Assembly (NCBI RefSeq): GCF_022410465.1
Contig: NZ_JAJSON010000004.1
Location: forward strand, 1-64,000
Length of the DNA stretch: 64,000 nt
Source of the DNA: Christiangramia crocea
Lineage (GTDB): Bacteria > Bacteroidota > Bacteroidia > Flavobacteriales > Flavobacteriaceae
Direction of reading: 5' to 3'
The notes under the pieces are model-generated. The model saw only the letters and a program-made list of their open reading frames with translations, did not search any database and was not told the DNA's origin. A program made the translations under genes and the position numbers. Positions within the stretch are counted from its first letter, which is position 1, and every line of letters starts with the position of its first letter. Below are positions 1 through 64,000 of the stretch, piece by piece.

Positions 1-1
1 A

Positions 2-1642
2 TATATCTTTAAATATACTGTGACCCCTGCAGACCAAGATTCAGAATGTGATGATGATGATGCCTTGGTGACAATAACTATAGACGATCTTCCACCCACT
101 CCAACACCACAGGTTGAACCCGCGGATTGTATTAACGATAATAGCGACCCTCAGTCTGATCCTGTATATTTAGGTTCTGTAGCCTTTACCTATCCTGGAG
201 ATAGTGGAATTGATTCTTTCTATTATATCTATAAAGAATCAACAGAGACAGATTATTCAGATCCACCAATATTATATCCAGGACCAATCAGTCTTCCTGC
301 AGGAACTTATGATTTTAAATTCTTATTGGAGATAGATGGATGTGAATCAGATCCTTTACAGGTTACCATAAACCAGTTGCCATCCGACCCACTTGATATA
401 ACTTTAAATCCAATTCAGCCAGATTGTGCGACAAACTTAGGAGGAATTGAAGTGACTCATATTGGTTTATTAGGTGGAGCTGATGTAAATGTTGAAGATT
501 ACTTGTTCAGTCTTTTTGATAATGATGCAGATCCATTGGATCCTCCATTAGAAGGTTATGATGGTATTGAATATCCAGAGGGTGGATTTACCAATCTTCC
601 ACCTGGAAATTATAGAGTATTTGCTTTAGGAAAGAATGGATGTAATTCAGGTACAGCTATTACTGAACTTCTGGTACCGGAATGTATGGTTTGTGAGACT
701 GCCTTTGCTAAAAGAAATGATACACCAGACAGTCCAAATAGGTCATATTGTTTTATTGATGAGAGGCCTGATGAAACTAACTTTAACTGGACGTTAGATT
801 TTGATGCCAATCGTTGGGGATGGACCAATTTTATAAGTATATCAGAATTTACTGTGGATAATGATTATACTTTTTCAATGGATCTCTATGCCGCCGCAGG
901 ACAATGTGATATTAATAAAGGAACATTGGTAGGATCTGTCGATGTCACTTATACTGGCGATGAAGAGGGAGGAACAGTTAGTGTTTCATATAATATGCTG
1001 CCAGGTTACTGGCTTGGAGGTGTTCATGTATATGTAGGGCAAGAACCATACATGTGGAGACAGCAGGGTAATAAAGAAGGAGAGTATACTGTGGCGCCTG
1101 GACAATATCCATTTAATTCGGATAATGCTGGGGAATATACATATTTAGAAACTATAGAACCTATAAGTGTAGAAGGTGTGACAGGATTTTACGTTATAGC
1201 ACATGCTGATGTTTGTACAACAAATACTGAAGAATATAATCAGAGGTTATTAACAGAAGCAGAACCTATAACTATTCAACTCAATGAGAGAAAAAATTCA
1301 ATGATTTATTCTCCGAGTTCCCGTGACAAACAGCAAAAAACAACGATCACAAGTTCAACTTCATTAGTTGAATCTGCAGACCCATTGTTCTATGTAGCTC
1401 CTAATCCGTTTACTAATAGCGAGCTGAATTTCTATTATATGTTCGACTATACTTCAAATGTGACTATTCAGATCTATGATTTGAACGGACGTTTGCTAAG
1501 GACATATACTGATACTTTGGTGAACTCGACGTCTACTTCAACATTTAATGTAGACTTTAAAACGAGGTCGGGGCAGGTTTATATTGTTAGACTGGCTACA
1601 GATAGAGAGATCTTTACTTCAAAGATCCTTTCAGGAAATTAA
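2..1642 (+). CDS. T9SS-exported surface protein, C-terminal part (type A sorting domain), 5' truncated by window edge
   Basis: The reading frame is open to the left edge (frame continues upstream of the GTG at 20), so only the C-terminal 546 or so residues are present. The visible part holds several beta-rich, Cys-containing modules typical of flavobacterial adhesins, with a Asp-rich stretch at the start. The last 80 residues begin with APNPF and contain IQIYDLNGRLL and VYIVRLATD, the signature layout of a Por secretion (type A) sorting domain that is cleaved on export by the type IX secretion system. It should be released or anchored at the cell surface. The upstream part, including any signal peptide and catalytic domain, is not visible, so the biological role is unknown. 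It ends at a strong hairpin shared with the convergent acyl-CoA dehydrogenase gene. Confidence 0.85.
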   Translation, partial: YIFKYTVTPADQDSECDDDDALVTITIDDLPPTPTPQVEPADCINDNSDPQSDPVYLGSVAFTYPGDSGIDSFYYIYKESTETDYSDPPILYPGPISLPAGTYDFKFLLEIDGCESDPLQVTINQLPSDPLDITLNPIQPDCATNLGGIEVTHIGLLGGADVNVEDYLFSLFDNDADPLDPPLEGYDGIEYPEGGFTNLPPGNYRVFALGKNGCNSGTAITELLVPECMVCETAFAKRNDTPDSPNRSYCFIDERPDETNFNWTLDFDANRWGWTNFISISEFTVDNDYTFSMDLYAAAGQCDINKGTLVGSVDVTYTGDEEGGTVSVSYNMLPGYWLGGVHVYVGQEPYMWRQQGNKEGEYTVAPGQYPFNSDNAGEYTYLETIEPISVEGVTGFYVIAHADVCTTNTEEYNQRLLTEAEPITIQLNERKNSMIYSPSSRDKQQKTTITSSTSLVESADPLFYVAPNPFTNSELNFYYMFDYTSNVTIQIYDLNGRLLRTYTDTLVNSTSTSTFNVDFKTRSGQVYIVRLATDREIFTSKILSGN

Positions 1643-1662
1643 TTATTAACCAACCAAAAAAG

Positions 1663-1688
1663 AAAGAGCAGCCAGATGGCTGCTCTTT
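1663..1688. terminator. bidirectional Rho-independent terminator
   Basis: An 11-bp perfect stem (AAAGAGCAGCC / GGCTGCTCTTT) with a 4-nt loop lies between two convergent genes. It is preceded by an A-run and followed by a T-run, so it can stop transcription from both sides. Confidence 0.85.
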
Positions 1689-1712
1689 TGCTTTATAATA
1701 TTTCCGAAATAT

Positions 1713-2855
1713 TTAGTCTTTTAGAATACTTCTCGAAATAACGATCTTCTGAATTTCAGAAGTTCCTTCGTAGATCTGTGTGATCTTGGCATCACGCATC
1801 AATCTTTCTACATGATATTCTTTTACATACCCGTTTCCTCCGTGAACCTGAACAGCCTCAATGCTTACATCCATCGCTGTTTGAGAAGCGTGAAGTTTTG
1901 CCATCGCACCTGATAGGTCATAGTTCTGTCCCTGGTCTTTATCCCAGGCTGCCTTCATTACCAGATGACGGGCCGCTTCTATCTGTGTATGCATATCGGC
2001 CAGTTTAAAGGCTATCGCCTGGTGGTTGGAGATTTCGGTTCCGAAAGCTTTTCTCTGTTTTGAATAAGTTTTTGCCAGTTCATAAGCTCCGGAAGCAATT
2101 CCCAGCGCCTGTGCGGCAATACCAATTCTTCCACCTGAAAGGGTCTTCATTGCAAATTTAAATCCGAATCCGTCTTCTCCAATTCGGTTCTCTTTTGGAA
2201 CTTTTACATCGTTGAAGTTAAGAGAGTGGGTGTCACTTCCTCTAATTCCCAGCTTTTGTTCCTTAGGACCAATCTCAAAACCTTCCCAGTCTTTTTCAAC
2301 TATAAAGGCATTAATCCCTTTATGTTTTTTCTCCTTATGAGTTTGTGCGATCACCAGGTAGAAATCTGCAGAATTACCATTGGTGATCCAGTTTTTTGTT
2401 CCGTTTAATATGTAATGATCTCCCTTGTCTATGGCCGTGGTGCGTTGAGAAGTGGCATCACTTCCTGCTTCCGGTTCAGAAAGACAGAAGGCTCCCAGTT
2501 TTTCACCTGTAGTAAGTTTGGAAAGATATTTTTTCTTTTGCTCTTCGGTTCCGAAAGTATCCAGTCCCCAGCAAACCAGGGAATTATTTACAGATATCAT
2601 TACAGAAGCTGATGCGTCTATCTTTGAGATCTCTTCCATGGCCAGAACATAAGATATGGTATCCATCCCACCTCCACCATATTCCGGAGAGGCCATCATT
2701 CCAAGGAAACCAAGATCACCCATCTTCTTGACAAGTTCCTTTGGGAATTCCTGTTTCTCATCTCTTTCGATAACACCTGGCAGTAATTCGGTTTTGGCAA
2801 AATCACGGGCCGCATCGCGTATCATTATATGTTCTTCGGTAAGTTTAAAATCCAT
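1713..2855 (-). CDS. acyl-CoA dehydrogenase (short/branched-chain type)
   Basis: This 380-residue protein has the full length and layout of the acyl-CoA dehydrogenase family: an N-terminal helical domain, a middle beta domain with the FAD-contact sequence FCLSEPEAGSD (around residues 123-133), and a C-terminal helical domain. The C-terminal motif QIYEGTSEIQ carries the glutamate that acts as catalytic base in short-chain and butyryl-CoA dehydrogenases. It oxidises an acyl-CoA to the trans-2-enoyl-CoA with electrons passed to ETF, in fatty acid or branched-chain amino acid breakdown. The exact chain-length specificity cannot be read from sequence alone. It stands alone and is divergent from anmK, with a good promoter just upstream. 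Confidence 0.93.
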   Translation of the reverse strand: MDFKLTEEHIMIRDAARDFAKTELLPGVIERDEKQEFPKELVKKMGDLGFLGMMASPEYGGGGMDTISYVLAMEEISKIDASASVMISVNNSLVCWGLDTFGTEEQKKKYLSKLTTGEKLGAFCLSEPEAGSDATSQRTTAIDKGDHYILNGTKNWITNGNSADFYLVIAQTHKEKKHKGINAFIVEKDWEGFEIGPKEQKLGIRGSDTHSLNFNDVKVPKENRIGEDGFGFKFAMKTLSGGRIGIAAQALGIASGAYELAKTYSKQRKAFGTEISNHQAIAFKLADMHTQIEAARHLVMKAAWDKDQGQNYDLSGAMAKLHASQTAMDVSIEAVQVHGGNGYVKEYHVERLMRDAKITQIYEGTSEIQKIVISRSILKD

Positions 2856-2892
2856 CTGAAAAGAAATTTGTAAAAAACTAATTTTTGGATGG

Positions 2893-2923
2893 CAAAGATA
2901 GCCTTTTGATGCCTATTTTTCAA
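2893..2923 (-). promoter_or_regulatory. Bacteroidota-type promoter for the acyl-CoA dehydrogenase
   Basis: On the minus strand TATCTTTG (2900-2893) matches the TAnnTTTG -7 box exactly. A TTG (2923-2921) sits 20 nt upstream as the -33 element. The ATG at 2855 lies 37 nt downstream. Confidence 0.6.
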
Positions 2924-2947
2924 TTGATATTGATTATTTTTACGAAT

Positions 2948-4012
2948 ATGAAAAAAACGGACTATAGATTGATCGGCGTGATGTCTGGTACCTCCCTGGA
3001 TGGTATAGACCTGGTACTCACAGAGATCAGTTTTTTGAATAAAACCAGTTTTAAGATCATTATCTCTGAAACCTTTCCCTATTCCCGGGAATGGCAGAAA
3101 AAGCTGGAAGCAGCTATTAACCTGGAAGCAGCTGAATTAAACAAACTTGATAACGATTATACATTGTATCTCGCGGAAGTTATTAAACGTTTTATTCAGA
3201 AATATGATATAGATCTCATTGATGCCGTATGCAGCCATGGCCATACGGTAAAACACAGGCCCGATCAGGGCGTGACCTTTCAGATAGGTAACCGCCCAAA
3301 CCTTGCAAAACTCATAGATGCTCCTGTGGTTTGTGACTTCCGTGTACAGGATGTTGAGCTAGGCGGGCAGGGAGCCCCTTTGGTGCCCATAGGAGACAGA
3401 TTGCTTTTTAACGAGTATAAATACTGTATAAATCTTGGTGGTTTTGCCAACGTTTCCTTAGAACATGACTCTCAAAGGATAGCTTATGATATTTGTCCTG
3501 TAAATACGGTTTTGAATTTTTTTATGCGGAAACTTCAAAAAGATTATGACGAAGACGGTAAACTCGCCAGGGCAGGAGAGCTTGATGAAGAATTATTACA
3601 GAAACTTGATTCTTTGAATTTCTATAAAAAAGATCCGCCGAAATCTTTGGGGATTGAATGGGTTAATTGTGAAATTATCCCTCTCATTGAAAGAACCACC
3701 CATGAAATTCCTAATATCCTGAGAACCTTTACCGTGCATGTAGCCCGCCAGATCGCGAAATGTCTCGATAATGATCCGGAATCAAAGGTATTGCTTACAG
3801 GAGGAGGTACTTTTAATTCTTTCCTTATTGAAGAACTCAGGTCTCTGTCTAAGTGTGATTTTATAGTTCCCGATAAGGAACTGATAGATTTTAAAGAGGC
3901 GCTGATATTTGCACTTTTAGGAGTATTAAAATTACGAGGAGAAGTGAACGTTCTTCATTCGGTTACCGGGGCTAAAATTGATCATTCTTCAGGGAGAATC
4001 TATATGCCTTGA
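2948..4012 (+). CDS. anmK: anhydro-N-acetylmuramic acid kinase
   Basis: AnmK phosphorylates and opens 1,6-anhydro-MurNAc to MurNAc-6-phosphate in cell-wall recycling. The 354-residue product carries the family's N-terminal GVMSGTSLDGID phosphate-binding motif, then GHTVKHRP, GQGAPLVPIGD and NLGGFANVS in the middle, and TGGGTFNSFL in the C-terminal ATPase lobe. An in-frame TTG at 2885 would add 21 residues that resemble no family member; the ATG at 2948 places the conserved motif ten residues in and is preferred. The amino-acid dehydrogenase gene follows after 65 bp with its own promoter, so a shared operon is not required. A Mpl-like ligase at 53417 and murF at 14427 are other peptidoglycan genes in the window. 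Confidence 0.93.
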   Translation: MKKTDYRLIGVMSGTSLDGIDLVLTEISFLNKTSFKIIISETFPYSREWQKKLEAAINLEAAELNKLDNDYTLYLAEVIKRFIQKYDIDLIDAVCSHGHTVKHRPDQGVTFQIGNRPNLAKLIDAPVVCDFRVQDVELGGQGAPLVPIGDRLLFNEYKYCINLGGFANVSLEHDSQRIAYDICPVNTVLNFFMRKLQKDYDEDGKLARAGELDEELLQKLDSLNFYKKDPPKSLGIEWVNCEIIPLIERTTHEIPNILRTFTVHVARQIAKCLDNDPESKVLLTGGGTFNSFLIEELRSLSKCDFIVPDKELIDFKEALIFALLGVLKLRGEVNVLHSVTGAKIDHSSGRIYMP

Positions 4013-4051
4013 AAATTTTATCAAATTCGGAATTTAGCCTGCCTAGTTTTT

Positions 4052-4059
4052 TATATTTG
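4052..4059 (+). promoter_or_regulatory. -7 promoter box upstream of the amino-acid dehydrogenase
   Basis: TATATTTG matches TAnnTTTG exactly and lies 18 nt before the ATG at 4078. No good TTTG is seen at the ideal -33 distance. Its position inside the longer TTG-started reading frame (from 4009) argues that translation begins at 4078. Confidence 0.5.
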
Positions 4060-4077
4060 CTGCAAAATACTCCAAAA

Positions 4078-5304
4078 ATGAAAGAATTACTCAAATTATA
4101 CGAGAATAAGGAACCTGAAATTGTTTTCAACTGGAAGGATTCTGAGACAGAGGCTGAAGGCTGGACCGTTATAAATTCTCTTCGAGGCGGTGCCGCCGGC
4201 GGCGGAACCAGAATGAGGCTGGGATTGGATCAAAATGAAGTGCTTTCATTGGCCAAGACTATGGAAGTAAAATTTACGGTCTCAGGTCCACCTATTGGAG
4301 GTGCGAAATCCGGGATTAACTTTGATCCCGCCGATCCTCGTAAAAAAGGAGTTCTGGAACGCTGGTATAAAGCTGTATCCCCGCTTTTAAAAAGTTATTA
4401 TGGCACAGGAGGAGATCTGAATGTTGATGAAATAAATGAAGTGATCCCAATTACCGAAGACTGTGGGGTGTGGCATCCTCAGGAAGGGGTTTTTAATGGA
4501 CATTTCCGGCCAACCGAAGCAGATAAGATCAATAGAATTGGTCAGTTAAGACAGGGTGTTATAAAAGTTCTGGAAAACACCAATTATTCTCCTGATGTGA
4601 CCCGGAAGTATACCGTGGCCGATATGATCACTGGTTATGGTGTAGCCGAGGCTGTACATCATTATTACAGCATCTATGGAGGCGATATTAAAGGGAAAAG
4701 GGCCATAGTCCAGGGATTTGGTAATGTTGGTTCGTCGGCTGCATATTATCTGGCCCAGATGGGAGTGAAAATAGTTGGGATCATAGATCGGGATGGCGGA
4801 CTCATAAACGAGCAGGGGTTCAGCTTTGAAGAGGTAAAAGAATTGTTCCTGAACAAAAAGGGAAATACTCTGAGTCATAAAGACCTTATTCCATTTGAGG
4901 AGATCAACGAAAAGGTATGGAAGCTCGATGCCGAGATATTTGCGCCCTGTGCAGCTTCCCGTCTTATTTCACAAGACCAGATCACCAGCCTTATAGATCG
5001 AGAGCTGGAAGTTATTTCCTGTGGAGCCAATGTTCCTTTTGCCGATAAAGAGATATTCTTTGGGTCCATCATGGAATATACCGATGAACGTGTAAGCCTG
5101 ATTCCCGACTTTATTTCGAACTGTGGGATGGCAAGGGTATTTGCATACTTCATGGAACGAAGGGTGCAAATGACAGATGAAGCTATTTTCAACGATACTT
5201 CCATGACCATAAAAAATGCCATCCAGAATACTTTCGACAACAATAGCAGCAAAACGAACATCAGTAAGACTGCTTTTGAGGTCGCTCTTAAACAACTTGT
5301 TTAA
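4078..5304 (+). CDS. Glu/Leu/Phe/Val dehydrogenase family protein
   Basis: This 408-residue enzyme belongs to the NAD(P)-dependent amino-acid dehydrogenases that interconvert an L-amino acid and its 2-oxo acid. The N-terminal half holds the substrate-binding and catalytic segments, with SLRGGAAGGGTR, the lysine-containing PPIGGAKSGI motif and YYGTGGDLNVDE. The second half is a Rossmann domain with the dinucleotide-binding sequence VQGFGNVGSSAA. The sequence is longer than typical leucine dehydrogenases (about 360 residues) and close to glutamate dehydrogenases, but its motifs do not decide the substrate, so only the family is named. The ATG at 4078 is chosen over a TTG at 4009 because a -7 box lies between them and the extra residues are not conserved in type. 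It is probably monocistronic. Confidence 0.88.
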   Translation: MKELLKLYENKEPEIVFNWKDSETEAEGWTVINSLRGGAAGGGTRMRLGLDQNEVLSLAKTMEVKFTVSGPPIGGAKSGINFDPADPRKKGVLERWYKAVSPLLKSYYGTGGDLNVDEINEVIPITEDCGVWHPQEGVFNGHFRPTEADKINRIGQLRQGVIKVLENTNYSPDVTRKYTVADMITGYGVAEAVHHYYSIYGGDIKGKRAIVQGFGNVGSSAAYYLAQMGVKIVGIIDRDGGLINEQGFSFEEVKELFLNKKGNTLSHKDLIPFEEINEKVWKLDAEIFAPCAASRLISQDQITSLIDRELEVISCGANVPFADKEIFFGSIMEYTDERVSLIPDFISNCGMARVFAYFMERRVQMTDEAIFNDTSMTIKNAIQNTFDNNSSKTNISKTAFEVALKQLV

Positions 5305-5418
5305 AAGTTTGTGTAAACATTCTTGAAATATTGCTATAAGCGTCCTGCTGATTATTTAAATTTGGTTTACAATTAAAATCATATTAGCACGTTACATTAA
5401 AAAACCTATTTAAATCAT

Positions 5419-6120
5419 ATGCTTAACTTTTTTCAGGAGGACGACGTGGCTGATGTTGCTCAGGCAGCAGAGCCGGTCGTAGAGGAAAAGACCCTATCAT
5501 TATTTGAACTGATGTTTAGCGGCGGTCTTGGAGGCCAGATTATTATTATCATCCTTTTTGTTTTATTATTTGCCGCAGTCTATATCTATTTTGAAAGGCT
5601 CTTCGCAATAAAAGCGGCTGGTAAGATTGATAAGAACTTTATGCTCCAGATCAAGGATAGTGTTCTCAACGGCAATATCGAATCTGCCAAGATAAGATGT
5701 GCACAGAGTGATTCTCCCGTTGCAAGACTTACCGAAAAAGGGATCTCCAGAATTGGAAGTCCTTTGGAAGACATTAATACCGCCATAGAGAATGCCGGCC
5801 GTCTTGAAGTATATAAACTGGAAAAGAATGTAAGTATTCTGGCGACTATTGCTGGTGCTGCGCCTATGATTGGTTTCCTCGGAACCGTAATTGGTATGGT
5901 GCTTGCATTCCATGAACTGGCCACAAGCAGTGGTCAGGCTCAAATGGGAGCGCTTGCTGAAGGAATCTATACTGCGATGACAACTACCGTTGCCGGTCTG
6001 ATAGTGGGTATTATAGCCTACATTGGTTATAATCACCTGGTTGTGAAGACCGATAAAATGGTTCATCAAATGGAAGCTACCGCGGTTGATTTCCTTGACC
6101 TTCTAAACGAACCTGCTTAA
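5419..6120 (+). CDS. exbB: MotA/TolQ/ExbB proton channel family protein
   Basis: ExbB is the inner-membrane proton channel subunit that energises TonB. The 233-residue product has a first membrane helix near residues 35-58 (an Ile-Leu-Val run after GGLGGQ) and the conserved MotA/TolQ/ExbB block in its second half, with AGAAPMIGFLGTVIGM followed by another long hydrophobic segment (AMTTTVAGLIVGIIAYIGY). These are the proton-path helices of the family. An acidic N-terminal 25 residues precedes the first helix. It is the first gene of a four-gene run with exbD (1 bp gap), a TonB-like gene (1 bp gap) and folC (0 bp gap). TolQ function cannot be excluded, but the adjacent TonB-like gene favours ExbB. 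Confidence 0.9.
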   Translation: MLNFFQEDDVADVAQAAEPVVEEKTLSLFELMFSGGLGGQIIIIILFVLLFAAVYIYFERLFAIKAAGKIDKNFMLQIKDSVLNGNIESAKIRCAQSDSPVARLTEKGISRIGSPLEDINTAIENAGRLEVYKLEKNVSILATIAGAAPMIGFLGTVIGMVLAFHELATSSGQAQMGALAEGIYTAMTTTVAGLIVGIIAYIGYNHLVVKTDKMVHQMEATAVDFLDLLNEPA

Positions 6121-6121
6121 T

Positions 6122-6514
6122 ATGAATCTAAGAGGAAGAAATAAAATAAGTCCGGAGTTTAGCATGAGCTCGATGACAGATGTGGTTTTCCTTCTGCTCA
6201 TCTTTTTCATGCTAACCTCGCCGGTGATCACTCCAGAGGCTTTGGATCTTATCCTTCCAAAAGCAAAAGGAAAGACGACCACCAAACAAACCCTTTCAGT
6301 AAGTATAACCAAAGACCTTCAGGTATATATCAATAGTGAACGAATAAGTAATAGCGCTCTGGAAAGTACTTTAAAAAGCCGTTTGGCCGGAGAAGAAAAT
6401 CCGACTATTATACTAAGAGCTGAGGAAGGAGTGCCGATTGAAAAAGCGGTGAATGTGATGGATATTGCAAACAGAAACAAGTATAAGATCGTACTGGCCG
6501 TAAAACCTGAGTAA
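6122..6514 (+). CDS. exbD: ExbD/TolR family biopolymer transport protein
   Basis: ExbD is the small bitopic partner of ExbB. The 130-residue protein starts with a short basic cytoplasmic tail, then a membrane helix at about residues 18-38 (SMTDVVFLLLIFFMLTS), which contains the membrane Asp used in proton translocation (the D in MTDVVF). A periplasmic domain follows, ending with VMDIANRNKYKIVLAVKPE, close to the family's usual end. It sits 1 bp after exbB and 1 bp before the TonB-like gene, so the three are almost certainly cotranscribed and work as one energising complex for outer-membrane transporters. Confidence 0.92.
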   Translation: MNLRGRNKISPEFSMSSMTDVVFLLLIFFMLTSPVITPEALDLILPKAKGKTTTKQTLSVSITKDLQVYINSERISNSALESTLKSRLAGEENPTIILRAEEGVPIEKAVNVMDIANRNKYKIVLAVKPE

Positions 6515-6515
6515 A

Positions 6516-7340
6516 ATGTCGATGCTGGAAACAAAACATGAGAAGAAATCTTTTACGATCACGGTAGTTATACATGTGATACTGATACTTCTTTTGATTT
6601 TTTTCGGACTTACCTATCTTGATCCACCCCCGGAGAGTGGAATAGCTATCAATTTCGGAACTTCTGAGGTTGGTTCAGGAAATGAGCAACCCAAAGAGCC
6701 GGTGAAATCTGCTCCCAAACAAAGTACCGCGCAGCCTGTGAAATCAGAGCCGGTGATAGAAAAGGAAGTGGTGACACAGGATATTGAGGAGGCTCCGGTT
6801 ATTGAAAAAAAGAAAAAAGAACCAACACCTGTTGAAACTAAACAACCAGAACCTCCAAAAGAGGAGCCTAAGCCGGTAAAGAAACCTGATCCGAAACCAG
6901 ATAAGTCTACCAACGATGCTTTGAGTAGTATTCTTAACGGGCCGGAAAAATCGGGAACTGCTACCGGAGGTGAAGGAAATGATAACGTTGCAGGGGATAA
7001 GGGAAGTCCTGATGGCGACCCGAACGCAAGTTCTTATTACGGGCAGGGAGCCGGCCTTGACGGTGATGGAAATTACAGGCTTGGAGGAAGAAAAGCCCTG
7101 AACAAGGAGAAATTTGTTCAGGATTGTAATGAATCTGGGATCGTGGTTGTTCGTATCGAAGTGAACAGAGAGGGAAGGGTAATAAATGCCACTCCGGGTG
7201 TAAAAGGCACTACCAATAATGTTCCATGTCTTACCGATCCGGCCAGAAGAGCTGCTATGGCTACCAGGTTCAATAGTGATGAAAATGCCCCATCAAGACA
7301 GGTTGGAACAATTATTTACAATTTCAAACTCACCGAATAA
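6516..7340 (+). CDS. TonB-like energy transducer
   Basis: The 274-residue product has the layout of TonB-family transducers: a short cytoplasmic tail, one membrane anchor (about residues 14-34, SFTITVVIHVILILLLIFFG), a long Pro/Lys/Glu-rich periplasmic spacer (about 50-130), a Gly/Asn/Asp-rich stretch (about 140-185), and a C-terminal beta-rich domain with VVVRIEVNREGRVINATPG and a final GTIIYNFKL strand, as in TonB C-terminal domains. It would span the periplasm and pass ExbBD energy to TonB-dependent receptors such as SusC-type proteins. Two in-frame ATGs (6516 and 6522) are available; the first abuts exbD and is kept. It is followed with no gap by folC, an unusual neighbour for transport but likely cotranscribed. 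Confidence 0.85.
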   Translation: MSMLETKHEKKSFTITVVIHVILILLLIFFGLTYLDPPPESGIAINFGTSEVGSGNEQPKEPVKSAPKQSTAQPVKSEPVIEKEVVTQDIEEAPVIEKKKKEPTPVETKQPEPPKEEPKPVKKPDPKPDKSTNDALSSILNGPEKSGTATGGEGNDNVAGDKGSPDGDPNASSYYGQGAGLDGDGNYRLGGRKALNKEKFVQDCNESGIVVVRIEVNREGRVINATPGVKGTTNNVPCLTDPARRAAMATRFNSDENAPSRQVGTIIYNFKLTE

Positions 7341-8561
7341 GTGAAATCCTATAAAGAAACTGTTGAATGGATGTTTCAGCAGTTGCCTATGTTTCAGCGA
7401 ATAGGGAAAGATGCTTTTAAAAAAGACCTTTCCAATACTATAAAACTGGCTGAGGAACTTGGGCATCCCGAGAATAAGTTTAAAAGCATTCACGTAGGTG
7501 GCACTAACGGAAAGGGATCAGTTAGTCATATGCTGGCTTCCGTATTTCAGGCAACCGGATATAAGACAGGGCTTTATACTTCACCACATTTAATAGATTT
7601 CAGGGAAAGGATGAGGATCAATGGCCAGGTGATATCCCGGAAGGAAGTGGTCTCATTTATTGAAGAAAATCAAAATTTCCTCGCTTTTAACAGGCTGAGC
7701 TTTTTCGAAATGACTGTAGGGATGGCATTTGATTATTTCGCCAGGGAAAAAGTGGATATTGCAATTATAGAAGTGGGCATGGGTGGCCGCCTGGACTCGA
7801 CAAATATTATTAAACCTGAACTATCGGTGATCACTAATATAGGGCTTGACCATACTGCCTATCTTGGAGATAACCTTGCCGAGATTGCTCATGAAAAGGC
7901 TGGTATAATCAAAGAAGGGGTACCGGTAGTGATTGGTGAGAGGAGAAAAGAAACCACTCCGGTTTTTGAGGAAACTGCAAAAAAAATGAAGTCAGGCCTT
8001 TTCTTTGCCCAGGACCATAAACTTCCACACTATTATACCGATCTGAAAGGTGACTACCAGAAAAAGAATTTAAGGACAGTTCTTACTTCTTTAAAGTTAC
8101 TGAGAGACAATGGCTGGAATATTTCTGAAGAAGCCATAATGAATGGTCTAAGTAACGTAAAACTACATACCGGGCTGCAGGGACGATGGGATGTGATAAG
8201 AGAAAAACCAAAGGTGATCTGCGATACCGCACATAACGCGGAAGGGATTATGCTGGTAATGAAGCAGTTGAAAAATGAGCATTATCAACATCTTCATATG
8301 GTTATTGGGGTGGTGAACGACAAGGATTTAACCAAAGTATTACCTCTATTTCCTAAGGAGGCTGTTTTCTACTTTGCCAAACCTAACGTGCCACGAGGTC
8401 TTGAAGCCAGCATTTTACAGGAGGAAGCCAAAAAGAATGGTCTTGAAGGCCGGGTTTATTCTTCCGTTCATGAAGCCTTTTTAGCTGCCGAAGAAGTTGC
8501 CCTGGATGAGGATTTAATATTCGTCGGAGGGAGTAATTTTACGGTCGCTGAGGTTTTATGA
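7341..8561 (+). CDS. folC: bifunctional folylpolyglutamate synthase/dihydrofolate synthase
   Basis: FolC adds glutamate to dihydropteroate and to folates using ATP, in the cytoplasm. The 406-residue protein shows the Mur-ligase-like nucleotide loop HVGGTNGKGSVSHML (around residues 51-65), the FolC signature YTSPHLIDFRERM, IEVGMGGRLDSTN, TNIGLDHTAYLG and, in the C-terminal domain, DTAHNAEG. The start is a GTG directly after the stop of the TonB-like gene (no intervening base), which implies translational coupling. Length agrees with the family. Nothing in the sequence explains why folate synthesis is coupled with TonB components; it is probably just operon order. Confidence 0.93.
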   Translation: MKSYKETVEWMFQQLPMFQRIGKDAFKKDLSNTIKLAEELGHPENKFKSIHVGGTNGKGSVSHMLASVFQATGYKTGLYTSPHLIDFRERMRINGQVISRKEVVSFIEENQNFLAFNRLSFFEMTVGMAFDYFAREKVDIAIIEVGMGGRLDSTNIIKPELSVITNIGLDHTAYLGDNLAEIAHEKAGIIKEGVPVVIGERRKETTPVFEETAKKMKSGLFFAQDHKLPHYYTDLKGDYQKKNLRTVLTSLKLLRDNGWNISEEAIMNGLSNVKLHTGLQGRWDVIREKPKVICDTAHNAEGIMLVMKQLKNEHYQHLHMVIGVVNDKDLTKVLPLFPKEAVFYFAKPNVPRGLEASILQEEAKKNGLEGRVYSSVHEAFLAAEEVALDEDLIFVGGSNFTVAEVL

Positions 8562-8743
8562 ATGAAAAAAGCTGTTAATATTTTCTAAATTCAAAAATTC
8601 GTTTATCTTTATAATTCTCTGTAAGAGAGGTGTTTAATTAGATTTCATTTTCTATTTTAATTCATCTTTAGCTATTCCCCAACCTATATCATGCGTTAAC
8701 TTTTTTAGCTATGGTCTTTTATTAACTAAAAAACCAACTAAAA

Positions 8744-9565
8744 ATGAAAACAACTGCAAAATTACTTGCATTCGTATTGGTATTTGCTTTATGTGCGAAT
8801 GTATCAAGCCAGGAATCAAATGAGGAAAAGGCAGAGGACTTCAAGCCTGTGTATATCACAATGACTACTACCCACTGGAATGATGATCCCGACACCGATT
8901 TTTCCGACTGGCTCGAAACCGAAAAGGAATATTTTGAAAAAGTGGTCAAAAAGAATGATCTGATTATGAGTTCAGGGGTTTATACTCATTACTTTACTCC
9001 AGACAATTCTGAAATCGTTATGGTAAATGTATACGAGAACTGGTCAGATATTGAAAATGCAAATGAAATAAATCAAAAGCTAATAGAAGAAGCCTGGCCA
9101 GACGAGAAAGACAGACAGGCTTTTTTTAAAAAGCAGCGTAGCTATTACAGGCCAGATCATAAAGATGAGATCTACCTTTCAATGCCATTTATGATCCCAG
9201 AATCTCAGGATTCTCAGGAATCAAAAATCTTTTATGTTAGGAGCAGTGATCTTGCAATGAATGGAAATGGTAAACCTGGAAAATTTAAAGAACATTTTGA
9301 AAAGGTAACCAAGAAAAGCAAAAAACTCAAGGGATATTATACCCACAGGCATTTATGGGGCTCCAATGGCCGAGAAATGACGGAGGTATTTGTATTTGAT
9401 AAGCTGGCTGATATTGAAGATTTCTTCGATGAAGAGGAAAATATTATTAAGGCTACCTGGACAGATGAGAAAGAGAGAACAGCATTTATGCAAGATTTAG
9501 GATCAAATTTTACAGGGAAGCATGCCGATTATGTTTATCGAAGTGTTCCTGAATTACAGAAATAA
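8744..9565 (+). CDS. secreted protein with two tandem copies of one alpha/beta domain, function unknown
   Basis: I do not recognise a named family. The 273-residue product has a clear signal peptide (MKTTAKLLAFVLVFALCANVSS, about 22 residues). The mature part is an internal duplication: residues about 35-149 and 161-269 share the pattern E(Y/H)FEKV.KK..., (V)YTH, a V.V strand, a helix and then A(T)W(P/T)DEK.R.AF, with the Trp at 118 in copy 1 and 239 in copy 2. The strand/helix rhythm suggests a ferredoxin-like dimeric alpha-beta barrel fold. A secreted single-domain Dabb-type protein is encoded at 12681, on the other side of the histidine kinase. The gene stands alone with long flanks. The fold is inference. 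Confidence 0.7.
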   Translation: MKTTAKLLAFVLVFALCANVSSQESNEEKAEDFKPVYITMTTTHWNDDPDTDFSDWLETEKEYFEKVVKKNDLIMSSGVYTHYFTPDNSEIVMVNVYENWSDIENANEINQKLIEEAWPDEKDRQAFFKKQRSYYRPDHKDEIYLSMPFMIPESQDSQESKIFYVRSSDLAMNGNGKPGKFKEHFEKVTKKSKKLKGYYTHRHLWGSNGREMTEVFVFDKLADIEDFFDEEENIIKATWTDEKERTAFMQDLGSNFTGKHADYVYRSVPELQK

Positions 9566-9768
9566 ACCATTAGGTTTTCAGGAGGCAGTCTGAAGGACTT
9601 TCAAAAAATCAAGAATGGAGAGGCTGTGGAATATTCCATGTTTGCTCCAATGTTAAATTTGTTTTAGCCAAAATTGAAATTTAATTTGATTTTCAGTTGT
9701 TTAGATTGCCTCTTTTTTAATGTGTTCTGAGCCCGGAAAAAATAACTTTATTTTTTTCTTTAATTGTT

Positions 9769-9798
9769 TTGTGTAATTCAAAATCTAGTCTATATTTG
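9769..9798 (+). promoter_or_regulatory. promoter of tRNA-Val(UAC)
   Basis: TTG (9769-9771, part of TTTTG) and TATATTTG (9791-9798) are separated by 19 nt, an ideal Bacteroidota -33/-7 pair. The tRNA starts 18 nt after the -7 box. Confidence 0.75.
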
Positions 9799-9815
9799 CA
9801 TCCGCAATCACGCAA

Positions 9816-9890
9816 GGGCGCGTAGCTCAGTTGGTTCAGAGCACTTGGTTTACACCCAAGGGGTCAGGGGTTCGAATCCCTTCGCGCCCA
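9816..9890 (+). tRNA. tRNA-Val (anticodon UAC)
   Basis: A full cloverleaf folds: acceptor GGGCGCG with CGCGCCC, D stem GCTC/GAGC, anticodon stem CTTGG/CCAAG around loop TTTACAC (anticodon TAC in DNA), and a T loop TTCGAAT. The discriminator is A and CCA is not encoded. Length is 75 nt. It carries its own promoter and terminator, so it is a separate transcription unit. A 21-nt block in the D-arm region is identical to the tRNA-Val(GAC) at 12451. Confidence 0.95.
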
Positions 9891-9897
9891 CAGAAAT

Positions 9898-9932
9898 TAA
9901 AAAAAGGCTTCCAGAAATGGAAGCCTTTTTTT
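9898..9932 (+). terminator. terminator after tRNA-Val(UAC)
   Basis: The hairpin AAGGCTTCCA / TGGAAGCCTT with loop GAAA is flanked by A-runs and a 7-T tract starting 8 nt after the tRNA. Confidence 0.85.
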
Positions 9933-10705
9933 ATTGGATGAACTTAAAAACTCTCCAGGTATCTAGTTTAATTATAAGTTTGACATGTTATTTAACGAAG
10001 TACTACTAAAATACCATTAAAGGGGTATTGTAAGGACTAGTGAAACCTGATAATTTTACAAAAGAAGTCTTCGTGTTGTGGACATCATTTGAAGGTTATT
10101 TATAACCCTACTTTTCCAAAACTAATTTTAGGACCTGGTTCTTGGTAAAAAATTACTCTTCAGTGGCTTGTATTGGACCTAACTATTAATGCTTTAACGT
10201 ATGAGTGTTTCAACTGGTTTTTAAATAAAATTTTTTAAAGGAATTATAGAATTAAGTGATCAATGGGTTGCTGTTACCAAAATCTAGTTTTCTCTTAAGT
10301 AAGAAAGTAACTCCCAGGGATTTATATGATGTTTTTTATCTGAATGCATCTATCTACTAAACGAAATAGCCATTATCCTTGGGAGTATTTTAAGGAATAT
10401 TTCCGATGAAATGTTGCCTGAATTTACAGAGGTTTAATTCTCTCATATCCTGATTTAGATTTTATCTAAAATTTATCTGTCTATAGTTTGTGTCTTCATT
10501 GGAGATGAGGTAGAAAATCTGACTTTGGATATGCTTTTATATTTAGATCTTCCAGAGGAGATTTAAAATATTCATCTTAAGAATAAGGTGGTCTTTTAAT
10601 TTTTCCAAATTATCTTAATCCGATAGCAGGAATTTAATATAACTGAGATCAAACTTCCTGTAAGAAGATTTTGATATTAATGTTCTACCCGTAATCCAAA
10701 TTAAT
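9933..10705. other. gene-poor intergenic stretch of about 770 bp
   Basis: No reading frame with coding character is seen on either strand; stops are frequent in all frames and the base composition is AT-rich compared with the flanking genes. An imperfect inverted repeat is present (CTCCCAGGGA at 10311-10320 and TCCTTGGGAG at 10376-10385, 9 of 10 positions pairing, 55-nt spacer). The stretch may be a decayed gene or insertion scar next to a tRNA, but nothing recognisable remains. Confidence 0.5.
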
Positions 10706-12283
10706 TTAATGGGCTGATTTCTTCAGGTTGTCATATATGAGCTTCAGTAATTTTTCCTTATCAAATGGTTTAGTGAGGTAGCCGTCAAATCCTGTGCTTA
10801 TAATTTGTTCCTTAAGCTCTTTTGAAGTGTATGCGGTTTGAGCCAGAATGGGTAATTGCGGTCTGTTTTTTTTAATCTTTTTAGCAGCTTCCATTCCGGA
10901 AATTCCAGGCATCTGTATATCCATTAATACAAGCTTTATCCTGTCGTTTTCGAGAGTTTTATTAATAGTTTCATCGCCGGTGATAGTATTGAGAACCTGC
11001 AGATTATTCAAATGTAAAAGCCTCTCAATATATTCAAAACTATAAGGGTCATCTTCTGCAACCAGTATTAATTCCCCTTTAAATTGATAATCTATAGCTA
11101 TATCCTTATCTGGTTCCATTACACGGTCTGTCTGGGAATTTTCTGGTATGGAGAAGAAAAAAGTGCTTCCTTTATTTTCTTCAGATTCGAACCAGATTTC
11201 CCCGCCCAGAAGCTTCGTGCAGGCTAAAGCTATGGCAAGTCCCAGGCCTGTTCCTTCATAAATCTCAGTAGCTTGTGTAGCCTGTGCAAACCGATTGAAA
11301 ACAATATCTTTATACTTTTCCGGGATTCCAATACCACTATCTTTCACATAGAATTTAAGGTTTTCCCCGTCTTGATCAAATCCAAATTCTATAGTTCCCT
11401 CTTCGGTGAATTTAATGGCGTTATTAAGGAGGTTATTCAGGATCTGCCGAAGTCTGGATTCATCAGATACAATAAAAAATTCTGAAGAAGGAATCTTAAG
11501 TATTAATTGAATATGTTCTTTGTTTTTGGTTTTCAAAAAGGATTTAAAGAACTCATATAAATCCTGCATCAGCGAATTTACATTTATATTGGCATTCGAC
11601 ACCTTTAATTGCCCGGCCTCAATTTTTGCTATATCTATGATATTATCGATTATTGAAAGAAGATGACTGGCGCTATCTGAAATGATTCGGGTGTATTTAT
11701 GAAGTTTTTCTTCATTGATGCCGGGAGTTTTTAGAAATGAGGTAAAGCCCATTATTGCAGTCATGGGAGTTCTGATTTCATGACTCATATTTGCAAGGAA
11801 TGCAGATTTTAAACGATCGCTTTCCCGGGCCTTTTCCAGTGCCTGTGCGATATTCTCTTCGTTTCTTTTGCGTTCCGTAATATCCTGTATGTATACATGG
11901 ATTATAGGGGTTCCATCAAGGATATATTTAGTGGGAGTTACTGCTGCAAAAAATATCGAGCCGTCTTTTCTTCTAAAGCTTGTTTCCACACTCAATTTAT
12001 CTGTTTCCTTCATCTTTTCACGTACACTTGCAGAATTCTCTAATTCTGATTCTGTATGCAGTGCATAGACCTTTTGCTTAAGTAGTTCCTCTTTGGAATA
12101 GCCAAATAGTTCAATAGCCTTGTCGTTGACATCGATAATATTCATGTTAAGATCATGAATAAGGATTGCAATTACCGAGTGCTCAAACATTTGCCTGTAC
12201 AGGTTCGAGTCTGGTTTAAGTGTGCGAAACTGCTCCTTTTGTTTCTGGTTCTGAGGGATGTCTGGTTTAGCGGGTTTTTTCAT
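10706..12283 (-). CDS. hybrid sensor histidine kinase (PAS-HisKA-HATPase-REC)
   Basis: The 525-residue protein is a soluble hybrid two-component kinase. A PAS domain (about 28-140, ending DITERKRNEE) precedes a HisKA domain with NMSHEIRTPM (phospho-accepting His168), an HATPase_c domain with the N box LNNLLNNAIKF, G1 DSGIGI (315-320) and G2 GTGLGLA (344-350), and a C-terminal receiver domain with acidic pair D411/D412, phospho-acceptor D455 (LVLMD) and K505 (TKPF). No membrane helix or DNA-binding domain is visible, so the cue is probably cytoplasmic and the phosphoryl group must move to another protein. No partner regulator is adjacent; it is an orphan lying between two tRNA-Val genes. Confidence 0.93.
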   Translation of the reverse strand: MKKPAKPDIPQNQKQKEQFRTLKPDSNLYRQMFEHSVIAILIHDLNMNIIDVNDKAIELFGYSKEELLKQKVYALHTESELENSASVREKMKETDKLSVETSFRRKDGSIFFAAVTPTKYILDGTPIIHVYIQDITERKRNEENIAQALEKARESDRLKSAFLANMSHEIRTPMTAIMGFTSFLKTPGINEEKLHKYTRIISDSASHLLSIIDNIIDIAKIEAGQLKVSNANINVNSLMQDLYEFFKSFLKTKNKEHIQLILKIPSSEFFIVSDESRLRQILNNLLNNAIKFTEEGTIEFGFDQDGENLKFYVKDSGIGIPEKYKDIVFNRFAQATQATEIYEGTGLGLAIALACTKLLGGEIWFESEENKGSTFFFSIPENSQTDRVMEPDKDIAIDYQFKGELILVAEDDPYSFEYIERLLHLNNLQVLNTITGDETINKTLENDRIKLVLMDIQMPGISGMEAAKKIKKNRPQLPILAQTAYTSKELKEQIISTGFDGYLTKPFDKEKLLKLIYDNLKKSAH

Positions 12284-12412
12284 AATTAGATTCAGACGAT
12301 TCCCTTTTCCTTATTAGATTGAAGAGTGTTGGGAATATTATAAGATGGTGGAATTAAATAAATTCTTGATTCACAATATAAAAATATTTTAAATATGTAG
12401 TTCTTTCTTTCT

Positions 12413-12441
12413 TTTGTGAAACCAGCTTTTTGATATATTTG
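12413..12441 (+). promoter_or_regulatory. promoter of tRNA-Val(GAC)
   Basis: TTTG (12413-12416) and TATATTTG (12434-12441) are spaced by 17 nt. The tRNA begins 10 nt after the -7 box. Confidence 0.7.
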
Positions 12442-12450
12442 CTGCATTAG

Positions 12451-12525
12451 GAGTGATTAGCTCAGTTGGTTCAGAGCATTACCTTGACAGGGTAGGGGTC
12501 ACTGGTTCGAATCCAGTATCACTCA
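12451..12525 (+). tRNA. tRNA-Val (anticodon GAC)
   Basis: The cloverleaf has acceptor GAGTGAT with ATCACTC, D stem GCTC/GAGC, anticodon stem TTACC/GGTAG around loop TTGACAG (anticodon GAC) and T loop TTCGAAT. Discriminator A, no encoded CCA, 75 nt. It is the second valine isoacceptor in this window, 2.6 kb from the first and in the same orientation. Confidence 0.93.
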
Positions 12526-12543
12526 CGGTAATATTTTATGAAG

Positions 12544-12573
12544 CCCTACAAGCATTGAGTTTGTAGGGTTTTT
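12544..12573 (+). terminator. terminator after tRNA-Val(GAC)
   Basis: CCCTACAA (12544-12551) pairs with TTGTAGGG (12561-12568) and is followed by TTTTT. Confidence 0.75.
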
Positions 12574-12680
12574 CGATTATTAAGGCCTTATTTATCATTT
12601 TTTTGGTTGTGTCTACCCGGACTTCTTCACTATCCTGGAGAAAATATTTATTGTAACTTAACCACATAAAATTTACTGTT

Positions 12681-13082
12681 ATGAAAAGATTTGTGATGTC
12701 TTTGTTTATTTTATTTTTCCTTGCAAGTACACCGTCGGTTTTCGGTCAGGAGAAAAAGGTAGAATTCGATAAAAACTTCAGCCATGTGGTTTATTTCTGG
12801 TTAAAGAATCCGGAAAATATTGACGACCGCCAGGCTTTTGAGGCTTCATTGAAAAAATTCCTAAGAAATAGCAAATATGCGCAGACAAAATTTATTGGTG
12901 TTCCTGCCCAGACCCCAAGGGAAGTAGTGGATAACTCCTATACGTATTCGTTGATTCTCAGTTTTCCATCTAAGGAGATCCAGAATAAATATCAGCAAGA
13001 AGAGGCGCACCTTAAATTTATTGATGAGTCATCCTCATTGTGGGAGAAGGTGCTGGTTTATGATTCTATAGGGATCGATTAG
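12681..13082 (+). CDS. secreted Dabb-type (stress-responsive alpha/beta barrel) domain protein
   Basis: The 133-residue product has a signal peptide of about 22 residues (ending SVFGQ) and one small domain with the Dabb layout: an opening FSHVVYFWLKNP strand, a helix (DRQAFEASLKKFLR), a central strand with YTYSLILSFPS, a helix rich in charged residues and a closing strand with LVYDS. Dabb domains form dimeric ferredoxin-like barrels; the export signal places this one in the periplasm or outside. Its ligand or reaction is not known. It lies downstream of tRNA-Val(GAC) and upstream of a CapA-like gene (106 bp gap), with no clear operon. It may be a distant relative of the duplicated protein at 8744. 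Confidence 0.75.
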   Translation: MKRFVMSLFILFFLASTPSVFGQEKKVEFDKNFSHVVYFWLKNPENIDDRQAFEASLKKFLRNSKYAQTKFIGVPAQTPREVVDNSYTYSLILSFPSKEIQNKYQQEEAHLKFIDESSSLWEKVLVYDSIGID

Positions 13083-13188
13083 TAGGGGTCCGATTCCTTT
13101 TCCTGATGGTTAGAAGCTGTAGGCTCCGGGAATAATACATCTTTTTTTATTTCGGGATCTTCCGGTAATTTTTTAATTTATAGAAAGA

Positions 13189-14409
13189 ATGGAAAGGAAG
13201 ATAATTAGACGTGCTTCTCAAATTATTGGTGGATTATTCTTTTTGGTCTTCAACTTTTCTTTTTCTCAAATATCGAATGAAAAGATGAAATCATCCGGCC
13301 CTCAAAGTGATAATACGCTAAGGCTTTTTCTGGCCGGTGATGTAATGACGGGAAGAGGGATAGATCAGGCCCTGCAGCATTCAGTTCCTCCCGCCCTTTA
13401 TGAATCTTACGTAAAGGATGCCCGCAGGTATCTTCAAATAGCTGAAAGGGAAAACGGAGATATAGAGACTCCCGTTTCTTATGAATATATATGGGGAGAT
13501 GCCCTTGAGGTCTGGAAAGAAAATGAAGCTGATTTCAAATTAATTAACCTTGAGACAAGCATTACTACATTTTACGAGCCCTGGCCGCGCAAAGGGATTC
13601 ATTATCGTATGCATCCGCAAAATATAGAACTTTTGAAAACCGCCGGGATAGATTATTGCAGCCTGGCTAATAATCATACTTTGGATTGGAGCCGACCGGG
13701 CTTGACACAAACTATACTCACTCTTAAGAAAGCCGGGATTAAATTTTCAGGTGTGGGCGAAAATGGAGTAGAGGCTGGTGCACCCTCGATTCTTCAAAAG
13801 AGTGGTACCCGGATTCTGGTGTTCTCCTATGGAGCCGGGAATAGTGGGATACCTTCGGCCTGGGCCGCAGATAAGAACCAATCAGGAGTGAATTATATAA
13901 GGGGGTTAGGAGAGATAGATCTAGAAAGAATAAAAGAAAATATCCGGACTTATGAAAGGCAAGGTGACCTAGTGGTATTATCTATTCATTGGGGTGGTAA
14001 CTGGGGATATGCGATTCCTGAAGATCATAAGACCTTTGCGCATCAGCTTATCGATGAGGCAGGAGTGGATTTGATATTTGGGCATTCATCCCACCATCCT
14101 CTGGGAATGGAAGTCTATAATGAAAAACTGATTATTTACGGGGCAGGGGATTTCATCAATGATTATGAAGGTATTCGTGGACATGACCAGTATCGGCCTG
14201 AGCTAAGCTTAATGTATTTTCCGGAGTTGAATACCAGAAGTGGAGCGTTGAAATCCATGTGTATGATTCCTATGGAAATAAAGAAATTTAGCCTTCATCG
14301 CGCTAACCGAACTCAGACGAAATGGCTGGCGGCAGTCTTAGGTCGGGAAGGAGAAAAACTTGATACTACTGTAAGGATGAGCGGAGATAGACTAATCCTT
14401 GAATGGTGA
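13189..14409 (+). CDS. CapA family protein (PGA_cap metallophosphatase-like fold)
   Basis: The 406-residue product matches the CapA/PgsA family, calcineurin-like metalloenzyme relatives tied to poly-gamma-glutamate capsule. Visible motifs in order are FLAGDVMTGRGID (about 45-57), LINLETSIT (about 120), SLANNHTLDW (about 165), SIHWGGNWGY (about 265), FGHSSHHPLG (about 303) and IIYGAGDFIN (about 320), which together supply the Asp/Asn/His ligands of the fold. An N-terminal hydrophobic segment (about 12-26) looks like a signal peptide. No pgsB/capB or capC gene is adjacent, so capsule synthesis is not supported; in this context it may be a standalone phosphoesterase-like exported enzyme. It converges on murF with 17 bp between. 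Confidence 0.82.
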   Translation: MERKIIRRASQIIGGLFFLVFNFSFSQISNEKMKSSGPQSDNTLRLFLAGDVMTGRGIDQALQHSVPPALYESYVKDARRYLQIAERENGDIETPVSYEYIWGDALEVWKENEADFKLINLETSITTFYEPWPRKGIHYRMHPQNIELLKTAGIDYCSLANNHTLDWSRPGLTQTILTLKKAGIKFSGVGENGVEAGAPSILQKSGTRILVFSYGAGNSGIPSAWAADKNQSGVNYIRGLGEIDLERIKENIRTYERQGDLVVLSIHWGGNWGYAIPEDHKTFAHQLIDEAGVDLIFGHSSHHPLGMEVYNEKLIIYGAGDFINDYEGIRGHDQYRPELSLMYFPELNTRSGALKSMCMIPMEIKKFSLHRANRTQTKWLAAVLGREGEKLDTTVRMSGDRLILEW

Positions 14410-14426
14410 AAATTAATTATATGGGC

Positions 14427-15725
14427 TTATTGATTTTTTCTAATGGAATCCAGGGTTCTTTCCAAAGCCATTCCTCTTGAGCCTTTAATAAGGAAATAAC
14501 ATTTTTGAAAATCACTTTCTTTAAGGTGTTCTTTCAGGCTTTCCATGCTTTTGAATTTAAAAATAAAGTCACTGCTGGTATTCGTGCTCCTGAAATTCTC
14601 ACCCAGTAGGTAAGTTTCCGCAAAGTCACTATTCTCTATGAAATTGGTTATCACCTGATGTTCCGTGGCTGCTGCAGCGCCCAGTTCGAACATATCTCCC
14701 AGAATTACAATTTTTTGTTTGCTGGTTTTAAGTTCTCTAAAATTCTGAAGTGCGGCAAGCATACTTGTAGGATTGGCGTTGTAAGCATCCATAATGATAA
14801 GGTTGCTTCCGCTTTCAATCACCTGTGAACGGTTGTTCTGCGGGGAGTACTCTTCTATCGCTTTCCGGATTTCATCGAACTCAACTTTAAAGTAGAGTCC
14901 TATGCACAATGCTGCAGCCATGTTGGTAGCATTGTAGTTCCCTGTAAGTTTGCTTTTGAACTGAGTTTTATTATATAAGAGCTGAGCCTTAGGAAGGCCC
15001 GTCTGGTATTCCAGTTTTACATCGGCCAGCCTGCTTTCTCCAAAAGTAAAAGTATGCTTATAATTATGGTGTTTCCTTTGAACCTCATCGTCCAGGTTCA
15101 GGAATATAAGCTTGTGTTTTTGCTGTAGATGTTTGTAAAGTTCCGTTTTTCCCTGTATAACTCCTTCAAGGCTGCCAAACCCCTCTAAATGTGCTTTTCC
15201 GAAATTGGTGATATAGCCATAATCAGGATTTGCGATACTGCAAAGGAATTCTATTTCCAGCAGATGATTAGCTCCCATTTCCACGATCCCGAATTCCGTT
15301 TGATTATCCATTGAAAGCAGGGTAAGTGGAACTCCAATATGGTTGTTCAAATTGCCTTTGGTGGCTACTGTCCTGAACTTTTTTGATAATACTGCGTGTA
15401 CCAGTTCTTTGGTTGTGGTCTTGCCATTGCTTCCGGTAATAGCCAGTACAGGTAGGCCAAGATAATTCCTGTGGAAGATGGCAAGATTCTGCAGACTTTC
15501 CAGAACATCCTTCACCACTATATATTGCTCTTTGTTTTCGGCATATTGCTTATCATCTACCACAGCATAGCGGGCTCCCTTTTCAAGAGCTTCGGCGGCA
15601 AATTCGTTGCCATTGAAGTTATCTCCCTTAAGAGCAAAGAAAATGCTGTCTTTTCTAATGTTTCTTGTGTCGGTATCTGCACCTGAACAAAGAAGAAAAC
15701 GCTGATGGAGTCGGGCTGAATTCAT
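14427..15725 (-). CDS. murF: UDP-N-acetylmuramoyl-tripeptide--D-alanyl-D-alanine ligase
   Basis: MurF attaches D-Ala-D-Ala to UDP-MurNAc-tripeptide, the last cytoplasmic step of precursor synthesis. The 432-residue protein has an N-terminal substrate domain (DTRNIRKDSIFFALKG near residue 18), the ATP loop AITGSNGKTTTKE (about 95), the carbamylated-lysine/Mg region with EMGANHLLEIE and TNFGKAHLEGFGS, and the C-terminal IIMDAYNANPTSM signature that separates MurF from other Mur ligases. It follows gldJ on the same strand, with a terminator between them, and has no division-wall cluster around it in this window. Confidence 0.95.
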   Translation of the reverse strand: MNSARLHQRFLLCSGADTDTRNIRKDSIFFALKGDNFNGNEFAAEALEKGARYAVVDDKQYAENKEQYIVVKDVLESLQNLAIFHRNYLGLPVLAITGSNGKTTTKELVHAVLSKKFRTVATKGNLNNHIGVPLTLLSMDNQTEFGIVEMGANHLLEIEFLCSIANPDYGYITNFGKAHLEGFGSLEGVIQGKTELYKHLQQKHKLIFLNLDDEVQRKHHNYKHTFTFGESRLADVKLEYQTGLPKAQLLYNKTQFKSKLTGNYNATNMAAALCIGLYFKVEFDEIRKAIEEYSPQNNRSQVIESGSNLIIMDAYNANPTSMLAALQNFRELKTSKQKIVILGDMFELGAAAATEHQVITNFIENSDFAETYLLGENFRSTNTSSDFIFKFKSMESLKEHLKESDFQKCYFLIKGSRGMALERTLDSIRKNQ

Positions 15726-15742
15726 GATTTAAAACTATAAAA

Positions 15743-15767
15743 AAAGCCCTAAACAAGTTAGGGCTTT
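15743..15767 (-). terminator. terminator between gldJ and murF
   Basis: A perfect 10-bp stem AAAGCCCTAA / TTAGGGCTTT with a 5-nt loop; read on the minus strand it ends in TTTTTT after gldJ. It suggests gldJ and murF are separate transcripts or that read-through is partial. Confidence 0.8.
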
Positions 15768-15793
15768 AAGTTTATTTTATACTATGCCGGTTT

Positions 15794-17485
15794 CTAATTG
15801 CTTCGGGCAGTTTTATTCTTATCTAAAGATTTTGAACCTACTCTGGACATCGCGTTTCTAAATCCTATATAATCGGTAGCCATATCCTGAGGGAAGTAAC
15901 GGCGTTGTGCAGGGTCTAACCAATATGCTCTGTCTCTCCAGCTACCTCCTTTGTAAACTCTTACTTCGTCACTAATAAGTGTAGTTCTCTTTTCCTTGTC
16001 GTAACCTCTTTCCTCCAGTGTAGCATTTGCACTGCTGTCACTATAGGTAAAATTATCATAAGTAGGAGAGTTGTACATTCTCTTGGAAGGATCGTCTACT
16101 TCCTGGAAAGGCTGATAATATCTGCTTGAACTCTTGTCACCATCACGAAAATCCCTCTGGTCACTTTCAGTAAAGTTGGTTCTCATATAAGTGTCTTCTT
16201 CGGTAACGGGCACCTGTGCGATCTCTCCTGGAAGATTTCTCGCTACAAGTTTACCGTTGCTCAAAGTATCATATACGATATCTTCAGTACCAACAACCTT
16301 CACCGTTCCGTCTTCAGTGATCGCATGCTTGGTATAAACGTTACCACGATAATAGTTGAAGTCGTTGAATTCGTCATCCACAATAGGACGGTAAACATCT
16401 GCTACCCATTCGGCAACATTTCCTGCCATATCGTATAGCCCAAAGTCGTTAGGCTCATAAGATTTAACTTCAGCGGTGATATCGGCACCATCATCACTCC
16501 ATCCGGCTATTCCACCGTAATCACCATCTCCCTGTTTGAAGTTGGCAAGCTGGTCTCCCATTTTCTTTACATCACCATTTCTGGTGTACTGTCCGTCCCA
16601 TGGATATTTCTTTCTACCCCGGTAGATGTTATAACTTCTTATTCCGGTAAGCCCCAATGCGGCATATTCCCACTCAGCTTCGGTTGGTAGTCTGTATTCA
16701 GGATAGATAAGTCCACTTTCACGACCGGGATATACCTTTTTTACAGGATCTCCGGCTTCATTTGTTTCGTTAAGCCTGTCCTGAGCTTCATCACCACCCT
16801 GGCTTATTTCGGTGTTGCCACCATATGCCTTACTGGGGGTGTGAATATAAGTTTCGGTGTTGAATGTTGAAGAAGCGTTTACATCTGTAATATGAGCACC
16901 TTCCTTAATATAGCCTTCTTCTTCCAGGCGGTATTCGTTTACACGATCTGTTCTCCATTTACTGAATTCCACTGCCTGGATCCAGCTTACTCCAACAACC
17001 GGGTATTCTGCATAGGCCGGGTGGCGAAGATAGTTGGTTACCATTGTTTCATTGTAGCCAAGACGGTTTCTCCATACTAGAGTATCAGGCAGGGCGCCAT
17101 TATAAATGTTCTTGTAATTTTCCTCGCTTGGAGGAAAAACTCTTCTTAACCAGTCCAGGTACTCGAGGTACATCTTATTGGTTACCTCGGTCTCATCCAT
17201 ATAAAAGGACTGGACGTGTTGCTGGGTTGGAGTGTTGTTCCAGTCATGCATAGGGTCGTCCTGTACACGTCCCATGGTGTAAGTTCCTCCTTCAACAAAC
17301 ACAAGTCCCGGAGCTGCCTCCTGTTCCTTATAATCTGTATTATACTGGAACCCGCCTTCATCCGAATTTATATCCCATCCGGTTGCGCGGGAAGTGTTTT
17401 TGTAATTGTTGGATTTATTACAGCTTAGTAAGCTAACGCCACAAACAACAGCAATAACGGCTTTTAAAGCTACATTCAATTTCAT
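15794..17485 (-). CDS. gldJ: gliding motility lipoprotein GldJ
   Basis: GldJ is an outer-membrane-associated lipoprotein needed for gliding and type IX secretion in flavobacteria; it stabilises other motor proteins. The product has a lipoprotein signal ending LLSC (Cys20 from the chosen start) and an FGE-sulfatase/SUMF1-like body: FVEGGTYTMG, MDETEVTNKMYLEYLDW, VGVSWIQAVEFSKWR, YRLPTEAEWEYAA, DMAGNVAEWVADVY and KGGSWRDRAYWL, ending GFRNAMSR. The length (563 residues) fits GldJ. The ORF extends to an ATG at 17524, but the second ATG at 17485 gives a normal signal peptide and a purine-rich stretch (GAAGGAAAT) just upstream, so it is preferred. It is divergent from porV. Confidence 0.93.
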   Translation of the reverse strand: MKLNVALKAVIAVVCGVSLLSCNKSNNYKNTSRATGWDINSDEGGFQYNTDYKEQEAAPGLVFVEGGTYTMGRVQDDPMHDWNNTPTQQHVQSFYMDETEVTNKMYLEYLDWLRRVFPPSEENYKNIYNGALPDTLVWRNRLGYNETMVTNYLRHPAYAEYPVVGVSWIQAVEFSKWRTDRVNEYRLEEEGYIKEGAHITDVNASSTFNTETYIHTPSKAYGGNTEISQGGDEAQDRLNETNEAGDPVKKVYPGRESGLIYPEYRLPTEAEWEYAALGLTGIRSYNIYRGRKKYPWDGQYTRNGDVKKMGDQLANFKQGDGDYGGIAGWSDDGADITAEVKSYEPNDFGLYDMAGNVAEWVADVYRPIVDDEFNDFNYYRGNVYTKHAITEDGTVKVVGTEDIVYDTLSNGKLVARNLPGEIAQVPVTEEDTYMRTNFTESDQRDFRDGDKSSSRYYQPFQEVDDPSKRMYNSPTYDNFTYSDSSANATLEERGYDKEKRTTLISDEVRVYKGGSWRDRAYWLDPAQRRYFPQDMATDYIGFRNAMSRVGSKSLDKNKTARSN

Positions 17486-17904
17486 ATTATTTCCTTCTTT
17501 ATGATAGAAATTTAGGCCTTGCAATATACTAATTAACGCTAAATGTACAAGATTATTTTGTTAATTCTAAAACAGTGAAATATTGTATAACTGTCTGATA
17601 CGCTACAACCTAAGCTAAATTTATATCGGGTTAATTATTAGGCTTTTAGGTTTTCTGACTTTCCGGCATTGATTAACGATGGAATTCAGCTTAAATTGTA
17701 TTCACTTTTTAGATTTTATCGATTTTTTTGGTCTCTTGTCAGATGCTTACAATAATTTCATTTTTTTTGAGTTATCTTCATTAACCCCTAGCATAGTTAC
17801 AATCAAAAATTTACTGAGTTTATTCTTTTTAAGGATGCTTTTTCTTTAAATGGTCCTTTCTTAACAGGAATATTACTATATATTTGTTATCATTAACTGC
17901 TATA
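17486..17904. other. 419-bp divergent intergenic region between gldJ and porV
   Basis: No reading frame is supported here. It holds a perfect TATATTTG -7 box for porV (17879-17886) and a weaker TACATTTA on the minus strand (17547-17540) that could serve gldJ. No structured RNA or repeat is evident. In Flavobacterium johnsoniae the porU gene lies between gldJ and porV; it is absent from this space. Confidence 0.55.
17879..17886 (+). promoter_or_regulatory. -7 promoter box of porV
   Basis: TATATTTG matches TAnnTTTG exactly and ends 18 nt before the ATG at 17905. A -33 TTTG is not clear (CTTTC at the right distance). Confidence 0.5.
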
Positions 17905-19053
17905 ATGAAAAAAATTACATTCTTTCTGATAGTGGCAATAACTTTTGCCGATTTCTCCACGTTTGCACAGGGACAAAGGGACAGGGTTATCACTACTGCT
18001 GTTCCGTTTTTGTTAGTAGCTGCTGATGCCAGGGCTGCCGGGATGGGAGATCAGGGGGTAGCAACTTCTCCTGATGTCTTTTCACAACAATGGAATCCTG
18101 CGAAGTATGCATTTGCAACCCGTGAAAATGGCGTTTCAATTTCCTATTCTCCTTACCTGAGTGAGATTGTAAACGATATCTTTTTAGGGAGTCTTAATTA
18201 TCATCATAAAATTGATGACCGTAGTGCAGTAGCGAGTAGCTTAAGGTATTTCAGTCTGGGTAATATAGAGACTCGAAATACATTTGAAGAAAATCCACTT
18301 ATTATTAGCCCGAATGAATTTACTTTTGATCTATCATATTCCCTGAAGCTCAGTGAAACCTTTTCCATGGCTGTGGCAGGGAGATATTTAAGATCAGATC
18401 TTCGGGTTGATTTAAATGAAGATACGTCCGGATCAACTTTTGGAGTAGATGTGGCCGCCTTCTATCAAAGTGATCAGCTTACTTTCAGTGGTTTTGACGG
18501 AATGTGGCGAATAGGTGCCAATATTGCCAATATCGGGCCCAAAATGAAATATGACGATGCCGGACAGGAGAATTTTATTCCTACCAATCTGAAGGCTGGA
18601 GCAGGCTTTGATTTTATTTTTGATATAGATAATCGTTTGGGAACCTATATCGAATTTAATAAGCTCTTGGTTCCTACTCCACAGGACTTTGATGGGGATG
18701 GTGATATTGATGCGGAAGATGATGAACAATATAATGATATAGGTTCTATTGAGGGTATTTTTAAATCTTTCGGGGATGCCCCAGATGGATTTTCCGAAGA
18801 ACTTAAAGAATTCACCCTGGCCCTTGGAGCTGAATACTGGTACCAGGATAAGTTTGCGCTTAGGGCTGGTTACTTCAATGAAAGTGAAGAAAAAGGATTT
18901 CGAAGATTTTTCTCACTGGGTGCTGGCTTCGCCTATGAATCAGTAATTATTGATGCTTCTTATCTTTTTTCCACCTCTTCGGTGCCAAGTCCGCTTGAGG
19001 GGACGCTTAGGTTTGGTTTAAGTTTTAATTTTGGTGACAGTTTCAATAATTAA
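17905..19053 (+). CDS. porV: type IX secretion system outer membrane channel protein PorV (LptO)
   Basis: PorV is an outer-membrane beta-barrel shuttle that carries T9SS substrates from the SprA translocon to the PorU sortase. The product has a signal peptide (MKKITFFLIVAITFADFSTFAQG), then the conserved start TAVPFLLVAADARAAGMGD and QWNPAKYAF, and a barrel of alternating strands ending LRFGLSFNFGD at the C-terminus. A Ca-binding-like Asp-rich loop (DGDGDIDAEDDE, about residue 255-270) interrupts it. The ATG at 17905 is chosen over a TTG/ATG-like extension at 17884, which would overlap the -7 box. The usual partner gene porU is not present upstream. cdd follows 82 bp later. Confidence 0.92.
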   Translation: MKKITFFLIVAITFADFSTFAQGQRDRVITTAVPFLLVAADARAAGMGDQGVATSPDVFSQQWNPAKYAFATRENGVSISYSPYLSEIVNDIFLGSLNYHHKIDDRSAVASSLRYFSLGNIETRNTFEENPLIISPNEFTFDLSYSLKLSETFSMAVAGRYLRSDLRVDLNEDTSGSTFGVDVAAFYQSDQLTFSGFDGMWRIGANIANIGPKMKYDDAGQENFIPTNLKAGAGFDFIFDIDNRLGTYIEFNKLLVPTPQDFDGDGDIDAEDDEQYNDIGSIEGIFKSFGDAPDGFSEELKEFTLALGAEYWYQDKFALRAGYFNESEEKGFRRFFSLGAGFAYESVIIDASYLFSTSSVPSPLEGTLRFGLSFNFGDSFNN

Positions 19054-19090
19054 TCACTTTTTAAATCTTAAAACTATCTTATCGGGGTTT

Positions 19091-19110
19091 GAAACCGCAA
19101 AGGTTTCTTT
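19091..19110 (+). terminator. short hairpin between porV and cdd, possible weak terminator
   Basis: GAAACC (19091-19096) pairs with GGTTTC (19102-19107) around GCAAA, followed by TTTT. The six-bp stem is short. A possible promoter for cdd overlaps it (TTTG at 19088-19091, then TACCTTGT at 19111 after 19 nt), so its role is uncertain. Confidence 0.35.
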
Positions 19111-19135
19111 TACCTTGTCTTCCCAATAAAATTTT

Positions 19136-19618
19136 ATGAAGCCACTTACCATTACTTCCCGGCTGGAAGTTTATGAATCGCCAGAGGAGCTTCCTCAGGA
19201 TGTACAGGAACTAATGCAGACTGCTGTTGAAGCCCGGGAATCTGCTTATGCACCTTATTCGAGGTTTAAGGTGGGTGCTGCAATTATTCTGGAAAATAAT
19301 AAAGTGGTTATTGGGAGTAATCAGGAAAATGCTTCTTATCCTTCGGGCCTTTGTGCTGAAAGAACTGCGGTTTATGCGGCAGGAGCAAGATATCCGGATG
19401 TACGTATTTTAAAGATAGTTATAACCGCCAGATCCCTAAGGCATCAGGTCGTTTCGCCGGTACCGCCATGTGGTGCCTGCAGGCAGGCCCTGGTGGAATA
19501 CGAAGTGAAACAGGATGAGCCAATTGAGCTTTATTTTATGGGAGAAACCGGTAAGGTGGTAAAGGCAGATTCGGTTAAAGATCTGTTGCCGCTGGTTTTT
19601 GATAACTCCTGCCTATAA
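19136..19618 (+). CDS. cdd: cytidine deaminase
   Basis: Cdd hydrolyses cytidine and deoxycytidine to uridine forms in pyrimidine salvage. The 160-residue protein shows the zinc-site motifs of the homotetrameric type: YAPYSRFKVGAAI (about 42), the catalytic ENASYPSGLCAERTA (about 64-78, with the CAE motif) and PCGACRQAL (about 107), whose two cysteines complete the metal site. It is longer than the usual 130-140 residues through an N-terminal extension of about 25 residues before the conserved core. It is located between porV and the PDH genes with its own likely promoter. Confidence 0.93.
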   Translation: MKPLTITSRLEVYESPEELPQDVQELMQTAVEARESAYAPYSRFKVGAAIILENNKVVIGSNQENASYPSGLCAERTAVYAAGARYPDVRILKIVITARSLRHQVVSPVPPCGACRQALVEYEVKQDEPIELYFMGETGKVVKADSVKDLLPLVFDNSCL

Positions 19619-19626
19619 GGTTTTCG

Positions 19627-19676
19627 TATTTTTGCCATAAAACTGTTTTCGTTTCTTATTGAAAATAGTATTTTTG
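19627..19676 (+). promoter_or_regulatory. two candidate -7 boxes upstream of pdhA
   Basis: TATTTTTG occurs at 19627-19634 and again at 19669-19676; both match TAnnTTTG. Neither has a textbook TTTG at -33. The second gives a leader of about 45 nt to the ATG at 19727. Confidence 0.4.
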
Positions 19677-19726
19677 TTACCCGCTTGGCAAAACCAATCT
19701 GTCTGGCCTTAAAATATAGATTTTAA

Positions 19727-20728
19727 ATGAAGAAAATAACAAAAGCCACCTATCTGAAGTGGTACGAGGAGATGTTGTTCTGGCGCAAATTCGAAGATAA
19801 GCTTGCGCAGGTTTACATTCAGCAGAAAGTTAGAGGATTTTTACATTTATATAACGGGCAGGAAGCCATTTTGGCGGGAGCACTGCATGCGATGGATTTG
19901 GAGAAAGATCGTATGATCACTGCTTACCGTAATCACGTTCAGCCAATTGGGATGGGTGTAGACCCTAAAAGAGTGATGGCCGAGCTTTATGGAAAGGGAA
20001 CAGGAACCTCCCAGGGGCTTGGTGGTTCTATGCATATTTTCTCTAAAGAGCATAGATTCTATGGAGGTCATGGGATCGTAGGAGGTCAGATTCCTATCGG
20101 AGCCGGACTTGCTTTTGCAGATAAATATCACAAAAGGGATAGTGTTACCTTAACTTTTATGGGTGATGGTGCTGTGAGACAGGGCTCTCTTCATGAAACC
20201 CTTAATATGGCTGTAAACTGGAATCTTCCAGTGGTCTTCTGTGTTGAGAATAACGGATATGCGATGGGTACTTCTGTTGCGCGTACTTCTAAGGACACCG
20301 AGATCTGGAAATTAGGAAATGGTTATGAAATGCCATGCGGACCGGTAGATGCCATGAATCCGGTAAAAGTTGCCGAAGCTTTTGATGAAGCTATCAAAAG
20401 AGCAAGAAAAGGTGATGGACCAACTTTCCTGGAATTAAAAACTTATCGTTACAGAGGTCATTCAATGAGTGATGCTCAGAAATACAGAACTAAAGACGAA
20501 GTGGCTGAATATCAAAAACTTGATCCTATTACCCAGGTACTTGATATTATCAAAGACAAAAAATACGCTTCAGAAAAGGAAATTAAAGAAATAAATAAAC
20601 GCGTTAAAGACAGGGTTTCAGAATGCGAGAAGTTCGCAGAGGAATCTGACTTCCCTGATAAAAATGTTATGTATGACGTGGTTTACGAACAGGAAGATTA
20701 TCCTTTCCTAGCACATAAATTAGATTAG
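19727..20728 (+). CDS. pdhA: pyruvate dehydrogenase E1 component subunit alpha
   Basis: The 333-residue protein is the alpha chain of a heterotetrameric, thiamine-diphosphate-dependent E1 that decarboxylates pyruvate and reductively acetylates the E2 lipoyl group. Motifs include FLHLYNGQEAI (about 38), AYRNHVQPIGMG, GLGGSMHIF, GGHGIVGGQIPIGAGLAFA and the ThDP/Mg motif GDGAVRQGSLHETLNMA (about 146-162), with the phospho-loop-like TYRYRGHSMSD near residue 245. It is 3 bp before the E2 gene. No beta subunit (pdhB) is next to it, as is common in flavobacteria where pdhB is elsewhere. Close relatives act on branched-chain 2-oxo acids, but the pairing with this E2 favours pyruvate. Confidence 0.92.
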   Translation: MKKITKATYLKWYEEMLFWRKFEDKLAQVYIQQKVRGFLHLYNGQEAILAGALHAMDLEKDRMITAYRNHVQPIGMGVDPKRVMAELYGKGTGTSQGLGGSMHIFSKEHRFYGGHGIVGGQIPIGAGLAFADKYHKRDSVTLTFMGDGAVRQGSLHETLNMAVNWNLPVVFCVENNGYAMGTSVARTSKDTEIWKLGNGYEMPCGPVDAMNPVKVAEAFDEAIKRARKGDGPTFLELKTYRYRGHSMSDAQKYRTKDEVAEYQKLDPITQVLDIIKDKKYASEKEIKEINKRVKDRVSECEKFAEESDFPDKNVMYDVVYEQEDYPFLAHKLD

Positions 20729-20731
20729 ACT

Positions 20732-22387
20732 ATGGCAGAAGTTATCAAAATGCCGCGCTTGAGCGATACCATGGAAGAAGGTACCGTTGCGAAGTGGCTT
20801 AAGAAAAAAGGAGACAAGGTAGAAGAAGGTGATATTTTAGCCGAAATCGAAACCGATAAGGCAACCATGGAATTCGAATCCTTTTATGAAGGGACTTTGC
20901 TTCATATAGGTGTGGAAGAAGGTGATGGCGCTCCGGTTGATGCGCTTCTGGCCATTATTGGAGAGGAAGATGAAGACATCTCAGACCTTATCAAAGGCGG
21001 GGGTGATGACTCTGCTGATAAGAAAGAAGATAAAAAAGAAGAGGAATCCAAAAAGGAAGAATCTTCTGAAGAGGAAGGTGATGATGAAGGGGGAGAGATC
21101 CCGGAAGGAGTCGAGATAATAAAAATGCCACGTTTAAGTGATACCATGGAAGAAGGTACTGTGGCTTCATGGCTTAAGCAGGAAGGTGATAAAGTGGAAG
21201 AAGGAGATATCCTTGCCGAGATAGAGACCGATAAGGCTACCATGGAATTTGAATCTTTCTATGAAGGAACTCTTTTAAAGATAGGAATCCAGGAAGGTGA
21301 ATCGGCTAAGGTAGATAGTTTACTTGCCATTATTGGCCCTGAAGGAACTGATGTTTCCAAAATAGATACTACCGGTGGTGGTTCTAAAAAGAAGACCTCT
21401 GATTCAGCAAAGGATAAACAAACCGATACCTCTAAAGATTCCGATAAGGAGGACGCCGAAGAGAAGAAATCCGGTTCTCAGTCACAAGGAAAAGATGGAG
21501 AGAGAATTTTTGCTTCTCCTCTTGCTAAGAAAATGGCAGAAGATAAAGGGATAGATCTTTCTGATGTCAAGGGTTCTGGGGAGAACGGAAGAATTGTAAA
21601 GAAAGATATTGAGGACTTCAAAGGAGTTGAAAAACCTGCAGAAGCGAAGAAAGATACGGCGGCCGAAACAACGGCAGCGGCACAGCCTTATGTGCCTGCA
21701 GGAGAGGAGAGCTTTGATGAGCGTAAGAATTCGCAAATGCGTAAAGTTATCGCCAAGCGTTTAGGTGAATCTAAATTTACTGCTCCGCATTACTATCTTA
21801 CCATAGAGGTTGATATGGCAAATGCGATGGCATCGCGTAAGCATATCAATGAGATGCCAGATGTTAAGGTTTCTTTCAATGATATGGTGATCAAAGCATC
21901 TGCGATGGCCTTAAGAAAACATCCGCAGGTAAATAGTCAATGGACAGGAGATACTACTAAAATTGCCAAGCATATCCATATGGGAGTTGCTGTGGCGGTT
22001 GAAGAAGGTCTTGTGGTACCGGTGCTTAAATTTGCAGATCAGATGTCTCTGACCCAAATAGGAAGTAATGTAAAGGATCTTGCGGGGAAAGCACGTAACA
22101 AAAAGATCCAGCCAAGTGATATGGAAGGCAGTACCTTTACCGTGTCGAATCTTGGAATGTTTGGAATAGTTGAATTCACCAGTATTATAAATCAGCCAAA
22201 TTCAGCCATTCTTTCTGTTGGAACGATTGTAGAAAAACCAGTAGTGAGAAATGGAGAGATCGTTGTAGGTAATACCATGAAGCTGACCCTGGCCTGTGAC
22301 CACCGTACGGTAGACGGAGCAACGGGAGCTGCTTTCTTGCAAACTTTAAAGACCTATCTTGAGAGTCCGGTAACAATGCTGGCTTAA
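20732..22387 (+). CDS. pdhC: pyruvate dehydrogenase E2, dihydrolipoyllysine-residue acetyltransferase
   Basis: The 551-residue E2 transfers acetyl groups from the lipoyl arm to CoA and forms the complex core. It has two nearly identical N-terminal lipoyl domains (residues 2-76 and 127-201; lipoyl lysines K43 and K168 in ETDKATMEF), joined by very acidic Lys/Glu/Ser linkers (about 78-125 and 208-256). A peripheral subunit-binding domain follows (RIFASPLAKKMAED to KKDIEDF, about 258-296), then an Ala/Pro linker and the catalytic domain from about 325, with the catalytic motif DHRTVDG (His524, Asp528). It follows pdhA by 3 bp, so the two are cotranscribed, and it is ended by a good terminator. 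Confidence 0.95.
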   Translation: MAEVIKMPRLSDTMEEGTVAKWLKKKGDKVEEGDILAEIETDKATMEFESFYEGTLLHIGVEEGDGAPVDALLAIIGEEDEDISDLIKGGGDDSADKKEDKKEEESKKEESSEEEGDDEGGEIPEGVEIIKMPRLSDTMEEGTVASWLKQEGDKVEEGDILAEIETDKATMEFESFYEGTLLKIGIQEGESAKVDSLLAIIGPEGTDVSKIDTTGGGSKKKTSDSAKDKQTDTSKDSDKEDAEEKKSGSQSQGKDGERIFASPLAKKMAEDKGIDLSDVKGSGENGRIVKKDIEDFKGVEKPAEAKKDTAAETTAAAQPYVPAGEESFDERKNSQMRKVIAKRLGESKFTAPHYYLTIEVDMANAMASRKHINEMPDVKVSFNDMVIKASAMALRKHPQVNSQWTGDTTKIAKHIHMGVAVAVEEGLVVPVLKFADQMSLTQIGSNVKDLAGKARNKKIQPSDMEGSTFTVSNLGMFGIVEFTSIINQPNSAILSVGTIVEKPVVRNGEIVVGNTMKLTLACDHRTVDGATGAAFLQTLKTYLESPVTMLA

Positions 22388-22411
22388 GTTGAAGCTCTAA
22401 TAAATATTCTG

Positions 22412-22438
22412 AATCCCGCTTAATCGCGGGATTTTTTT
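22412..22438 (+). terminator. terminator of the pdhA-pdhC operon
   Basis: AATCCCGC (22412-22419) pairs with GCGGGATT (22426-22433), loop TTAATC, followed by a T-run. Confidence 0.85.
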
Positions 22439-22450
22439 ATCTTTAGCGAT

Positions 22451-23419
22451 ATGAGAAGATATAGATTTTTACCAGCCCTGGGGGCGTTGTTACTGATGAT
22501 TCTTATAGTCCTCCCGGTTCATTCCCAGGCCTTAAAAAATATAGAAGGAGAAATTTTGCCGGATGAGGTCAGGCTGTCTATGGAGTATCTGGCTTCTGAT
22601 GAACTGGCGGGCCGTAATACGGGATCCGGGGAGATCGATATGGCTGCTGAATTTATTGAAGATAAATTCAGCGAATCTGGGCTGAAACCTTATTTTGAAA
22701 CATATCGGGATAGTTTTATGATAGACGATCTACACGCTTTCAATATAGTTGGGATAGTCGAGGGGGTCGATGAAGAACTTAAAGATGAATATATAATAAT
22801 AGGTGCGCATTACGACCATATTGGTGAAGGTGAACCGGTTGATGGAGATAAGATCGCCAATGGTGCCAATGACAATGCTTCAGGTACAGTTGGAGTTATT
22901 GAACTGGCAAAATACTTTGGGACATTAAAGGAGAATAAAAGGAGCCTCATGTTCGTCCTGTTCTCAGGTGAGGAAAAAGGATTGAAAGGATCTAAGCATT
23001 TAGCCGAAAAACTAAAGGGAGAAGATCTTGATCTTTATGCCATGGTAAACCTAGAGATGATTGGTGTTCCTATGAAGGCTAAAGAATACCTTGCCTACAT
23101 TACAGGTTATGAGAATTCAAATCTCGCAGAGAAATTCAATGAATATTCCGGTGGAGAAGAAATCCTGGGCTTTCTGCCTCAGGCAAAACAACTCAGTCTT
23201 TTTAAGAGAAGCGATAACTACCCTTTCCATGAGGAGTTTGGAATACCGGCACAGACTATTTGTACATTCGATTTCTCAAACTATCCATATTATCATCATG
23301 TTAATGATGAAGCAGAATTTATGGATTATGAGCATATGGCTGCATTGGTAGAAAAACTTTTGCCGGGACTGCTTAAAATGGCCAATACCGAAGAAAAGGA
23401 AATTAAACTCACGGATTAA
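22451..23419 (+). CDS. secreted M28 family metallopeptidase
   Basis: The 322-residue protein has an N-terminal signal (MRRYRFLPALG to VHSQ, about 27 residues) and a single M28 aminopeptidase domain. The two-zinc site is visible: GAHYDHIG (His and Asp ligand region, about 117), GANDNASG (bridging Asp, about 139), FSGEEKGLKGS (Glu catalytic base and Glu ligand, about 176), then NLEMIG with the Asp-equivalent ligand region, and YYHHVNDE near the end giving the last His. It likely releases N-terminal amino acids from peptides in the periplasm. Its stop overlaps the start of the SDR gene by one base, the first link in a five-gene run. Confidence 0.9.
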   Translation: MRRYRFLPALGALLLMILIVLPVHSQALKNIEGEILPDEVRLSMEYLASDELAGRNTGSGEIDMAAEFIEDKFSESGLKPYFETYRDSFMIDDLHAFNIVGIVEGVDEELKDEYIIIGAHYDHIGEGEPVDGDKIANGANDNASGTVGVIELAKYFGTLKENKRSLMFVLFSGEEKGLKGSKHLAEKLKGEDLDLYAMVNLEMIGVPMKAKEYLAYITGYENSNLAEKFNEYSGGEEILGFLPQAKQLSLFKRSDNYPFHEEFGIPAQTICTFDFSNYPYYHHVNDEAEFMDYEHMAALVEKLLPGLLKMANTEEKEIKLTD

Positions 23420-24102
23420 TGAAGAATGTTGTTATAACAGGAACAAGCAGGGGAATAGGCCTTGAAATGGTTACCATTTTTTCAGAAATGGGATTTAATG
23501 TGCTGGCTTTGTCACGAAATAAGAAACCTGTAGCCAATAAGAACCTGGAAAATGTAAGTTGCTTTTCCTTTGATATTACAGATGAAGACTCTCATATCAG
23601 GGCTGAAAGCTTCATTGAAGAGAACTGGAATTCACGGGTAGATATTCTTATAAACAATGCAGGAGCTCTTTTAAACAAGCCTTTTAAGGAAACGAGATCA
23701 GATGACTTCAGGGCTATTTTCGAGGTAAATGTATTTGGGGTAGCCACCATCACACGAAAATTTCTTCGCTTTATGAATAAAGATTCTCATGTGCTAAATA
23801 TCAGTAGTATGGGAGGGATTCAAGGCAGTATGAAGTTTCCCGGCCTTGCTGCCTATAGTTCAAGTAAGGGAGCTTTAATTACGCTTACCGAATTACTGGC
23901 TGAAGAATACAAGGAAAGTGGTCCTTCTTTCAATGCACTGGCTTTGGGAGCTGTTCAAACCGAAATGCTCGAAGAGGCATTCCCGGGATATAAAGCTCCG
24001 GTCTCTGCAAAGGAGATGGCTGAATATATTGTTGATTTCAGTTTAAAAGGAAATAAATATTATAACGGAAAGATCATGCAGGTGTCTAATAGCACTCCCT
24101 GA
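23419..24102 (+). CDS. SDR family NAD(P)-dependent oxidoreductase
   Basis: The 227-residue protein is a classical short-chain dehydrogenase. It shows the nucleotide-binding GTSRGIG (about 7-13), the NNAGA structural motif (about 79), the catalytic Ser in NISSMGG (about 132) and the YSSSKGAL pair with Tyr and Lys (about 150-154). The absence of signals places it in the cytoplasm. Its substrate cannot be told from sequence. Start overlaps the M28 peptidase stop (TAATG) and SprT-like follows after 3 bp, so translation is likely coupled, but no pathway joins these genes that I can name. Confidence 0.9.
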   Translation: MKNVVITGTSRGIGLEMVTIFSEMGFNVLALSRNKKPVANKNLENVSCFSFDITDEDSHIRAESFIEENWNSRVDILINNAGALLNKPFKETRSDDFRAIFEVNVFGVATITRKFLRFMNKDSHVLNISSMGGIQGSMKFPGLAAYSSSKGALITLTELLAEEYKESGPSFNALALGAVQTEMLEEAFPGYKAPVSAKEMAEYIVDFSLKGNKYYNGKIMQVSNSTP

Positions 24103-24105
24103 CCC

Positions 24106-24705
24106 ATGAAAGATATCCTTAAGAAATATTTACCGTTAAATTCAGTTGAGCCTGTTTCTGAGCTTATCAAGATGAATGGGGTTCATCTGAAGATCGTTAA
24201 TGAAAGAGTGACTCGCCATGGTGATTATCGGCGAATGCCAGATGGATCTCAACAGATCACCATTAATGCAAATCTTAACAAATACCGGTTTCTGATTACC
24301 ACCATACACGAGGTCGCCCATTTGATCGCATTCGAAAAGTATGGAAGGCATATCAAACCTCATGGCCCTGAGTGGAAACATTGCTTTAGGAGTTTGATGC
24401 TTCCTTTTATCAGACCCGAGATATTTCCAAATTCATTACTCCCGGTAATTGCCAGTCATTTCAGGAATCCCCGGGCAAGCAGTGATACTGATGCTCAATT
24501 ATCGGTTGCGCTAAAAACATTTGATCCGGAGAATGATAAAAACTATATTTTTGAGATCCCATTAGGAAGCATTTTTAAGATACATAACGGAAAAACCTTT
24601 AAAAAGGGTCAGAGGAAGATAAAGCGTTATGAATGTCTTGAAGTGGATACGGGGAGAATTTATCTTTTTCAGCCAAACGCTGAAGTACATTTATTAAAGT
24701 TTTGA
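24106..24705 (+). CDS. SprT-like zinc metalloprotease-fold protein
   Basis: The 199-residue protein contains the SprT-like core: TTIHEVAHLIAFEKYG with zinc ligands His68 and His72 and the catalytic Glu69, and a third ligand at His86 in PHGPEWK. Eukaryotic relatives (Spartan) degrade DNA-protein crosslinks; bacterial members are poorly studied. The C-terminal part has a strand-rich stretch and lacks the Cys4 zinc ribbon seen in some SprT proteins (no CxxC pair is visible). It is located in the same tight run as the M28 peptidase, SDR and mannose-1-P guanylyltransferase genes. Confidence 0.85.
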   Translation: MKDILKKYLPLNSVEPVSELIKMNGVHLKIVNERVTRHGDYRRMPDGSQQITINANLNKYRFLITTIHEVAHLIAFEKYGRHIKPHGPEWKHCFRSLMLPFIRPEIFPNSLLPVIASHFRNPRASSDTDAQLSVALKTFDPENDKNYIFEIPLGSIFKIHNGKTFKKGQRKIKRYECLEVDTGRIYLFQPNAEVHLLKF

Positions 24706-24709
24706 ATAT

Positions 24710-25801
24710 ATGCTAGGAACCAAGAAGGATAATTATTATGCGATTGTTATGGCTGGAGGTGTTGGATCCAGGTTCTGGCCATCCAGCAAAGCCTCCAATC
24801 CCAAGCAGTTTATAGACATTCTTGGTGTTGGGGAAACCCTTTTTCAAACTACGTTCAATAGACTTTCCACGCTTATTCCTTCAGAGAACATCTATATACT
24901 TACTAATAAAAAGTATGTGGAGATGATAAAGGATCAGGTTCCGCAAATTAAGGATGAGCAAATAGTCCCTGAACCTGAAATGAGGAATACAGCACCAAGT
25001 ATATTGCTTGGCGCATTAAAGATCTTTGCTAAGAATCCTGACGCTCTTACTATCGTAGCTCCAAGCGATCACTGGATCAAAGATGAAGCTGTCTTTCTGG
25101 AAACCATTCAGTCGGCATTTGACGGAGTCGAGAAGGACGATAGGCTGATAACTTTAGGTATTGAACCAACTTTTCCCAATACGGGATATGGGTATATTAA
25201 ATATGATAAATCCGAAAAAAATTCGCTTAAAAAGGTAGAGGAATTCACCGAAAAACCAAATCTCAAAAAAGCCGAAAAATTTCTGGAGGCGGGTAATTAT
25301 GTGTGGAATGCTGGAATATTTGTTTGGAGTGCAAGGTTTATAATAGAGAATTTCAAAAAACATATGCCAGAGATGTATGGCATTTTTGAAAAAGGCGAAA
25401 AGCTATGGAATACAGCCAGTGAAAAAGATTTTCTTGAAAAGAATTATTCTCGGGCCAGTAATATTTCAATTGACTATGGAATAATGGAGAAAGCAGATTC
25501 GGTCTATGTGATTCCTGTGGATTTTAAATGGAGCGATCTGGGTGCCTGGTCTTCAGTTCAAAGTGAGCTGCCGTCAGATGAAAAAGGAAATACCCTTATC
25601 AATGCAAGGCTTCATAGCCACGATGCCAGCAATAATATTATTTCGAGTTACAATAAAAAGATCGTAGTTCTTAAAGGGATTTCAGATTATATTATTGTGG
25701 AAGATAAAGACGTATTGATGATAGTACCAAAATCTGAAGAGCAGGAAATAAAAAAGTTAAGGGAAGAGGTGATGAAGGAGTTTGGCGACCAATTAGGTTA
25801 A
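24710..25801 (+). CDS. manC: mannose-1-phosphate guanylyltransferase
   Basis: The enzyme makes GDP-mannose from mannose-1-phosphate and GTP for polysaccharides and glycoproteins. The 363-residue product has the nucleotidyltransferase motif MAGGVGSRFWPSSK (about 15), PKQFIDILG, a VAPSDHW motif (about 119), the FTEKPN signature (about 177), WNAGIFVW and the catalytic-region DYGIMEKA with VPVDFKWSDLGAWSS (about 275). It ends before the isomerase domain of bifunctional ManC/AlgA proteins, so it is the monofunctional type. It is 4 bp downstream of the SprT-like gene and 3 bp upstream of the DUF389 gene. No other sugar-nucleotide genes are adjacent. Confidence 0.93.
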   Translation: MLGTKKDNYYAIVMAGGVGSRFWPSSKASNPKQFIDILGVGETLFQTTFNRLSTLIPSENIYILTNKKYVEMIKDQVPQIKDEQIVPEPEMRNTAPSILLGALKIFAKNPDALTIVAPSDHWIKDEAVFLETIQSAFDGVEKDDRLITLGIEPTFPNTGYGYIKYDKSEKNSLKKVEEFTEKPNLKKAEKFLEAGNYVWNAGIFVWSARFIIENFKKHMPEMYGIFEKGEKLWNTASEKDFLEKNYSRASNISIDYGIMEKADSVYVIPVDFKWSDLGAWSSVQSELPSDEKGNTLINARLHSHDASNNIISSYNKKIVVLKGISDYIIVEDKDVLMIVPKSEEQEIKKLREEVMKEFGDQLG

Positions 25802-25804
25802 AAA

Positions 25805-27241
25805 ATGGCAAATACGAATAATAAGGAGAATAGCGGAAAAGTTAATTCCGATCGTGAGATCATGGCTGAAGATGCCAAGCAGATGCGCGACCGTGCAAGA
25901 AGTTTCTTTAGTCGTTTACTCGATATAAGAACAGATACCGACAGGGAATCTACTATGGAAGCGGTCCAGAAAGATATCTCCTTTAAAGGTCATAATGCAT
26001 GGATCCTTATATTTTCAATATTTGTCGCTTCCATTGGGCTTAATGTAAGCAGTACTGCGGTAGTGATAGGTGCAATGCTTATTTCTCCTTTAATGGGGCC
26101 AATTGTTGGTGTGGGCATGTCTGTTGCCATCAACGATGTGGATACACTTAGAAGATCGTTTGTTAACCTGGGTATTATGGTAGGGCTAAGTGTTTTAACG
26201 GCTACCGTATACTTTTTCATTTCGCCGGTTAAAAATGAAACGCCCGAGCTCGTTGCACGTACCTATCCTACAATTCTTGATGTTTTAGTGGCAATTTTCG
26301 GTGGTTTGGCCCTCATTGTGGCCAAGACAAAAAAAGGAACTATTGCCAGTGTTATTCTGGGTGTTGCTATCGCTACAGCCCTTATGCCTCCTCTATGTAC
26401 GGTTGGTTACGGTCTGGCAAACGGAAAATGGCAGTTTGCTCTTGGGGCGATATATCTTTTTTCGATTAATGCGGTGTTCATTGCCCTGTCGACTTTTGTG
26501 GTTGCAAAACTCCTTGGTTTTCCTCTGGTAAAATATGCTAACAGCAGAAGACGCAGAAAAATAGCGCAGGTAGCCTCTACTATTGCGATAATAGTCATGA
26601 TTCCCAGTGTGATTCTTTTTGTCAATTTGCTGAGACAACAGGTTTATGAGAGCAAGGCTGATGAGTTTTTTAACGAGACGGTGCAATATGCCGGTGCAGA
26701 AACCATCAAGGCAACCAAGGAATATAAGACCAGGACGCTTGAGGTTTATCTCATAGGAAACCAGGTGCCTCAGGGAACTATCGAAACCTGGGAGCAGCGT
26801 ATGGGGGAGATTGAAGCTTTAAAAGAATCAGAGTTGATAGTGCATCAGGGAAATAATCAACCCCAGGATATTAATAGGTTGTCTACAGAGGTTAGGAGCG
26901 GAATCCTGGAAGATCTATATGTAAAAAATCAGGAAGTACTGGAAAACAAGGATAAGAGAATTGAATTACTGGAAACAGAACTCGCCAAGTATCGCGGGGA
27001 TCAATTTTCTTTTTCAGACCTAAGCCAGGAGGCGAAGATCAACTATGAGAACATTGAAGAGATAGGCTACTCTAATCTTATTACAACCAATTTTCAAAAA
27101 CTGGATACTATCCCCACATTTACCGTCACCTGGAATTCTGAAATACAAAGTGCCGAGCTTAGAGAACAACAACAGAAATTTGAGAACTGGATGAAGTTGC
27201 GATTAAAGCTGGATACGATCGCTATAAAGAATGTTAGATAG
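25805..27241 (+). CDS. DUF389 (TIGR00341-type) membrane protein
   Basis: The 478-residue protein has an N-terminal charged tail of about 55 residues, then five or six membrane helices (about 65-280) with the DUF389 hallmarks SSTAVVIGAMLISPLMGPIVG and VAIATALMPPLCTVGYGLA. The remaining 200 residues are soluble, with a strand-rich part and a Glu/Lys-rich helical stretch (about 370-400) that could be a coiled coil. The function of DUF389 proteins is not established. It ends the run that starts with the M28 peptidase and converges on the MlaF-type gene with 3 bp between stops. Confidence 0.88.
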   Translation: MANTNNKENSGKVNSDREIMAEDAKQMRDRARSFFSRLLDIRTDTDRESTMEAVQKDISFKGHNAWILIFSIFVASIGLNVSSTAVVIGAMLISPLMGPIVGVGMSVAINDVDTLRRSFVNLGIMVGLSVLTATVYFFISPVKNETPELVARTYPTILDVLVAIFGGLALIVAKTKKGTIASVILGVAIATALMPPLCTVGYGLANGKWQFALGAIYLFSINAVFIALSTFVVAKLLGFPLVKYANSRRRRKIAQVASTIAIIVMIPSVILFVNLLRQQVYESKADEFFNETVQYAGAETIKATKEYKTRTLEVYLIGNQVPQGTIETWEQRMGEIEALKESELIVHQGNNQPQDINRLSTEVRSGILEDLYVKNQEVLENKDKRIELLETELAKYRGDQFSFSDLSQEAKINYENIEEIGYSNLITTNFQKLDTIPTFTVTWNSEIQSAELREQQQKFENWMKLRLKLDTIAIKNVR

Positions 27242-27244
27242 GTA

Positions 27245-28006
27245 TTATTCTTTTTGCTGGGCGTCCCTAACTTTCTGAAAAAGATCAGATGAATATACAA
27301 AGTCGGTTACGGTCTCATCTGTAGTTTTGAAAATCTCGTCTTTAGTGCCTTTCCATGCAAGTACTCCATCTTTAAGAAACGCTATACGTTCACCTATCTC
27401 AAGAACGGAATTCATGTCGTGAGTAATGAGTACCGTGGTAATATCATTTTCATGGGTTAGTTCCTGGATGAGATTATCGATTACTGTGGCAGTTTTAGGG
27501 TCAAGGCCAGAGTTTGGTTCATCACAAAAGAGGTATTTTGGTTTGTTCACAATGGCTCTTGCGATCGCCACACGCTTTTGCATTCCTCCGCTAATCTCAG
27601 AAGGCATTTTGTCACCGGTTCCTTCAAGGTTTACCCTTTCAAGAACTTCACGCACTCTTGATTGCATCTCGCTTTTTCGTTGTTTGGTGAACATTTTAAG
27701 CGGGAACATTATATTCTCTTCCACGGTCATGGAATCGAACAGGGCACCTCCCTGGAATAACATTCCAATTTCTTTCCTAAGTTCTCTTTGTTCTTCATCT
27801 GAAAATGAAGAGTAGGGCTTTCCGTCATAGGCAATGGTTCCTTTATCCGGCTTAAACAGCCCAAGCATGCATTTCAGGAAAACACTCTTTCCGGAACCTG
27901 ACTGACCAATTATTAAATTAGTTTTACCTCTCTCAAAAGTATAGTCAATACCCTTAAGCACTTCCTGCCCGCCAAAAGATTTATATAAATTCTTTACTTC
28001 AATCAT
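27245..28006 (-). CDS. MlaF-type ABC transporter ATP-binding protein
   Basis: The 253-residue ATPase has Walker A IGQSGSGKS (about 33-41), Q-loop MLFQGG, ABC signature EISGGMQKR (about 137), Walker B YLFCDEPNSGLDP (about 160) and the H-loop LITHD. The signature SGGMQKRVAIARA and the DEPNSGLDP form are typical of MlaF, the ATPase of the phospholipid-trafficking Mla complex. It follows an MlaE-type permease after 3 bp, so they form a pair. The usual third partner, an MCE-domain protein (MlaD), is not adjacent in this window. Confidence 0.9.
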   Translation of the reverse strand: MIEVKNLYKSFGGQEVLKGIDYTFERGKTNLIIGQSGSGKSVFLKCMLGLFKPDKGTIAYDGKPYSSFSDEEQRELRKEIGMLFQGGALFDSMTVEENIMFPLKMFTKQRKSEMQSRVREVLERVNLEGTGDKMPSEISGGMQKRVAIARAIVNKPKYLFCDEPNSGLDPKTATVIDNLIQELTHENDITTVLITHDMNSVLEIGERIAFLKDGVLAWKGTKDEIFKTTDETVTDFVYSSDLFQKVRDAQQKE

Positions 28007-28009
28007 GCT

Positions 28010-28747
28010 TTAGCTTAATAAGAGTTGCGTAACAAGATAATTAGTTACGATAAGTACTACACTGGTCCAGACAAAAGAGGTGGTGGCAGCCTGGCCAACT
28101 TCAAGTGCTCCTCCCTTCATATAATAACCATGATATGCGGGAACCGTGGCAAGGATAAAGGCGAATAAAATTGTTTTTAAAAAGGCGTATGTTAAGTGAA
28201 AAGGAATGAATTCATCCTGTAGACCTGTTATAAACTGGTCTGATGTAACAAAGCCTCCTAAAACAGCCGCTGTATAGGCGCCAGCTATTCCCAGGAACAT
28301 GGATATGGATATAACAAAAGGATAGGTAAGCATCGCTATTACCTTAGGGAAGATCAGGTAGTTCTTCGAATTTATTCCCATGACTTCCAGTGCATCTATC
28401 TGTTCAGTCACCCGCATGGAACCAATACTGGAGGTTATAAAAGATCCAACCTTACCCGCCATGATAATAGAGATGAAAGTAGGTGAAAACTCGAGTATCA
28501 CAGATTGTCTTGCCGCATATGCCACCAGTGATTTGGGGATTAACGGATTGTTCAGGTTTAGAGCCGTTTGGATTGCTACTACTGCTCCAATGAAAAATGA
28601 CAGAAATGCAACAATACCCATAGACCCCATGATCAGATCATTGATTTCTTTGAGGATCAGATTCCGAAGTACCGAACCTTTGGTCATCCGGCCAAAAACT
28701 CCTTTAAGCATTAAAAAATATTCCCCAATGGAGTGCAGGTAGGTCAT
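28010..28747 (-). CDS. MlaE family ABC transporter permease
   Basis: The 245-residue protein has about five membrane helices and the MlaE family sequences FLSFFIGAVVAIQTA (about 45), MRVTEQIDALEVMGINS (about 110, the conserved EQxDAL loop that contacts the ATPase) and PLxxxxS-like segments. It would form the inner-membrane part of a lipid transporter that links the inner membrane to outer-membrane lipid asymmetry. It is upstream of and cotranscribed with the MlaF-type gene. Direction and lipid substrate are not visible from sequence. Confidence 0.88.
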   Translation of the reverse strand: MTYLHSIGEYFLMLKGVFGRMTKGSVLRNLILKEINDLIMGSMGIVAFLSFFIGAVVAIQTALNLNNPLIPKSLVAYAARQSVILEFSPTFISIIMAGKVGSFITSSIGSMRVTEQIDALEVMGINSKNYLIFPKVIAMLTYPFVISISMFLGIAGAYTAAVLGGFVTSDQFITGLQDEFIPFHLTYAFLKTILFAFILATVPAYHGYYMKGGALEVGQAATTSFVWTSVVLIVTNYLVTQLLLS

Positions 28748-28831
28748 TAATCGAATTTTGAAAGGCTAAAATACTAAAATTTCATTCGAAAGTATTTAAC
28801 GTCTAATTAAAGTTTAGCGTTTCAAGTTTAG

Positions 28832-28839
28832 TATTTTTG
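28832..28839 (+). promoter_or_regulatory. -7 promoter box upstream of the PafA-like gene
   Basis: TATTTTTG matches TAnnTTTG and ends 24 nt before the ATG at 28864; a TTTAG lies 15 nt upstream as a poor -33. Confidence 0.45.
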
Positions 28840-28863
28840 AAGTCTTAAATAAAATTTGCATTG

Positions 28864-30492
28864 ATGATACGGTATTTTTTAGCTTTTATAATGCTTTTAA
28901 GTTTTGCTTCAAAAGCACAAATCGTAGAAAATAAACCTAAACTTGTTGTTGGAATTGTAGTGGACCAGATGAGGTATGATTACCTAACCCGTTTTTGGGA
29001 TGATTTTGGCGATGAGGGTTTCAAACGGCTGGTCAATGATGGTTATGTCTTTAAGAATAATCATTTCAATTATATTCCTACCTACACCGGACCCGGTCAC
29101 GCATCAGTATTTAGCGGAACCACTCCGGCTTCCCATGGAATAATTAGCAATAGCTGGTTCAATAAATTTGAAGATCGGGAGGTCTATTGCGCCGGGGATG
29201 AATCTGTAGAGCCTGTGGGGACTGAAAGTCCGGCAGGGAAGATGTCTCCTCACAGGATGATGTCTACCACTTTTGCTGATGAGAACCGCCTGCACACCCA
29301 AATGCGAGGAAAGACCATTGGAATCGCATTGAAGGATCGCGGCGCAATACTGCCCGCAGGGCATACAGCCAATGCCGCATACTGGTTTCACGGTACTGAT
29401 GAGGCAAAATGGATTACGAGTAGCTTTTATATGGATGAATTGCCTAAATGGGTAAAAGATTTTAACAGCTCAGGAAAAGCCAGATCTTATTTGAAGCCAT
29501 GGAATACTTTAAGGGATATTAAGAACTATAATGAAAGCGGTAAAGATGAAAATAATTTTGAATTAGGTTTTCGGGGGAAAGAAAAGGCAAGATTCCCATA
29601 TGATCTGCCGGAATTAGCCTCCAAAAATGGACAGTTTGATATTATTAAATCCACACCATATGGAAACGATCTTACTGCCGAATTTGCTAAAGCGGCCATT
29701 AAGGGAGAATCTCTGGGTGAAGATGATATAACCGATGTTCTTACTTTAAGCTTTTCAAGTACCGATTATGTGGGGCATAAATTTGGTGTTAACTCCAAAG
29801 AGATCCAGGATACTTATTTAAGGCTTGATCTTGCTCTGGCAGATTTTCTCAAATATCTGGACCAGGAAGTGGGGGAGGGACAATACATGGTATTTCTTAC
29901 TGCCGACCATGGAGGAGTAGATGTTCCTTCATACTTGAGGACGCAAAAAATTCCTGCCGGCTATTTTGATGATATAAAGAGTAAAGAAATGCTTGAAGAA
30001 TTTGTAAAGCAGGAATATGACGTGGACGATCTTATACAAAATGTCTCCAATACTCAGGTATTTTTTGATTATAATGTCCTGAAGGAAGAAGATCTGGATG
30101 CTAATGAGGTACAGGATAGAATAGCACATTATCTCCTACAGCAAGAGAATATATCCCATGTTTTTACCAGGGAGCAACTGCAAACCGGAAATTATAATAA
30201 TGGGATAGGTTATCTTATTCAAAAAGGTTATAATCAGAAACGCAGCGGGGATGTAGTATTTGTACTGGATCCGGGTTATATAGTTTATCCTGAAAAAGGA
30301 ACTACTCACGGGAGTGGTTTCTTATATGATACTCATGTGCCACTCATCTTTTATGGAAAGGGGATAAAAAGCGGAAGTACCTATGAGCGATCTGAAATTC
30401 CCGATATAGCACCAACTGTTTCCGCTTTCTTAGGAATATCCTTTCCGAATGCAGCGACCGGTAGATTATTGACCGAGATACTTAAAAAATAA
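28864..30492 (+). CDS. PafA-like alkaline phosphatase, secreted
   Basis: The 542-residue protein has a signal peptide (MIRYFLAFIMLLSFASKAQ) and an alkaline-phosphatase-superfamily domain. The PafA hallmarks are visible: VGIVVDQMRYDYLTRFW with a metal Asp, YTGPGHASVFSG with the nucleophile Thr75, Asn96 in the ISNSWFN stretch, and the Lys-x-Arg pair at about 157-159 (ALKDRG), which set PafA apart from PhoA. Later come DYVGHKFG and TADHGG metal-ligand motifs. It should hydrolyse phosphate monoesters in the periplasm, a phosphate-scavenging role that in PafA does not depend on phosphate starvation. A TTG at 28861 precedes the ATG; the ATG is used. It converges on the GT2 gene. Confidence 0.9.
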   Translation: MIRYFLAFIMLLSFASKAQIVENKPKLVVGIVVDQMRYDYLTRFWDDFGDEGFKRLVNDGYVFKNNHFNYIPTYTGPGHASVFSGTTPASHGIISNSWFNKFEDREVYCAGDESVEPVGTESPAGKMSPHRMMSTTFADENRLHTQMRGKTIGIALKDRGAILPAGHTANAAYWFHGTDEAKWITSSFYMDELPKWVKDFNSSGKARSYLKPWNTLRDIKNYNESGKDENNFELGFRGKEKARFPYDLPELASKNGQFDIIKSTPYGNDLTAEFAKAAIKGESLGEDDITDVLTLSFSSTDYVGHKFGVNSKEIQDTYLRLDLALADFLKYLDQEVGEGQYMVFLTADHGGVDVPSYLRTQKIPAGYFDDIKSKEMLEEFVKQEYDVDDLIQNVSNTQVFFDYNVLKEEDLDANEVQDRIAHYLLQQENISHVFTREQLQTGNYNNGIGYLIQKGYNQKRSGDVVFVLDPGYIVYPEKGTTHGSGFLYDTHVPLIFYGKGIKSGSTYERSEIPDIAPTVSAFLGISFPNAATGRLLTEILKK

Positions 30493-30495
30493 CTT

Positions 30496-31344
30496 TCAGG
30501 CGAATTTTTTCCTGATATTCGCCCAGCGAAGTTTTCTTATAAAGCGGCCTTCTTCTTCAGATACTAGAAAAGGCCGTTTTTTATTTTTAGCCTTAAAATA
30601 GCCTGCCATATAATGAGCAAAAGCAAAAGGGTTCATCTTCATTGCGGCTAGCTTGGCTGAAGCAATAATACTGAGAAGGCTTCCGTATCTCAATCTGTAA
30701 AAAGCTTCTCCCTGTTTGCGCCCGGAGTGTTCAAAATAATTCATCCCGGTGGGGCGAAGGTGCTTCACCAGTAACGACTCATCAGTAATCACCTTCCAAC
30801 CATGAAATCTTGCCAGTAATTCATCAGCGGTATCCCATCCCATGGCCGGTTTGAGCTGTCCTATTTGAATAAAGCAATGTTTTCGGTAAGCTTTTAAAGC
30901 GCCTCGAATATGGTCTTTCCCAGTTAGATTTTCGGGTACCCATTTATTTTTTCTTTGTACACTACAGAAACCACCAACCATCCCGGCCTGGAAATCATTT
31001 TCAAAATAGGAGGCGATCCTTTCAAGGTAATTTTCGGGGAAGATAAGATCGGCATCAAATTTACATATTACATCAAAGTCCTCATCCAATTTATAATATC
31101 CTTTATAAAAAGCATTTACCACCTTACTTCCTGGTGCGTGTTCTGTAGAAGAGTTATTTTTTACCAGTTGAATGAAGGGATATTTCTTTACATATTCTTC
31201 TACTATGGCTGAAGTATTATCGGTAGATCCGTCATCTACCACAACCAGTTTATCCGGTAGAAGGCTTTGCCTGGACAGTGACTCAAGAGTTTGCGTGATA
31301 AAGCCACCTTCGTTATGAGCAGGTATTACAATATAGATCTTCAA
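30496..31344 (-). CDS. glycosyltransferase family 2 protein
   Basis: The 282-residue protein is a GT-A fold glycosyltransferase: VIPAHNEGGFITQTLESL at the N-terminus, VVDDGSTDNT (about 36-45, first Asp motif) and CKFDADLIFP (about 89, DxD-type metal motif), then MGWDTADELLARFHG as the acceptor-side ED-like motif. No membrane helix is clear, so it is probably peripheral. It is the last gene of a minus-strand set with a methyltransferase (52 bp upstream) and a KAS III-like enzyme. The sugar and acceptor are unknown. Confidence 0.88.
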   Translation of the reverse strand: MKIYIVIPAHNEGGFITQTLESLSRQSLLPDKLVVVDDGSTDNTSAIVEEYVKKYPFIQLVKNNSSTEHAPGSKVVNAFYKGYYKLDEDFDVICKFDADLIFPENYLERIASYFENDFQAGMVGGFCSVQRKNKWVPENLTGKDHIRGALKAYRKHCFIQIGQLKPAMGWDTADELLARFHGWKVITDESLLVKHLRPTGMNYFEHSGRKQGEAFYRLRYGSLLSIIASAKLAAMKMNPFAFAHYMAGYFKAKNKKRPFLVSEEEGRFIRKLRWANIRKKFA

Positions 31345-31396
31345 TGGAACTGAAATTCTTGTGAAGTGCTAAGATATAGTTTTGCCAGTAGAAGCT

Positions 31397-31918
31397 CTAT
31401 ATTCTTTCAGCATAAACCGCATAATAGCGGGGAGTGAATTTTCTTAGGACGGGCCGAATTCCAATCTTATTTACAGGATGAGCCCATTTTATTCTTTGCT
31501 TAATTTCCCAGCCGCTTTTTTCTAAAAGCCAATCGAACTGCCAGTCTTCAAATTCATGATAATGCCGGTCCCATTTATCTGTTTTACTTCGATATGCAGA
31601 GGAAAACCATAATTTTAAAGGTATGCTTGCTATAAGTTTATCGGCTCTTATTTCCTTTAAAATATTATATGGAGCAACCAGATGTTCAAATATTTCGAAA
31701 GCCGTAACCAGATCAAATTCTTCATTTTGCACAGCGGTGAAATCATCATCCAGGTCTTCGCCTGTAGTGTTTTGTACTTGATAGCCTTCTTCCTTCATGA
31801 TATATGTAAAAGGATTTTTAACTCCAAGATCAAGTACCCTGGCCGGTGGAGGAACTGATTCTTTTAAAAATTCTAAGGTTTTTTTATATCGCTTTTCAGG
31901 AAAGTTTGTCTCGTACAT
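31397..31918 (-). CDS. class I SAM-dependent methyltransferase
   Basis: The product of about 173 residues has a Rossmann-type core with motif I-like RVLDLGVKNPF (about 28-38), an acidic strand end at GEDLDDDF, and motif II/III FDLVTAFEIFEHL (about 67-79). The C-terminal part has many aromatic and basic residues (WDRHYHEFEDWQFDWLLE). The substrate is not known. Start choice: the ORF allows an ATG at 31942 inside the KAS III-like gene, but the ATG at 31918 is one base after that gene's TAG, a typical coupled arrangement, and is preferred. Confidence 0.82.
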   Translation of the reverse strand: MYETNFPEKRYKKTLEFLKESVPPPARVLDLGVKNPFTYIMKEEGYQVQNTTGEDLDDDFTAVQNEEFDLVTAFEIFEHLVAPYNILKEIRADKLIASIPLKLWFSSAYRSKTDKWDRHYHEFEDWQFDWLLEKSGWEIKQRIKWAHPVNKIGIRPVLRKFTPRYYAVYAERI

Positions 31919-31919
31919 T

Positions 31920-32978
31920 CTAGATCTGATAGGTGATCGCATTTATATTCATTCCCGCTCCTACACTGGCAAACATAATGATGTCGCCTTTTTTCAAATC
32001 CTGGTTTTTTATCTTGCCTTTTGAAACGAGATCGAACAGGGTAGGAACTGTGGCAACGCTGCTGTTGCCTAATTCATGAATGGTCATGGGCATAACGTCT
32101 TTTGGAGGCGTTGTCCCGTGAAGTTTATAAAAACGGTCTATAATAGCCTGATCCATTTTCTCGTTAGCCTGGTGAATAAAGACCTTTTTTAGATCTTTGA
32201 TGGACTTTCCGCTGTTTTCCAGGCAGTCTTTCATAGCCTTGGGAACATTCATTAGGGCAAATTCGTAGATCTTTCGCCCGTGCATTTTTATGTACCTGAT
32301 ATCTTCGGGTGCCGTTGATTCATTTGACTTTCCAAAATAAATGTATTCAGCTTCCTGAAAAGAATAGGTTGCCGATTCATGAGAAAGTATTCCACCGGGA
32401 TCATTAGAAGCCTCCAGAACCACAGCTCCGGCACCATCAGAAAAGATCATGGAGTCGCGATCATGTTTATCGACCACTCTGGAAAGTGCTTCGGCTCCAA
32501 TCACAAGACATTTTTTCGCCATTCCGGCTTTAATGAATGCCTGCGCCTGGATCAATCCTTCTATCCATCCGGGACATCCAAAAAGTACATCATATCCTAC
32601 ACATTTTGGATTTTTGATCCTTAAATGAGATTTCACCCTGGTAGCCATGCTGGGAACAGTGTCACTCTGGATGGAGTCTGTCTTAACGTCTCCATAATTA
32701 TGTGCCACGATGATATAATCAAGGGTTTCAGGATCTATACCTGAACTCTCAATAGCTTTCTGACTGGCAATGACGGCAATATCTGAAGTATTAAGATTTT
32801 CATCAAGATATCTTCTTTCTTCAATTCCTGTGATGGCCTTAAATTTTCTAATAGTCGTCTCATTATCATGAGGAAATGTAGTACCATCTACATTGTAGAA
32901 TTCATGTTGACCAAAATCGGCATTCGTAGTCACTACATTTGGAATATAACTTCCTGTTCCCGTGATTTTGCAGTTCAT
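31920..32978 (-). CDS. 3-oxoacyl-ACP synthase III family protein
   Basis: The 352-residue thiolase-fold enzyme retains the KAS III triad: Cys135 (LFGCPGW), His269 (VFIHQAN) and Asn305 (ELGNSSVA). It is longer than housekeeping FabH (about 320-335 residues) and has an unusual N-terminal insertion (about residues 22-46) and a C-terminal GDIIMFASVGAGMNINA that matches the family end. It may prime fatty acid synthesis with acyl-CoA, or condense a special acyl chain. Cotranscription with a methyltransferase and glycosyltransferase hints at a role in a modified lipid rather than bulk fatty acids; this is inference. Confidence 0.87.
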   Translation of the reverse strand: MNCKITGTGSYIPNVVTTNADFGQHEFYNVDGTTFPHDNETTIRKFKAITGIEERRYLDENLNTSDIAVIASQKAIESSGIDPETLDYIIVAHNYGDVKTDSIQSDTVPSMATRVKSHLRIKNPKCVGYDVLFGCPGWIEGLIQAQAFIKAGMAKKCLVIGAEALSRVVDKHDRDSMIFSDGAGAVVLEASNDPGGILSHESATYSFQEAEYIYFGKSNESTAPEDIRYIKMHGRKIYEFALMNVPKAMKDCLENSGKSIKDLKKVFIHQANEKMDQAIIDRFYKLHGTTPPKDVMPMTIHELGNSSVATVPTLFDLVSKGKIKNQDLKKGDIIMFASVGAGMNINAITYQI

Positions 32979-33098
32979 GGCGCTCTTATTTTATTGGGTT
33001 TACAATTTAATTAAATAGTCGTAAAATCCTCTTTAAATCCCTAAAATATTAGAACATAAAAAAACCTGTCTTGTCATTGATTTTTGTTGTAATCTATC

Positions 33099-35948
33099 TT
33101 AAGCTTCAGCATATTCCTCAGTAGGAGGGCAGGTACACATCAGGTTTCTGTCACCAAATGCTTCATCCACCCTTCTTACACTAGGCCAGAATTTGTTATC
33201 ATGTAGATGATTTAGCGGGTATGCGGCTTTCTCACGTGAATAAGGAAGATTCCATTCATCTGAGGTCAACATGTGAATTGTATGCGGTGCATTTTTCAAA
33301 ACATTATTGCCGTCATCTGAAGAGACTTCGTCTATCTCATGACGAATAGAGATAAGCGCGTCGCAGAAACGGTCAAGTTCCGGTTTACTTTCGCTTTCAG
33401 TAGGCTCTATCATAATAGTTCCTGCTACCGGGAAGGATACGGTCGGCGCATGAAATCCATAATCGATAAGCCTTTTAGCGATATCTGTAACCTCAATTCC
33501 TTTCTCCTTGAAGGGACGGCAGTCTACGATCATTTCATGAGCTGCACGGCCTCTTTCCCCCGAATAAAGGGTTTTATAGTGATCTTTAAGTCTTTCTTTA
33601 ATATAGTTAGCGTTCAGAATGGCATATTCGGTCGCTTTCTGGAGTCCTCCTGTTCCAAGCATCTTTATGTATCCGTAGGAAATGAGGCAAACCAAAGCAG
33701 ATCCCCAAGGGGCAGAAGAAATAGCGCCGATGGCATTTTCTCCCCCGGTCTTGATTACAGGATTTCCGGGCAGGAATGGTTTTAACTGTTCTGCAACACA
33801 GATTGGTCCAACTCCAGGACCACCGCCTCCGTGAGGAATAGCGAAGGTCTTATGCAGGTTCAAATGACAGACATCAGCGCCAATTCTACCTGGATTTGTC
33901 AATCCAACCTGGGCATTCATGTTAGCTCCGTCCATATAGACCTGACCTCCGTTCTCGTGGATGATATTTGTGATCTCGCGAATAGCTGATTCAAATACTC
34001 CATGCGTTGAAGGGTAAGTTACCATCAATGCCGCAAGATTATCTTTGTATTTTAAAGCTTTTTCTCTAAGATCTTCCACATCGATATTTCCATTCTCAGT
34101 AGCCTTGGTGACAACTACTTTCATTCCAGCCATTACTGCAGAAGCGGGATTGGTTCCATGTGCTGAAGAAGGGATCAAACATACATCTCTGTGTCCCTCT
34201 CCGTTTGCTTCATGATAAGCTCTAATAACCATCAATCCAGCATATTCTCCCTGAGCGCCAGAATTTGGCTGAAGAGAAGTTGCCGCAAAGCCGGTAATTT
34301 CGGTTAGCTGATGTTCCAGCTCTTTTAGAACAACCTGATAACCTTCAGCCTGGTCTACCGGTACAAAAGGATGTAAATTTCCCCATTGCGGATTACTTAA
34401 CGGAAGCATTTCTGAAGCTGCATTCAGTTTCATGGTGCATGATCCTAGAGAGATCATTGAATGATTCAAAGAAAGATCCTTGCGTTCCAGTTTCTTGATG
34501 TAACGCATCAGCTCGGTTTCCGAATGGTATAAATTGAATACTTCATGCGTAAGGAAACTGGTTTTTCTCTGTAGATTCTGGGGGATCGCACTTCTTTCAG
34601 GAAGTTCTGCAATCTCCTTTTTAGCTTTACCTGCTAATTCAGCAAAAACAGCGATAATGGCATTGATATCGTCGGTGGTTGTGGTTTCATTTATAGAAAT
34701 ACAGGCACTTTCGGCATCCGGATAGAAGAAATTGATCTCATTTTTCTCTGCGATCTCTTTCAGCTTTTTCGCATCTGCCTTTACATGAAGGGTGTCAAAA
34801 TAGGCAGAGTTCAATTGCTCAAATCCAAGATCCTTTAAATTATCTTCCAGTCCAACCGCAGAAGCATGAACGATATCTGCAATATATTCAAGACCTTTTG
34901 GACCATGGTACACCGCGTACATTCCAGCCATTACTGCCAACAAAACCTGGGCAGTACAAATATTTGAGGTAGCTTTATCTCTTTTTATATGCTGCTCTCG
35001 GGTTTGTAGAGCCATCCTTAATGCGTTATTCCCGTCAAGGTCTTTGGTAAGGCCAATTATCCTTCCCGGTAAATTACGCTTATATTCTTCTTTGGTAGCA
35101 AAATAAGCCGCGTGAGGACCTCCGTAACCCAATGGAATTCCAAATCTCTGGGTAGTTCCCACAACTACATCCACACCAAGCTCACCAGGAGCCTGAAGTT
35201 TTACAAGGCTGAGTATATCTGCTGCAACCGCCGTCTTTATATTAGATTTCTTGCAGTTTTCGACAAAATTTGAGTAGTCATAAACCTGTCCGAATTTGCC
35301 TGGGTACTGAACTAAAGCACCAAAATATTCTTCAGAGAAATCAAAATCTTCATGATCACCTACTACCATGTCAATTCCAAGGAAGTTAGCCCGGGTTTCC
35401 ATTAAGGAGATGGTTTGCGGCAGGACCTGTTGCGATACAAAGAATTTATTTACATCGGCCTTCTTCTGCTTTCTATCCCGAACAGCATACAACAGCGCCA
35501 TAGCTTCAGCAGCTGCAGTAGATTCATCAAGTAATGAGGCGTTTGCAATTTCCATTCCGGTAAGATCGCTTACCATAGTCTGGAAGTTCAGTAAAGCTTC
35601 TAAGCGACCCTGAGCTATTTCAGCCTGATACGGAGTATAGGCTGTATACCAACCCGGATTCTCCAGAATATTACGCTGTATCACAGCCGGTAAAATAGCC
35701 TGATGGTATCCTAAACCAATGTATGTCTTAAAAACCCTGTTCTTTTCAGAAAGTTTTTTAATGTGTTCGGCATACTGATTTTCGCTCATTGCCTTTGGAA
35801 GGTCCAGAGGTTTGTGAAGGCGAATATCATCTGGGATAGTCTCGTAAATTAACTGGTCTATGGTCTCAACACCAATAGTGTCCAGCATTTCCTGTAGATT
35901 TTCAGCTTTAGGACCTATGTGGCGTAATGCGAAAGAATCTGTTCTCAT
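33099..35948 (-). CDS. gcvP: glycine dehydrogenase (aminomethyl-transferring), P protein
   Basis: GcvP is the PLP-dependent decarboxylase of the glycine cleavage system. The 949-residue single-chain form (fused alpha and beta halves) begins [14 protein letters not shown] and shows both homologous halves; the second carries the PLP lysine K700 in [17 protein letters not shown], a Gly-rich loop, and [11 protein letters not shown] upstream. The C-terminus ends with [11 protein letters not shown], as in other long GcvP proteins. gcvT and gcvH are not nearby. It is divergent from the UbiA-like gene and 120 bp upstream of the KAS III-like gene, which may be separately transcribed. Confidence 0.96.
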
Positions 35949-36080
35949 TAAAATATAGTTGTGTTTTTTGTGCTGCGAAAATACATAATTTCAGACTATT
36001 TTTTTATTGTTTAGTGACATACAGTTGTTAAGATTTTTAGGTCGCATTCTACAAAAGGATATAATATGTAATTTAGCAGG

Positions 36081-36920
36081 ATGAAGTATTTACAAAATGC
36101 TTTTGAACTCTACATAAATAGTAGCATTCATGTTTCGCTGGCTATAGTCGCTTTTACCCTGATCACCTTTCTTAAATATGACCAGGAGATTGATAAAGAT
36201 CTTTTATTCTTTATATTTTTCGCGTCCATTACCGGATACAACTTTGTGAAATATGCGGGGATAGCAAAACTTCATCATCTTAGCCTGGCAGGGAATCTGC
36301 GTTTTATCCAGGTATTTTCTTTTTTAAGTTTTGTAGCGCTGGTCTATTTTACTTTTCAGATGGAAATCAGGGTGCTTATTGCAACCGGGTTTTTAGGTCT
36401 TTTTACAATATTCTATGCCGTACCGTTTTTAGGAAAGGATAAGAATTTAAGAAGCCTTCCCGGATTAAAGATTTTTATTATTGCAGTGGTTTGGGCTGGC
36501 ACTACGGTACTTCTACCTCTTATTAATGCCGAAGCATACTTAGGAACCGGGATTCTGGTGGACTTTATCCAGAGATTATTCCTGGTGATTGTTCTAACTC
36601 TTCCGTTTGAAATAAGAGACCTGAAATATGACGACGAGGCACTGGGAACCATACCTCAAAGGCTGGGAGTTTTTAAGTCAAAAGTTTTTGGCCTTTTTTT
36701 GATCCTTCTGATTTTTTTTTCAGAGATAATTCAAAACTCATTTAGTTCAGCTGAATTTCTGGCCTTTATCATAATTCTTTTGGTAAGTGGGATATTGCTT
36801 TGGAAAGCTGGCAGGGATCAGAAGAAGTATTATTGTTCGTTCTGGGTAGAGATGGTTCCTGTATTTTATTTAGGTTTCTACTGGGTATTTACACATTATC
36901 TTCCGCAAACTCCTTTTTAA
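36081..36920 (+). CDS. UbiA-like prenyltransferase-family membrane protein lacking the first Asp-rich motif
   Basis: The 279-residue protein has seven to nine membrane helices and no signal peptide. The stretch EIRDLKYDDEALGTIPQRLG (about 198-217) matches the second Asp motif and the following TLPxxLG block of UbiA-family aromatic prenyltransferases. The first motif (NDxxD) should lie after the second helix, but here the equivalent GYNFVKYAG retains only the Asn. Such loss would disable Mg-diphosphate binding in a normal UbiA enzyme, so this may be a non-catalytic or altered relative. It is divergent from gcvP and its end overlaps the anti-sigma gene by 32 bp on the other strand. Confidence 0.65.
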   Translation: MKYLQNAFELYINSSIHVSLAIVAFTLITFLKYDQEIDKDLLFFIFFASITGYNFVKYAGIAKLHHLSLAGNLRFIQVFSFLSFVALVYFTFQMEIRVLIATGFLGLFTIFYAVPFLGKDKNLRSLPGLKIFIIAVVWAGTTVLLPLINAEAYLGTGILVDFIQRLFLVIVLTLPFEIRDLKYDDEALGTIPQRLGVFKSKVFGLFLILLIFFSEIIQNSFSSAEFLAFIIILLVSGILLWKAGRDQKKYYCSFWVEMVPVFYLGFYWVFTHYLPQTPF

Positions 36921-37155
36921 TCTGTTCACGCCAGGCCTGTTTTTGTTCTTCAGAACAGGATTGAATTTTGGATTTTTTGATGGCTTCGGTGAGTTTGGAA
37001 TTTTTAGAGGAAAATTTGCGGCAGGCCTGGCAAAAAGTAAGGTGGAGAAAGAGCTTCATTTTGTCCAGTGGCTTTGCTTCCTTGTACTGTGACTTATTAC
37101 AGCACTCGGCCGCTTTGGAACAATCGATAAAAAAAAGTTTTCTCATCCTACTCAT
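36889..37155 (-). CDS. small soluble ZAS-type anti-sigma factor (RsrA-like cysteine pattern)
   Basis: The 88-residue protein is rich in Lys and Cys and has the HxxxCxxC zinc-binding anti-sigma motif: His38, Cys42 and Cys45 in HLTFCQAC, plus Cys12, Cys18, Cys19 and Cys67. No membrane helix is present. It starts 2 bp after the sigma factor stop (TAATTATG), which indicates a cotranscribed sigma/anti-sigma pair. A longer frame to 37221 lies inside the sigma gene and is rejected. Its 3' end overlaps the convergent UbiA-like gene by 32 bp. It would sequester the ECF sigma factor and may release it on thiol oxidation or metal loss; that is inferred from the motif. Confidence 0.72.
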   Translation of the reverse strand: MSRMRKLFFIDCSKAAECCNKSQYKEAKPLDKMKLFLHLTFCQACRKFSSKNSKLTEAIKKSKIQSCSEEQKQAWREQIKKEFAEDNV

Positions 37156-37157
37156 AA

Positions 37158-37709
37158 TTAGAACCAATTTTTTTCCAAACAGGCTGCAAGGGCAGTGCGG
37201 GCTCTGTGAATGATAACCCAAAGGTTAGACGGTGTGATATTAAATTCATTACAGATAGTTTCGGTATCTGCACCATCAATTGTCTTTCTTTTAAAAATGG
37301 ACGCATGCTTTTCGTTGATACTGTCCAGACATTCCAGAATGGCCAGCCCCAGTTCATTGTTTTCCATTTCATCTTCCGCCGTGCGGTCAAACTGGTCTGG
37401 CACCTGTTCTTCCAGCCATTCACCTTCGTTATAATCATCAGTATAATTGACCCTGACCTCGGCCTTTCCCTTTCGCGAATTTATTTTGCGATAGTAATCT
37501 ATGATTTTTCTTTTTAAAATCGAAATCAGCCAGGTACGTTCGCTTGCCTCTCCTTTGAAATATTTGGCTGATTTGAGTGCGGCAAGAAAGGTTTCAGAAA
37601 TAAGATCATTAGCTACCTCACGATCGTTTACGCGAACGATCGTGTAATTGAACAGGTAATCCGAATATTTATCGACCCATTTATTAGGGTCGAGTTCGTT
37701 GGCTGGCAT
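37158..37709 (-). CDS. RNA polymerase sigma-70 factor, ECF subfamily
   Basis: The 183-residue protein has a region 2 (VNDREVANDLISETFLAALK with the following RTWLISILKRKIIDYYRK, about 28-75) and a region 4 helix-turn-helix near the C-terminus (LGLAILECLDSI to NITPSNLWVIIHRARTAL, about 120-175). Regions 1 and 3 are missing, as in ECF factors. Between them is an acidic linker (about 85-115). It is followed immediately by a small ZAS-type anti-sigma gene. Targets are unknown. It is likely autoregulated, but no promoter is clear in the 97 bp upstream. Confidence 0.92.
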   Translation of the reverse strand: MPANELDPNKWVDKYSDYLFNYTIVRVNDREVANDLISETFLAALKSAKYFKGEASERTWLISILKRKIIDYYRKINSRKGKAEVRVNYTDDYNEGEWLEEQVPDQFDRTAEDEMENNELGLAILECLDSINEKHASIFKRKTIDGADTETICNEFNITPSNLWVIIHRARTALAACLEKNWF

Positions 37710-37806
37710 GATCTAGATCTCTTCGGTTCTACTCAAAAATAGCAAAAGAAAGGCTATCAAAAGTTATAGAAACGATAAGATTTACAGATATAGCCTTAGA
37801 TAGGAG

Positions 37807-39837
37807 CTATTTTGAGATCAATCCGGCTCTTCTTAACAGCGCATCCGGTTTTGGTTCTTTTCCGCGGAAACGTTTATAGAGTTCCATTGGATGTTCCGTA
37901 CCACCTTTTGAAAGTATATTTTCCCTGAACTTATCTGCAATATCCTTACTGAAGATGCCATTTTCCGTGAAATACTCAAAAGTATCAGCATCCAGGACTT
38001 CGGCCCATTTATAAGAATAATAACCGGCAGAATAGCCTCCCTGGAATATATGCGAAAATGCCGTACTCATGCAATTTGAAGTAACATCCGGATATAATTT
38101 CGTTGGCTCAAAAGCCTTGATTTCATGTTCCTTTACGTCTACTACTCCCGAAGGATCCACAGCATGCCAGCTAAGATCAAGCATTCCGAAGCTTAATTGT
38201 CTAAGGGTTGCCATTCCTTCCAGGAAGTTTGCCGATTCTTTGATCTTATCGATGTATTCCTGCGGAATTGCCTCGCCTGTCTTGTAATGTTTAGCAAATA
38301 GCTGAAGGGATTCTTTCTCGTAACACCAGTTTTCCAGCACCTGGCTGGGCAGTTCCACAAAGTCCCAGTATACATTTGCCCCTGAGAGGCTTGGGTAGGT
38401 CGTATTTGCCAGCATTCCATGCAGGGCATGCCCAAATTCATGGAACAGGGTGGTAACCTCATTAAAAGTGAGCAAGGATGGTTCCTTTTCTGTAGGTTTG
38501 GTGAAATTACAGACTATGGAAATATGCGGCCTTTCATTTACATTATTCTGAACGTACTGTTGTTTGTAGATAGTCATCCATGCACCATCTCTTTTGCCAG
38601 GTCGCGGATGAAAATCAGCATAGAAGAGGGCTATATTTTCTCCGGATTCATCTGTGACCTGAAAGGTTTTAACATCCTGATGATATTTATCTATATTGTG
38701 AACTTCTTCAAAGTTTAGTCCGTAAAGTTTCTGTGCTACGGTAAATACCCCACTGATTACATTCTCAAGTTTGAAATATGGCTTTAGTTTTTCATCGTCA
38801 AGATTGAACAGTTTCTGTTTGAGTTTTTCACCATAGAAGGCAGCGTCCCATTTCTGAAGCTCGTCTATTCCATCCAGATCTTTTGCGAAATTCTCCAGTT
38901 CTTTAAACTCTCTTTCGGCAGCAGGTTTTGCTTTTTCCAGCATTTCATTCAGGAAAGAATCAACCTTTTCCGGGGTTTCCGCCATTCGCTCTTCTAAAAC
39001 AAAGTGAGCATGGGAGTCAAACCCAAGGAGTTTAGCTCTTTTGTATCTTAATTTGGCAATTCTAAGAACGTTCTCCTGGTTATCAAGTTCGTCATTATGG
39101 AAGCCGCGGGAACCGAAGGCAAGTGCCAGTTCCTTTCTCAATTCCCTGTCGTTGGCATATTTCATAAAAGGAATATAACTTGGATATTCCAGCGTGAATA
39201 TCCAGCCGTCCTTATCTTTAGATTTGGCTACAGATCTTGCTTCATCTTTGAAACTTTCAGGTAGACCTCCTAATTTTGACTCATTGGTCACCTGCAGTTC
39301 ATAGCGATTAGTTTCTGCCAGAACATTTTCTCCAAATTTCAGCTTTAGTTTGGAAAGCTCCTTATCGAACTCCCTAAGCACTGTTTGTTTGTCCTCAGAA
39401 AGGTTTGCGCCGTTCCGGGTAAAAGCTTTATACTTTTTCTCTAAAAGCATGTTCTGCTCTTTGTTGAGGTCCAGCGTGTCTTTCTTCTCGAAAATGCTTT
39501 TTATTCTTTTAAAAAGACCTTTATTCAATATAACGTCGTTCTTGAATTCTGAAAGGACCGGAGATAACTCCTGTGCGATCTTCTGAATTTCTTCGTTGGT
39601 TTCTGCTGAATTTATATTGAAAAAGATACTGGTGACCCTGTCAAGTTTCTGACCTGAGTACTCCAGGGCTTCCAGGGTATTTTCAAAAGTCGGGCTCTCT
39701 GTAGAATTAACAATTTCATCTATTTCCTTCCTCGCGAGCTCCACGGCTTCCAAAATAGCCGGCTTATAATCTTCGGTCTTTATTTTGGAAAAAGGAGCAT
39801 AATCAAATTCTGTAAGTAATATATTCTGAGAATCCAT
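37807..39837 (-). CDS. M3 family metallopeptidase (dipeptidyl carboxypeptidase/oligopeptidase-like)
   Basis: The 676-residue protein has the length and content of bacterial M3 peptidases (Dcp/PrlC). The zinc site is TLFHEFGHALHG with His466, Glu467 and His470, followed by the third-ligand region VYWDFVELPSQVLENW (about 490) and a C-terminal FSHIFQGGYSAGYYSYKWAEVLDAD block typical of Dcp. No signal peptide is visible, so a cytoplasmic peptide-trimming role is likely. It stands alone on the minus strand, 193 bp upstream of nothing coding on its own strand apart from purE. Confidence 0.9.
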   Translation of the reverse strand: MDSQNILLTEFDYAPFSKIKTEDYKPAILEAVELARKEIDEIVNSTESPTFENTLEALEYSGQKLDRVTSIFFNINSAETNEEIQKIAQELSPVLSEFKNDVILNKGLFKRIKSIFEKKDTLDLNKEQNMLLEKKYKAFTRNGANLSEDKQTVLREFDKELSKLKLKFGENVLAETNRYELQVTNESKLGGLPESFKDEARSVAKSKDKDGWIFTLEYPSYIPFMKYANDRELRKELALAFGSRGFHNDELDNQENVLRIAKLRYKRAKLLGFDSHAHFVLEERMAETPEKVDSFLNEMLEKAKPAAEREFKELENFAKDLDGIDELQKWDAAFYGEKLKQKLFNLDDEKLKPYFKLENVISGVFTVAQKLYGLNFEEVHNIDKYHQDVKTFQVTDESGENIALFYADFHPRPGKRDGAWMTIYKQQYVQNNVNERPHISIVCNFTKPTEKEPSLLTFNEVTTLFHEFGHALHGMLANTTYPSLSGANVYWDFVELPSQVLENWCYEKESLQLFAKHYKTGEAIPQEYIDKIKESANFLEGMATLRQLSFGMLDLSWHAVDPSGVVDVKEHEIKAFEPTKLYPDVTSNCMSTAFSHIFQGGYSAGYYSYKWAEVLDADTFEYFTENGIFSKDIADKFRENILSKGGTEHPMELYKRFRGKEPKPDALLRRAGLISK

Positions 39838-40018
39838 TTAGTAATGTTGAGTTAACGTTATCGATAAATATTTTTAACGTAAAAGCCATATTTTAAATTT
39901 TTTATCTATTTTAGTTATGACTAATATAGATTTAACTTAAAATTCACATAGTAGTTTACAAAGTTCTGGTTTTATATTTAGAATGGTTAATAAATAATAA
40001 TACAGATTAAAACTACTT

Positions 40019-40043
40019 GAAAGGCCGCTTTTAGCGGTCTTTC
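40019..40043 (-). terminator. hairpin overlapping the purE stop codon, probable terminator
   Basis: GAAAGGCCGCT (40019-40029) can pair with AGCGGTCTTTC (40033-40043) with one G-T pair. On the minus strand it spans the purE stop. The following T content is modest. Confidence 0.45.
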
Positions 40044-40528
40044 TTATTTTTTAGGGATTTTGCACCTTCTATGACTTTTGTCTTAAGTCCTTCTTTGTAA
40101 ACCAGGATCTTATCCAGTACACATTTATCTGAAGAACCTATGATCTGGGCAGCCAGGATACCTGCATTTTTAGCACCATCCAGGGCCACAGTGGCAACGG
40201 GAACCCCGCCTGGCATTTGAAGAATGGAAAGTACAGAATCCCAGCCATCTATGGAGTTTCGGGATTTTACAGGAACACCAATTACGGGTAGGGGAGACAA
40301 TGAAGCTACCATCCCTGGTAAATGTGCGGCGCCTCCTGCTCCTGCAATGATGACCTGAATACCCTTTTCATGCGCTGTTTTACTAAATTCAAAAAGTTTT
40401 TCGGGGGTTCGGTGTGCAGAAACTATATCTACTTCCACTTCAATATCAAAGCCTTTTAAAATATCTATAGCTTCCTGCATTACAGGCATATCGCTTGTGC
40501 TGCCCATTATTACTGCTACTTTTCCCAT
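40031..40528 (-). CDS. purE: 5-(carboxyamino)imidazole ribonucleotide mutase
   Basis: PurE converts N5-CAIR to CAIR in purine synthesis. The 165-residue class I protein has IMGSTSDMPVM (phosphate loop), VDIVSAHRTPE (about 39), IIAGAGGAAHLPGM (about 60) and IGVPVKSRNSIDGWDSVLSILQMPGGVPVATVA (about 85-115). A class I PurE needs PurK, and purK lies 4 bp upstream on the same strand, as expected. The C-terminal hairpin over the stop codon suggests the operon ends here. Confidence 0.96.
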   Translation of the reverse strand: MGKVAVIMGSTSDMPVMQEAIDILKGFDIEVEVDIVSAHRTPEKLFEFSKTAHEKGIQVIIAGAGGAAHLPGMVASLSPLPVIGVPVKSRNSIDGWDSVLSILQMPGGVPVATVALDGAKNAGILAAQIIGSSDKCVLDKILVYKEGLKTKVIEGAKSLKNKKDR

Positions 40529-40532
40529 TCCT

Positions 40533-41696
40533 TTATTTATTATCGCTTATTACTTTTATACTGTTCTTGACCTTTTCGGCGATCTTTCTGGCTTCTGCCA
40601 GGTCCTTATTTGCTATGGTCACATGGCCCATTTTTCTGAAAGGGCGTGTTATTTTCTTACCATAGATATGAGGAGTTACGCCATCCATTTTCATAATCTC
40701 TTCGATGTTCTTATAAACCACATTTCCTTCATGACCTTCGGCTCCCACCAAATTTACCATAATTCCACCTACTTTACTATCTGTATTTCCAAGCGGTAAA
40801 TTGAGGATTGCGCGTATATGCTGCTCAAACTGATTGGTGTACGAAGCTTCAATGCTGTAATGACCGCTGTTATGTGGTCTTGGAGCAACTTCATTTATCA
40901 GGATCTCATCATCTTCTGTCTGAAACATTTCTACAGCAAGTAAACCAACATGCTGGAATGCTTCAGAAACCTTTTCTGCAGTCTTTCTGGCTTTTTCAGC
41001 TACTTTTTTATCGATCCTCGCCGGACATATCACATATTCTACCTGGTTTGCAGTCGGATGGAATTCCATTTCCACTACCGGATAGGTTTTCATCTCCCCT
41101 GAAGGATTCCTGGCTACGATCACGGCAAGTTCATTCTTGAAGGGAATCAAGTTTTCAGCAATGCATTCTCCTTCTGATAATACCTCCAGATCTTCCTGTT
41201 TTTTGATTACCGAAACTCCTTTGCCATCATAACCTCCTGTAGCACTTTTCCAGACAAAAGGGATGCTAATTTTTCTATCTTCTATCGCTCCTTTTAATTC
41301 CTTGATGGAATCAAAAACCTCGAATTGCGCAGTTGGGATATTTTTCTCCCTGTAAAATTTCTTTTGGGTGGCTTTATTCTGAATCTTTTCCAAGGTAGTG
41401 GCTGATGGATAAGTTTTTATTCCTTCCGATTCCAGTTGTTTGAGGGCATCTACGTTCACTCCCTCAATTTCAAAAGTGACAACATCGGCCTTTCTTCCGA
41501 AATTCAGAACGGTTTCATAATCCATAAGATCTCCCTGTTCAAAGTAATTACAGGATATTTTACATGGGGCCTCTGCGCTGGGATCCAGAACAAGTGTCTG
41601 AATATCATATTTCCGGGTTTCATATAACACCATTTTCCCGAGTTGTCCACCACCGAGAATTGCCAGTTTAAAGTCTGATGAAAAATAATTTACCAT
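40533..41696 (-). CDS. purK: 5-(carboxyamino)imidazole ribonucleotide synthase
   Basis: PurK uses ATP and bicarbonate to make N5-CAIR from AIR. The 387-residue ATP-grasp protein begins FKLAILGGGQLGKMV, has an ATP-grasp core with WKSATGGYDGKGV (about 150) and ends with the EVAPRPHNSGHYSIEA (about 270) and GKKITRPFRKMGHVT signatures. The ORF allows a start at 41744, but a perfect promoter (TATTTTTG at 41723-41716) lies between the two, so the ATG at 41696 is chosen. It is divergent from the hpt-adk fusion, which is also a purine gene, with 122 bp between the start codons. Confidence 0.95.
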   Translation of the reverse strand: MVNYFSSDFKLAILGGGQLGKMVLYETRKYDIQTLVLDPSAEAPCKISCNYFEQGDLMDYETVLNFGRKADVVTFEIEGVNVDALKQLESEGIKTYPSATTLEKIQNKATQKKFYREKNIPTAQFEVFDSIKELKGAIEDRKISIPFVWKSATGGYDGKGVSVIKKQEDLEVLSEGECIAENLIPFKNELAVIVARNPSGEMKTYPVVEMEFHPTANQVEYVICPARIDKKVAEKARKTAEKVSEAFQHVGLLAVEMFQTEDDEILINEVAPRPHNSGHYSIEASYTNQFEQHIRAILNLPLGNTDSKVGGIMVNLVGAEGHEGNVVYKNIEEIMKMDGVTPHIYGKKITRPFRKMGHVTIANKDLAEARKIAEKVKNSIKVISDNK

Positions 41697-41715
41697 AAAA
41701 TGAATAGCCTTTTCG

Positions 41716-41744
41716 CAAAAATAACCTATTCGTAATTCCTGCAA
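41716..41744 (-). promoter_or_regulatory. promoter of purK-purE
   Basis: On the minus strand TTG (41744-41742) and TATTTTTG (41723-41716) are 18 nt apart. The ATG at 41696 follows 19 nt after the -7 box. It decides the purK start. Confidence 0.65.
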
Positions 41745-41770
41745 TGCATATTCGGTAAGAAATCGGGCTG

Positions 41771-41798
41771 TTGGGCTTATCGAGATTCCTTATCTTTG
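41771..41798 (+). promoter_or_regulatory. promoter of the hpt-adk/obgE operon
   Basis: TTG (41771-41773) and TATCTTTG (41791-41798) are 17 nt apart; the TTG start codon at 41819 follows 20 nt later. Confidence 0.65.
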
Positions 41799-41818
41799 CC
41801 ACTTAAAATCTGAGAATT

Positions 41819-42931
41819 TTGATAAAGCTGCATGATCTTGAATTTGAACCTTTTATTTCAGAAAGGGAAATTACTAAGTCTATAGAGAGGATTTCAGATA
41901 AACTAAATCAGGATTTTGGTGATAAAAAGCCTGTTTTCATTGGGGTTCTGAATGGTTCTTTTATGTTTGCTTCCGAAGTGATAAAAAGATTTCACGGGGA
42001 TTGCGAAATCAGCTTCGTTAAACTGGGTTCTTATGAAGGAACCGAAAGCACAGGGAAGGTCAGGACTCTGCTTGGATTGAACCAGGAGCTTAAGGGAAGA
42101 AGCGTAATCTTGCTGGAAGATATTGTAGATACAGGGAACACACTGGTTGAGATCGATCAGATTTTAAAAAAGGCTGAGGTTGAGGATTACAAGGTGGTTA
42201 CCCTGTTCTATAAACCGGAAGCCTATAAAAAGAATATTCCGGTGGACTATATCGGAATGGAGATACCCAATAAATTTATTGTTGGTTTCGGTTTGGATTA
42301 TGATGGTCTTGGCCGTAATCTAACTCAAGTATATAAACGCAAAGAAAATAAAATGACAAATATTGTATTGTTTGGCCCTCCGGGTGCAGGCAAAGGAACT
42401 CAGGCGACAATTCTAAAGGATAAGTATAATCTTGTGCATATATCTACGGGAGATGTGTTCAGGTATAACATCAAAAATCAGACTGAACTTGGTCTTAGCG
42501 CCAAATCGTATATTGATAAGGGACAGCTGGTTCCCGATGAGGTTACCATTAATATGCTGAAAGCAGAAGTAGAGAAGAATGAAGGTGCCAATGGTTTTAT
42601 TTTTGACGGTTTTCCGCGTACTGAAACCCAGGCTGATGCTTTGGAGGATTTCCTTGAATCTAAAGGAACCATGGTGCATGCGATGATAGCTTTGGAAGTT
42701 GAGGATAATATATTGGTAGAGCGTTTGCTGGAAAGGGGAAAGACCTCGGGAAGACCTGATGATGCTGATGAAGACGTGATTAGAAATCGTATAAAGGTAT
42801 ATTACGACGAAACTGCTATTCTTAAGAATTATTATCAGAAGCAGGACAGATATTTTGGCGTAGACGGGGTAGGAAGTATTGAAGAGATCACTGAACGACT
42901 AAGTACTGTGATTGATAAGCTAATGAAATAA
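41819..42931 (+). CDS. in-frame fusion of hypoxanthine phosphoribosyltransferase and adenylate kinase
   Basis: Two complete enzymes are encoded in a single reading frame of 370 residues. Residues 1-178 form an HPRT-type phosphoribosyltransferase: FIGVLNGSFMF, then the PRPP loop VILLEDIVDTGNTL (96-109) and GFGLDYDGLGRN. Residues 179-370 form an adenylate kinase: P-loop GPPGAGKGT (186-194), AMP-site DGFPRT (263-268), and a short LID (ERGKTSGRPDDADE) without zinc ligands. No stop codon separates them; an ATG at 42353 follows an A-rich stretch (AAAGAAAATAAA) and could start a free Adk. The first start is a TTG at 41819, the only one that keeps the whole HPRT N-terminus. The product would salvage hypoxanthine/guanine and interconvert ATP, ADP and AMP. 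obgE follows 6 bp later. Confidence 0.92.
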   Translation: MIKLHDLEFEPFISEREITKSIERISDKLNQDFGDKKPVFIGVLNGSFMFASEVIKRFHGDCEISFVKLGSYEGTESTGKVRTLLGLNQELKGRSVILLEDIVDTGNTLVEIDQILKKAEVEDYKVVTLFYKPEAYKKNIPVDYIGMEIPNKFIVGFGLDYDGLGRNLTQVYKRKENKMTNIVLFGPPGAGKGTQATILKDKYNLVHISTGDVFRYNIKNQTELGLSAKSYIDKGQLVPDEVTINMLKAEVEKNEGANGFIFDGFPRTETQADALEDFLESKGTMVHAMIALEVEDNILVERLLERGKTSGRPDDADEDVIRNRIKVYYDETAILKNYYQKQDRYFGVDGVGSIEEITERLSTVIDKLMK

Positions 42932-42937
42932 AATAGA

Positions 42938-43945
42938 ATGACTGAAGGGAATTTTGTTGACTATGTGAAAATGCATGTTTTTTCCGGAAAAGGAGGGAAG
43001 GGCTCTGCTCATCTCCATCGTGAAAAGTACATTACAAAAGGAGGGCCTGATGGAGGCGATGGCGGTCGTGGAGGACATGTGATTATAAAAGGGAACAAAA
43101 ATCTCTGGACCTTATTCCATTTAAAATTCAAAAGGCACGTAAAGGCTGAGCATGGGGAAAACGGCGGAAAACAAAGAAGTACCGGTGCGGATGGTTCCGA
43201 TGAATATGTTGAGGTGCCTTTGGGTACAGTGATAAGAGATTCTGAAACTAATAAGATTATAAAGGAAATCACCGAAGATGGTCAGGAATTCATCGTTGCC
43301 GAAGGAGGAATGGGAGGTAGAGGAAACTGGCATTTTAAAAGTTCAACTAACCAGACGCCTCGTTATGCACAACCAGGAATAGATGGTAAGCAGATTGATA
43401 TTACTCTTGAATTAAAGGTTCTGGCAGATGTTGGACTTGTAGGATTCCCAAATGCCGGCAAATCGACCTTGCTTTCGGTTATTACGGCGGCGAAGCCAAA
43501 GATAGCCGATTATGAATTCACAACTTTAAAACCCAACCTTGGGATTGTGAAGTATCGGGATTTTAAAACTTTTGTGATCGCTGATATTCCCGGGATAATT
43601 GAAGGCGCAGCGGAAGGCAAAGGGCTTGGACACAGGTTTCTTAGGCATATTGAGAGAAATTCAACTTTGTTATTTCTTATTCCTGCAGATGCTCCTGATA
43701 TAGAGAAACAATATGAGATTCTTGTTGATGAACTTAGGCGTTATAATCCTGAGTTAATGGATAAGGATAGACTTATTGCTATCTCAAAAAGTGACCTTCT
43801 GGATGCTGAGCTAAAGGAAGAACTGGAAAAGGAACTGGACGATAATCTTGGGCTGCCTTATATTTTTATTTCCTCGGTTGCTCAAACTGGGCTTATCGAA
43901 TTAAAGGACAGATTGTGGCAAATGCTTAATAAAGAGGCTGTTTAA
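42938..43945 (+). CDS. obgE: Obg family GTPase
   Basis: The 335-residue protein has an N-terminal Gly-rich Obg fold ([15 protein letters not shown] to RGNWHF, about 18-132) and a GTPase domain with G1 GFPNAGKS (169-176), a switch I/G2 region [12 protein letters not shown]3 DIPGIIEGA and G4 SKSD in [10 protein letters not shown]. The OCT domain of some Obg proteins is absent, as is usual here. It acts in late 50S ribosome assembly and stress signalling. It is the third function in the purine-linked operon, 6 bp after hpt-adk; a short gap then leads to the DUF4136 lipoprotein. Confidence 0.95.
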
Positions 43946-44004
43946 TTCCTGTTAAACCATTTAGGTCTGGAACTGATTTTGCGTAATTTTAGTAAAAATC
44001 AGTT

Positions 44005-44526
44005 ATGCGACTACTTAAATATTCTCTTTTTTTATTGTTTTTAGCGGCCTGTAATGCTCCACAGGCTGTTTATGACTACGATCAGCAGGTTAACTTTTCC
44101 CAGTATTCAACCTACGCATTATTTCCTGAATTTCAATCCGGATTAAGTCAGTTAGATGAAAGCCGGTTAATAGAAAGTCTCCATAATAAAATGCAGGCAA
44201 AGGGATTTTCCAAGTCTGAAGATCCCGGAATCTATGTTAATGTTTATACAGAACGCTTTGAACAGGATAACCGAAGCCGGGTTGGAGTTGGTATCGGTGG
44301 AGGTGGAGGAAATGTCGGTGTTGGTGTATCCGGAGGAATTCCTGTAGGACAAATGGATACTTATCTTAAGCTTAGCTTTGACTTTATTGATGTTGAAAAA
44401 GATGCTCTTGTCTGGCAGGCAGTGGTGGAAAGTCCTTTTAATATTAATGCCGAGCCTCAGGAAAGGCAGGAGAGGTTTGATAAAATTGTGGAGAAGGCTC
44501 TGGCTGGTTATCCTCCAGAAAAATAA
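44005..44526 (+). CDS. DUF4136 domain lipoprotein
   Basis: The 173-residue product has a lipoprotein signal with LAAC (Cys16) and a mature domain that fits DUF4136: an opening VNFSQYSTYAL, an ESLHNKMQAKGF helix, a central strand-Gly-rich loop (VGVGIGGGGGNVGVGVSGG, about residues 92-110) and a closing strand with DALVWQAVVES. The function of DUF4136 lipoproteins is unknown; they occur in the envelopes of many Bacteroidota. A TAATTTTA sequence (43984-43991) with TTAG 19 nt upstream could be its own promoter. It ends at a strong terminator shared with the convergent OmpA gene. Confidence 0.85.
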   Translation: MRLLKYSLFLLFLAACNAPQAVYDYDQQVNFSQYSTYALFPEFQSGLSQLDESRLIESLHNKMQAKGFSKSEDPGIYVNVYTERFEQDNRSRVGVGIGGGGGNVGVGVSGGIPVGQMDTYLKLSFDFIDVEKDALVWQAVVESPFNINAEPQERQERFDKIVEKALAGYPPEK

Positions 44527-44548
44527 AATATTACTTTTCTTCTAAAAA

Positions 44549-44577
44549 AAAATCCCCATGCATTGCATGGGGATTTT
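44549..44577. terminator. bidirectional terminator between DUF4136 and OmpA genes
   Basis: The stem AATCCCCATGC / GCATGGGGATT with a 3-nt loop is preceded by a 9-A run and followed by TTTT; it can serve both convergent transcripts. Confidence 0.85.
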
Positions 44578-44614
44578 CACTTTTTGATTGGTTAGTTAGT
44601 ATCGGTTAGAAAAC

Positions 44615-46291
44615 TTAGTTTTCTTCTTCGTTCTCCATTTCCGGGTTCTCTTCCATATCCCTATTTGTAGAGTTTCCATTATTGGAAACTACAAATGTAC
44701 TTCTACGGTTTTTAGCGTATTGTTCGCTTGTGCATCCTGTTGGCTCCGTACAGTCATTTACTGGTCGGCTTTCACCAAATCCTTCAGAAGTTAGTCTGCT
44801 TCTGTCAATACCGTGTTCTACAAGGTAGTCAACAGTAGAAGCGGCTCTTCTCTCAGAAAGATCCATGTTATACTGGTCAGTTCCTCTTGCATCTGCATGA
44901 GACTCGACCTTTACTTTAATCTTCGGATAGTCGTTCATGTAAGTTACCACAGAATCAAGTACTGGTTCGGACTCAGGCTTGATGGTAGACTTGTCGAAGT
45001 CAAAGTAGATCTTGCTTCCATCGATAGGGATAATATCCTGACCACTGGTCTCATCAGTTACGGTTGGAGCTTCAATGATCTCATTCTCTTCTCTAACGAA
45101 CTGATAAAGGTTATCAGTGCCTCTTCTGTTTGAAGCAAAGAATCCTTCTTCGTCACCTTCCTTAATCACAAAAGCGAAATCGTCATGACCACTGTTGATA
45201 GAGGCTCCAAGGTTCTCAGTTTCTGAGAAGTCACCTTCAGTTCTGTAGATATCAAGATTTCCGAATCCCTGGTGTCCATCAGAAGCGAAATAAAGAATAT
45301 CTTCTTCACTAATGAAAGGGAATTGCTCTCTGTGAGCAGTGTTCACCCCGGGACCAAGATTTTGAGGAGAACCATAGGTTCCATCCTCATTTACATCTAC
45401 TACGTATAGATCGAAAGATCCACTACCACCTGGCATATCACTGGCAAAGTATAGTTTACTGCCGTCAGCGCTTAAGCTAGGATGTTCTACTGAATATTCT
45501 TCACTGCTAAATGGCAGTTTCTCGATATTTGTCCATTCTCCGTCTACTTTTTCGGCACGATAAAGGGAAATATGGGCAATACGAACATCTTCTTCATTCT
45601 TCACTCTGTCTGCATTGGTCCTGTCAAAGAACATTACATTTCCGTCCTGACTAAAAGTTGCAGAACTTTCATGTTGATCTGTATTGATCGCATCAGAGAA
45701 AAGAACGATATCGCTCATTTCTCCTTCATCGTTCATTGCAGCACTATACAGGTCCAAAGTTGGAAGTTTGTTCCATGGATAGATAGGTCGCTCCTGATTT
45801 CTTGTAGAAGCGAAAGCTACACGGTCCCCATAGAATGCAATTCCAAAATCTGAAGAAGACTGGTTATTCATTACCTGGTCATATTTGAATTTGTGAGGAA
45901 CAAGAGTGTCAAGCTCATCAGCAAATTCTTCATGGTTCCAGTTTTCACCAGTTACCTGGTTCATGTATTCATCAGCTTTTACATAGTTGCCAACTGCCAT
46001 AAGGGCGTGGGCATATTTGAACTGATATTCCGGTTCAATATTTCCGGAATGTCTCAGGAATAATAGCTCATATACTTCAGCTGCGTTTTGCATCTGGTTA
46101 GTATAGAAGTAGGAATCTCCTAGATTTTGAAGAACTTCCTGAGACTTGTCATTTACGTTCTCATAAGCATCGGCGGCATCAATATAGGCTGCCTGGGCGA
46201 AAAATTTATTTCCATCCCGTATATCCGACTTCTGAGCGAAGGCAGTAATGCTTATAGAAATTATTAAAAGTGTACTATATAATTTTTTCAT
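44615..46291 (-). CDS. OmpA family protein with TPR-like and PD40 beta-propeller repeats
   Basis: The 558-residue exported protein has a signal peptide (MKKLYSTLLIISISITAFAQ), a TPR-like helical part (about 25-125), PD40/TolB-like propeller blades (about 145-395: FSQDGNVMFFDRT, HPSLSADGSKLYFASDMPGGSGSFDLY, ILYFASDGHQGFGNLDIYR) and a C-terminal OmpA domain (about 420-535: YFDFDKSTIKPES, VESHADARGTDQYN, DLSERRAAS, NRRSTFVV). The OmpA domain binds peptidoglycan. It is the third gene of an operon with a PorP/SprF protein and a giant T9SS type B protein, the usual partners of such OmpA proteins in flavobacteria. The C-terminal tail is acidic. Confidence 0.93.
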   Translation of the reverse strand: MKKLYSTLLIISISITAFAQKSDIRDGNKFFAQAAYIDAADAYENVNDKSQEVLQNLGDSYFYTNQMQNAAEVYELLFLRHSGNIEPEYQFKYAHALMAVGNYVKADEYMNQVTGENWNHEEFADELDTLVPHKFKYDQVMNNQSSSDFGIAFYGDRVAFASTRNQERPIYPWNKLPTLDLYSAAMNDEGEMSDIVLFSDAINTDQHESSATFSQDGNVMFFDRTNADRVKNEEDVRIAHISLYRAEKVDGEWTNIEKLPFSSEEYSVEHPSLSADGSKLYFASDMPGGSGSFDLYVVDVNEDGTYGSPQNLGPGVNTAHREQFPFISEEDILYFASDGHQGFGNLDIYRTEGDFSETENLGASINSGHDDFAFVIKEGDEEGFFASNRRGTDNLYQFVREENEIIEAPTVTDETSGQDIIPIDGSKIYFDFDKSTIKPESEPVLDSVVTYMNDYPKIKVKVESHADARGTDQYNMDLSERRAASTVDYLVEHGIDRSRLTSEGFGESRPVNDCTEPTGCTSEQYAKNRRSTFVVSNNGNSTNRDMEENPEMENEEEN

Positions 46292-46303
46292 GTTAGTCGG
46301 GTT

Positions 46304-47236
46304 TTAGAAGAATCTCGGTGATTTGTCATATCCTTTTTTAAGTCCAAATAGATCAAGATCAAATAATAGCATGATCTCGTGTGATCCATCATCACTTAAA
46401 TCGTAGGTTGGATAATCGTAAGCATAACCTATCCTTAATGCAGGAGTGATTCTGAAGTTTATCAAACCGGTAATGCTCTCATCAAATCTATATCCTACGC
46501 CAGCCTCTAAACGATCGTAAAGAAGAACATTGGCATTCACATCTACTGAAAGAGGTGCCCCCTGAACTCCTCGGGCCATAAAAGATGGCTTGAGTTTAAA
46601 GTTATCACTGAGTCCAAAAACATATCCCCCAGTTAAAAAGTAGTGCACTTCTTCAGATCCTAGATCCTGAAGCCCTGAACTGTTTTCGATATGTTTTGAT
46701 GTGAACAGGTTAGGAGCAGAAACACCCAAATAATGCTTGTCTCCAAACCAAAATGCACCAACTCCGAATACAGGAAAAATCTCATTTTGGTTCTCAAAAG
46801 CGGGATCGTTAGGATTGTTAAGGTCTAATCCGGCAAGATTAGCATCCCAGGTTGTTAAACCAGCTTTAGCACCAAATGATAATTTAGTGGTCTCTCCGGC
46901 AGGAATAACATAAGCAAAATCTGCGGTTATGTTATTCTCCTTAACCCAGCCTCCAATTTCATCGTGTACAACGGTTAGGCCTAATTCCACACGCTCACTT
47001 ACTGGAGTGTGAGCGAAGAAGTTTAGGGTGCGAGGTGCACCTTCAACATCTACCCACTGAGCTCTATAGATTCCACCCATGTTCAGCATACCAGGGTCAT
47101 CGGTAGCATAAGCCGGGTTGATAACACTCATGTTATACATGTACTGAGTGAAAAGCGGATCCTGTTGAGACATTCCTTTTATGGAGAAAAGGATAATGCC
47201 TGCGAATATTAAATATTTTGTGATTATTTTTTTCAT
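46304..47236 (-). CDS. PorP/SprF family type IX secretion system outer-membrane protein
   Basis: The 310-residue barrel protein starts with a signal peptide (ending KGMSQQ) and the PorP/SprF opening DPLFTQYMYNMSVINPAYA, and continues with repeated amphipathic strands such as FSFGAKAGL and GVGYRFDESI. SprF-like proteins are needed for secretion of the adhesin encoded next to them, in F. johnsoniae SprB. Its position 12 bp before the OmpA gene and 24 bp after the giant protein gene supports a dedicated export/anchoring module. Confidence 0.92.
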   Translation of the reverse strand: MKKIITKYLIFAGIILFSIKGMSQQDPLFTQYMYNMSVINPAYATDDPGMLNMGGIYRAQWVDVEGAPRTLNFFAHTPVSERVELGLTVVHDEIGGWVKENNITADFAYVIPAGETTKLSFGAKAGLTTWDANLAGLDLNNPNDPAFENQNEIFPVFGVGAFWFGDKHYLGVSAPNLFTSKHIENSSGLQDLGSEEVHYFLTGGYVFGLSDNFKLKPSFMARGVQGAPLSVDVNANVLLYDRLEAGVGYRFDESITGLINFRITPALRIGYAYDYPTYDLSDDGSHEIMLLFDLDLFGLKKGYDKSPRFF

Positions 47237-47260
47237 TACTTTCTCGTGTTTATCCTTTTA

Positions 47261-50200
47261 TTATCTACTTAAGTATACTTTTCCTCTTCTTGGAGCAGTA
47301 ACTCCATCATTGAAGTCGAGGAGATAGAAATAAACTCCAACAGGCAATACGTCATCGCCTAAAGTACCTGATTGGGTGGCGGCTGTGCCATCCCATTCCG
47401 GGGTGTTGGCGTTTCCTTTGTATACTACATCTCCCCAACGGTTGTAGATTTCAATAGTATAATTAGGATATTCTCTTTCTATATTTTCGATATCGAATAT
47501 ATCGTTCATTCCGTCTCCATTAGGAGAAATACCTTCAGGGAACAGTAATGGACAATCTTCGATAGTAACGGTTACAGCAAGTCTATCTGAACTATCGCAG
47601 TCTGTTTCCGAATCATACAATGATGCATAATAAGTAACTCCATCCTGCAGGGCAGTTCCTGTACTCAATGGCTCCATACTATCTTCAGAATCATACCAGG
47701 TAATATTAGCTGTCTGATCTAGAGAAGCTGTTAAATCTGCAATTGTTGCATCATCATATTCACAGAATTCAGGATTAGTATCATCTGTAGTTGGTGTGCC
47801 AGGGTCTGATATAGTCACTTCAACTTCAGCTGCATCAGATTCACATCCGGCATCATTAGTTTGAGTAACATAATAAGTACCTGCAACCAGTTCTTCTTCT
47901 GCTGTAAGCATCATAGAGAGTGCTTCATCAGTATAGAAAGTCAGGCTGTCATCATCACCCAAAAGATCGGCTCCTGTTGGCGATTGGATCGCACAGAAAG
48001 GAACAGTATCCGCTACATCCGGAGCGTCCGGAGCTGCATTGACCACAACTGTAATTTCTACTGAATCATCCCCACAATCGTTGACTGCAGCAACTGTATA
48101 AATAATAGTATAAGTATCAGCATCAAATTCAGCCGGGTTCATCATACCACCTTCAATTTCTTCCCCGTCAAGAGTGAATGTTCCATCCATATCAGCATCT
48201 GCTGAAATTGCATTTTCAAAAAGATTGATTTCTGCATCCGTAGTACATACTGTTAATGGATTCTCTGGAGAGGTGATTTGTTCACCTGCGTTAGCTGCAT
48301 CTGATATTGTAAGAGTGAAAGTTGAAGAACCTTCAGTACAATTAGCATCGTCTTCAATTGTATAGGTAATATCATAAGTGTCCGGATCCAAACTGGATGG
48401 GTCTAATGTTCCATCTTCATAACCCTCAAAAGCTCCGGAAGCATCCATTCCATCAGGTAGATACGAGAATAGATCAACTTCTGAATCATTCTGGCATACC
48501 GGATCTGGATCTGGTATTGCGCCTATATCTATAGTCTCAAGCTCTAAGATTTCAACTGTAAGATCTACGAATGCTGAACATTCTCCTTGAGTTACTGTGT
48601 ATCTAGTAGTGAAATCACCAGTTTTGGTAACGTTGTTGTACCTATTAATCAACTCCTGAATAGTAGGTTCAAACTGACCATCCTGAGGAACATCATCTGC
48701 TAACATATCAAGGTAAAAAGCTCTTACTGTTGAAGCAGGATTAGGAAATAATTCGTCAACATTGCTTTCGCAAATCGGAATTCTATCTGTATCCGCTTCT
48801 ATAGTAAAGCTATCATCAACAGTTATGGTAAATTCAACGCTGTCTTCTGTTCCGTCTAATACGCAGGAAGCTGAATCATCAACTGTATAAGTAATATTAT
48901 AGCCAGTTCCATTATCGCCGAGGGAGGAATCAAACTCTCCATCAATAACGCCTTCTCCTGTAAAGGTTCCTCCAGGTGTAGCATCGGCGCTTAGATAGTT
49001 GGCTAGAATAACCATCCCACTATCAGAACATACTGTAAAGCTGTCAATGTTTCCGGCATTTGCTGCTTCCTCGGAGAATACTTCAATCTCGATAGCTACA
49101 GAATCCTCGCAATCTCCACTACCTAAAGTATAGGTAGTTTCATAAGTTTGAACAGCTTCTTCGTTATAGTCTTCCATTAAATCTGCTACAGAAGGAGCAA
49201 AAGTTCCAGCTGAAGAATAGTTTGATCCTATAAGACCAGCTAAATAATCTGTTAGATCATCTTCATTATCAGGAAAATCATCAACACAAACTCTTCTTGT
49301 AATAGTTGGGCCTAATTCCCTGCTTCCGGTTACAGTAATTTGGAATTCTGTAGAATCACTGGTTCCTGGAGTAACACAGTCTCCTGAGGCATCTACTTCA
49401 TAGGTGATGGTATAAGTATCTACTCCAATTGAAGGATCGAATTCATTATCACTTACACCTTGTCCTGAGAAGGTTCCACCAGTAGTGGCACCAGAGCCAA
49501 CTAAATAATCGTTTAGGTCTATATTTCCGTCTCCAATGCAAACGGTTCGAGGGGTTATTTCACCGGCTTCAGCATCCTGAGTCGGAGTTATCGTGATCTC
49601 AAGATTGATAGCACCATCACTACAGGTGTTGGTGGAAATCGTCTCGTATGTAAAATTAAAAGTTTCAGGATCTGAAGTTGGATTTTCTATATAGTCTGCC
49701 ATTCTTTGGGCTTCAAGAGTTGGATCTGGATCAAACTGCATCGGATTCACAGTTTCAATTCCAGTTTCATCAAGAATACCTAGGATATATGCATATCCTT
49801 CACTTGGATTTGAAATCAAACTTTGCGCTTCTGTCACACATAGGCTTCTGCTAATATTAGCAGAGATTGGTGATTCTTCAACAGTGATTTCAAATTCTGC
49901 AAAATCTTCTCCATCAACACAAGGGACAGAGCTGTTAACTGTATATGTGATCGTATAAACTCCGGCACCATCAACTTGTGAAGGATCAAAAGTATTATTC
50001 AATACACCTTCTCCGGTAAAAGTTCCACCTTCCTGCGCATCAGGATCGTTATTAGTTAAAGTAGTTAAATCTAACGGTTCATCGCTAGTACATAAAGGTG
50101 TAGGGTAATCATCAAAGCTTCCTGCCTCTGCTGCTTCTCCTGGAGTTACTGTGTAGCTCAACAAGATAGAATCAGGGCATCCATCAACTGTTACGGAGTA

Positions 50201-52306
50201 GGTAGTTGCAAAGGTTTGAAAGTTATCAGCATCATAGCTTTCAATGATGCTTTGAATAGAGGGATCAAATTCTCCTCCTTCAGGAGCACCAGGAATCAAG
50301 TCCATATAAAGCTGGATTACATCTTCAGGAATCTGATTAACAAGTCCCGGTATATCATCATTACATAAAGGGACATTGGTTACACCCGTACTTAGTGCAT
50401 ATGAATCCAGATCTGCACCATTATTGACTGTGAATTCAAATTCTGCTGTATCTGGGCAGGGTTCTCCTTCGCCAACTGTATAGGTTGAATTAAAAGGTCC
50501 TTCGGAGCCTGCATTAATATCATTTGTGATAGAGGTTAAATTTGAAAATTGCCCTCCCTCATCAGCATCATCACTTAACAAAGAAGTTAAGTAATCTTCT
50601 ACCTCTGTTTCAGTTACGGTTTCTGAAAACTCAGCACGGCAAACTTCGTTACCTTCGGTGTTACTTTCACCAGCATTATAATCTGGAATAATTTCAATCG
50701 AAATATCTACTGAAGATGTACAACCATTTTCAGTTGTAATAGAATAGGTCGTAGAGAAGGCTCTTGTTCCATTACCATATGAAGTAACAACCTCTCCTAA
50801 GGTCATGTTTTCAAAATCCCCATCCTGAGGAACACTAGGATCCAGTTGCTCCAGAAAGATTTCTCTTGCCAAAGCTTCATACATTGTTGTTTGTGCAAGT
50901 CTTGAATCTATTTCAGATTGACAAAATATTCCATCTCCAATCTGCACTCCTAAATCTTCTGCTTCGTCAACTTCAAACGCCAAATCAGCACTATCTTCAC
51001 AAGGTTGGCCGGCCCCAACGGTATAAGTTGAACTGAACGGACCTTGTAGTCCATTATTGATATCATTTGTAATTGAAGGAACATTGGAAAAATCTCCTCC
51101 TGGGTCATTACCAGATAGAAGAGATGTTAAATAATCTTCAACTTCCGTCTCAGTTACTGTTTCAGAGAATTCAGCACGACAAACAACGTTGCCCTCAGTG
51201 TTATTTTCTCCGGCATTGTATGAGGGATTTACATTGATAGTAAAACTAACATCATCAGTACATTCTTCCGGAGAGGTAAAAGTTCCTGTAAACTCCAGAA
51301 GATTGTCTCCAGCTTCAAAGTCGTTAATAACTGAGGTTAAGGTTGGATTAAAAGTAACCGTATTGTCTTCAAATAATCCTGGTCTCGGTGGATCTATAAA
51401 GTTAGATAGGATAGTTGCTGCCGAAGTGCCACTATTTATAAGGTCTTGTAAATCATCCCGGCAAATTTCACCATTTACAGGTCCTCCGGCATCAAAAGAA
51501 ACCACGGTTACCTGTACAGCTGTTCTTTCTTCACTTTCACATGGAGGGCCATCAACTGGTACTATTTGGGTAGCCCAGTAGGTCTCGCCATCCTGGACAA
51601 CATAATCATCAGATAAAGCAGGTTCAGAGGTTTGTGTTCGGTACCACATATTTACACCTTCAGCTTCAAGCTCACTGACGGTAGTGCCTTCACAAACTGT
51701 TTGAGGGGAGGTTGCTGCTGGCGCAGGTGCATCCACAGGTTCGAATCGAACAGGTTTTCTTCTTGTTTCACATCCTGAACCATCACTATAGCCAACATAA
51801 TAATTGCCTACAGTAATAGGTTCGGTGTCATTTAGAGGGGTTTCCTCTGCAGTATATCTTGTTTGAAAAACTTCTAAGGTATAGCCACTCGGTGCTGGTT
51901 CAGCATCAATAGCTTCCTTTAGGTCTCCTACATCATAGGGACCTCCACCGCTACAGGGTGTGAAAAAGTCATCCTGAACCACGGGAGCTGCAGTTGGTCC
52001 TGTAATTGTCACAGTGACCATTCTGTCACTCCTAGGAGTTGTACAGTCTGGGGAATCAGCATAATAATCCTCCCCGTCAATCAATAATTCATCAGCTGGG
52101 AGTGGTTGACTGGAGGTTTCATCTGCGTACCATGTGGCACCCATAGGTTGAAGGTCTGAAACTGTGTACAGGGCATTACAAAAACTTTGCGCTGGATCAG
52201 TAACAGTTGGACATTGCCCATAGATAGAGGGGATTGTTCCAACAAACAATAGAAAGGAAAAAAAGAACCATTTGATTCTTCTTCCCCTTAAAGTAAAATT
52301 TTGCAT
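47261..52306 (-). CDS. giant repeat surface protein with T9SS type B (gliding motility-associated) sorting domain
   Basis: The 1681-residue product has a signal peptide (about 1-30) and a modular extracellular body. Three N-terminal and two C-terminal modules with a (G)xYY(V/A) strand flank about 13 central modules of 75-105 residues, most with a pair of Cys: one class carries GGTFxGxGVxxxxFDPS, the other GxFxPxxxxxxxxY...F.TTY. The last 90 residues begin FPEGISPNGDGMNDIF and include IYNRWGDVVY, PVGVYFYLLDF and GKVYLSR, the CHU_C/type B sorting signature. It is exported by the T9SS with help from the neighbouring PorP/SprF and OmpA proteins. A function as an adhesin or motility-associated filament is inferred; its ligand is unknown. 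No catalytic domain is seen. Confidence 0.92.
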   Translation of the reverse strand: MQNFTLRGRRIKWFFFSFLLFVGTIPSIYGQCPTVTDPAQSFCNALYTVSDLQPMGATWYADETSSQPLPADELLIDGEDYYADSPDCTTPRSDRMVTVTITGPTAAPVVQDDFFTPCSGGGPYDVGDLKEAIDAEPAPSGYTLEVFQTRYTAEETPLNDTEPITVGNYYVGYSDGSGCETRRKPVRFEPVDAPAPAATSPQTVCEGTTVSELEAEGVNMWYRTQTSEPALSDDYVVQDGETYWATQIVPVDGPPCESEERTAVQVTVVSFDAGGPVNGEICRDDLQDLINSGTSAATILSNFIDPPRPGLFEDNTVTFNPTLTSVINDFEAGDNLLEFTGTFTSPEECTDDVSFTINVNPSYNAGENNTEGNVVCRAEFSETVTETEVEDYLTSLLSGNDPGGDFSNVPSITNDINNGLQGPFSSTYTVGAGQPCEDSADLAFEVDEAEDLGVQIGDGIFCQSEIDSRLAQTTMYEALAREIFLEQLDPSVPQDGDFENMTLGEVVTSYGNGTRAFSTTYSITTENGCTSSVDISIEIIPDYNAGESNTEGNEVCRAEFSETVTETEVEDYLTSLLSDDADEGGQFSNLTSITNDINAGSEGPFNSTYTVGEGEPCPDTAEFEFTVNNGADLDSYALSTGVTNVPLCNDDIPGLVNQIPEDVIQLYMDLIPGAPEGGEFDPSIQSIIESYDADNFQTFATTYSVTVDGCPDSILLSYTVTPGEAAEAGSFDDYPTPLCTSDEPLDLTTLTNNDPDAQEGGTFTGEGVLNNTFDPSQVDGAGVYTITYTVNSSVPCVDGEDFAEFEITVEESPISANISRSLCVTEAQSLISNPSEGYAYILGILDETGIETVNPMQFDPDPTLEAQRMADYIENPTSDPETFNFTYETISTNTCSDGAINLEITITPTQDAEAGEITPRTVCIGDGNIDLNDYLVGSGATTGGTFSGQGVSDNEFDPSIGVDTYTITYEVDASGDCVTPGTSDSTEFQITVTGSRELGPTITRRVCVDDFPDNEDDLTDYLAGLIGSNYSSAGTFAPSVADLMEDYNEEAVQTYETTYTLGSGDCEDSVAIEIEVFSEEAANAGNIDSFTVCSDSGMVILANYLSADATPGGTFTGEGVIDGEFDSSLGDNGTGYNITYTVDDSASCVLDGTEDSVEFTITVDDSFTIEADTDRIPICESNVDELFPNPASTVRAFYLDMLADDVPQDGQFEPTIQELINRYNNVTKTGDFTTRYTVTQGECSAFVDLTVEILELETIDIGAIPDPDPVCQNDSEVDLFSYLPDGMDASGAFEGYEDGTLDPSSLDPDTYDITYTIEDDANCTEGSSTFTLTISDAANAGEQITSPENPLTVCTTDAEINLFENAISADADMDGTFTLDGEEIEGGMMNPAEFDADTYTIIYTVAAVNDCGDDSVEITVVVNAAPDAPDVADTVPFCAIQSPTGADLLGDDDSLTFYTDEALSMMLTAEEELVAGTYYVTQTNDAGCESDAAEVEVTISDPGTPTTDDTNPEFCEYDDATIADLTASLDQTANITWYDSEDSMEPLSTGTALQDGVTYYASLYDSETDCDSSDRLAVTVTIEDCPLLFPEGISPNGDGMNDIFDIENIEREYPNYTIEIYNRWGDVVYKGNANTPEWDGTAATQSGTLGDDVLPVGVYFYLLDFNDGVTAPRRGKVYLSR
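50425..51223. repeat. near-duplicate module pair inside the giant surface protein gene
   Basis: Two copies of a module of about 85 residues (approximately 50425-50690 and 50970-51223) share long identical stretches, such as CRAEFSETVTETEVEDYLTS, and TEGN. A distinct module separates them. The copies are diverged at the third part, so this is a duplication with later drift. Confidence 0.7.
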
Positions 52307-52486
52307 AGGCTAGGTGTTAATTTCAATTAGTATTAGGTTAAAACTCATTAAAAGTTGCACAAATATTAAAATAATTTTTAATATGCCGAGTTGTTTTAAG
52401 TAACATCTTAACAATTATTAGCATATTAACCCAATTATATTGGTAAACAGGGTCTTGGTCGGACTAAATTTAAGAAAAATTTATCT

Positions 52487-53365
52487 ATGTTAACAAAATT
52501 TAAGCACCTCATCGGTTTATTTTACCTTTTTGTAGGTATGTCATTCGCTCAAACCAGTATGGCTGATGGGGAAAGGAAGCTGAACAATGGAGAAATCGAT
52601 GAAGCAAAAGAAATATTTCAGGAACATGAAAATAAGCCGAAGGCTATAGAGTTTTTGGGAGATATCGCCAGTTTTAATAAAAACTGGGATGAAGCCATTG
52701 GATATTATGATGATCTGGTGGAAAAGGACCCCGGAAATGCCATGTATAATTTCAAACTGGGAGGAGCAATGGGAATGAAGGCATATTATGGTTCTAAATT
52801 CGAGGCAGCATTGCTCCTGGGAGATATTAAGAAACATTTGAATAAGGCTGCTGAACTTGATCCGAAACATACGGAGGTAAGAAGAGCCTTGGTTGAATTC
52901 TATATGCAAATTCCCGGGTTTATTGGGGGGAGTAAGACAATTGCTGAAAGCTATGCTTCAGATCTGGATCGCTTAAATGAAGTTGATGCGCTTTTAGCTG
53001 ACGCTTACATCTATAAAATTGAAAAGTACCGGGAGTTGGCCAAAAATAAATACAACGAAGCTATCAGAATAGCTGTGAGGAATCCTGATTTACTTACCAG
53101 GAATTATCTAAAATATGAATTGGGAGAAGCAGCTGCTATCTATGAAATTAATCTGGAAGAAGGTAAAAGGTTGTTGGAAGAGTATATTGAAAATTACGGA
53201 TATAAGGATCTTAAGAGTCCTGCATGGGCATACCTCCGGCTCGCTCAAATAGAACGGGTGCAGAACAACCGTCAGGCCGCACTGGATCATATTGAAAGAT
53301 CACTTGCTATAGATCCTGAATTCGAAAAGGCATTGGCAGAAAAACAAAAAATTCAGAGACTCTAA
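52487..53365 (+). CDS. exported TPR repeat protein
   Basis: The 292-residue protein begins with a hydrophobic signal (HLIGLFYLFVGMSFAQ) and continues as helical TPR-like hairpins: AKEIFQEHENKPKAIEFLGD, NWDEAIGYYDDLVEKDPGN, KHLNKAAELDPKH and the C-terminal AWAYLRLAQIE with ALDHIERSLAIDPEFEKAL. TPR proteins act as binding scaffolds; the partner is unknown. It is divergent from the giant surface-protein gene with 180 bp between, and precedes the Mpl-like gene by 51 bp, with a separate promoter there. I know of no specific function. Confidence 0.8.
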   Translation: MLTKFKHLIGLFYLFVGMSFAQTSMADGERKLNNGEIDEAKEIFQEHENKPKAIEFLGDIASFNKNWDEAIGYYDDLVEKDPGNAMYNFKLGGAMGMKAYYGSKFEAALLLGDIKKHLNKAAELDPKHTEVRRALVEFYMQIPGFIGGSKTIAESYASDLDRLNEVDALLADAYIYKIEKYRELAKNKYNEAIRIAVRNPDLLTRNYLKYELGEAAAIYEINLEEGKRLLEEYIENYGYKDLKSPAWAYLRLAQIERVQNNRQAALDHIERSLAIDPEFEKALAEKQKIQRL

Positions 53366-53394
53366 TATTAGTCCTGCCAGCTCTGTCAAAATCT

Positions 53395-53402
53395 TATATT
53401 TG
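53395..53402 (+). promoter_or_regulatory. -7 promoter box of the Mpl-like gene
   Basis: TATATTTG matches TAnnTTTG exactly, 14 nt before the ATG at 53417. The best -33 (TTAG at 53368) is 23 nt upstream, longer than ideal. Confidence 0.5.
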
Positions 53403-53416
53403 CACAAAAAATTTCC

Positions 53417-54769
53417 ATGAAAATTCATTTTATTTCCATTGGGGGAAGTGCCATGCATAGTCTGGCAATTGTTTTAAAACAAAAAGGTCATGAGGTAACA
53501 GGAAGCGATGATGCAATTTTTGAACCTTCCAGATCAAAACTGGCTAAATATGGATTACTTCCGGAGGAAATAGGATGGAATGAACAATATATTACTGAAG
53601 AGCTTGATGCCGTAATTCTCGGGATGCACGCTAAAGATGATAATCCTGAATTGATTAAAGCTCAGAACCTCGGTTTGAAGATATATTCATATCCGGAGTT
53701 TCTATACGAACAATCTAAGGATAAAACCCGGGTTGTTATTGGTGGTTCTCATGGAAAAACAACTATTACATCTATGATCCTCCACGTGATGAATTATCAC
53801 GAAAAGGAGATCGATTATATGGTGGGGGCAGCAGTGAATGGGCTGGAGAATCCTCTCCATTTAACAGGTGAGAACGATTTTATAGTCATAGAAGGGGATG
53901 AATATCTTTCTTCAGCGATAGACCGAAGACCAAAATTTCATTTATATCAGCCAAATATTGCTCTCTTGAGCGGGATCGCCTGGGATCATATCAATGTGTT
54001 TCCAACCTATGACAAATATGTGGAGCAGTTCAGAATTTTTATTGATTCCATAGTAAATGGCGGAATCCTGGTTTATAACGAGGAAGATCCTGAAGTGAAA
54101 AGGCTGGCGGAAGAATCTGAAAATCCCATTAGAAAACATCCGTACCATACTCCAGATTATCATACAGAAGGAAATGTGACCATCCTGGACGTTCCGGAAG
54201 GAGAATTGCCTTTGGAAATCTTTGGGAAGCATAATTTGAATAATCTTGCAGGAGCTAAGTGGATATGTCAGCATATGGGAGTGGATGAAGATGATTTCTA
54301 TGAAGCGATTGCTACTTTCAGCGGAGCTTCCAAACGACTTGAGAAAATTGCCGAAAAAGGTTCCTCGGTCATCTTTAAGGATTTTGCGCATAGTCCTTCC
54401 AAGGTAGCTGCAAGCACGGCCGCAGTCAGGGAACAATATCCAAATAAAAAGCTTGTAGCCTGTCTGGAATTACACACCTATAGCAGCCTGAATTCAGAGT
54501 TTTTAAAGGAATATAAAGATAGTCTGGAGCCTGCAGATGAGGCTTTGGTTTTTTATTCACCCGAGGCAATTGCTGTTAAGAAGCTGGAGCCGGTATCTAT
54601 AGGTCAGATCAGCAAAGCCTTCAATAAAGAAGGGCTTAAGGTCTTTACTACATCAGAAAGTTTCAAAGAGGAGTTAAATAATCTTTCGCTTAAGGATTCG
54701 GTTTTACTTATGATGAGTAGTGGTAACTATGGAGGTTTAGATCCTGAGGAGTTAAAATCACTCATTTAA
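53417..54769 (+). CDS. mpl: Mur ligase family protein, Mpl-like (UDP-MurNAc:tripeptide ligase)
   Basis: The 450-residue protein has the Mur ligase layout: N-terminal IGGSAMHSLAIVLKQKGHEVTGSDD (MurC/Mpl type), the ATP loop VVIGGSHGKTTITSM (about 108-122), a middle domain with EGDEYLSSAIDRRPKF and a C-terminal domain with FKDFAHSPSKVAAS. The absence of the classic MurC spacing and the EGDEY motif match Mpl, which attaches recycled L-Ala-gamma-D-Glu-meso-Dap directly to UDP-MurNAc. A MurC-type assignment is possible. It has its own -7 box and is followed 60 bp later by radC. Confidence 0.85.
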   Translation: MKIHFISIGGSAMHSLAIVLKQKGHEVTGSDDAIFEPSRSKLAKYGLLPEEIGWNEQYITEELDAVILGMHAKDDNPELIKAQNLGLKIYSYPEFLYEQSKDKTRVVIGGSHGKTTITSMILHVMNYHEKEIDYMVGAAVNGLENPLHLTGENDFIVIEGDEYLSSAIDRRPKFHLYQPNIALLSGIAWDHINVFPTYDKYVEQFRIFIDSIVNGGILVYNEEDPEVKRLAEESENPIRKHPYHTPDYHTEGNVTILDVPEGELPLEIFGKHNLNNLAGAKWICQHMGVDEDDFYEAIATFSGASKRLEKIAEKGSSVIFKDFAHSPSKVAASTAAVREQYPNKKLVACLELHTYSSLNSEFLKEYKDSLEPADEALVFYSPEAIAVKKLEPVSIGQISKAFNKEGLKVFTTSESFKEELNNLSLKDSVLLMMSSGNYGGLDPEELKSLI

Positions 54770-54787
54770 CTTTTTGATATACAATTG

Positions 54788-54822
54788 TTTTTGTTCTGAT
54801 TTCGATCCATTGTTTATCTTTA
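54788..54822 (+). promoter_or_regulatory. candidate promoter of radC
   Basis: TTTTTG (54788-54793) and TATCTTTA (54815-54822, one mismatch to TAnnTTTG) are 21 nt apart; the ATG at 54830 follows closely. Confidence 0.4.
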
Positions 54823-54829
54823 GCATAAG

Positions 54830-55528
54830 ATGAGCGATGAACAAGTAAACCTCAGTATTAAGAAATGGGCCGAAGCTGACCGGCCCAGGGAAAAACTTCT
54901 CCAAAAAGGAAAGGCCAGTCTAAGTGATTCTGAACTGATAGCCATACTTCTTGGTTCAGGTAGCAAAAATGAAAGCGCGGTAGAACTAAGTAAAAGGATT
55001 CTTTCTTCAACCCTTAATAATCTTAATGAACTGGGGAAACTTTCTGTCAATCAGCTGTGTAAATTCAAAGGTGTGGGTCCCGCAAAAGCTGTGGCAATTG
55101 TGGCTGCACTTGAGCTGGGAAGAAGACGAAGGCTGGAAGAGGCTCTGGAACAAAAGAAAATAACATCCAGCCGTTCCGTATATGAGATCATGCTTCCCGT
55201 TATTGGTGAATTACCTCATGAAGAATTCTGGATAATCTATCTCAATAATAGCAATAAGGTAATTGAAAAATTTCAGATAAGTAAAGGTGGGATTACAGGT
55301 ACTCTGGTTGACGTTAGGATAACGCTCAGAAAAGCCCTGGAGCTTGGCGCAGTTTCGATTATCCTTATACACAACCACCCTTCAGGAAATTTAAAAGCAA
55401 GTGAAGCGGATAAGCAGCTAACCAAAAAATTGAAAACTGCGGCAGAAAGTCTGGACATCAAAGTCCTTGATCATATTATTGTAACTGAAAAGTCCTACCT
55501 TAGCTTTGCCGATGAAGGTATGCTTTAA
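54830..55528 (+). CDS. radC: RadC family DNA repair protein (JAB/MPN domain)
   Basis: The 232-residue protein has a helix-hairpin-helix DNA-binding part (LCKFKGVGPAKAVAIVAALELG, about 77-98) and a C-terminal JAB domain with the metalloprotease-like HNHPSG (181-186), Glu131 and Asp194, completing the ExnHxHx10D arrangement. Its function remains unsettled; a role in replication-fork repair has been proposed. It has a separate promoter and is followed 12 bp later by the deacetylase-like gene. Confidence 0.92.
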   Translation: MSDEQVNLSIKKWAEADRPREKLLQKGKASLSDSELIAILLGSGSKNESAVELSKRILSSTLNNLNELGKLSVNQLCKFKGVGPAKAVAIVAALELGRRRRLEEALEQKKITSSRSVYEIMLPVIGELPHEEFWIIYLNNSNKVIEKFQISKGGITGTLVDVRITLRKALELGAVSIILIHNHPSGNLKASEADKQLTKKLKTAAESLDIKVLDHIIVTEKSYLSFADEGML

Positions 55529-55540
55529 GATAGCTTTTGA

Positions 55541-56830
55541 ATGTTATTAATCTACACCCAAAAAGTTACACCTAGGATAATATATGTGTTCAAACATATT
55601 TGTACACATATGCTTGGTATTCCAATTAAATTCACTTCCAAGATAGAGGAATTTATAGCCCATGACGGAGCAAAATTATCTTATGGGCGGCAGGCTCTGG
55701 GAAATGAATTTTTTATTCAGAAAGTAGATCTTTTAATGGAACAGGGGTTTTCGGAACTTGAGATCAAAGTTCAGCCCTGGGATGACACAATTTGTTTTTT
55801 TCCGTTGCCTGAAGCCAGTGATCTGCCTTTTGATATTTTTGCCGCTTCCTTCTACCTTTTAAGCCGATATGAAGAATATCTTCCTCATGTGAAAGATGAA
55901 GCCGGTCGTTTTCCTGCTGCCGAAAGTCTCGCTTCCCAGGAAAGCTTTTTACATAAACCGGTAGTAGATATCTGGGCGATAAAGTTCCGGGATATACTTC
56001 TGGAGCGGTTTCCTAAACTTGAGGTTGCCAACCGGCAATTTAAGGCTGGAACAATTATAACTTCTGAACACACTTTTATCTTTAAGAATAAAGGTTTTCT
56101 CAGAAGCTTTATCGGGATGTTGCTGGATCTTTTCAGTTTGAATTTAGGTAAAGTGGCAGACAGGCTTCAGGTATGGGTAAGGTTAAAAGATGATCCTTTC
56201 GATATTTTCGAAGATCTGATAGAGCTTATCAAAAAACATAAGATCTATATGCTGTTCATGTTCCAGTTGAGCGATTTTTCTATTCATGATCGCAATATTA
56301 GCCATAACCGTATTCCTCACAGGGCGGTGATCAAATCTGTAGCCGATTACGCTAAGGTAGGCTTATTAATGGGCTATTATGCCATGGAGGAAATTAGAAG
56401 CCTTAGGAAGGAAAAGCTGAGGATGGAAGAAATTGTGCATAGTCCGGTTGAGCATGCTATGAATTCAAAGTTTAACCTCAGGCTGCCCGATAATTATAAC
56501 GATCTGATAGAACTTGAGATCAATAATGACCATTCTATGGGTTATCCTGAAATGCCTGGGTTCCGGGCAGGAACTTCCACCCCCTATCTTTTTTACGATA
56601 TCAATATGGAAGTCACCACTCCATTGAAGGTTCATCCTTTTGCGTTTCATTCTTCGGTGGTGGAAACCATGTCAAAAACAAAACTTCGGGAAGATCTTAG
56701 TCGTATGCTCATGGAGGTCAAAGCTGTTGGGGGTATATTTAGAGGCGTTTTTCGGAACCATGATTTTTCAAGATATTCAGATAAAAACTTATATTATTCT
56801 TTTTTAAAACAGATTCATGAGGTTGAGTGA
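55541..56830 (+). CDS. polysaccharide deacetylase-related protein (DUF7033-type), catalytic motifs degenerate
   Basis: The 429-residue protein looks like the flavobacterial deacetylase-related family with an N-terminal DUF7033-like region: LIYTQKVTPRIIYVFKHICT, FSYGRQALGNE-type and SFYLLSRYEEYLPHVKDEAGRFPA. The C-terminal half keeps a FRAGTSTPYLFYD stretch typical of the third NodB motif. The segment where an Asp-Asp metal motif would be expected (TIITSEHTF, about 168-176) has no Asp pair, so deacetylase activity is doubtful. It overlaps the YjjG-like HAD gene by 14 bp, so translation is probably coupled. Confidence 0.65.
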   Translation: MLLIYTQKVTPRIIYVFKHICTHMLGIPIKFTSKIEEFIAHDGAKLSYGRQALGNEFFIQKVDLLMEQGFSELEIKVQPWDDTICFFPLPEASDLPFDIFAASFYLLSRYEEYLPHVKDEAGRFPAAESLASQESFLHKPVVDIWAIKFRDILLERFPKLEVANRQFKAGTIITSEHTFIFKNKGFLRSFIGMLLDLFSLNLGKVADRLQVWVRLKDDPFDIFEDLIELIKKHKIYMLFMFQLSDFSIHDRNISHNRIPHRAVIKSVADYAKVGLLMGYYAMEEIRSLRKEKLRMEEIVHSPVEHAMNSKFNLRLPDNYNDLIELEINNDHSMGYPEMPGFRAGTSTPYLFYDINMEVTTPLKVHPFAFHSSVVETMSKTKLREDLSRMLMEVKAVGGIFRGVFRNHDFSRYSDKNLYYSFLKQIHEVE

Positions 56831-57506
56831 TATAGAGCATGTGTTTTTTGACCTTGATCATACCCTTTGGGATTTTGACCGGAATTCCGCACTGGCGTTC
56901 AGGGAAATATTCAGGAAACAGAAGATAGAAATAGATATAGATGATTTTCTGCAGGTCTATAAACCTATAAATTTCAGGTATTGGGAGCTATATCGGAATA
57001 ATTCGGTCAGCAAGGAAGATCTGAGGTATGGCAGATTAAAGGAAAGTTTTGACTCATTGCGATTTGAGGCCTGCGATACAACGATCAATTTAATAGCAGA
57101 TGATTATATTGAATATTTGCCAAATAACAACCATCTTCTGGAGGGTAGTCTTGATGTTCTGGCCCATTTAAGCAAAACCTATAAGCTTCACATAATTACG
57201 AATGGGTTTGAAGAAGTCCAGCAACGGAAGATGATGAATTCCGGGATTTTGGATTTTTTTCAAACAATTACCACTTCTGAAGAGGCCGGAGTAAAGAAAC
57301 CGCATCCTCAGATCTTTGAAAAGGCTTTACAAAAAAGTGAAGCGCTGCCTCAAAAGTCGGTGATGATAGGTGATAATCTGGAGGCTGATATCATTGGGGC
57401 TTCCAGGTTTGGTTTGTATGCCATTTACCTTAGTTCTGAAGATCAAGTTTCTCAAAATCAGTTCCCTCAGATCCAAAAGTTAAAAGAGCTTCTTGATTAT
57501 TTATAA
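56817..57506 (+). CDS. YjjG-like HAD family noncanonical pyrimidine nucleotidase
   Basis: The 229-residue HAD enzyme has motif I FFDLDHTLWDFDRNS (about 11-25, two catalytic Asp), motif II ITNGFEEVQ (about 124), motif III KKPHPQIFEKAL (Lys, about 161) and motif IV GDNLEADIIGA (about 187). The HTLWDFDRNS sequence is characteristic of YjjG, which dephosphorylates modified dUMP/UMP species. It begins 14 bp inside the end of the deacetylase-related gene and is 41 bp upstream of a lipoprotein gene. Confidence 0.92.
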   Translation: MRLSDIEHVFFDLDHTLWDFDRNSALAFREIFRKQKIEIDIDDFLQVYKPINFRYWELYRNNSVSKEDLRYGRLKESFDSLRFEACDTTINLIADDYIEYLPNNNHLLEGSLDVLAHLSKTYKLHIITNGFEEVQQRKMMNSGILDFFQTITTSEEAGVKKPHPQIFEKALQKSEALPQKSVMIGDNLEADIIGASRFGLYAIYLSSEDQVSQNQFPQIQKLKELLDYL

Positions 57507-57547
57507 CAATAAAGAATAGGTATTTTCGTTGGGCAAAGAAAGCCTTC

Positions 57548-58099
57548 ATGTTTCCTTTAAAACCACGTATCATATCATTTTTTATGATCGGGCTTAGTCT
57601 GATGCTGACTTCCTGTTTTAAGGATGTGGATTTTGAACAGGCTCAGGATATTAAGCTTGCTCCTGATCTACAGGTTGATCTTCTCTTCTACGAACTCACT
57701 GAAAATGACTTTCTCGATTCTGAAACAAATACTTATTCCCCGGTTATTCGCGATACGGTGAGACTGGAATTTCTTGATGATGAGTATATACAGGATGGAC
57801 TTATGTATGCTGAGTTCAGGTTTCGGCATGAAAATAGCTTTCCCAATAAAATAAAGAGTAAAATTCGGTTTCTGGACAATAATGGGCGTGAACAGTTTAA
57901 TGTGAATTATGATATTCCTGGAGGTTCGGTCGCTTCTCCATCCATCGTTGATACCGTGCATACCATGGCTGGAAGCGAAATAGTGAGGGTGAGACGATCT
58001 ATTCAAATGGTTGTGGAGCTGGAAATGCTAGGAGGAGGAAAAGATATCGAAGGCGGACTTGACTTTTCTTCAAAAGGATTGTTCAAGTTTGAATTTTGA
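57548..58099 (+). CDS. lipoprotein of unknown function
   Basis: I do not recognise a family. The 183-residue protein starts with a lipoprotein signal (LMLTSC, Cys23). The mature part begins FKDVDFEQAQDIKLAPDLQVD, then has beta-rich segments such as FRFRHENSFPN, KSKIRFLDNNG and VRRSIQMVVELEML. It is 1 bp upstream of a DUF5723 gene, so the two are coupled. The gene is part of a three-gene envelope cluster (lipoprotein, barrel-like DUF5723, exported 278-residue protein). Confidence 0.72.
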   Translation: MFPLKPRIISFFMIGLSLMLTSCFKDVDFEQAQDIKLAPDLQVDLLFYELTENDFLDSETNTYSPVIRDTVRLEFLDDEYIQDGLMYAEFRFRHENSFPNKIKSKIRFLDNNGREQFNVNYDIPGGSVASPSIVDTVHTMAGSEIVRVRRSIQMVVELEMLGGGKDIEGGLDFSSKGLFKFEF

Positions 58100-58100
58100 T

Positions 58101-59510
58101 ATGCGGAATAGAATCCTCATTTTATTTGCTTTTGTTTCGGTGCTCTGCTACGGGCAGAACAGGCCTCTGCTATATAATGTAGATGATCTTCCGCAGGCCT
58201 TATTGCAAAACCCGGGAACCAGGATAGATTTTACCAAACATATTGGAGTTCCTTTTTTTTCTCAGATACATCTTTTTGCCGGTTCTACTGGGGTCACAGC
58301 TCATGATATTTTCAGTGATGAAAACTCGAATGTGAATCAGCGGGTTCAGAATGTAATGGATAGAATAACTTCGGGGGATTATTTTTCAGTTAACGAACAG
58401 TTGGAAGTACTTTCTTTTGGCTGGAAAATGGGTAGCAGGGGATATTTCTCAGCGGGGGTCTATCAGGAACTAGATATCTTTGCTTACTTTCCAAAAGACC
58501 CGGCCCTGCTTGCGTTTGAAGGTAATGCCGAGTATATTGGAAAGAGTTTCAGTTTTTCTGATGCCAATTTTACTGGAGAGGTATTAACGGTATACCATGC
58601 CGGTTATAACTATAAGGTTGATCCGAAACTTTCAGTTGGCGGAAGAGTCAAATTATATTCGGGAATTTTCAATGCTGAAAGTACTCAGAATGATGGTTTT
58701 TTTAGTACCGTTGAAACCCCGGGCGGGCCTAATTTCTACAGGCATGAATTAGATGATCTTGATGTGCTTGTAAACACTTCAGGTTATGCCTCTTTAAAGG
58801 AACAGGATAACATGACAGTAGATCAGGCTGTGGCAGAACTTTTGAGTAGGTCATTTTTTGGGCAGAATGTTGGCCTGGGAATAGATCTTGGATTCAATTA
58901 CAGGGTAACAGAACAGTTTGCGGTAAATGCATCTATCCAGGACCTTGGGCTGATGTTTCATAAGAATGATACTGAAAATTATCATTATTTCGGTTCCTAT
59001 TCAACTAATGGCCTGGAACCTTTATTTCCTGAACTTGATGGTAATGAAAGAACTATCCCCTACTGGGAAGTATTTGAAGAGCAATTGGATGCAAATTTAA
59101 AGGAAGAGACTACTTATAATGAGTATAATACCTGGCGTCCACTTAAGTTCAATGCTTCCTTTGAATTCGGTACCGGAAAGTCGATCCTTCCCTGCGACTA
59201 CCTGATTAGCAAAAAGCCCAGATTTATGAACCTTTTTGGGATGCTTGTCTCGGGAGTGAATAGAAGCAAGGGCCCAACCTATGGGGTGACAGCATACTGG
59301 GACCGGAAGGTAACGGATAACTTACGCTTTCGGCTGGCTTATGGTGTTGATGATTTCAGTCTTACCAAACTAGGATTAATGGTTTCCTCTCGATTTAAGA
59401 ATTTTAATATCTATCTTGCAGCAAACGATATTATTGGTTATACTAATTTAGCAAAAGCAAACAGTGCCTCCCTGCAATTCGGGATGCAATTTATTTTTAA
59501 AGATTTATGA
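58101..59510 (+). CDS. DUF5723 family outer-membrane-like protein
   Basis: The 469-residue product has a signal peptide (MRNRILILFAFVSVLCYGQ) and the DUF5723 pattern: LQNPGTRIDFTKHIGVPF, then a series of amphipathic strands (RGYFSAGVYQELDIFAYFP, VGLGIDLGFNYRV, FAVNASIQDLGLMF) and a C-terminal SLQFGMQFIF end typical of barrels. The family is common in flavobacteria but has no assigned function. An upstream in-frame ATG at 58059 lies inside the lipoprotein gene; the ATG at 58101 gives a normal signal and is used. Its stop overlaps the next gene by 4 bp (ATGA). Confidence 0.8.
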   Translation: MRNRILILFAFVSVLCYGQNRPLLYNVDDLPQALLQNPGTRIDFTKHIGVPFFSQIHLFAGSTGVTAHDIFSDENSNVNQRVQNVMDRITSGDYFSVNEQLEVLSFGWKMGSRGYFSAGVYQELDIFAYFPKDPALLAFEGNAEYIGKSFSFSDANFTGEVLTVYHAGYNYKVDPKLSVGGRVKLYSGIFNAESTQNDGFFSTVETPGGPNFYRHELDDLDVLVNTSGYASLKEQDNMTVDQAVAELLSRSFFGQNVGLGIDLGFNYRVTEQFAVNASIQDLGLMFHKNDTENYHYFGSYSTNGLEPLFPELDGNERTIPYWEVFEEQLDANLKEETTYNEYNTWRPLKFNASFEFGTGKSILPCDYLISKKPRFMNLFGMLVSGVNRSKGPTYGVTAYWDRKVTDNLRFRLAYGVDDFSLTKLGLMVSSRFKNFNIYLAANDIIGYTNLAKANSASLQFGMQFIFKDL

Positions 59511-60343
59511 GAACTTTACTTACCGCCCTGTTCACTTTCGGGGTAATTTTTATTTCAGCCGCTCAGAGTTTAGATCAGTATAAATATATTTTGATCCCGG
59601 AAACATTCGAATTCACCGGAGAGGTAGATCAGTACAGACTGAACTCTATGACGAAATTTCTGTTCGAAAAGGAAGGCTATATTACCTTGATGAAGACCGA
59701 AGAAAAACCGGCCGATCTCAGACAGAACCCATGTTTGGGAGTAACTACGAAACTTGAAAACAATTCCGGGCTTTTTGTTACAAAATTGGTTTTAAAGCTT
59801 GAGGATTGTTATGGAAACGTGGTTTTTAGTTCTGAAGAGGGGAGAAGCAGGGAGAAAGAATTTGAAGATTCTTATCAGGAAGCTTTAAGGGGTGCCTTTG
59901 AATCCATAAAAGAACTGAATTATCAATATGAGCCTAATGCCAATATCTCAGCTAATGTTCCTTTACCGAAAGTTGTAGAGGTTGATGAGGTAGAACAGCC
60001 GGAAGAAGAGGTAGAAGAAGAAGTTCAGGAAATCATGGTAGAAGAGATGAATGAAGAAAAGGAAGAAGAACCTACGCAAGAGGATGCAGGGACAAATGAG
60101 TATCGCTATGCAGGCAAAACCTATACAGTAAAGGAAACCGCACAGGGATATGGCTTATTTCCGGAAAATGCTTCTGAGCCAATCGCAATCCTGATTGAAA
60201 CCGAAGGAGGAAAGAGTTTTATCTATAATTCGCTAACAAATCAGGGCATTGCTTACTTTGATTCACAAAATAATCTTGTGGTGGAATACTTCAGCCGTGC
60301 AGAAAATAAGAAGGTAATTATCAAATATGAACGAATTGATTAA
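59507..60343 (+). CDS. exported protein of unknown function with acidic linker
   Basis: No family is recognised with certainty. The 278-residue product has a signal peptide (RTLLTALFTFGVIFISAAQ). A first domain (about 20-150) opens with YKYILIPETFEFTG and repeats strand-helix units. A Glu/Val-rich linker follows (about 160-195, with EEEVEEEVQEI). A C-terminal domain (about 200-278) has short strands such as GKTYTVKETAQGYG, GLFPENASEP and KVIIKYERID. It starts by ATGA overlap with DUF5723, so both work on the same transcript, and converges on rarA with a 4-bp overlap of stops. Confidence 0.65.
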   Translation: MRTLLTALFTFGVIFISAAQSLDQYKYILIPETFEFTGEVDQYRLNSMTKFLFEKEGYITLMKTEEKPADLRQNPCLGVTTKLENNSGLFVTKLVLKLEDCYGNVVFSSEEGRSREKEFEDSYQEALRGAFESIKELNYQYEPNANISANVPLPKVVEVDEVEQPEEEVEEEVQEIMVEEMNEEKEEEPTQEDAGTNEYRYAGKTYTVKETAQGYGLFPENASEPIAILIETEGGKSFIYNSLTNQGIAYFDSQNNLVVEYFSRAENKKVIIKYERID

Positions 60344-61614
60344 TACCCGTATTTCTTTTTCCATCTTTTTCTGAGAAATTCCCTTTGGGCATTTTCTCTC
60401 TGATTATTGCCAGGGTTGTAGAGTGTAGTGTTCTTTATTTCTTCAGGCATAAATTCAGCTGCAACAAAATTGCCTTCATGGTTATGGGCGTACTTGTAAT
60501 CTTTTCCGTAGCCAATGTCTTTCATAAGTTTAGTGGGAGCATTCCTGATGGCTAAAGGCACCGATAGATTACCCGTTTTTTTAACCAGACGCTGAGCTTC
60601 ATTAATTGCCATATAGGAAGCATTACTTTTTGGGGAAGTTGCCAGGTAGGTGACGCACTGGCTCAGAATGATCCTGGCTTCCGGATAGCCGATAGTATTC
60701 ACCGCCTGGAAGGAATTGTTGGCTATTACTAAAGCAGTAGGATTCGCGTTTCCAATATCTTCACTGGCCAGAATAAGAAGCCTTCTCGCAATGAATTTCA
60801 CGTCTTCACCGCCTTCAATCATTCTTGCTAACCAGTAAACAGCAGCATTAGGATCGCTTCCGCGTATGGATTTGATAAATGCTGAAATTATGTCGTAGTG
60901 TTGCTCGCCCGCCTTGTCATATAATACAGTGTTTTGCTGCACTTTGGAGAGAACCAGTTCGTTGGTGATCTCTGTATTTTGCTCTTCAGAAGTAACAACC
61001 AGTTCAAAGATATTAAGCAGCTTTCGAGCATCCCCGCCACTCAATCGTAAAAGGGCTTCAGTTTCTTTAAGTTTGACCTTCTTGGCCGAAATTATTTTAT
61101 CCTCTTTCATTGCCCGTTCTAACAATGCGATGAGATCTTCTTTTGAAAATGGTTTCAGGATATAAACCTGACATCTGGATAGCAATGCCGAAATAACCTC
61201 AAAACTTGGGTTTTCGGTGGTTGCTCCAATCAGGGTTACCCATCCTTTTTCCACAGCTCCAAGTAATGAATCCTGCTGGGATTTGCTAAAGCGGTGTATT
61301 TCATCAATGAACAGAATGGGACTTTTGGTGGTAAAAAGGCCTTCGCTTTTTTTTGCCTTTTCAATAACCTCTCTAACATCTTTCACGCCACTGCTTATTG
61401 CACTCAGTGTATAAAAAGGTCTGCCAGATTCATTGGCAATAATATTGGCCAAAGTTGTTTTGCCCACCCCCGGAGGACCCCAAAAGATCATGGAAGGAAT
61501 CATACCCTGTTTAATCTGTTGTTTTAAGGCTCCGTTTTGTCCAATAAGATGTTGCTGACTAAGATAGTCGTCTAAGGTTTTTGGTCGAAGTCTTTCCGCC
61601 AGGGGTTGGTTCAT
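60340..61614 (-). CDS. rarA: replication-associated recombination protein A (AAA+ ATPase)
   Basis: The 424-residue protein has PLAERLRPKTLDDYLSQ, Walker A WGPPGVGKTTL (about 44-54), Walker B ILFIDEIHRFSKSQQD (about 100-115), sensor 1 IGATTENPSF and the C-terminal RarA block SDPNAAVYWLARMIEGGED with IGNANP and LPEARII-like sequences. RarA (MgsA) acts at stalled forks. It is divergent from the rhomboid gene, with only 13 bp between the listed start codons. Confidence 0.95.
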   Translation of the reverse strand: MNQPLAERLRPKTLDDYLSQQHLIGQNGALKQQIKQGMIPSMIFWGPPGVGKTTLANIIANESGRPFYTLSAISSGVKDVREVIEKAKKSEGLFTTKSPILFIDEIHRFSKSQQDSLLGAVEKGWVTLIGATTENPSFEVISALLSRCQVYILKPFSKEDLIALLERAMKEDKIISAKKVKLKETEALLRLSGGDARKLLNIFELVVTSEEQNTEITNELVLSKVQQNTVLYDKAGEQHYDIISAFIKSIRGSDPNAAVYWLARMIEGGEDVKFIARRLLILASEDIGNANPTALVIANNSFQAVNTIGYPEARIILSQCVTYLATSPKSNASYMAINEAQRLVKKTGNLSVPLAIRNAPTKLMKDIGYGKDYKYAHNHEGNFVAAEFMPEEIKNTTLYNPGNNQRENAQREFLRKRWKKKYGY

Positions 61615-61627
61615 AGCTGTATTTTAA

Positions 61628-62431
61628 ATGACAGTTTTACATCCATTAGAGTTTGGATGCTTTTTTGTAATATTAATTAAAATTGAAGAAAATTTGAAAG
61701 CTTCCACACCTTTTGTTTTTACCAGCGGAACCATTGGGTATCCATTATTATTTGTGCTTCTAATATGGATAGTATTTTGGGTAGAGGTACGCTTTGGTGT
61801 AAGTTTTAACCACTTTGGTGTCAGGCCGGGTGAAATTACAGGTTTAAGAGGGATAATTTTCTCTCCTTTTATCCATTCAGATATTGAACATTTGTTCAAT
61901 AACACCATACCATTATTTATTTTATCACTGGCATTGTTCTATTTCTATAGACCTATTAGCTGGAAAGTTTTGTTGATTGGGCTTATTTCTACAGGGGTGC
62001 TGACCTGGCTTATTGGCAGGCCTTCAAATCATATAGGAGCCAGCGGTATAATCTATCTGCTGGCCTCATTCTTATTCTTCAAAGGAATATTTTCCAAATA
62101 TTACAGGCTGGTTGCCCTTTCCCTGATAGTTGTTTTTATCTATGGGGGATTAGTATGGTATGTCACGCCTATAGACCCTACTATCTCCTGGGAAGGCCAT
62201 TTATCTGGATTGTTAAGTGGTTTGAGTCTTGCACTGATCTTTAGGAAAAATATTACTGAACCTCCAAAGTATTCTTGGCAACAACCGGATTATTCGGAAG
62301 ATGATGACCCCTTTATGCGGCATTTCGATAAGGATGGGAATTTTATTGAAAAACTTCCGGAAGATGAAGAAGCCGAAGAAGATGAAATGGAATACAGATA
62401 TATCTATAAAGAAGGTCCAAAGAAAGATTAA
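61628..62431 (+). CDS. rhomboid family intramembrane serine protease
   Basis: The protein has at least six membrane helices and the rhomboid dyad: Ser139 in HIGASGIIYLL and His191 in EGHLSG, plus a conserved HSDIEHLFNN loop (about 83-92). The C-terminal tail is acidic with an MRHFDKDGNF end. It cleaves membrane proteins within or near the bilayer. The listed ATG gives 18-22 residues before the expected N-terminus; a rare ATT at 61682 or a TTG at 61694 could be the true start, since the ATG lies only 13 bp from the rarA start. Its stop overlaps rlmB by 4 bp. Confidence 0.87.
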   Translation: MTVLHPLEFGCFFVILIKIEENLKASTPFVFTSGTIGYPLLFVLLIWIVFWVEVRFGVSFNHFGVRPGEITGLRGIIFSPFIHSDIEHLFNNTIPLFILSLALFYFYRPISWKVLLIGLISTGVLTWLIGRPSNHIGASGIIYLLASFLFFKGIFSKYYRLVALSLIVVFIYGGLVWYVTPIDPTISWEGHLSGLLSGLSLALIFRKNITEPPKYSWQQPDYSEDDDPFMRHFDKDGNFIEKLPEDEEAEEDEMEYRYIYKEGPKKD

Positions 62432-63162
62432 AGTCTTTGCCTTACCACCTCATATAAAAATGCGCCGCAAGCAACCGATACATTCAGGGATGCGATACTT
62501 CCCAGCATTGGTAATTTAGCCTTATTGTTTACCGATTTTAAAATTGAATTTGAGACTCCTTTAGCTTCATTTCCCATGACAATCGCCAGGGGCTGGTTAA
62601 GATTTAAATCGTAAATAACATCATAGGTTTTTTCAGTGGCGGCGATTACATTTATATCATAGGTTTGTAAGTGATAAACTGCATCAAGTATATGGTTCAC
62701 CTTACAAATAGGCACCTTGAATACAGCTCCGGCAGACGTTTTTACCGTATCAGCATTTATAGGGGCTGATCCTTTCTCCTGAATAATGATCCCGGAAACT
62801 CCACAACATTCGGCAGTTCTTATAATAGCACCGAAGTTTCTCACATCTGTAAGTCCGTCGAGTAATAAGAAAAGCGGGATAGTGGAGGCGTTTTGAGCTT
62901 TTTCTACCAGCTTTTCAAGGCTTATAAAGCTCACCGGGGAGATATTTGCCACAACGCCCTGATGATTGCCCTTACTTAGCTTATTAAGCTTTTCTATAGG
63001 AACATAAGAAACATTATAACTACCATCCTTAAGATGACGATTAAGTTCCTGAAATAGTGAGCCTGATAATCCTTTCTGGATGAATATTTTTTCAATAGAC
63101 TTTCCGCTCTCAATAGCTTCAATTACGGCACGTATTCCAAAAATTCGGGTAGTTTCATTCAT
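62428..63162 (-). CDS. rlmB: 23S rRNA (guanosine-2'-O)-methyltransferase, SpoU/RlmB type
   Basis: RlmB methylates a conserved guanosine of 23S rRNA using SAM through a SPOUT knot. The 244-residue product has an N-terminal substrate-binding part (RIFGIRAVIEAIESGKSIEKIF) and the C-terminal knot with LLDGLTDVRNFGAIIRTAECCG (about 97-118), GSAPINADTVKTSAGAV, AIVMGNEAKGVS and LPMLGSIASLNVSVACGAFLYE. A TACTTTTG on the minus strand (63174-63167) lies only 4 nt upstream of the ATG, so transcription may begin close to the start codon. It shares a 4-bp stop overlap with the rhomboid gene. Confidence 0.93.
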   Translation of the reverse strand: MNETTRIFGIRAVIEAIESGKSIEKIFIQKGLSGSLFQELNRHLKDGSYNVSYVPIEKLNKLSKGNHQGVVANISPVSFISLEKLVEKAQNASTIPLFLLLDGLTDVRNFGAIIRTAECCGVSGIIIQEKGSAPINADTVKTSAGAVFKVPICKVNHILDAVYHLQTYDINVIAATEKTYDVIYDLNLNQPLAIVMGNEAKGVSNSILKSVNNKAKLPMLGSIASLNVSVACGAFLYEVVRQRL

Positions 63163-63188
63163 GGGTCAAAAGTACATTTTATTTTAAA

Positions 63189-63214
63189 TAAAAACACCTC
63201 CCGAAGGAGGTGTT
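63189..63214 (-). terminator. terminator downstream of the right-edge secreted-protein gene
   Basis: AACACCTCC (63193-63201) pairs with GGAGGTGTT (63206-63214). On the minus strand the loop reads UUCG in a C(UUCG)G context, an extra-stable tetraloop, followed by TTTTATTT. Confidence 0.8.
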
Positions 63215-63239
63215 AGTTTAAAAGTCTTTACCTAATTGA

Positions 63240-64000
63240 TTATTGCTTTTCAAAAAGAAGTTCTACAGTGTATGGAGAAACTCCACATCCACCACCTTCT
63301 ACAAAATCGGTAAATTTAAGTGTAAAGGATGAATCGTCGGTTATGTCAAAAGGTTGAGGGGATTCAGATCCTTGGGCCCAGACTATTGATCCGGCTCCAC
63401 ATCCTAATCCAGTATTACCTCTTAAAACACCTACTTCTGTACATACAAATTCAAAAGCAAGATTTTGTCCACCATACGCAGTTAGCCAAGCAAATTCGAA
63501 TGATCTAACTGTTCGGCTGTCTGCATTCAGACTTACAGTCATTCCGTCTTGAAGGTACGGGAGGCCGAAAGCAAGACCATTTGATAAAAGAGAGACCTTG
63601 TAATCACCGGTAAATGTTCCTTCCGGTAACGGACAACCTACAGTTACATTGTAACGGAAAGGTGAACTAAAGAAAAGCCCACTAAGGTTTGCACCAGAAT
63701 TAGTACTGGTGAATGTTTGTCCTTTTGTGGTGTTTACAGCCAGTCTAAACTGAAATTGGTCTCCAGGAGCCAGTTCGTCTTCAGATACTCCTAGTGCACT
63801 TAATGCTTCCTGTGCTGGCACTACAAGCGTATAATTAGGAAGTCCTGATTCACCTTCTGTAAATTCAGAAGCAGGGACATTCTTTACTAAGACTTCACTT
63901 ACGTCATCATCGCCATCTGAATCTCGATAAGCAACATAGACGTCCATTGATTCAAGTTCGTCTCCATCTGAAGCATCACTTTCTTCTAGGACTACAGCAA
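63240..64000 (-). CDS. exported/surface protein of unknown family, 5' truncated by window edge
   Basis: The frame is open to the right edge (the ATG at 63947 is internal; about 17 more codons are seen before the edge), so the N-terminus is missing. About 250 residues are visible. They are Asp/Glu/Ser-rich at the front (ESDASDGDELES), then strand-rich: YVAYRDSDGDDD, LVKNVPASEFTEGESGLP, ALSALGVSEDELAPGDQF, SPFRYNVTVGCPLPEGTF and a final EGGGCGVSPYTVELLFEKQ. Similar modules are often encoded beside SusC/SusD pairs, but no such gene is visible here, so I do not assign a role. Confidence 0.65.
   Translation of the reverse strand, partial: AVVLEESDASDGDELESMDVYVAYRDSDGDDDVSEVLVKNVPASEFTEGESGLPNYTLVVPAQEALSALGVSEDELAPGDQFQFRLAVNTTKGQTFTSTNSGANLSGLFFSSPFRYNVTVGCPLPEGTFTGDYKVSLLSNGLAFGLPYLQDGMTVSLNADSRTVRSFEFAWLTAYGGQNLAFEFVCTEVGVLRGNTGLGCGAGSIVWAQGSESPQPFDITDDSSFTLKFTDFVEGGGCGVSPYTVELLFEKQ

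Follow-up and report, generated by a model that had tools for sequence, protein, structure and literature searches.

The window analyzed here is a stretch of 64,000 nucleotides from Christiangramia crocea (contig NZ_JAJSON010000004.1, positions 1 to 64,000), in which a single uninterrupted open reading frame encodes an HPRT part followed by an adenylate kinase (Adk) part with no stop codon between them (Table 1). An in-frame stop lies at 41804, and neither ATG nor GTG occurs in frame from there to the TTG at which the gene starts. The junction of the two parts reads AAA GAA AAT AAA ATG, the ATG being in frame. The divergent purK gene is separated from hpt-adk by 122 bases as read off the sequence, and the next downstream frame, which we take to be obgE from its sequence features, is probably carried on the same transcript as hpt-adk. 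Farther downstream on the reverse strand (44615-52306), three consecutive genes presumably encode a protein with an OmpA-like C-terminus, a PorP/SprF-like membrane protein, and a 1681-amino acid repetitive protein with a gliding-type C-terminus.

Table 1. Features of the hpt-adk locus, with positions numbered along the window.
Feature	Position	Strand	Basis and remarks
Promoter-like site TTG-N17-TATCTTTG 5' of hpt-adk	41771..41798	+	Pattern match; putative function
hpt-adk fused gene	41819..42931	+	370 amino acids, TTG start, 41.9 kDa predicted
HPRT part, residues 1-178, ending in a short linker	41819..42352	+	Pfam and NCBIfam matches, structure model
Proposed internal translation initiation region (A-rich linker codons, ATG, first adk codons)	42329..42364	+	Context score, low predicted pairing
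Adk part, residues 179-370; proposed free Adk of 192 amino acids, 21.6 kDa	42353..42931	+	Profile matches; ATG in 203 of 206 fused loci
obgE (ObgE-type GTPase)	42938..43945	+	Open reading frame, 6 bases 3' of the hpt-adk stop

Domains of the fusion protein

The Pfam models Pribosyltran and ADK matched residues 17-161 and 184-343, respectively. Matches were also obtained with the NCBIfam equivalog models for HPRT (TIGR01203, residues 12-173, 153.3 bits against a cut-off of 150) and adk (NF001381, residues 181-367, 235.5 bits against a cut-off of 187), and PF00406 scored 170.9 bits on the Adk part (cut-off: 26.8). The translated HPRT part contains EDIVDTG, presumably the PRPP-binding motif, and residues E99, D100, D103, G105, and T107 (numbering from residue 2) were invariant across 37 fusions. 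A first-pass annotation of the DNA had described an in-frame fusion of two complete enzymes; this description is borne out by the one 370-amino acid frame with both profiles above their cut-offs, and the HPRT and Adk parts are both apparently complete.

As in the HPRT family (TIGR01203; 4rqa, 4lyy, 1g9s), the first domain is complete, scores above the curated cut-off and has the HPRT fold in the structure model, but it carries an in-frame Adk at its C-terminus. The second part resembles the short-LID bacterial adenylate kinases (NF001381; 2cdn, 1p4s) in being complete, in having no long LID insertion, and in possessing a P-loop and the GFPR motif, and differs from them in that its N-terminus continues from HPRT and the ordinary start codon is now residue 179. 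The model of the fusion comprises two confident domains (mean pLDDT 87.4, pTM 0.55) linked by a few residues that adopt no regular structure, after which strand 1 of Adk follows with the junction Met just before it. At a pTM of 0.55 the mutual orientation of the domains is uncertain, and no solved chain spanning both parts was found among the 60 and 50 chains listed.

Within the 32 contigs of the own genome PF00406 had a single match at E-values up to 0.001, the sole Adk-family match, and PF00156 had nine matches. When the fusion protein was used as the query, one other phosphoribosyltransferase was recovered (L002:1504-2001, contig C2), which looks PyrR-like to us; since this sole other match is just 21% identical to the HPRT part, a second HPRT in this genome is unlikely.

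Fused and split loci among relatives

The comparison search provided 289 classified loci once 10 stretches of the own genome, 5 repeat fetches, and the unrelated locus L002 had been set aside. The two genes were fused in 206 loci and adjacent in separate frames in 63, while in 20 adk was present and no hpt was found nearby; because similarity to the fusion was the basis of collection, the share of 206 in 289 does not reflect natural abundance, and the loci are related to one another so that their counts are not independent. The expectation that relatives carry related fusions is thereby confirmed at the sequence level. An assembly error as the source of the fusion was rejected, as 206 loci have it.

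The closest named records belonged to Gramella/Christiangramia (93% identity). In a sample of the family a match at E-values up to 1e-100 was present in 172 of 237 genera and in 276 of 397 genomes, the latter count covering not only fused genes but also pairs interrupted by an in-frame stop and three or more matches to Adk alone. All but one of the 206 fused loci came from Flavobacteriaceae or unplaced flavobacterial records, the exception (L148) being from another family of the order, and the hpt-adk fusion is common in Flavobacteriaceae. Outside this family the loci read were split but for one fused locus (f13), often with the stop 3-12 bases before the ATG. On a tree of 269 rows at least 15 changes between the fused and the split state were counted, with FastTree and IQ-TREE alike.

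Within Christiangramia, hpt and adk are separated by an in-frame TAA three bases 5' of the ATG in three loci (L034, L035, and L159) and by shifted frames in three others (L083, L084, and L088, with gaps of 4, 2, and 5 bases). Four differing split configurations were thus seen in this genus, each with the ATG intact and always with AAAATGACAAAT or a near equivalent left in place. Such splits could persist only if translation of adk can begin at this ATG, which must accordingly function at least where a stop codon is close by. A tree of 19 rows that included Zunongwangia had at least four fused/split changes, gain and loss not being separable on it.

Other arrangements were seen among the split loci. 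In family f11 (L128-L140, L142-L147) an in-frame stop codon, TAG or TAA, precedes the adk start by exactly 3 bases in nearly all loci read, and a sense codon replacing that single stop would fuse the two genes. In Psychroflexus and genus g4 (L097, L115, and L116) the two genes are unfused and lie in different frames with an overlap of 8 bases.

The internal ATG and its context

The codon of the proposed free-Adk start is ATG in 203 of the 206 fused loci (195 of 198 groups after clustering at 95% identity), and split relatives keep the same ATG as the start of adk. On the tree this Met underwent 3 amino-acid changes; the three codons ahead of it underwent 47, 71, and 64, and the codon after it 22. 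The median over 361 alignment columns was 16 changes, 103 columns had three or fewer, and another Met column was invariant; the junction Met belongs to the conserved quarter of positions, though it ends an otherwise free linker.

Start contexts were scored using a matrix derived from 255,588 bases of the own genome, made up of the window and ten stretches, in which 81 starts had been chosen heuristically; its half-out AUC was 0.92. With this matrix the ATG at 42353 scored 3.75. Among 596 internal ATGs, 5 attain this value, which also equals or exceeds the scores of 30% of the 81 starts. Context separated the 203 junction ATGs from the 1037 in-frame ATGs found elsewhere in these genes with an AUC of 0.988, and in 192 of the 203 fused loci the junction ATG had the highest score of its own frame (35 expected). 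A hydrophilic linker is A-rich in any case, for which a test of synonymous choice controls partly: in 94% of loci the codons used at the junction gave a more start-like context than their synonymous recodings did, the mean percentile being 0.83 at the junction versus 0.44 at other ATGs. Predicted pairing was 0.37 at the junction versus 0.56 at control positions, and of 90 sampled loci 88 had a junction value under the control mean; the region of the ATG at 42353 ranked seventh lowest among 331 positions. Fused junctions and the 63 split adk starts had similar context scores (6.15 versus 6.08, p 0.89).

According to Baez et al. (2019, PMC6847099), adenines at -3, -6, -12, and -13 are positive for Bacteroidetes initiation without a Shine-Dalgarno sequence. 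The window site is like the starts described there in having A at -3, -6, and -12, and unlike them in lying inside a coding sequence and having C at -13. About 80% of the fused loci have A at -12 and -13, and 46-48% have it at -3 and -6, where C is the chief alternative, while own-genome starts have A at -3 and -6 in 45-46%. The proposal that the ATG at 42353 looks like a start codon was upheld by its conservation, its initiation-like context, and its low predicted pairing, and as a proposed internal start it is well supported by comparison.

The ATG and its context could also be decaying remnants from an ancestor in which hpt and adk were separate genes of one operon, as the prevalence of split loci with a nearby stop outside Flavobacteriaceae would suit. 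The linker codons 5' of the ATG, however, underwent 70-85 codon-level changes on the tree versus 3 at the ATG, and the context in fused loci is undecayed relative to that of split genes, which leaves this origin highly improbable.

The 5' start and a proposed dual-start gene

The internal start had been put forward as the point most worth attention. That it is start-like and conserved stands; the unusual start is the TTG or GTG at the 5' end. The first-pass annotation also saw in the arrangement a putative purine control point. Among 269 loci the codon aligned with residue 1 was TTG in 78, GTG in 62, and ATG in 46. No ATG occurs in codons -8 to +4 in 124 of the 206 fused loci (63 GTG, 61 TTG) and in 14 of the 63 split loci (11 TTG, 3 GTG), a further 3 of the latter being without any start. 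Of the 269 loci, 220 yielded a downstream obgE, which starts with ATG in 211; the new observation, judged from the codons, is that the 5' start of hpt is often weak, unlike that of obgE. Split loci of Christiangramia and Zunongwangia retain TTG at the hpt start. On independent pairs the association of fusion with a weak 5' start had the expected direction (2.8 of 10 pairs, versus 0.1 opposite) and was not significant (median p 0.25).

The Bacteroidetes -33/-7 promoter consensus is given as TTTG/TANNTTTG in PMC6847099, and the TTG-N17-TATCTTTG site upstream of hpt-adk fits it as a putative promoter. In relatives too, the TTG/GTG hpt start and a promoter box of the TANNTTTG type next to it are conserved. 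A relaxed promoter-like site (TTG-N19-TATGTTTG, 41940-41969) also lies inside hpt, and free Adk might accordingly be translated from an mRNA of its own, transcribed from a separate promoter there, and not by initiation within a common message. Such relaxed sites were found inside hpt in 26 of the 206 fused loci, below the 35 expected from synonymous recoding, and the stricter TTTG/TANNTTTG pair in none of 203 fused loci within 250 bases of the ATG. A promoter inside hpt was rejected, as the sites are not enriched, and this source of free Adk, which would still require the ATG at 42353 as its start, has a negligible chance of being correct.

We favor, as the likely reading of these sequence comparisons, a dual-start fusion gene that gives HPRT-Adk from a weak 5' start and extra free Adk from an internal AUG. 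Transcription from the promoter at about 41771-41798 would produce an mRNA with a short leader, on which the weak UUG at 41819 would yield some 370-amino acid fusion protein, and the stronger, unstructured, A-rich AUG at 42353, if ribosomes use it, additional free Adk of 192 amino acids. The supply of the essential Adk would thus be kept above that of HPRT despite the one shared frame, a direction of the dose ratio, and a reason for it, that we infer.

It is possible, although we hold it with some doubt, that such a dual start extends across Flavobacteriaceae, a weak UUG/GUG and a strong internal AUG setting how much HPRT-Adk is made relative to free Adk. Since initiation at the internal AUG would persist, one-base changes could then flip the genes between fused and split, near-reversibly and without loss of Adk. 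The fused product may, in that same reading, be an HPRT oligomer decorated with Adk.

CheA is made in a long and a short form from an internal in-frame start. An internal in-frame start within Cas8 is likewise reported to give a full-length and a short protein, Cas11 (PMC11899642). If the internal AUG is used, hpt-adk would share with these two systems one frame, two N-termini, and a common C-terminal part; it would differ in that its short product would be an entire essential enzyme, and its two parts are found either fused or split among close relatives. A literature search, with most subscription journals outside its coverage, found no matching account of the fusion.

A gene fusion is usually taken to prove that its two enzymes work as a unit. 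Use of the internal start would mean that the fusion hides an operon and that the essential enzyme is still made alone, and it would explain the interchange of fused and split states among close species. The locus would then offer a natural test system, without Shine-Dalgarno signals, for the choice of internal initiation and for the birth and dissolution of gene fusions.

Fused loci without the internal ATG

Three fused loci have GTT (L218), ATA (L233), or ACC (L258) in place of the ATG, encoding Val, Ile, and Thr. Their genomes are 99, 88, and 95% complete, respectively, the genus-mates of all three lineages keep the internal ATG, and the losses may be single-base errors in draft genomes. 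A second adk was sought in these genomes and in three genus-mates at E-values up to 1e-4, and one Adk match was found in each. With three lineages lacking the ATG and no second adk found, free Adk is not strictly required there. The claim that one mRNA could give both a fusion and a free Adk thus retains its start-like ATG and is qualified by these lineages; free Adk is probably favored, not indispensable.

That the fusion alone can suffice in these lineages agrees with an account in which the full-length protein is the sole product, the Met being kept for its side chain at strand 1 of Adk and the A-rich linker serving as a flexible hydrophilic peptide. The three replacements themselves indicate that Met is not structurally obligatory, although its place right before strand 1 in the model, the single change on the tree of the Asn two residues past it, and a conservation like that of 103 of the 361 columns, with the invariant Met column among the alignment, make a structural role possible. 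A protein constraint would not predict the synonymous codon choice or the low mRNA structure, and in split relatives adk starts at the same codon in the same context; we therefore regard a sole full-length product as unlikely.

The context score of L233 is 5.68 despite its ATA, so a good context score alone is no proof of use. All three loci, and their genus-mates, have ATG at the 5' start, which fits a dual start, with the limit that these are three cases and that the ATG is common to the genus. As to alternative upstream starts, L218 has none within fifteen codons, L233 has a TTG 15 codons upstream, and L258 has an in-frame GTG 5 codons upstream.
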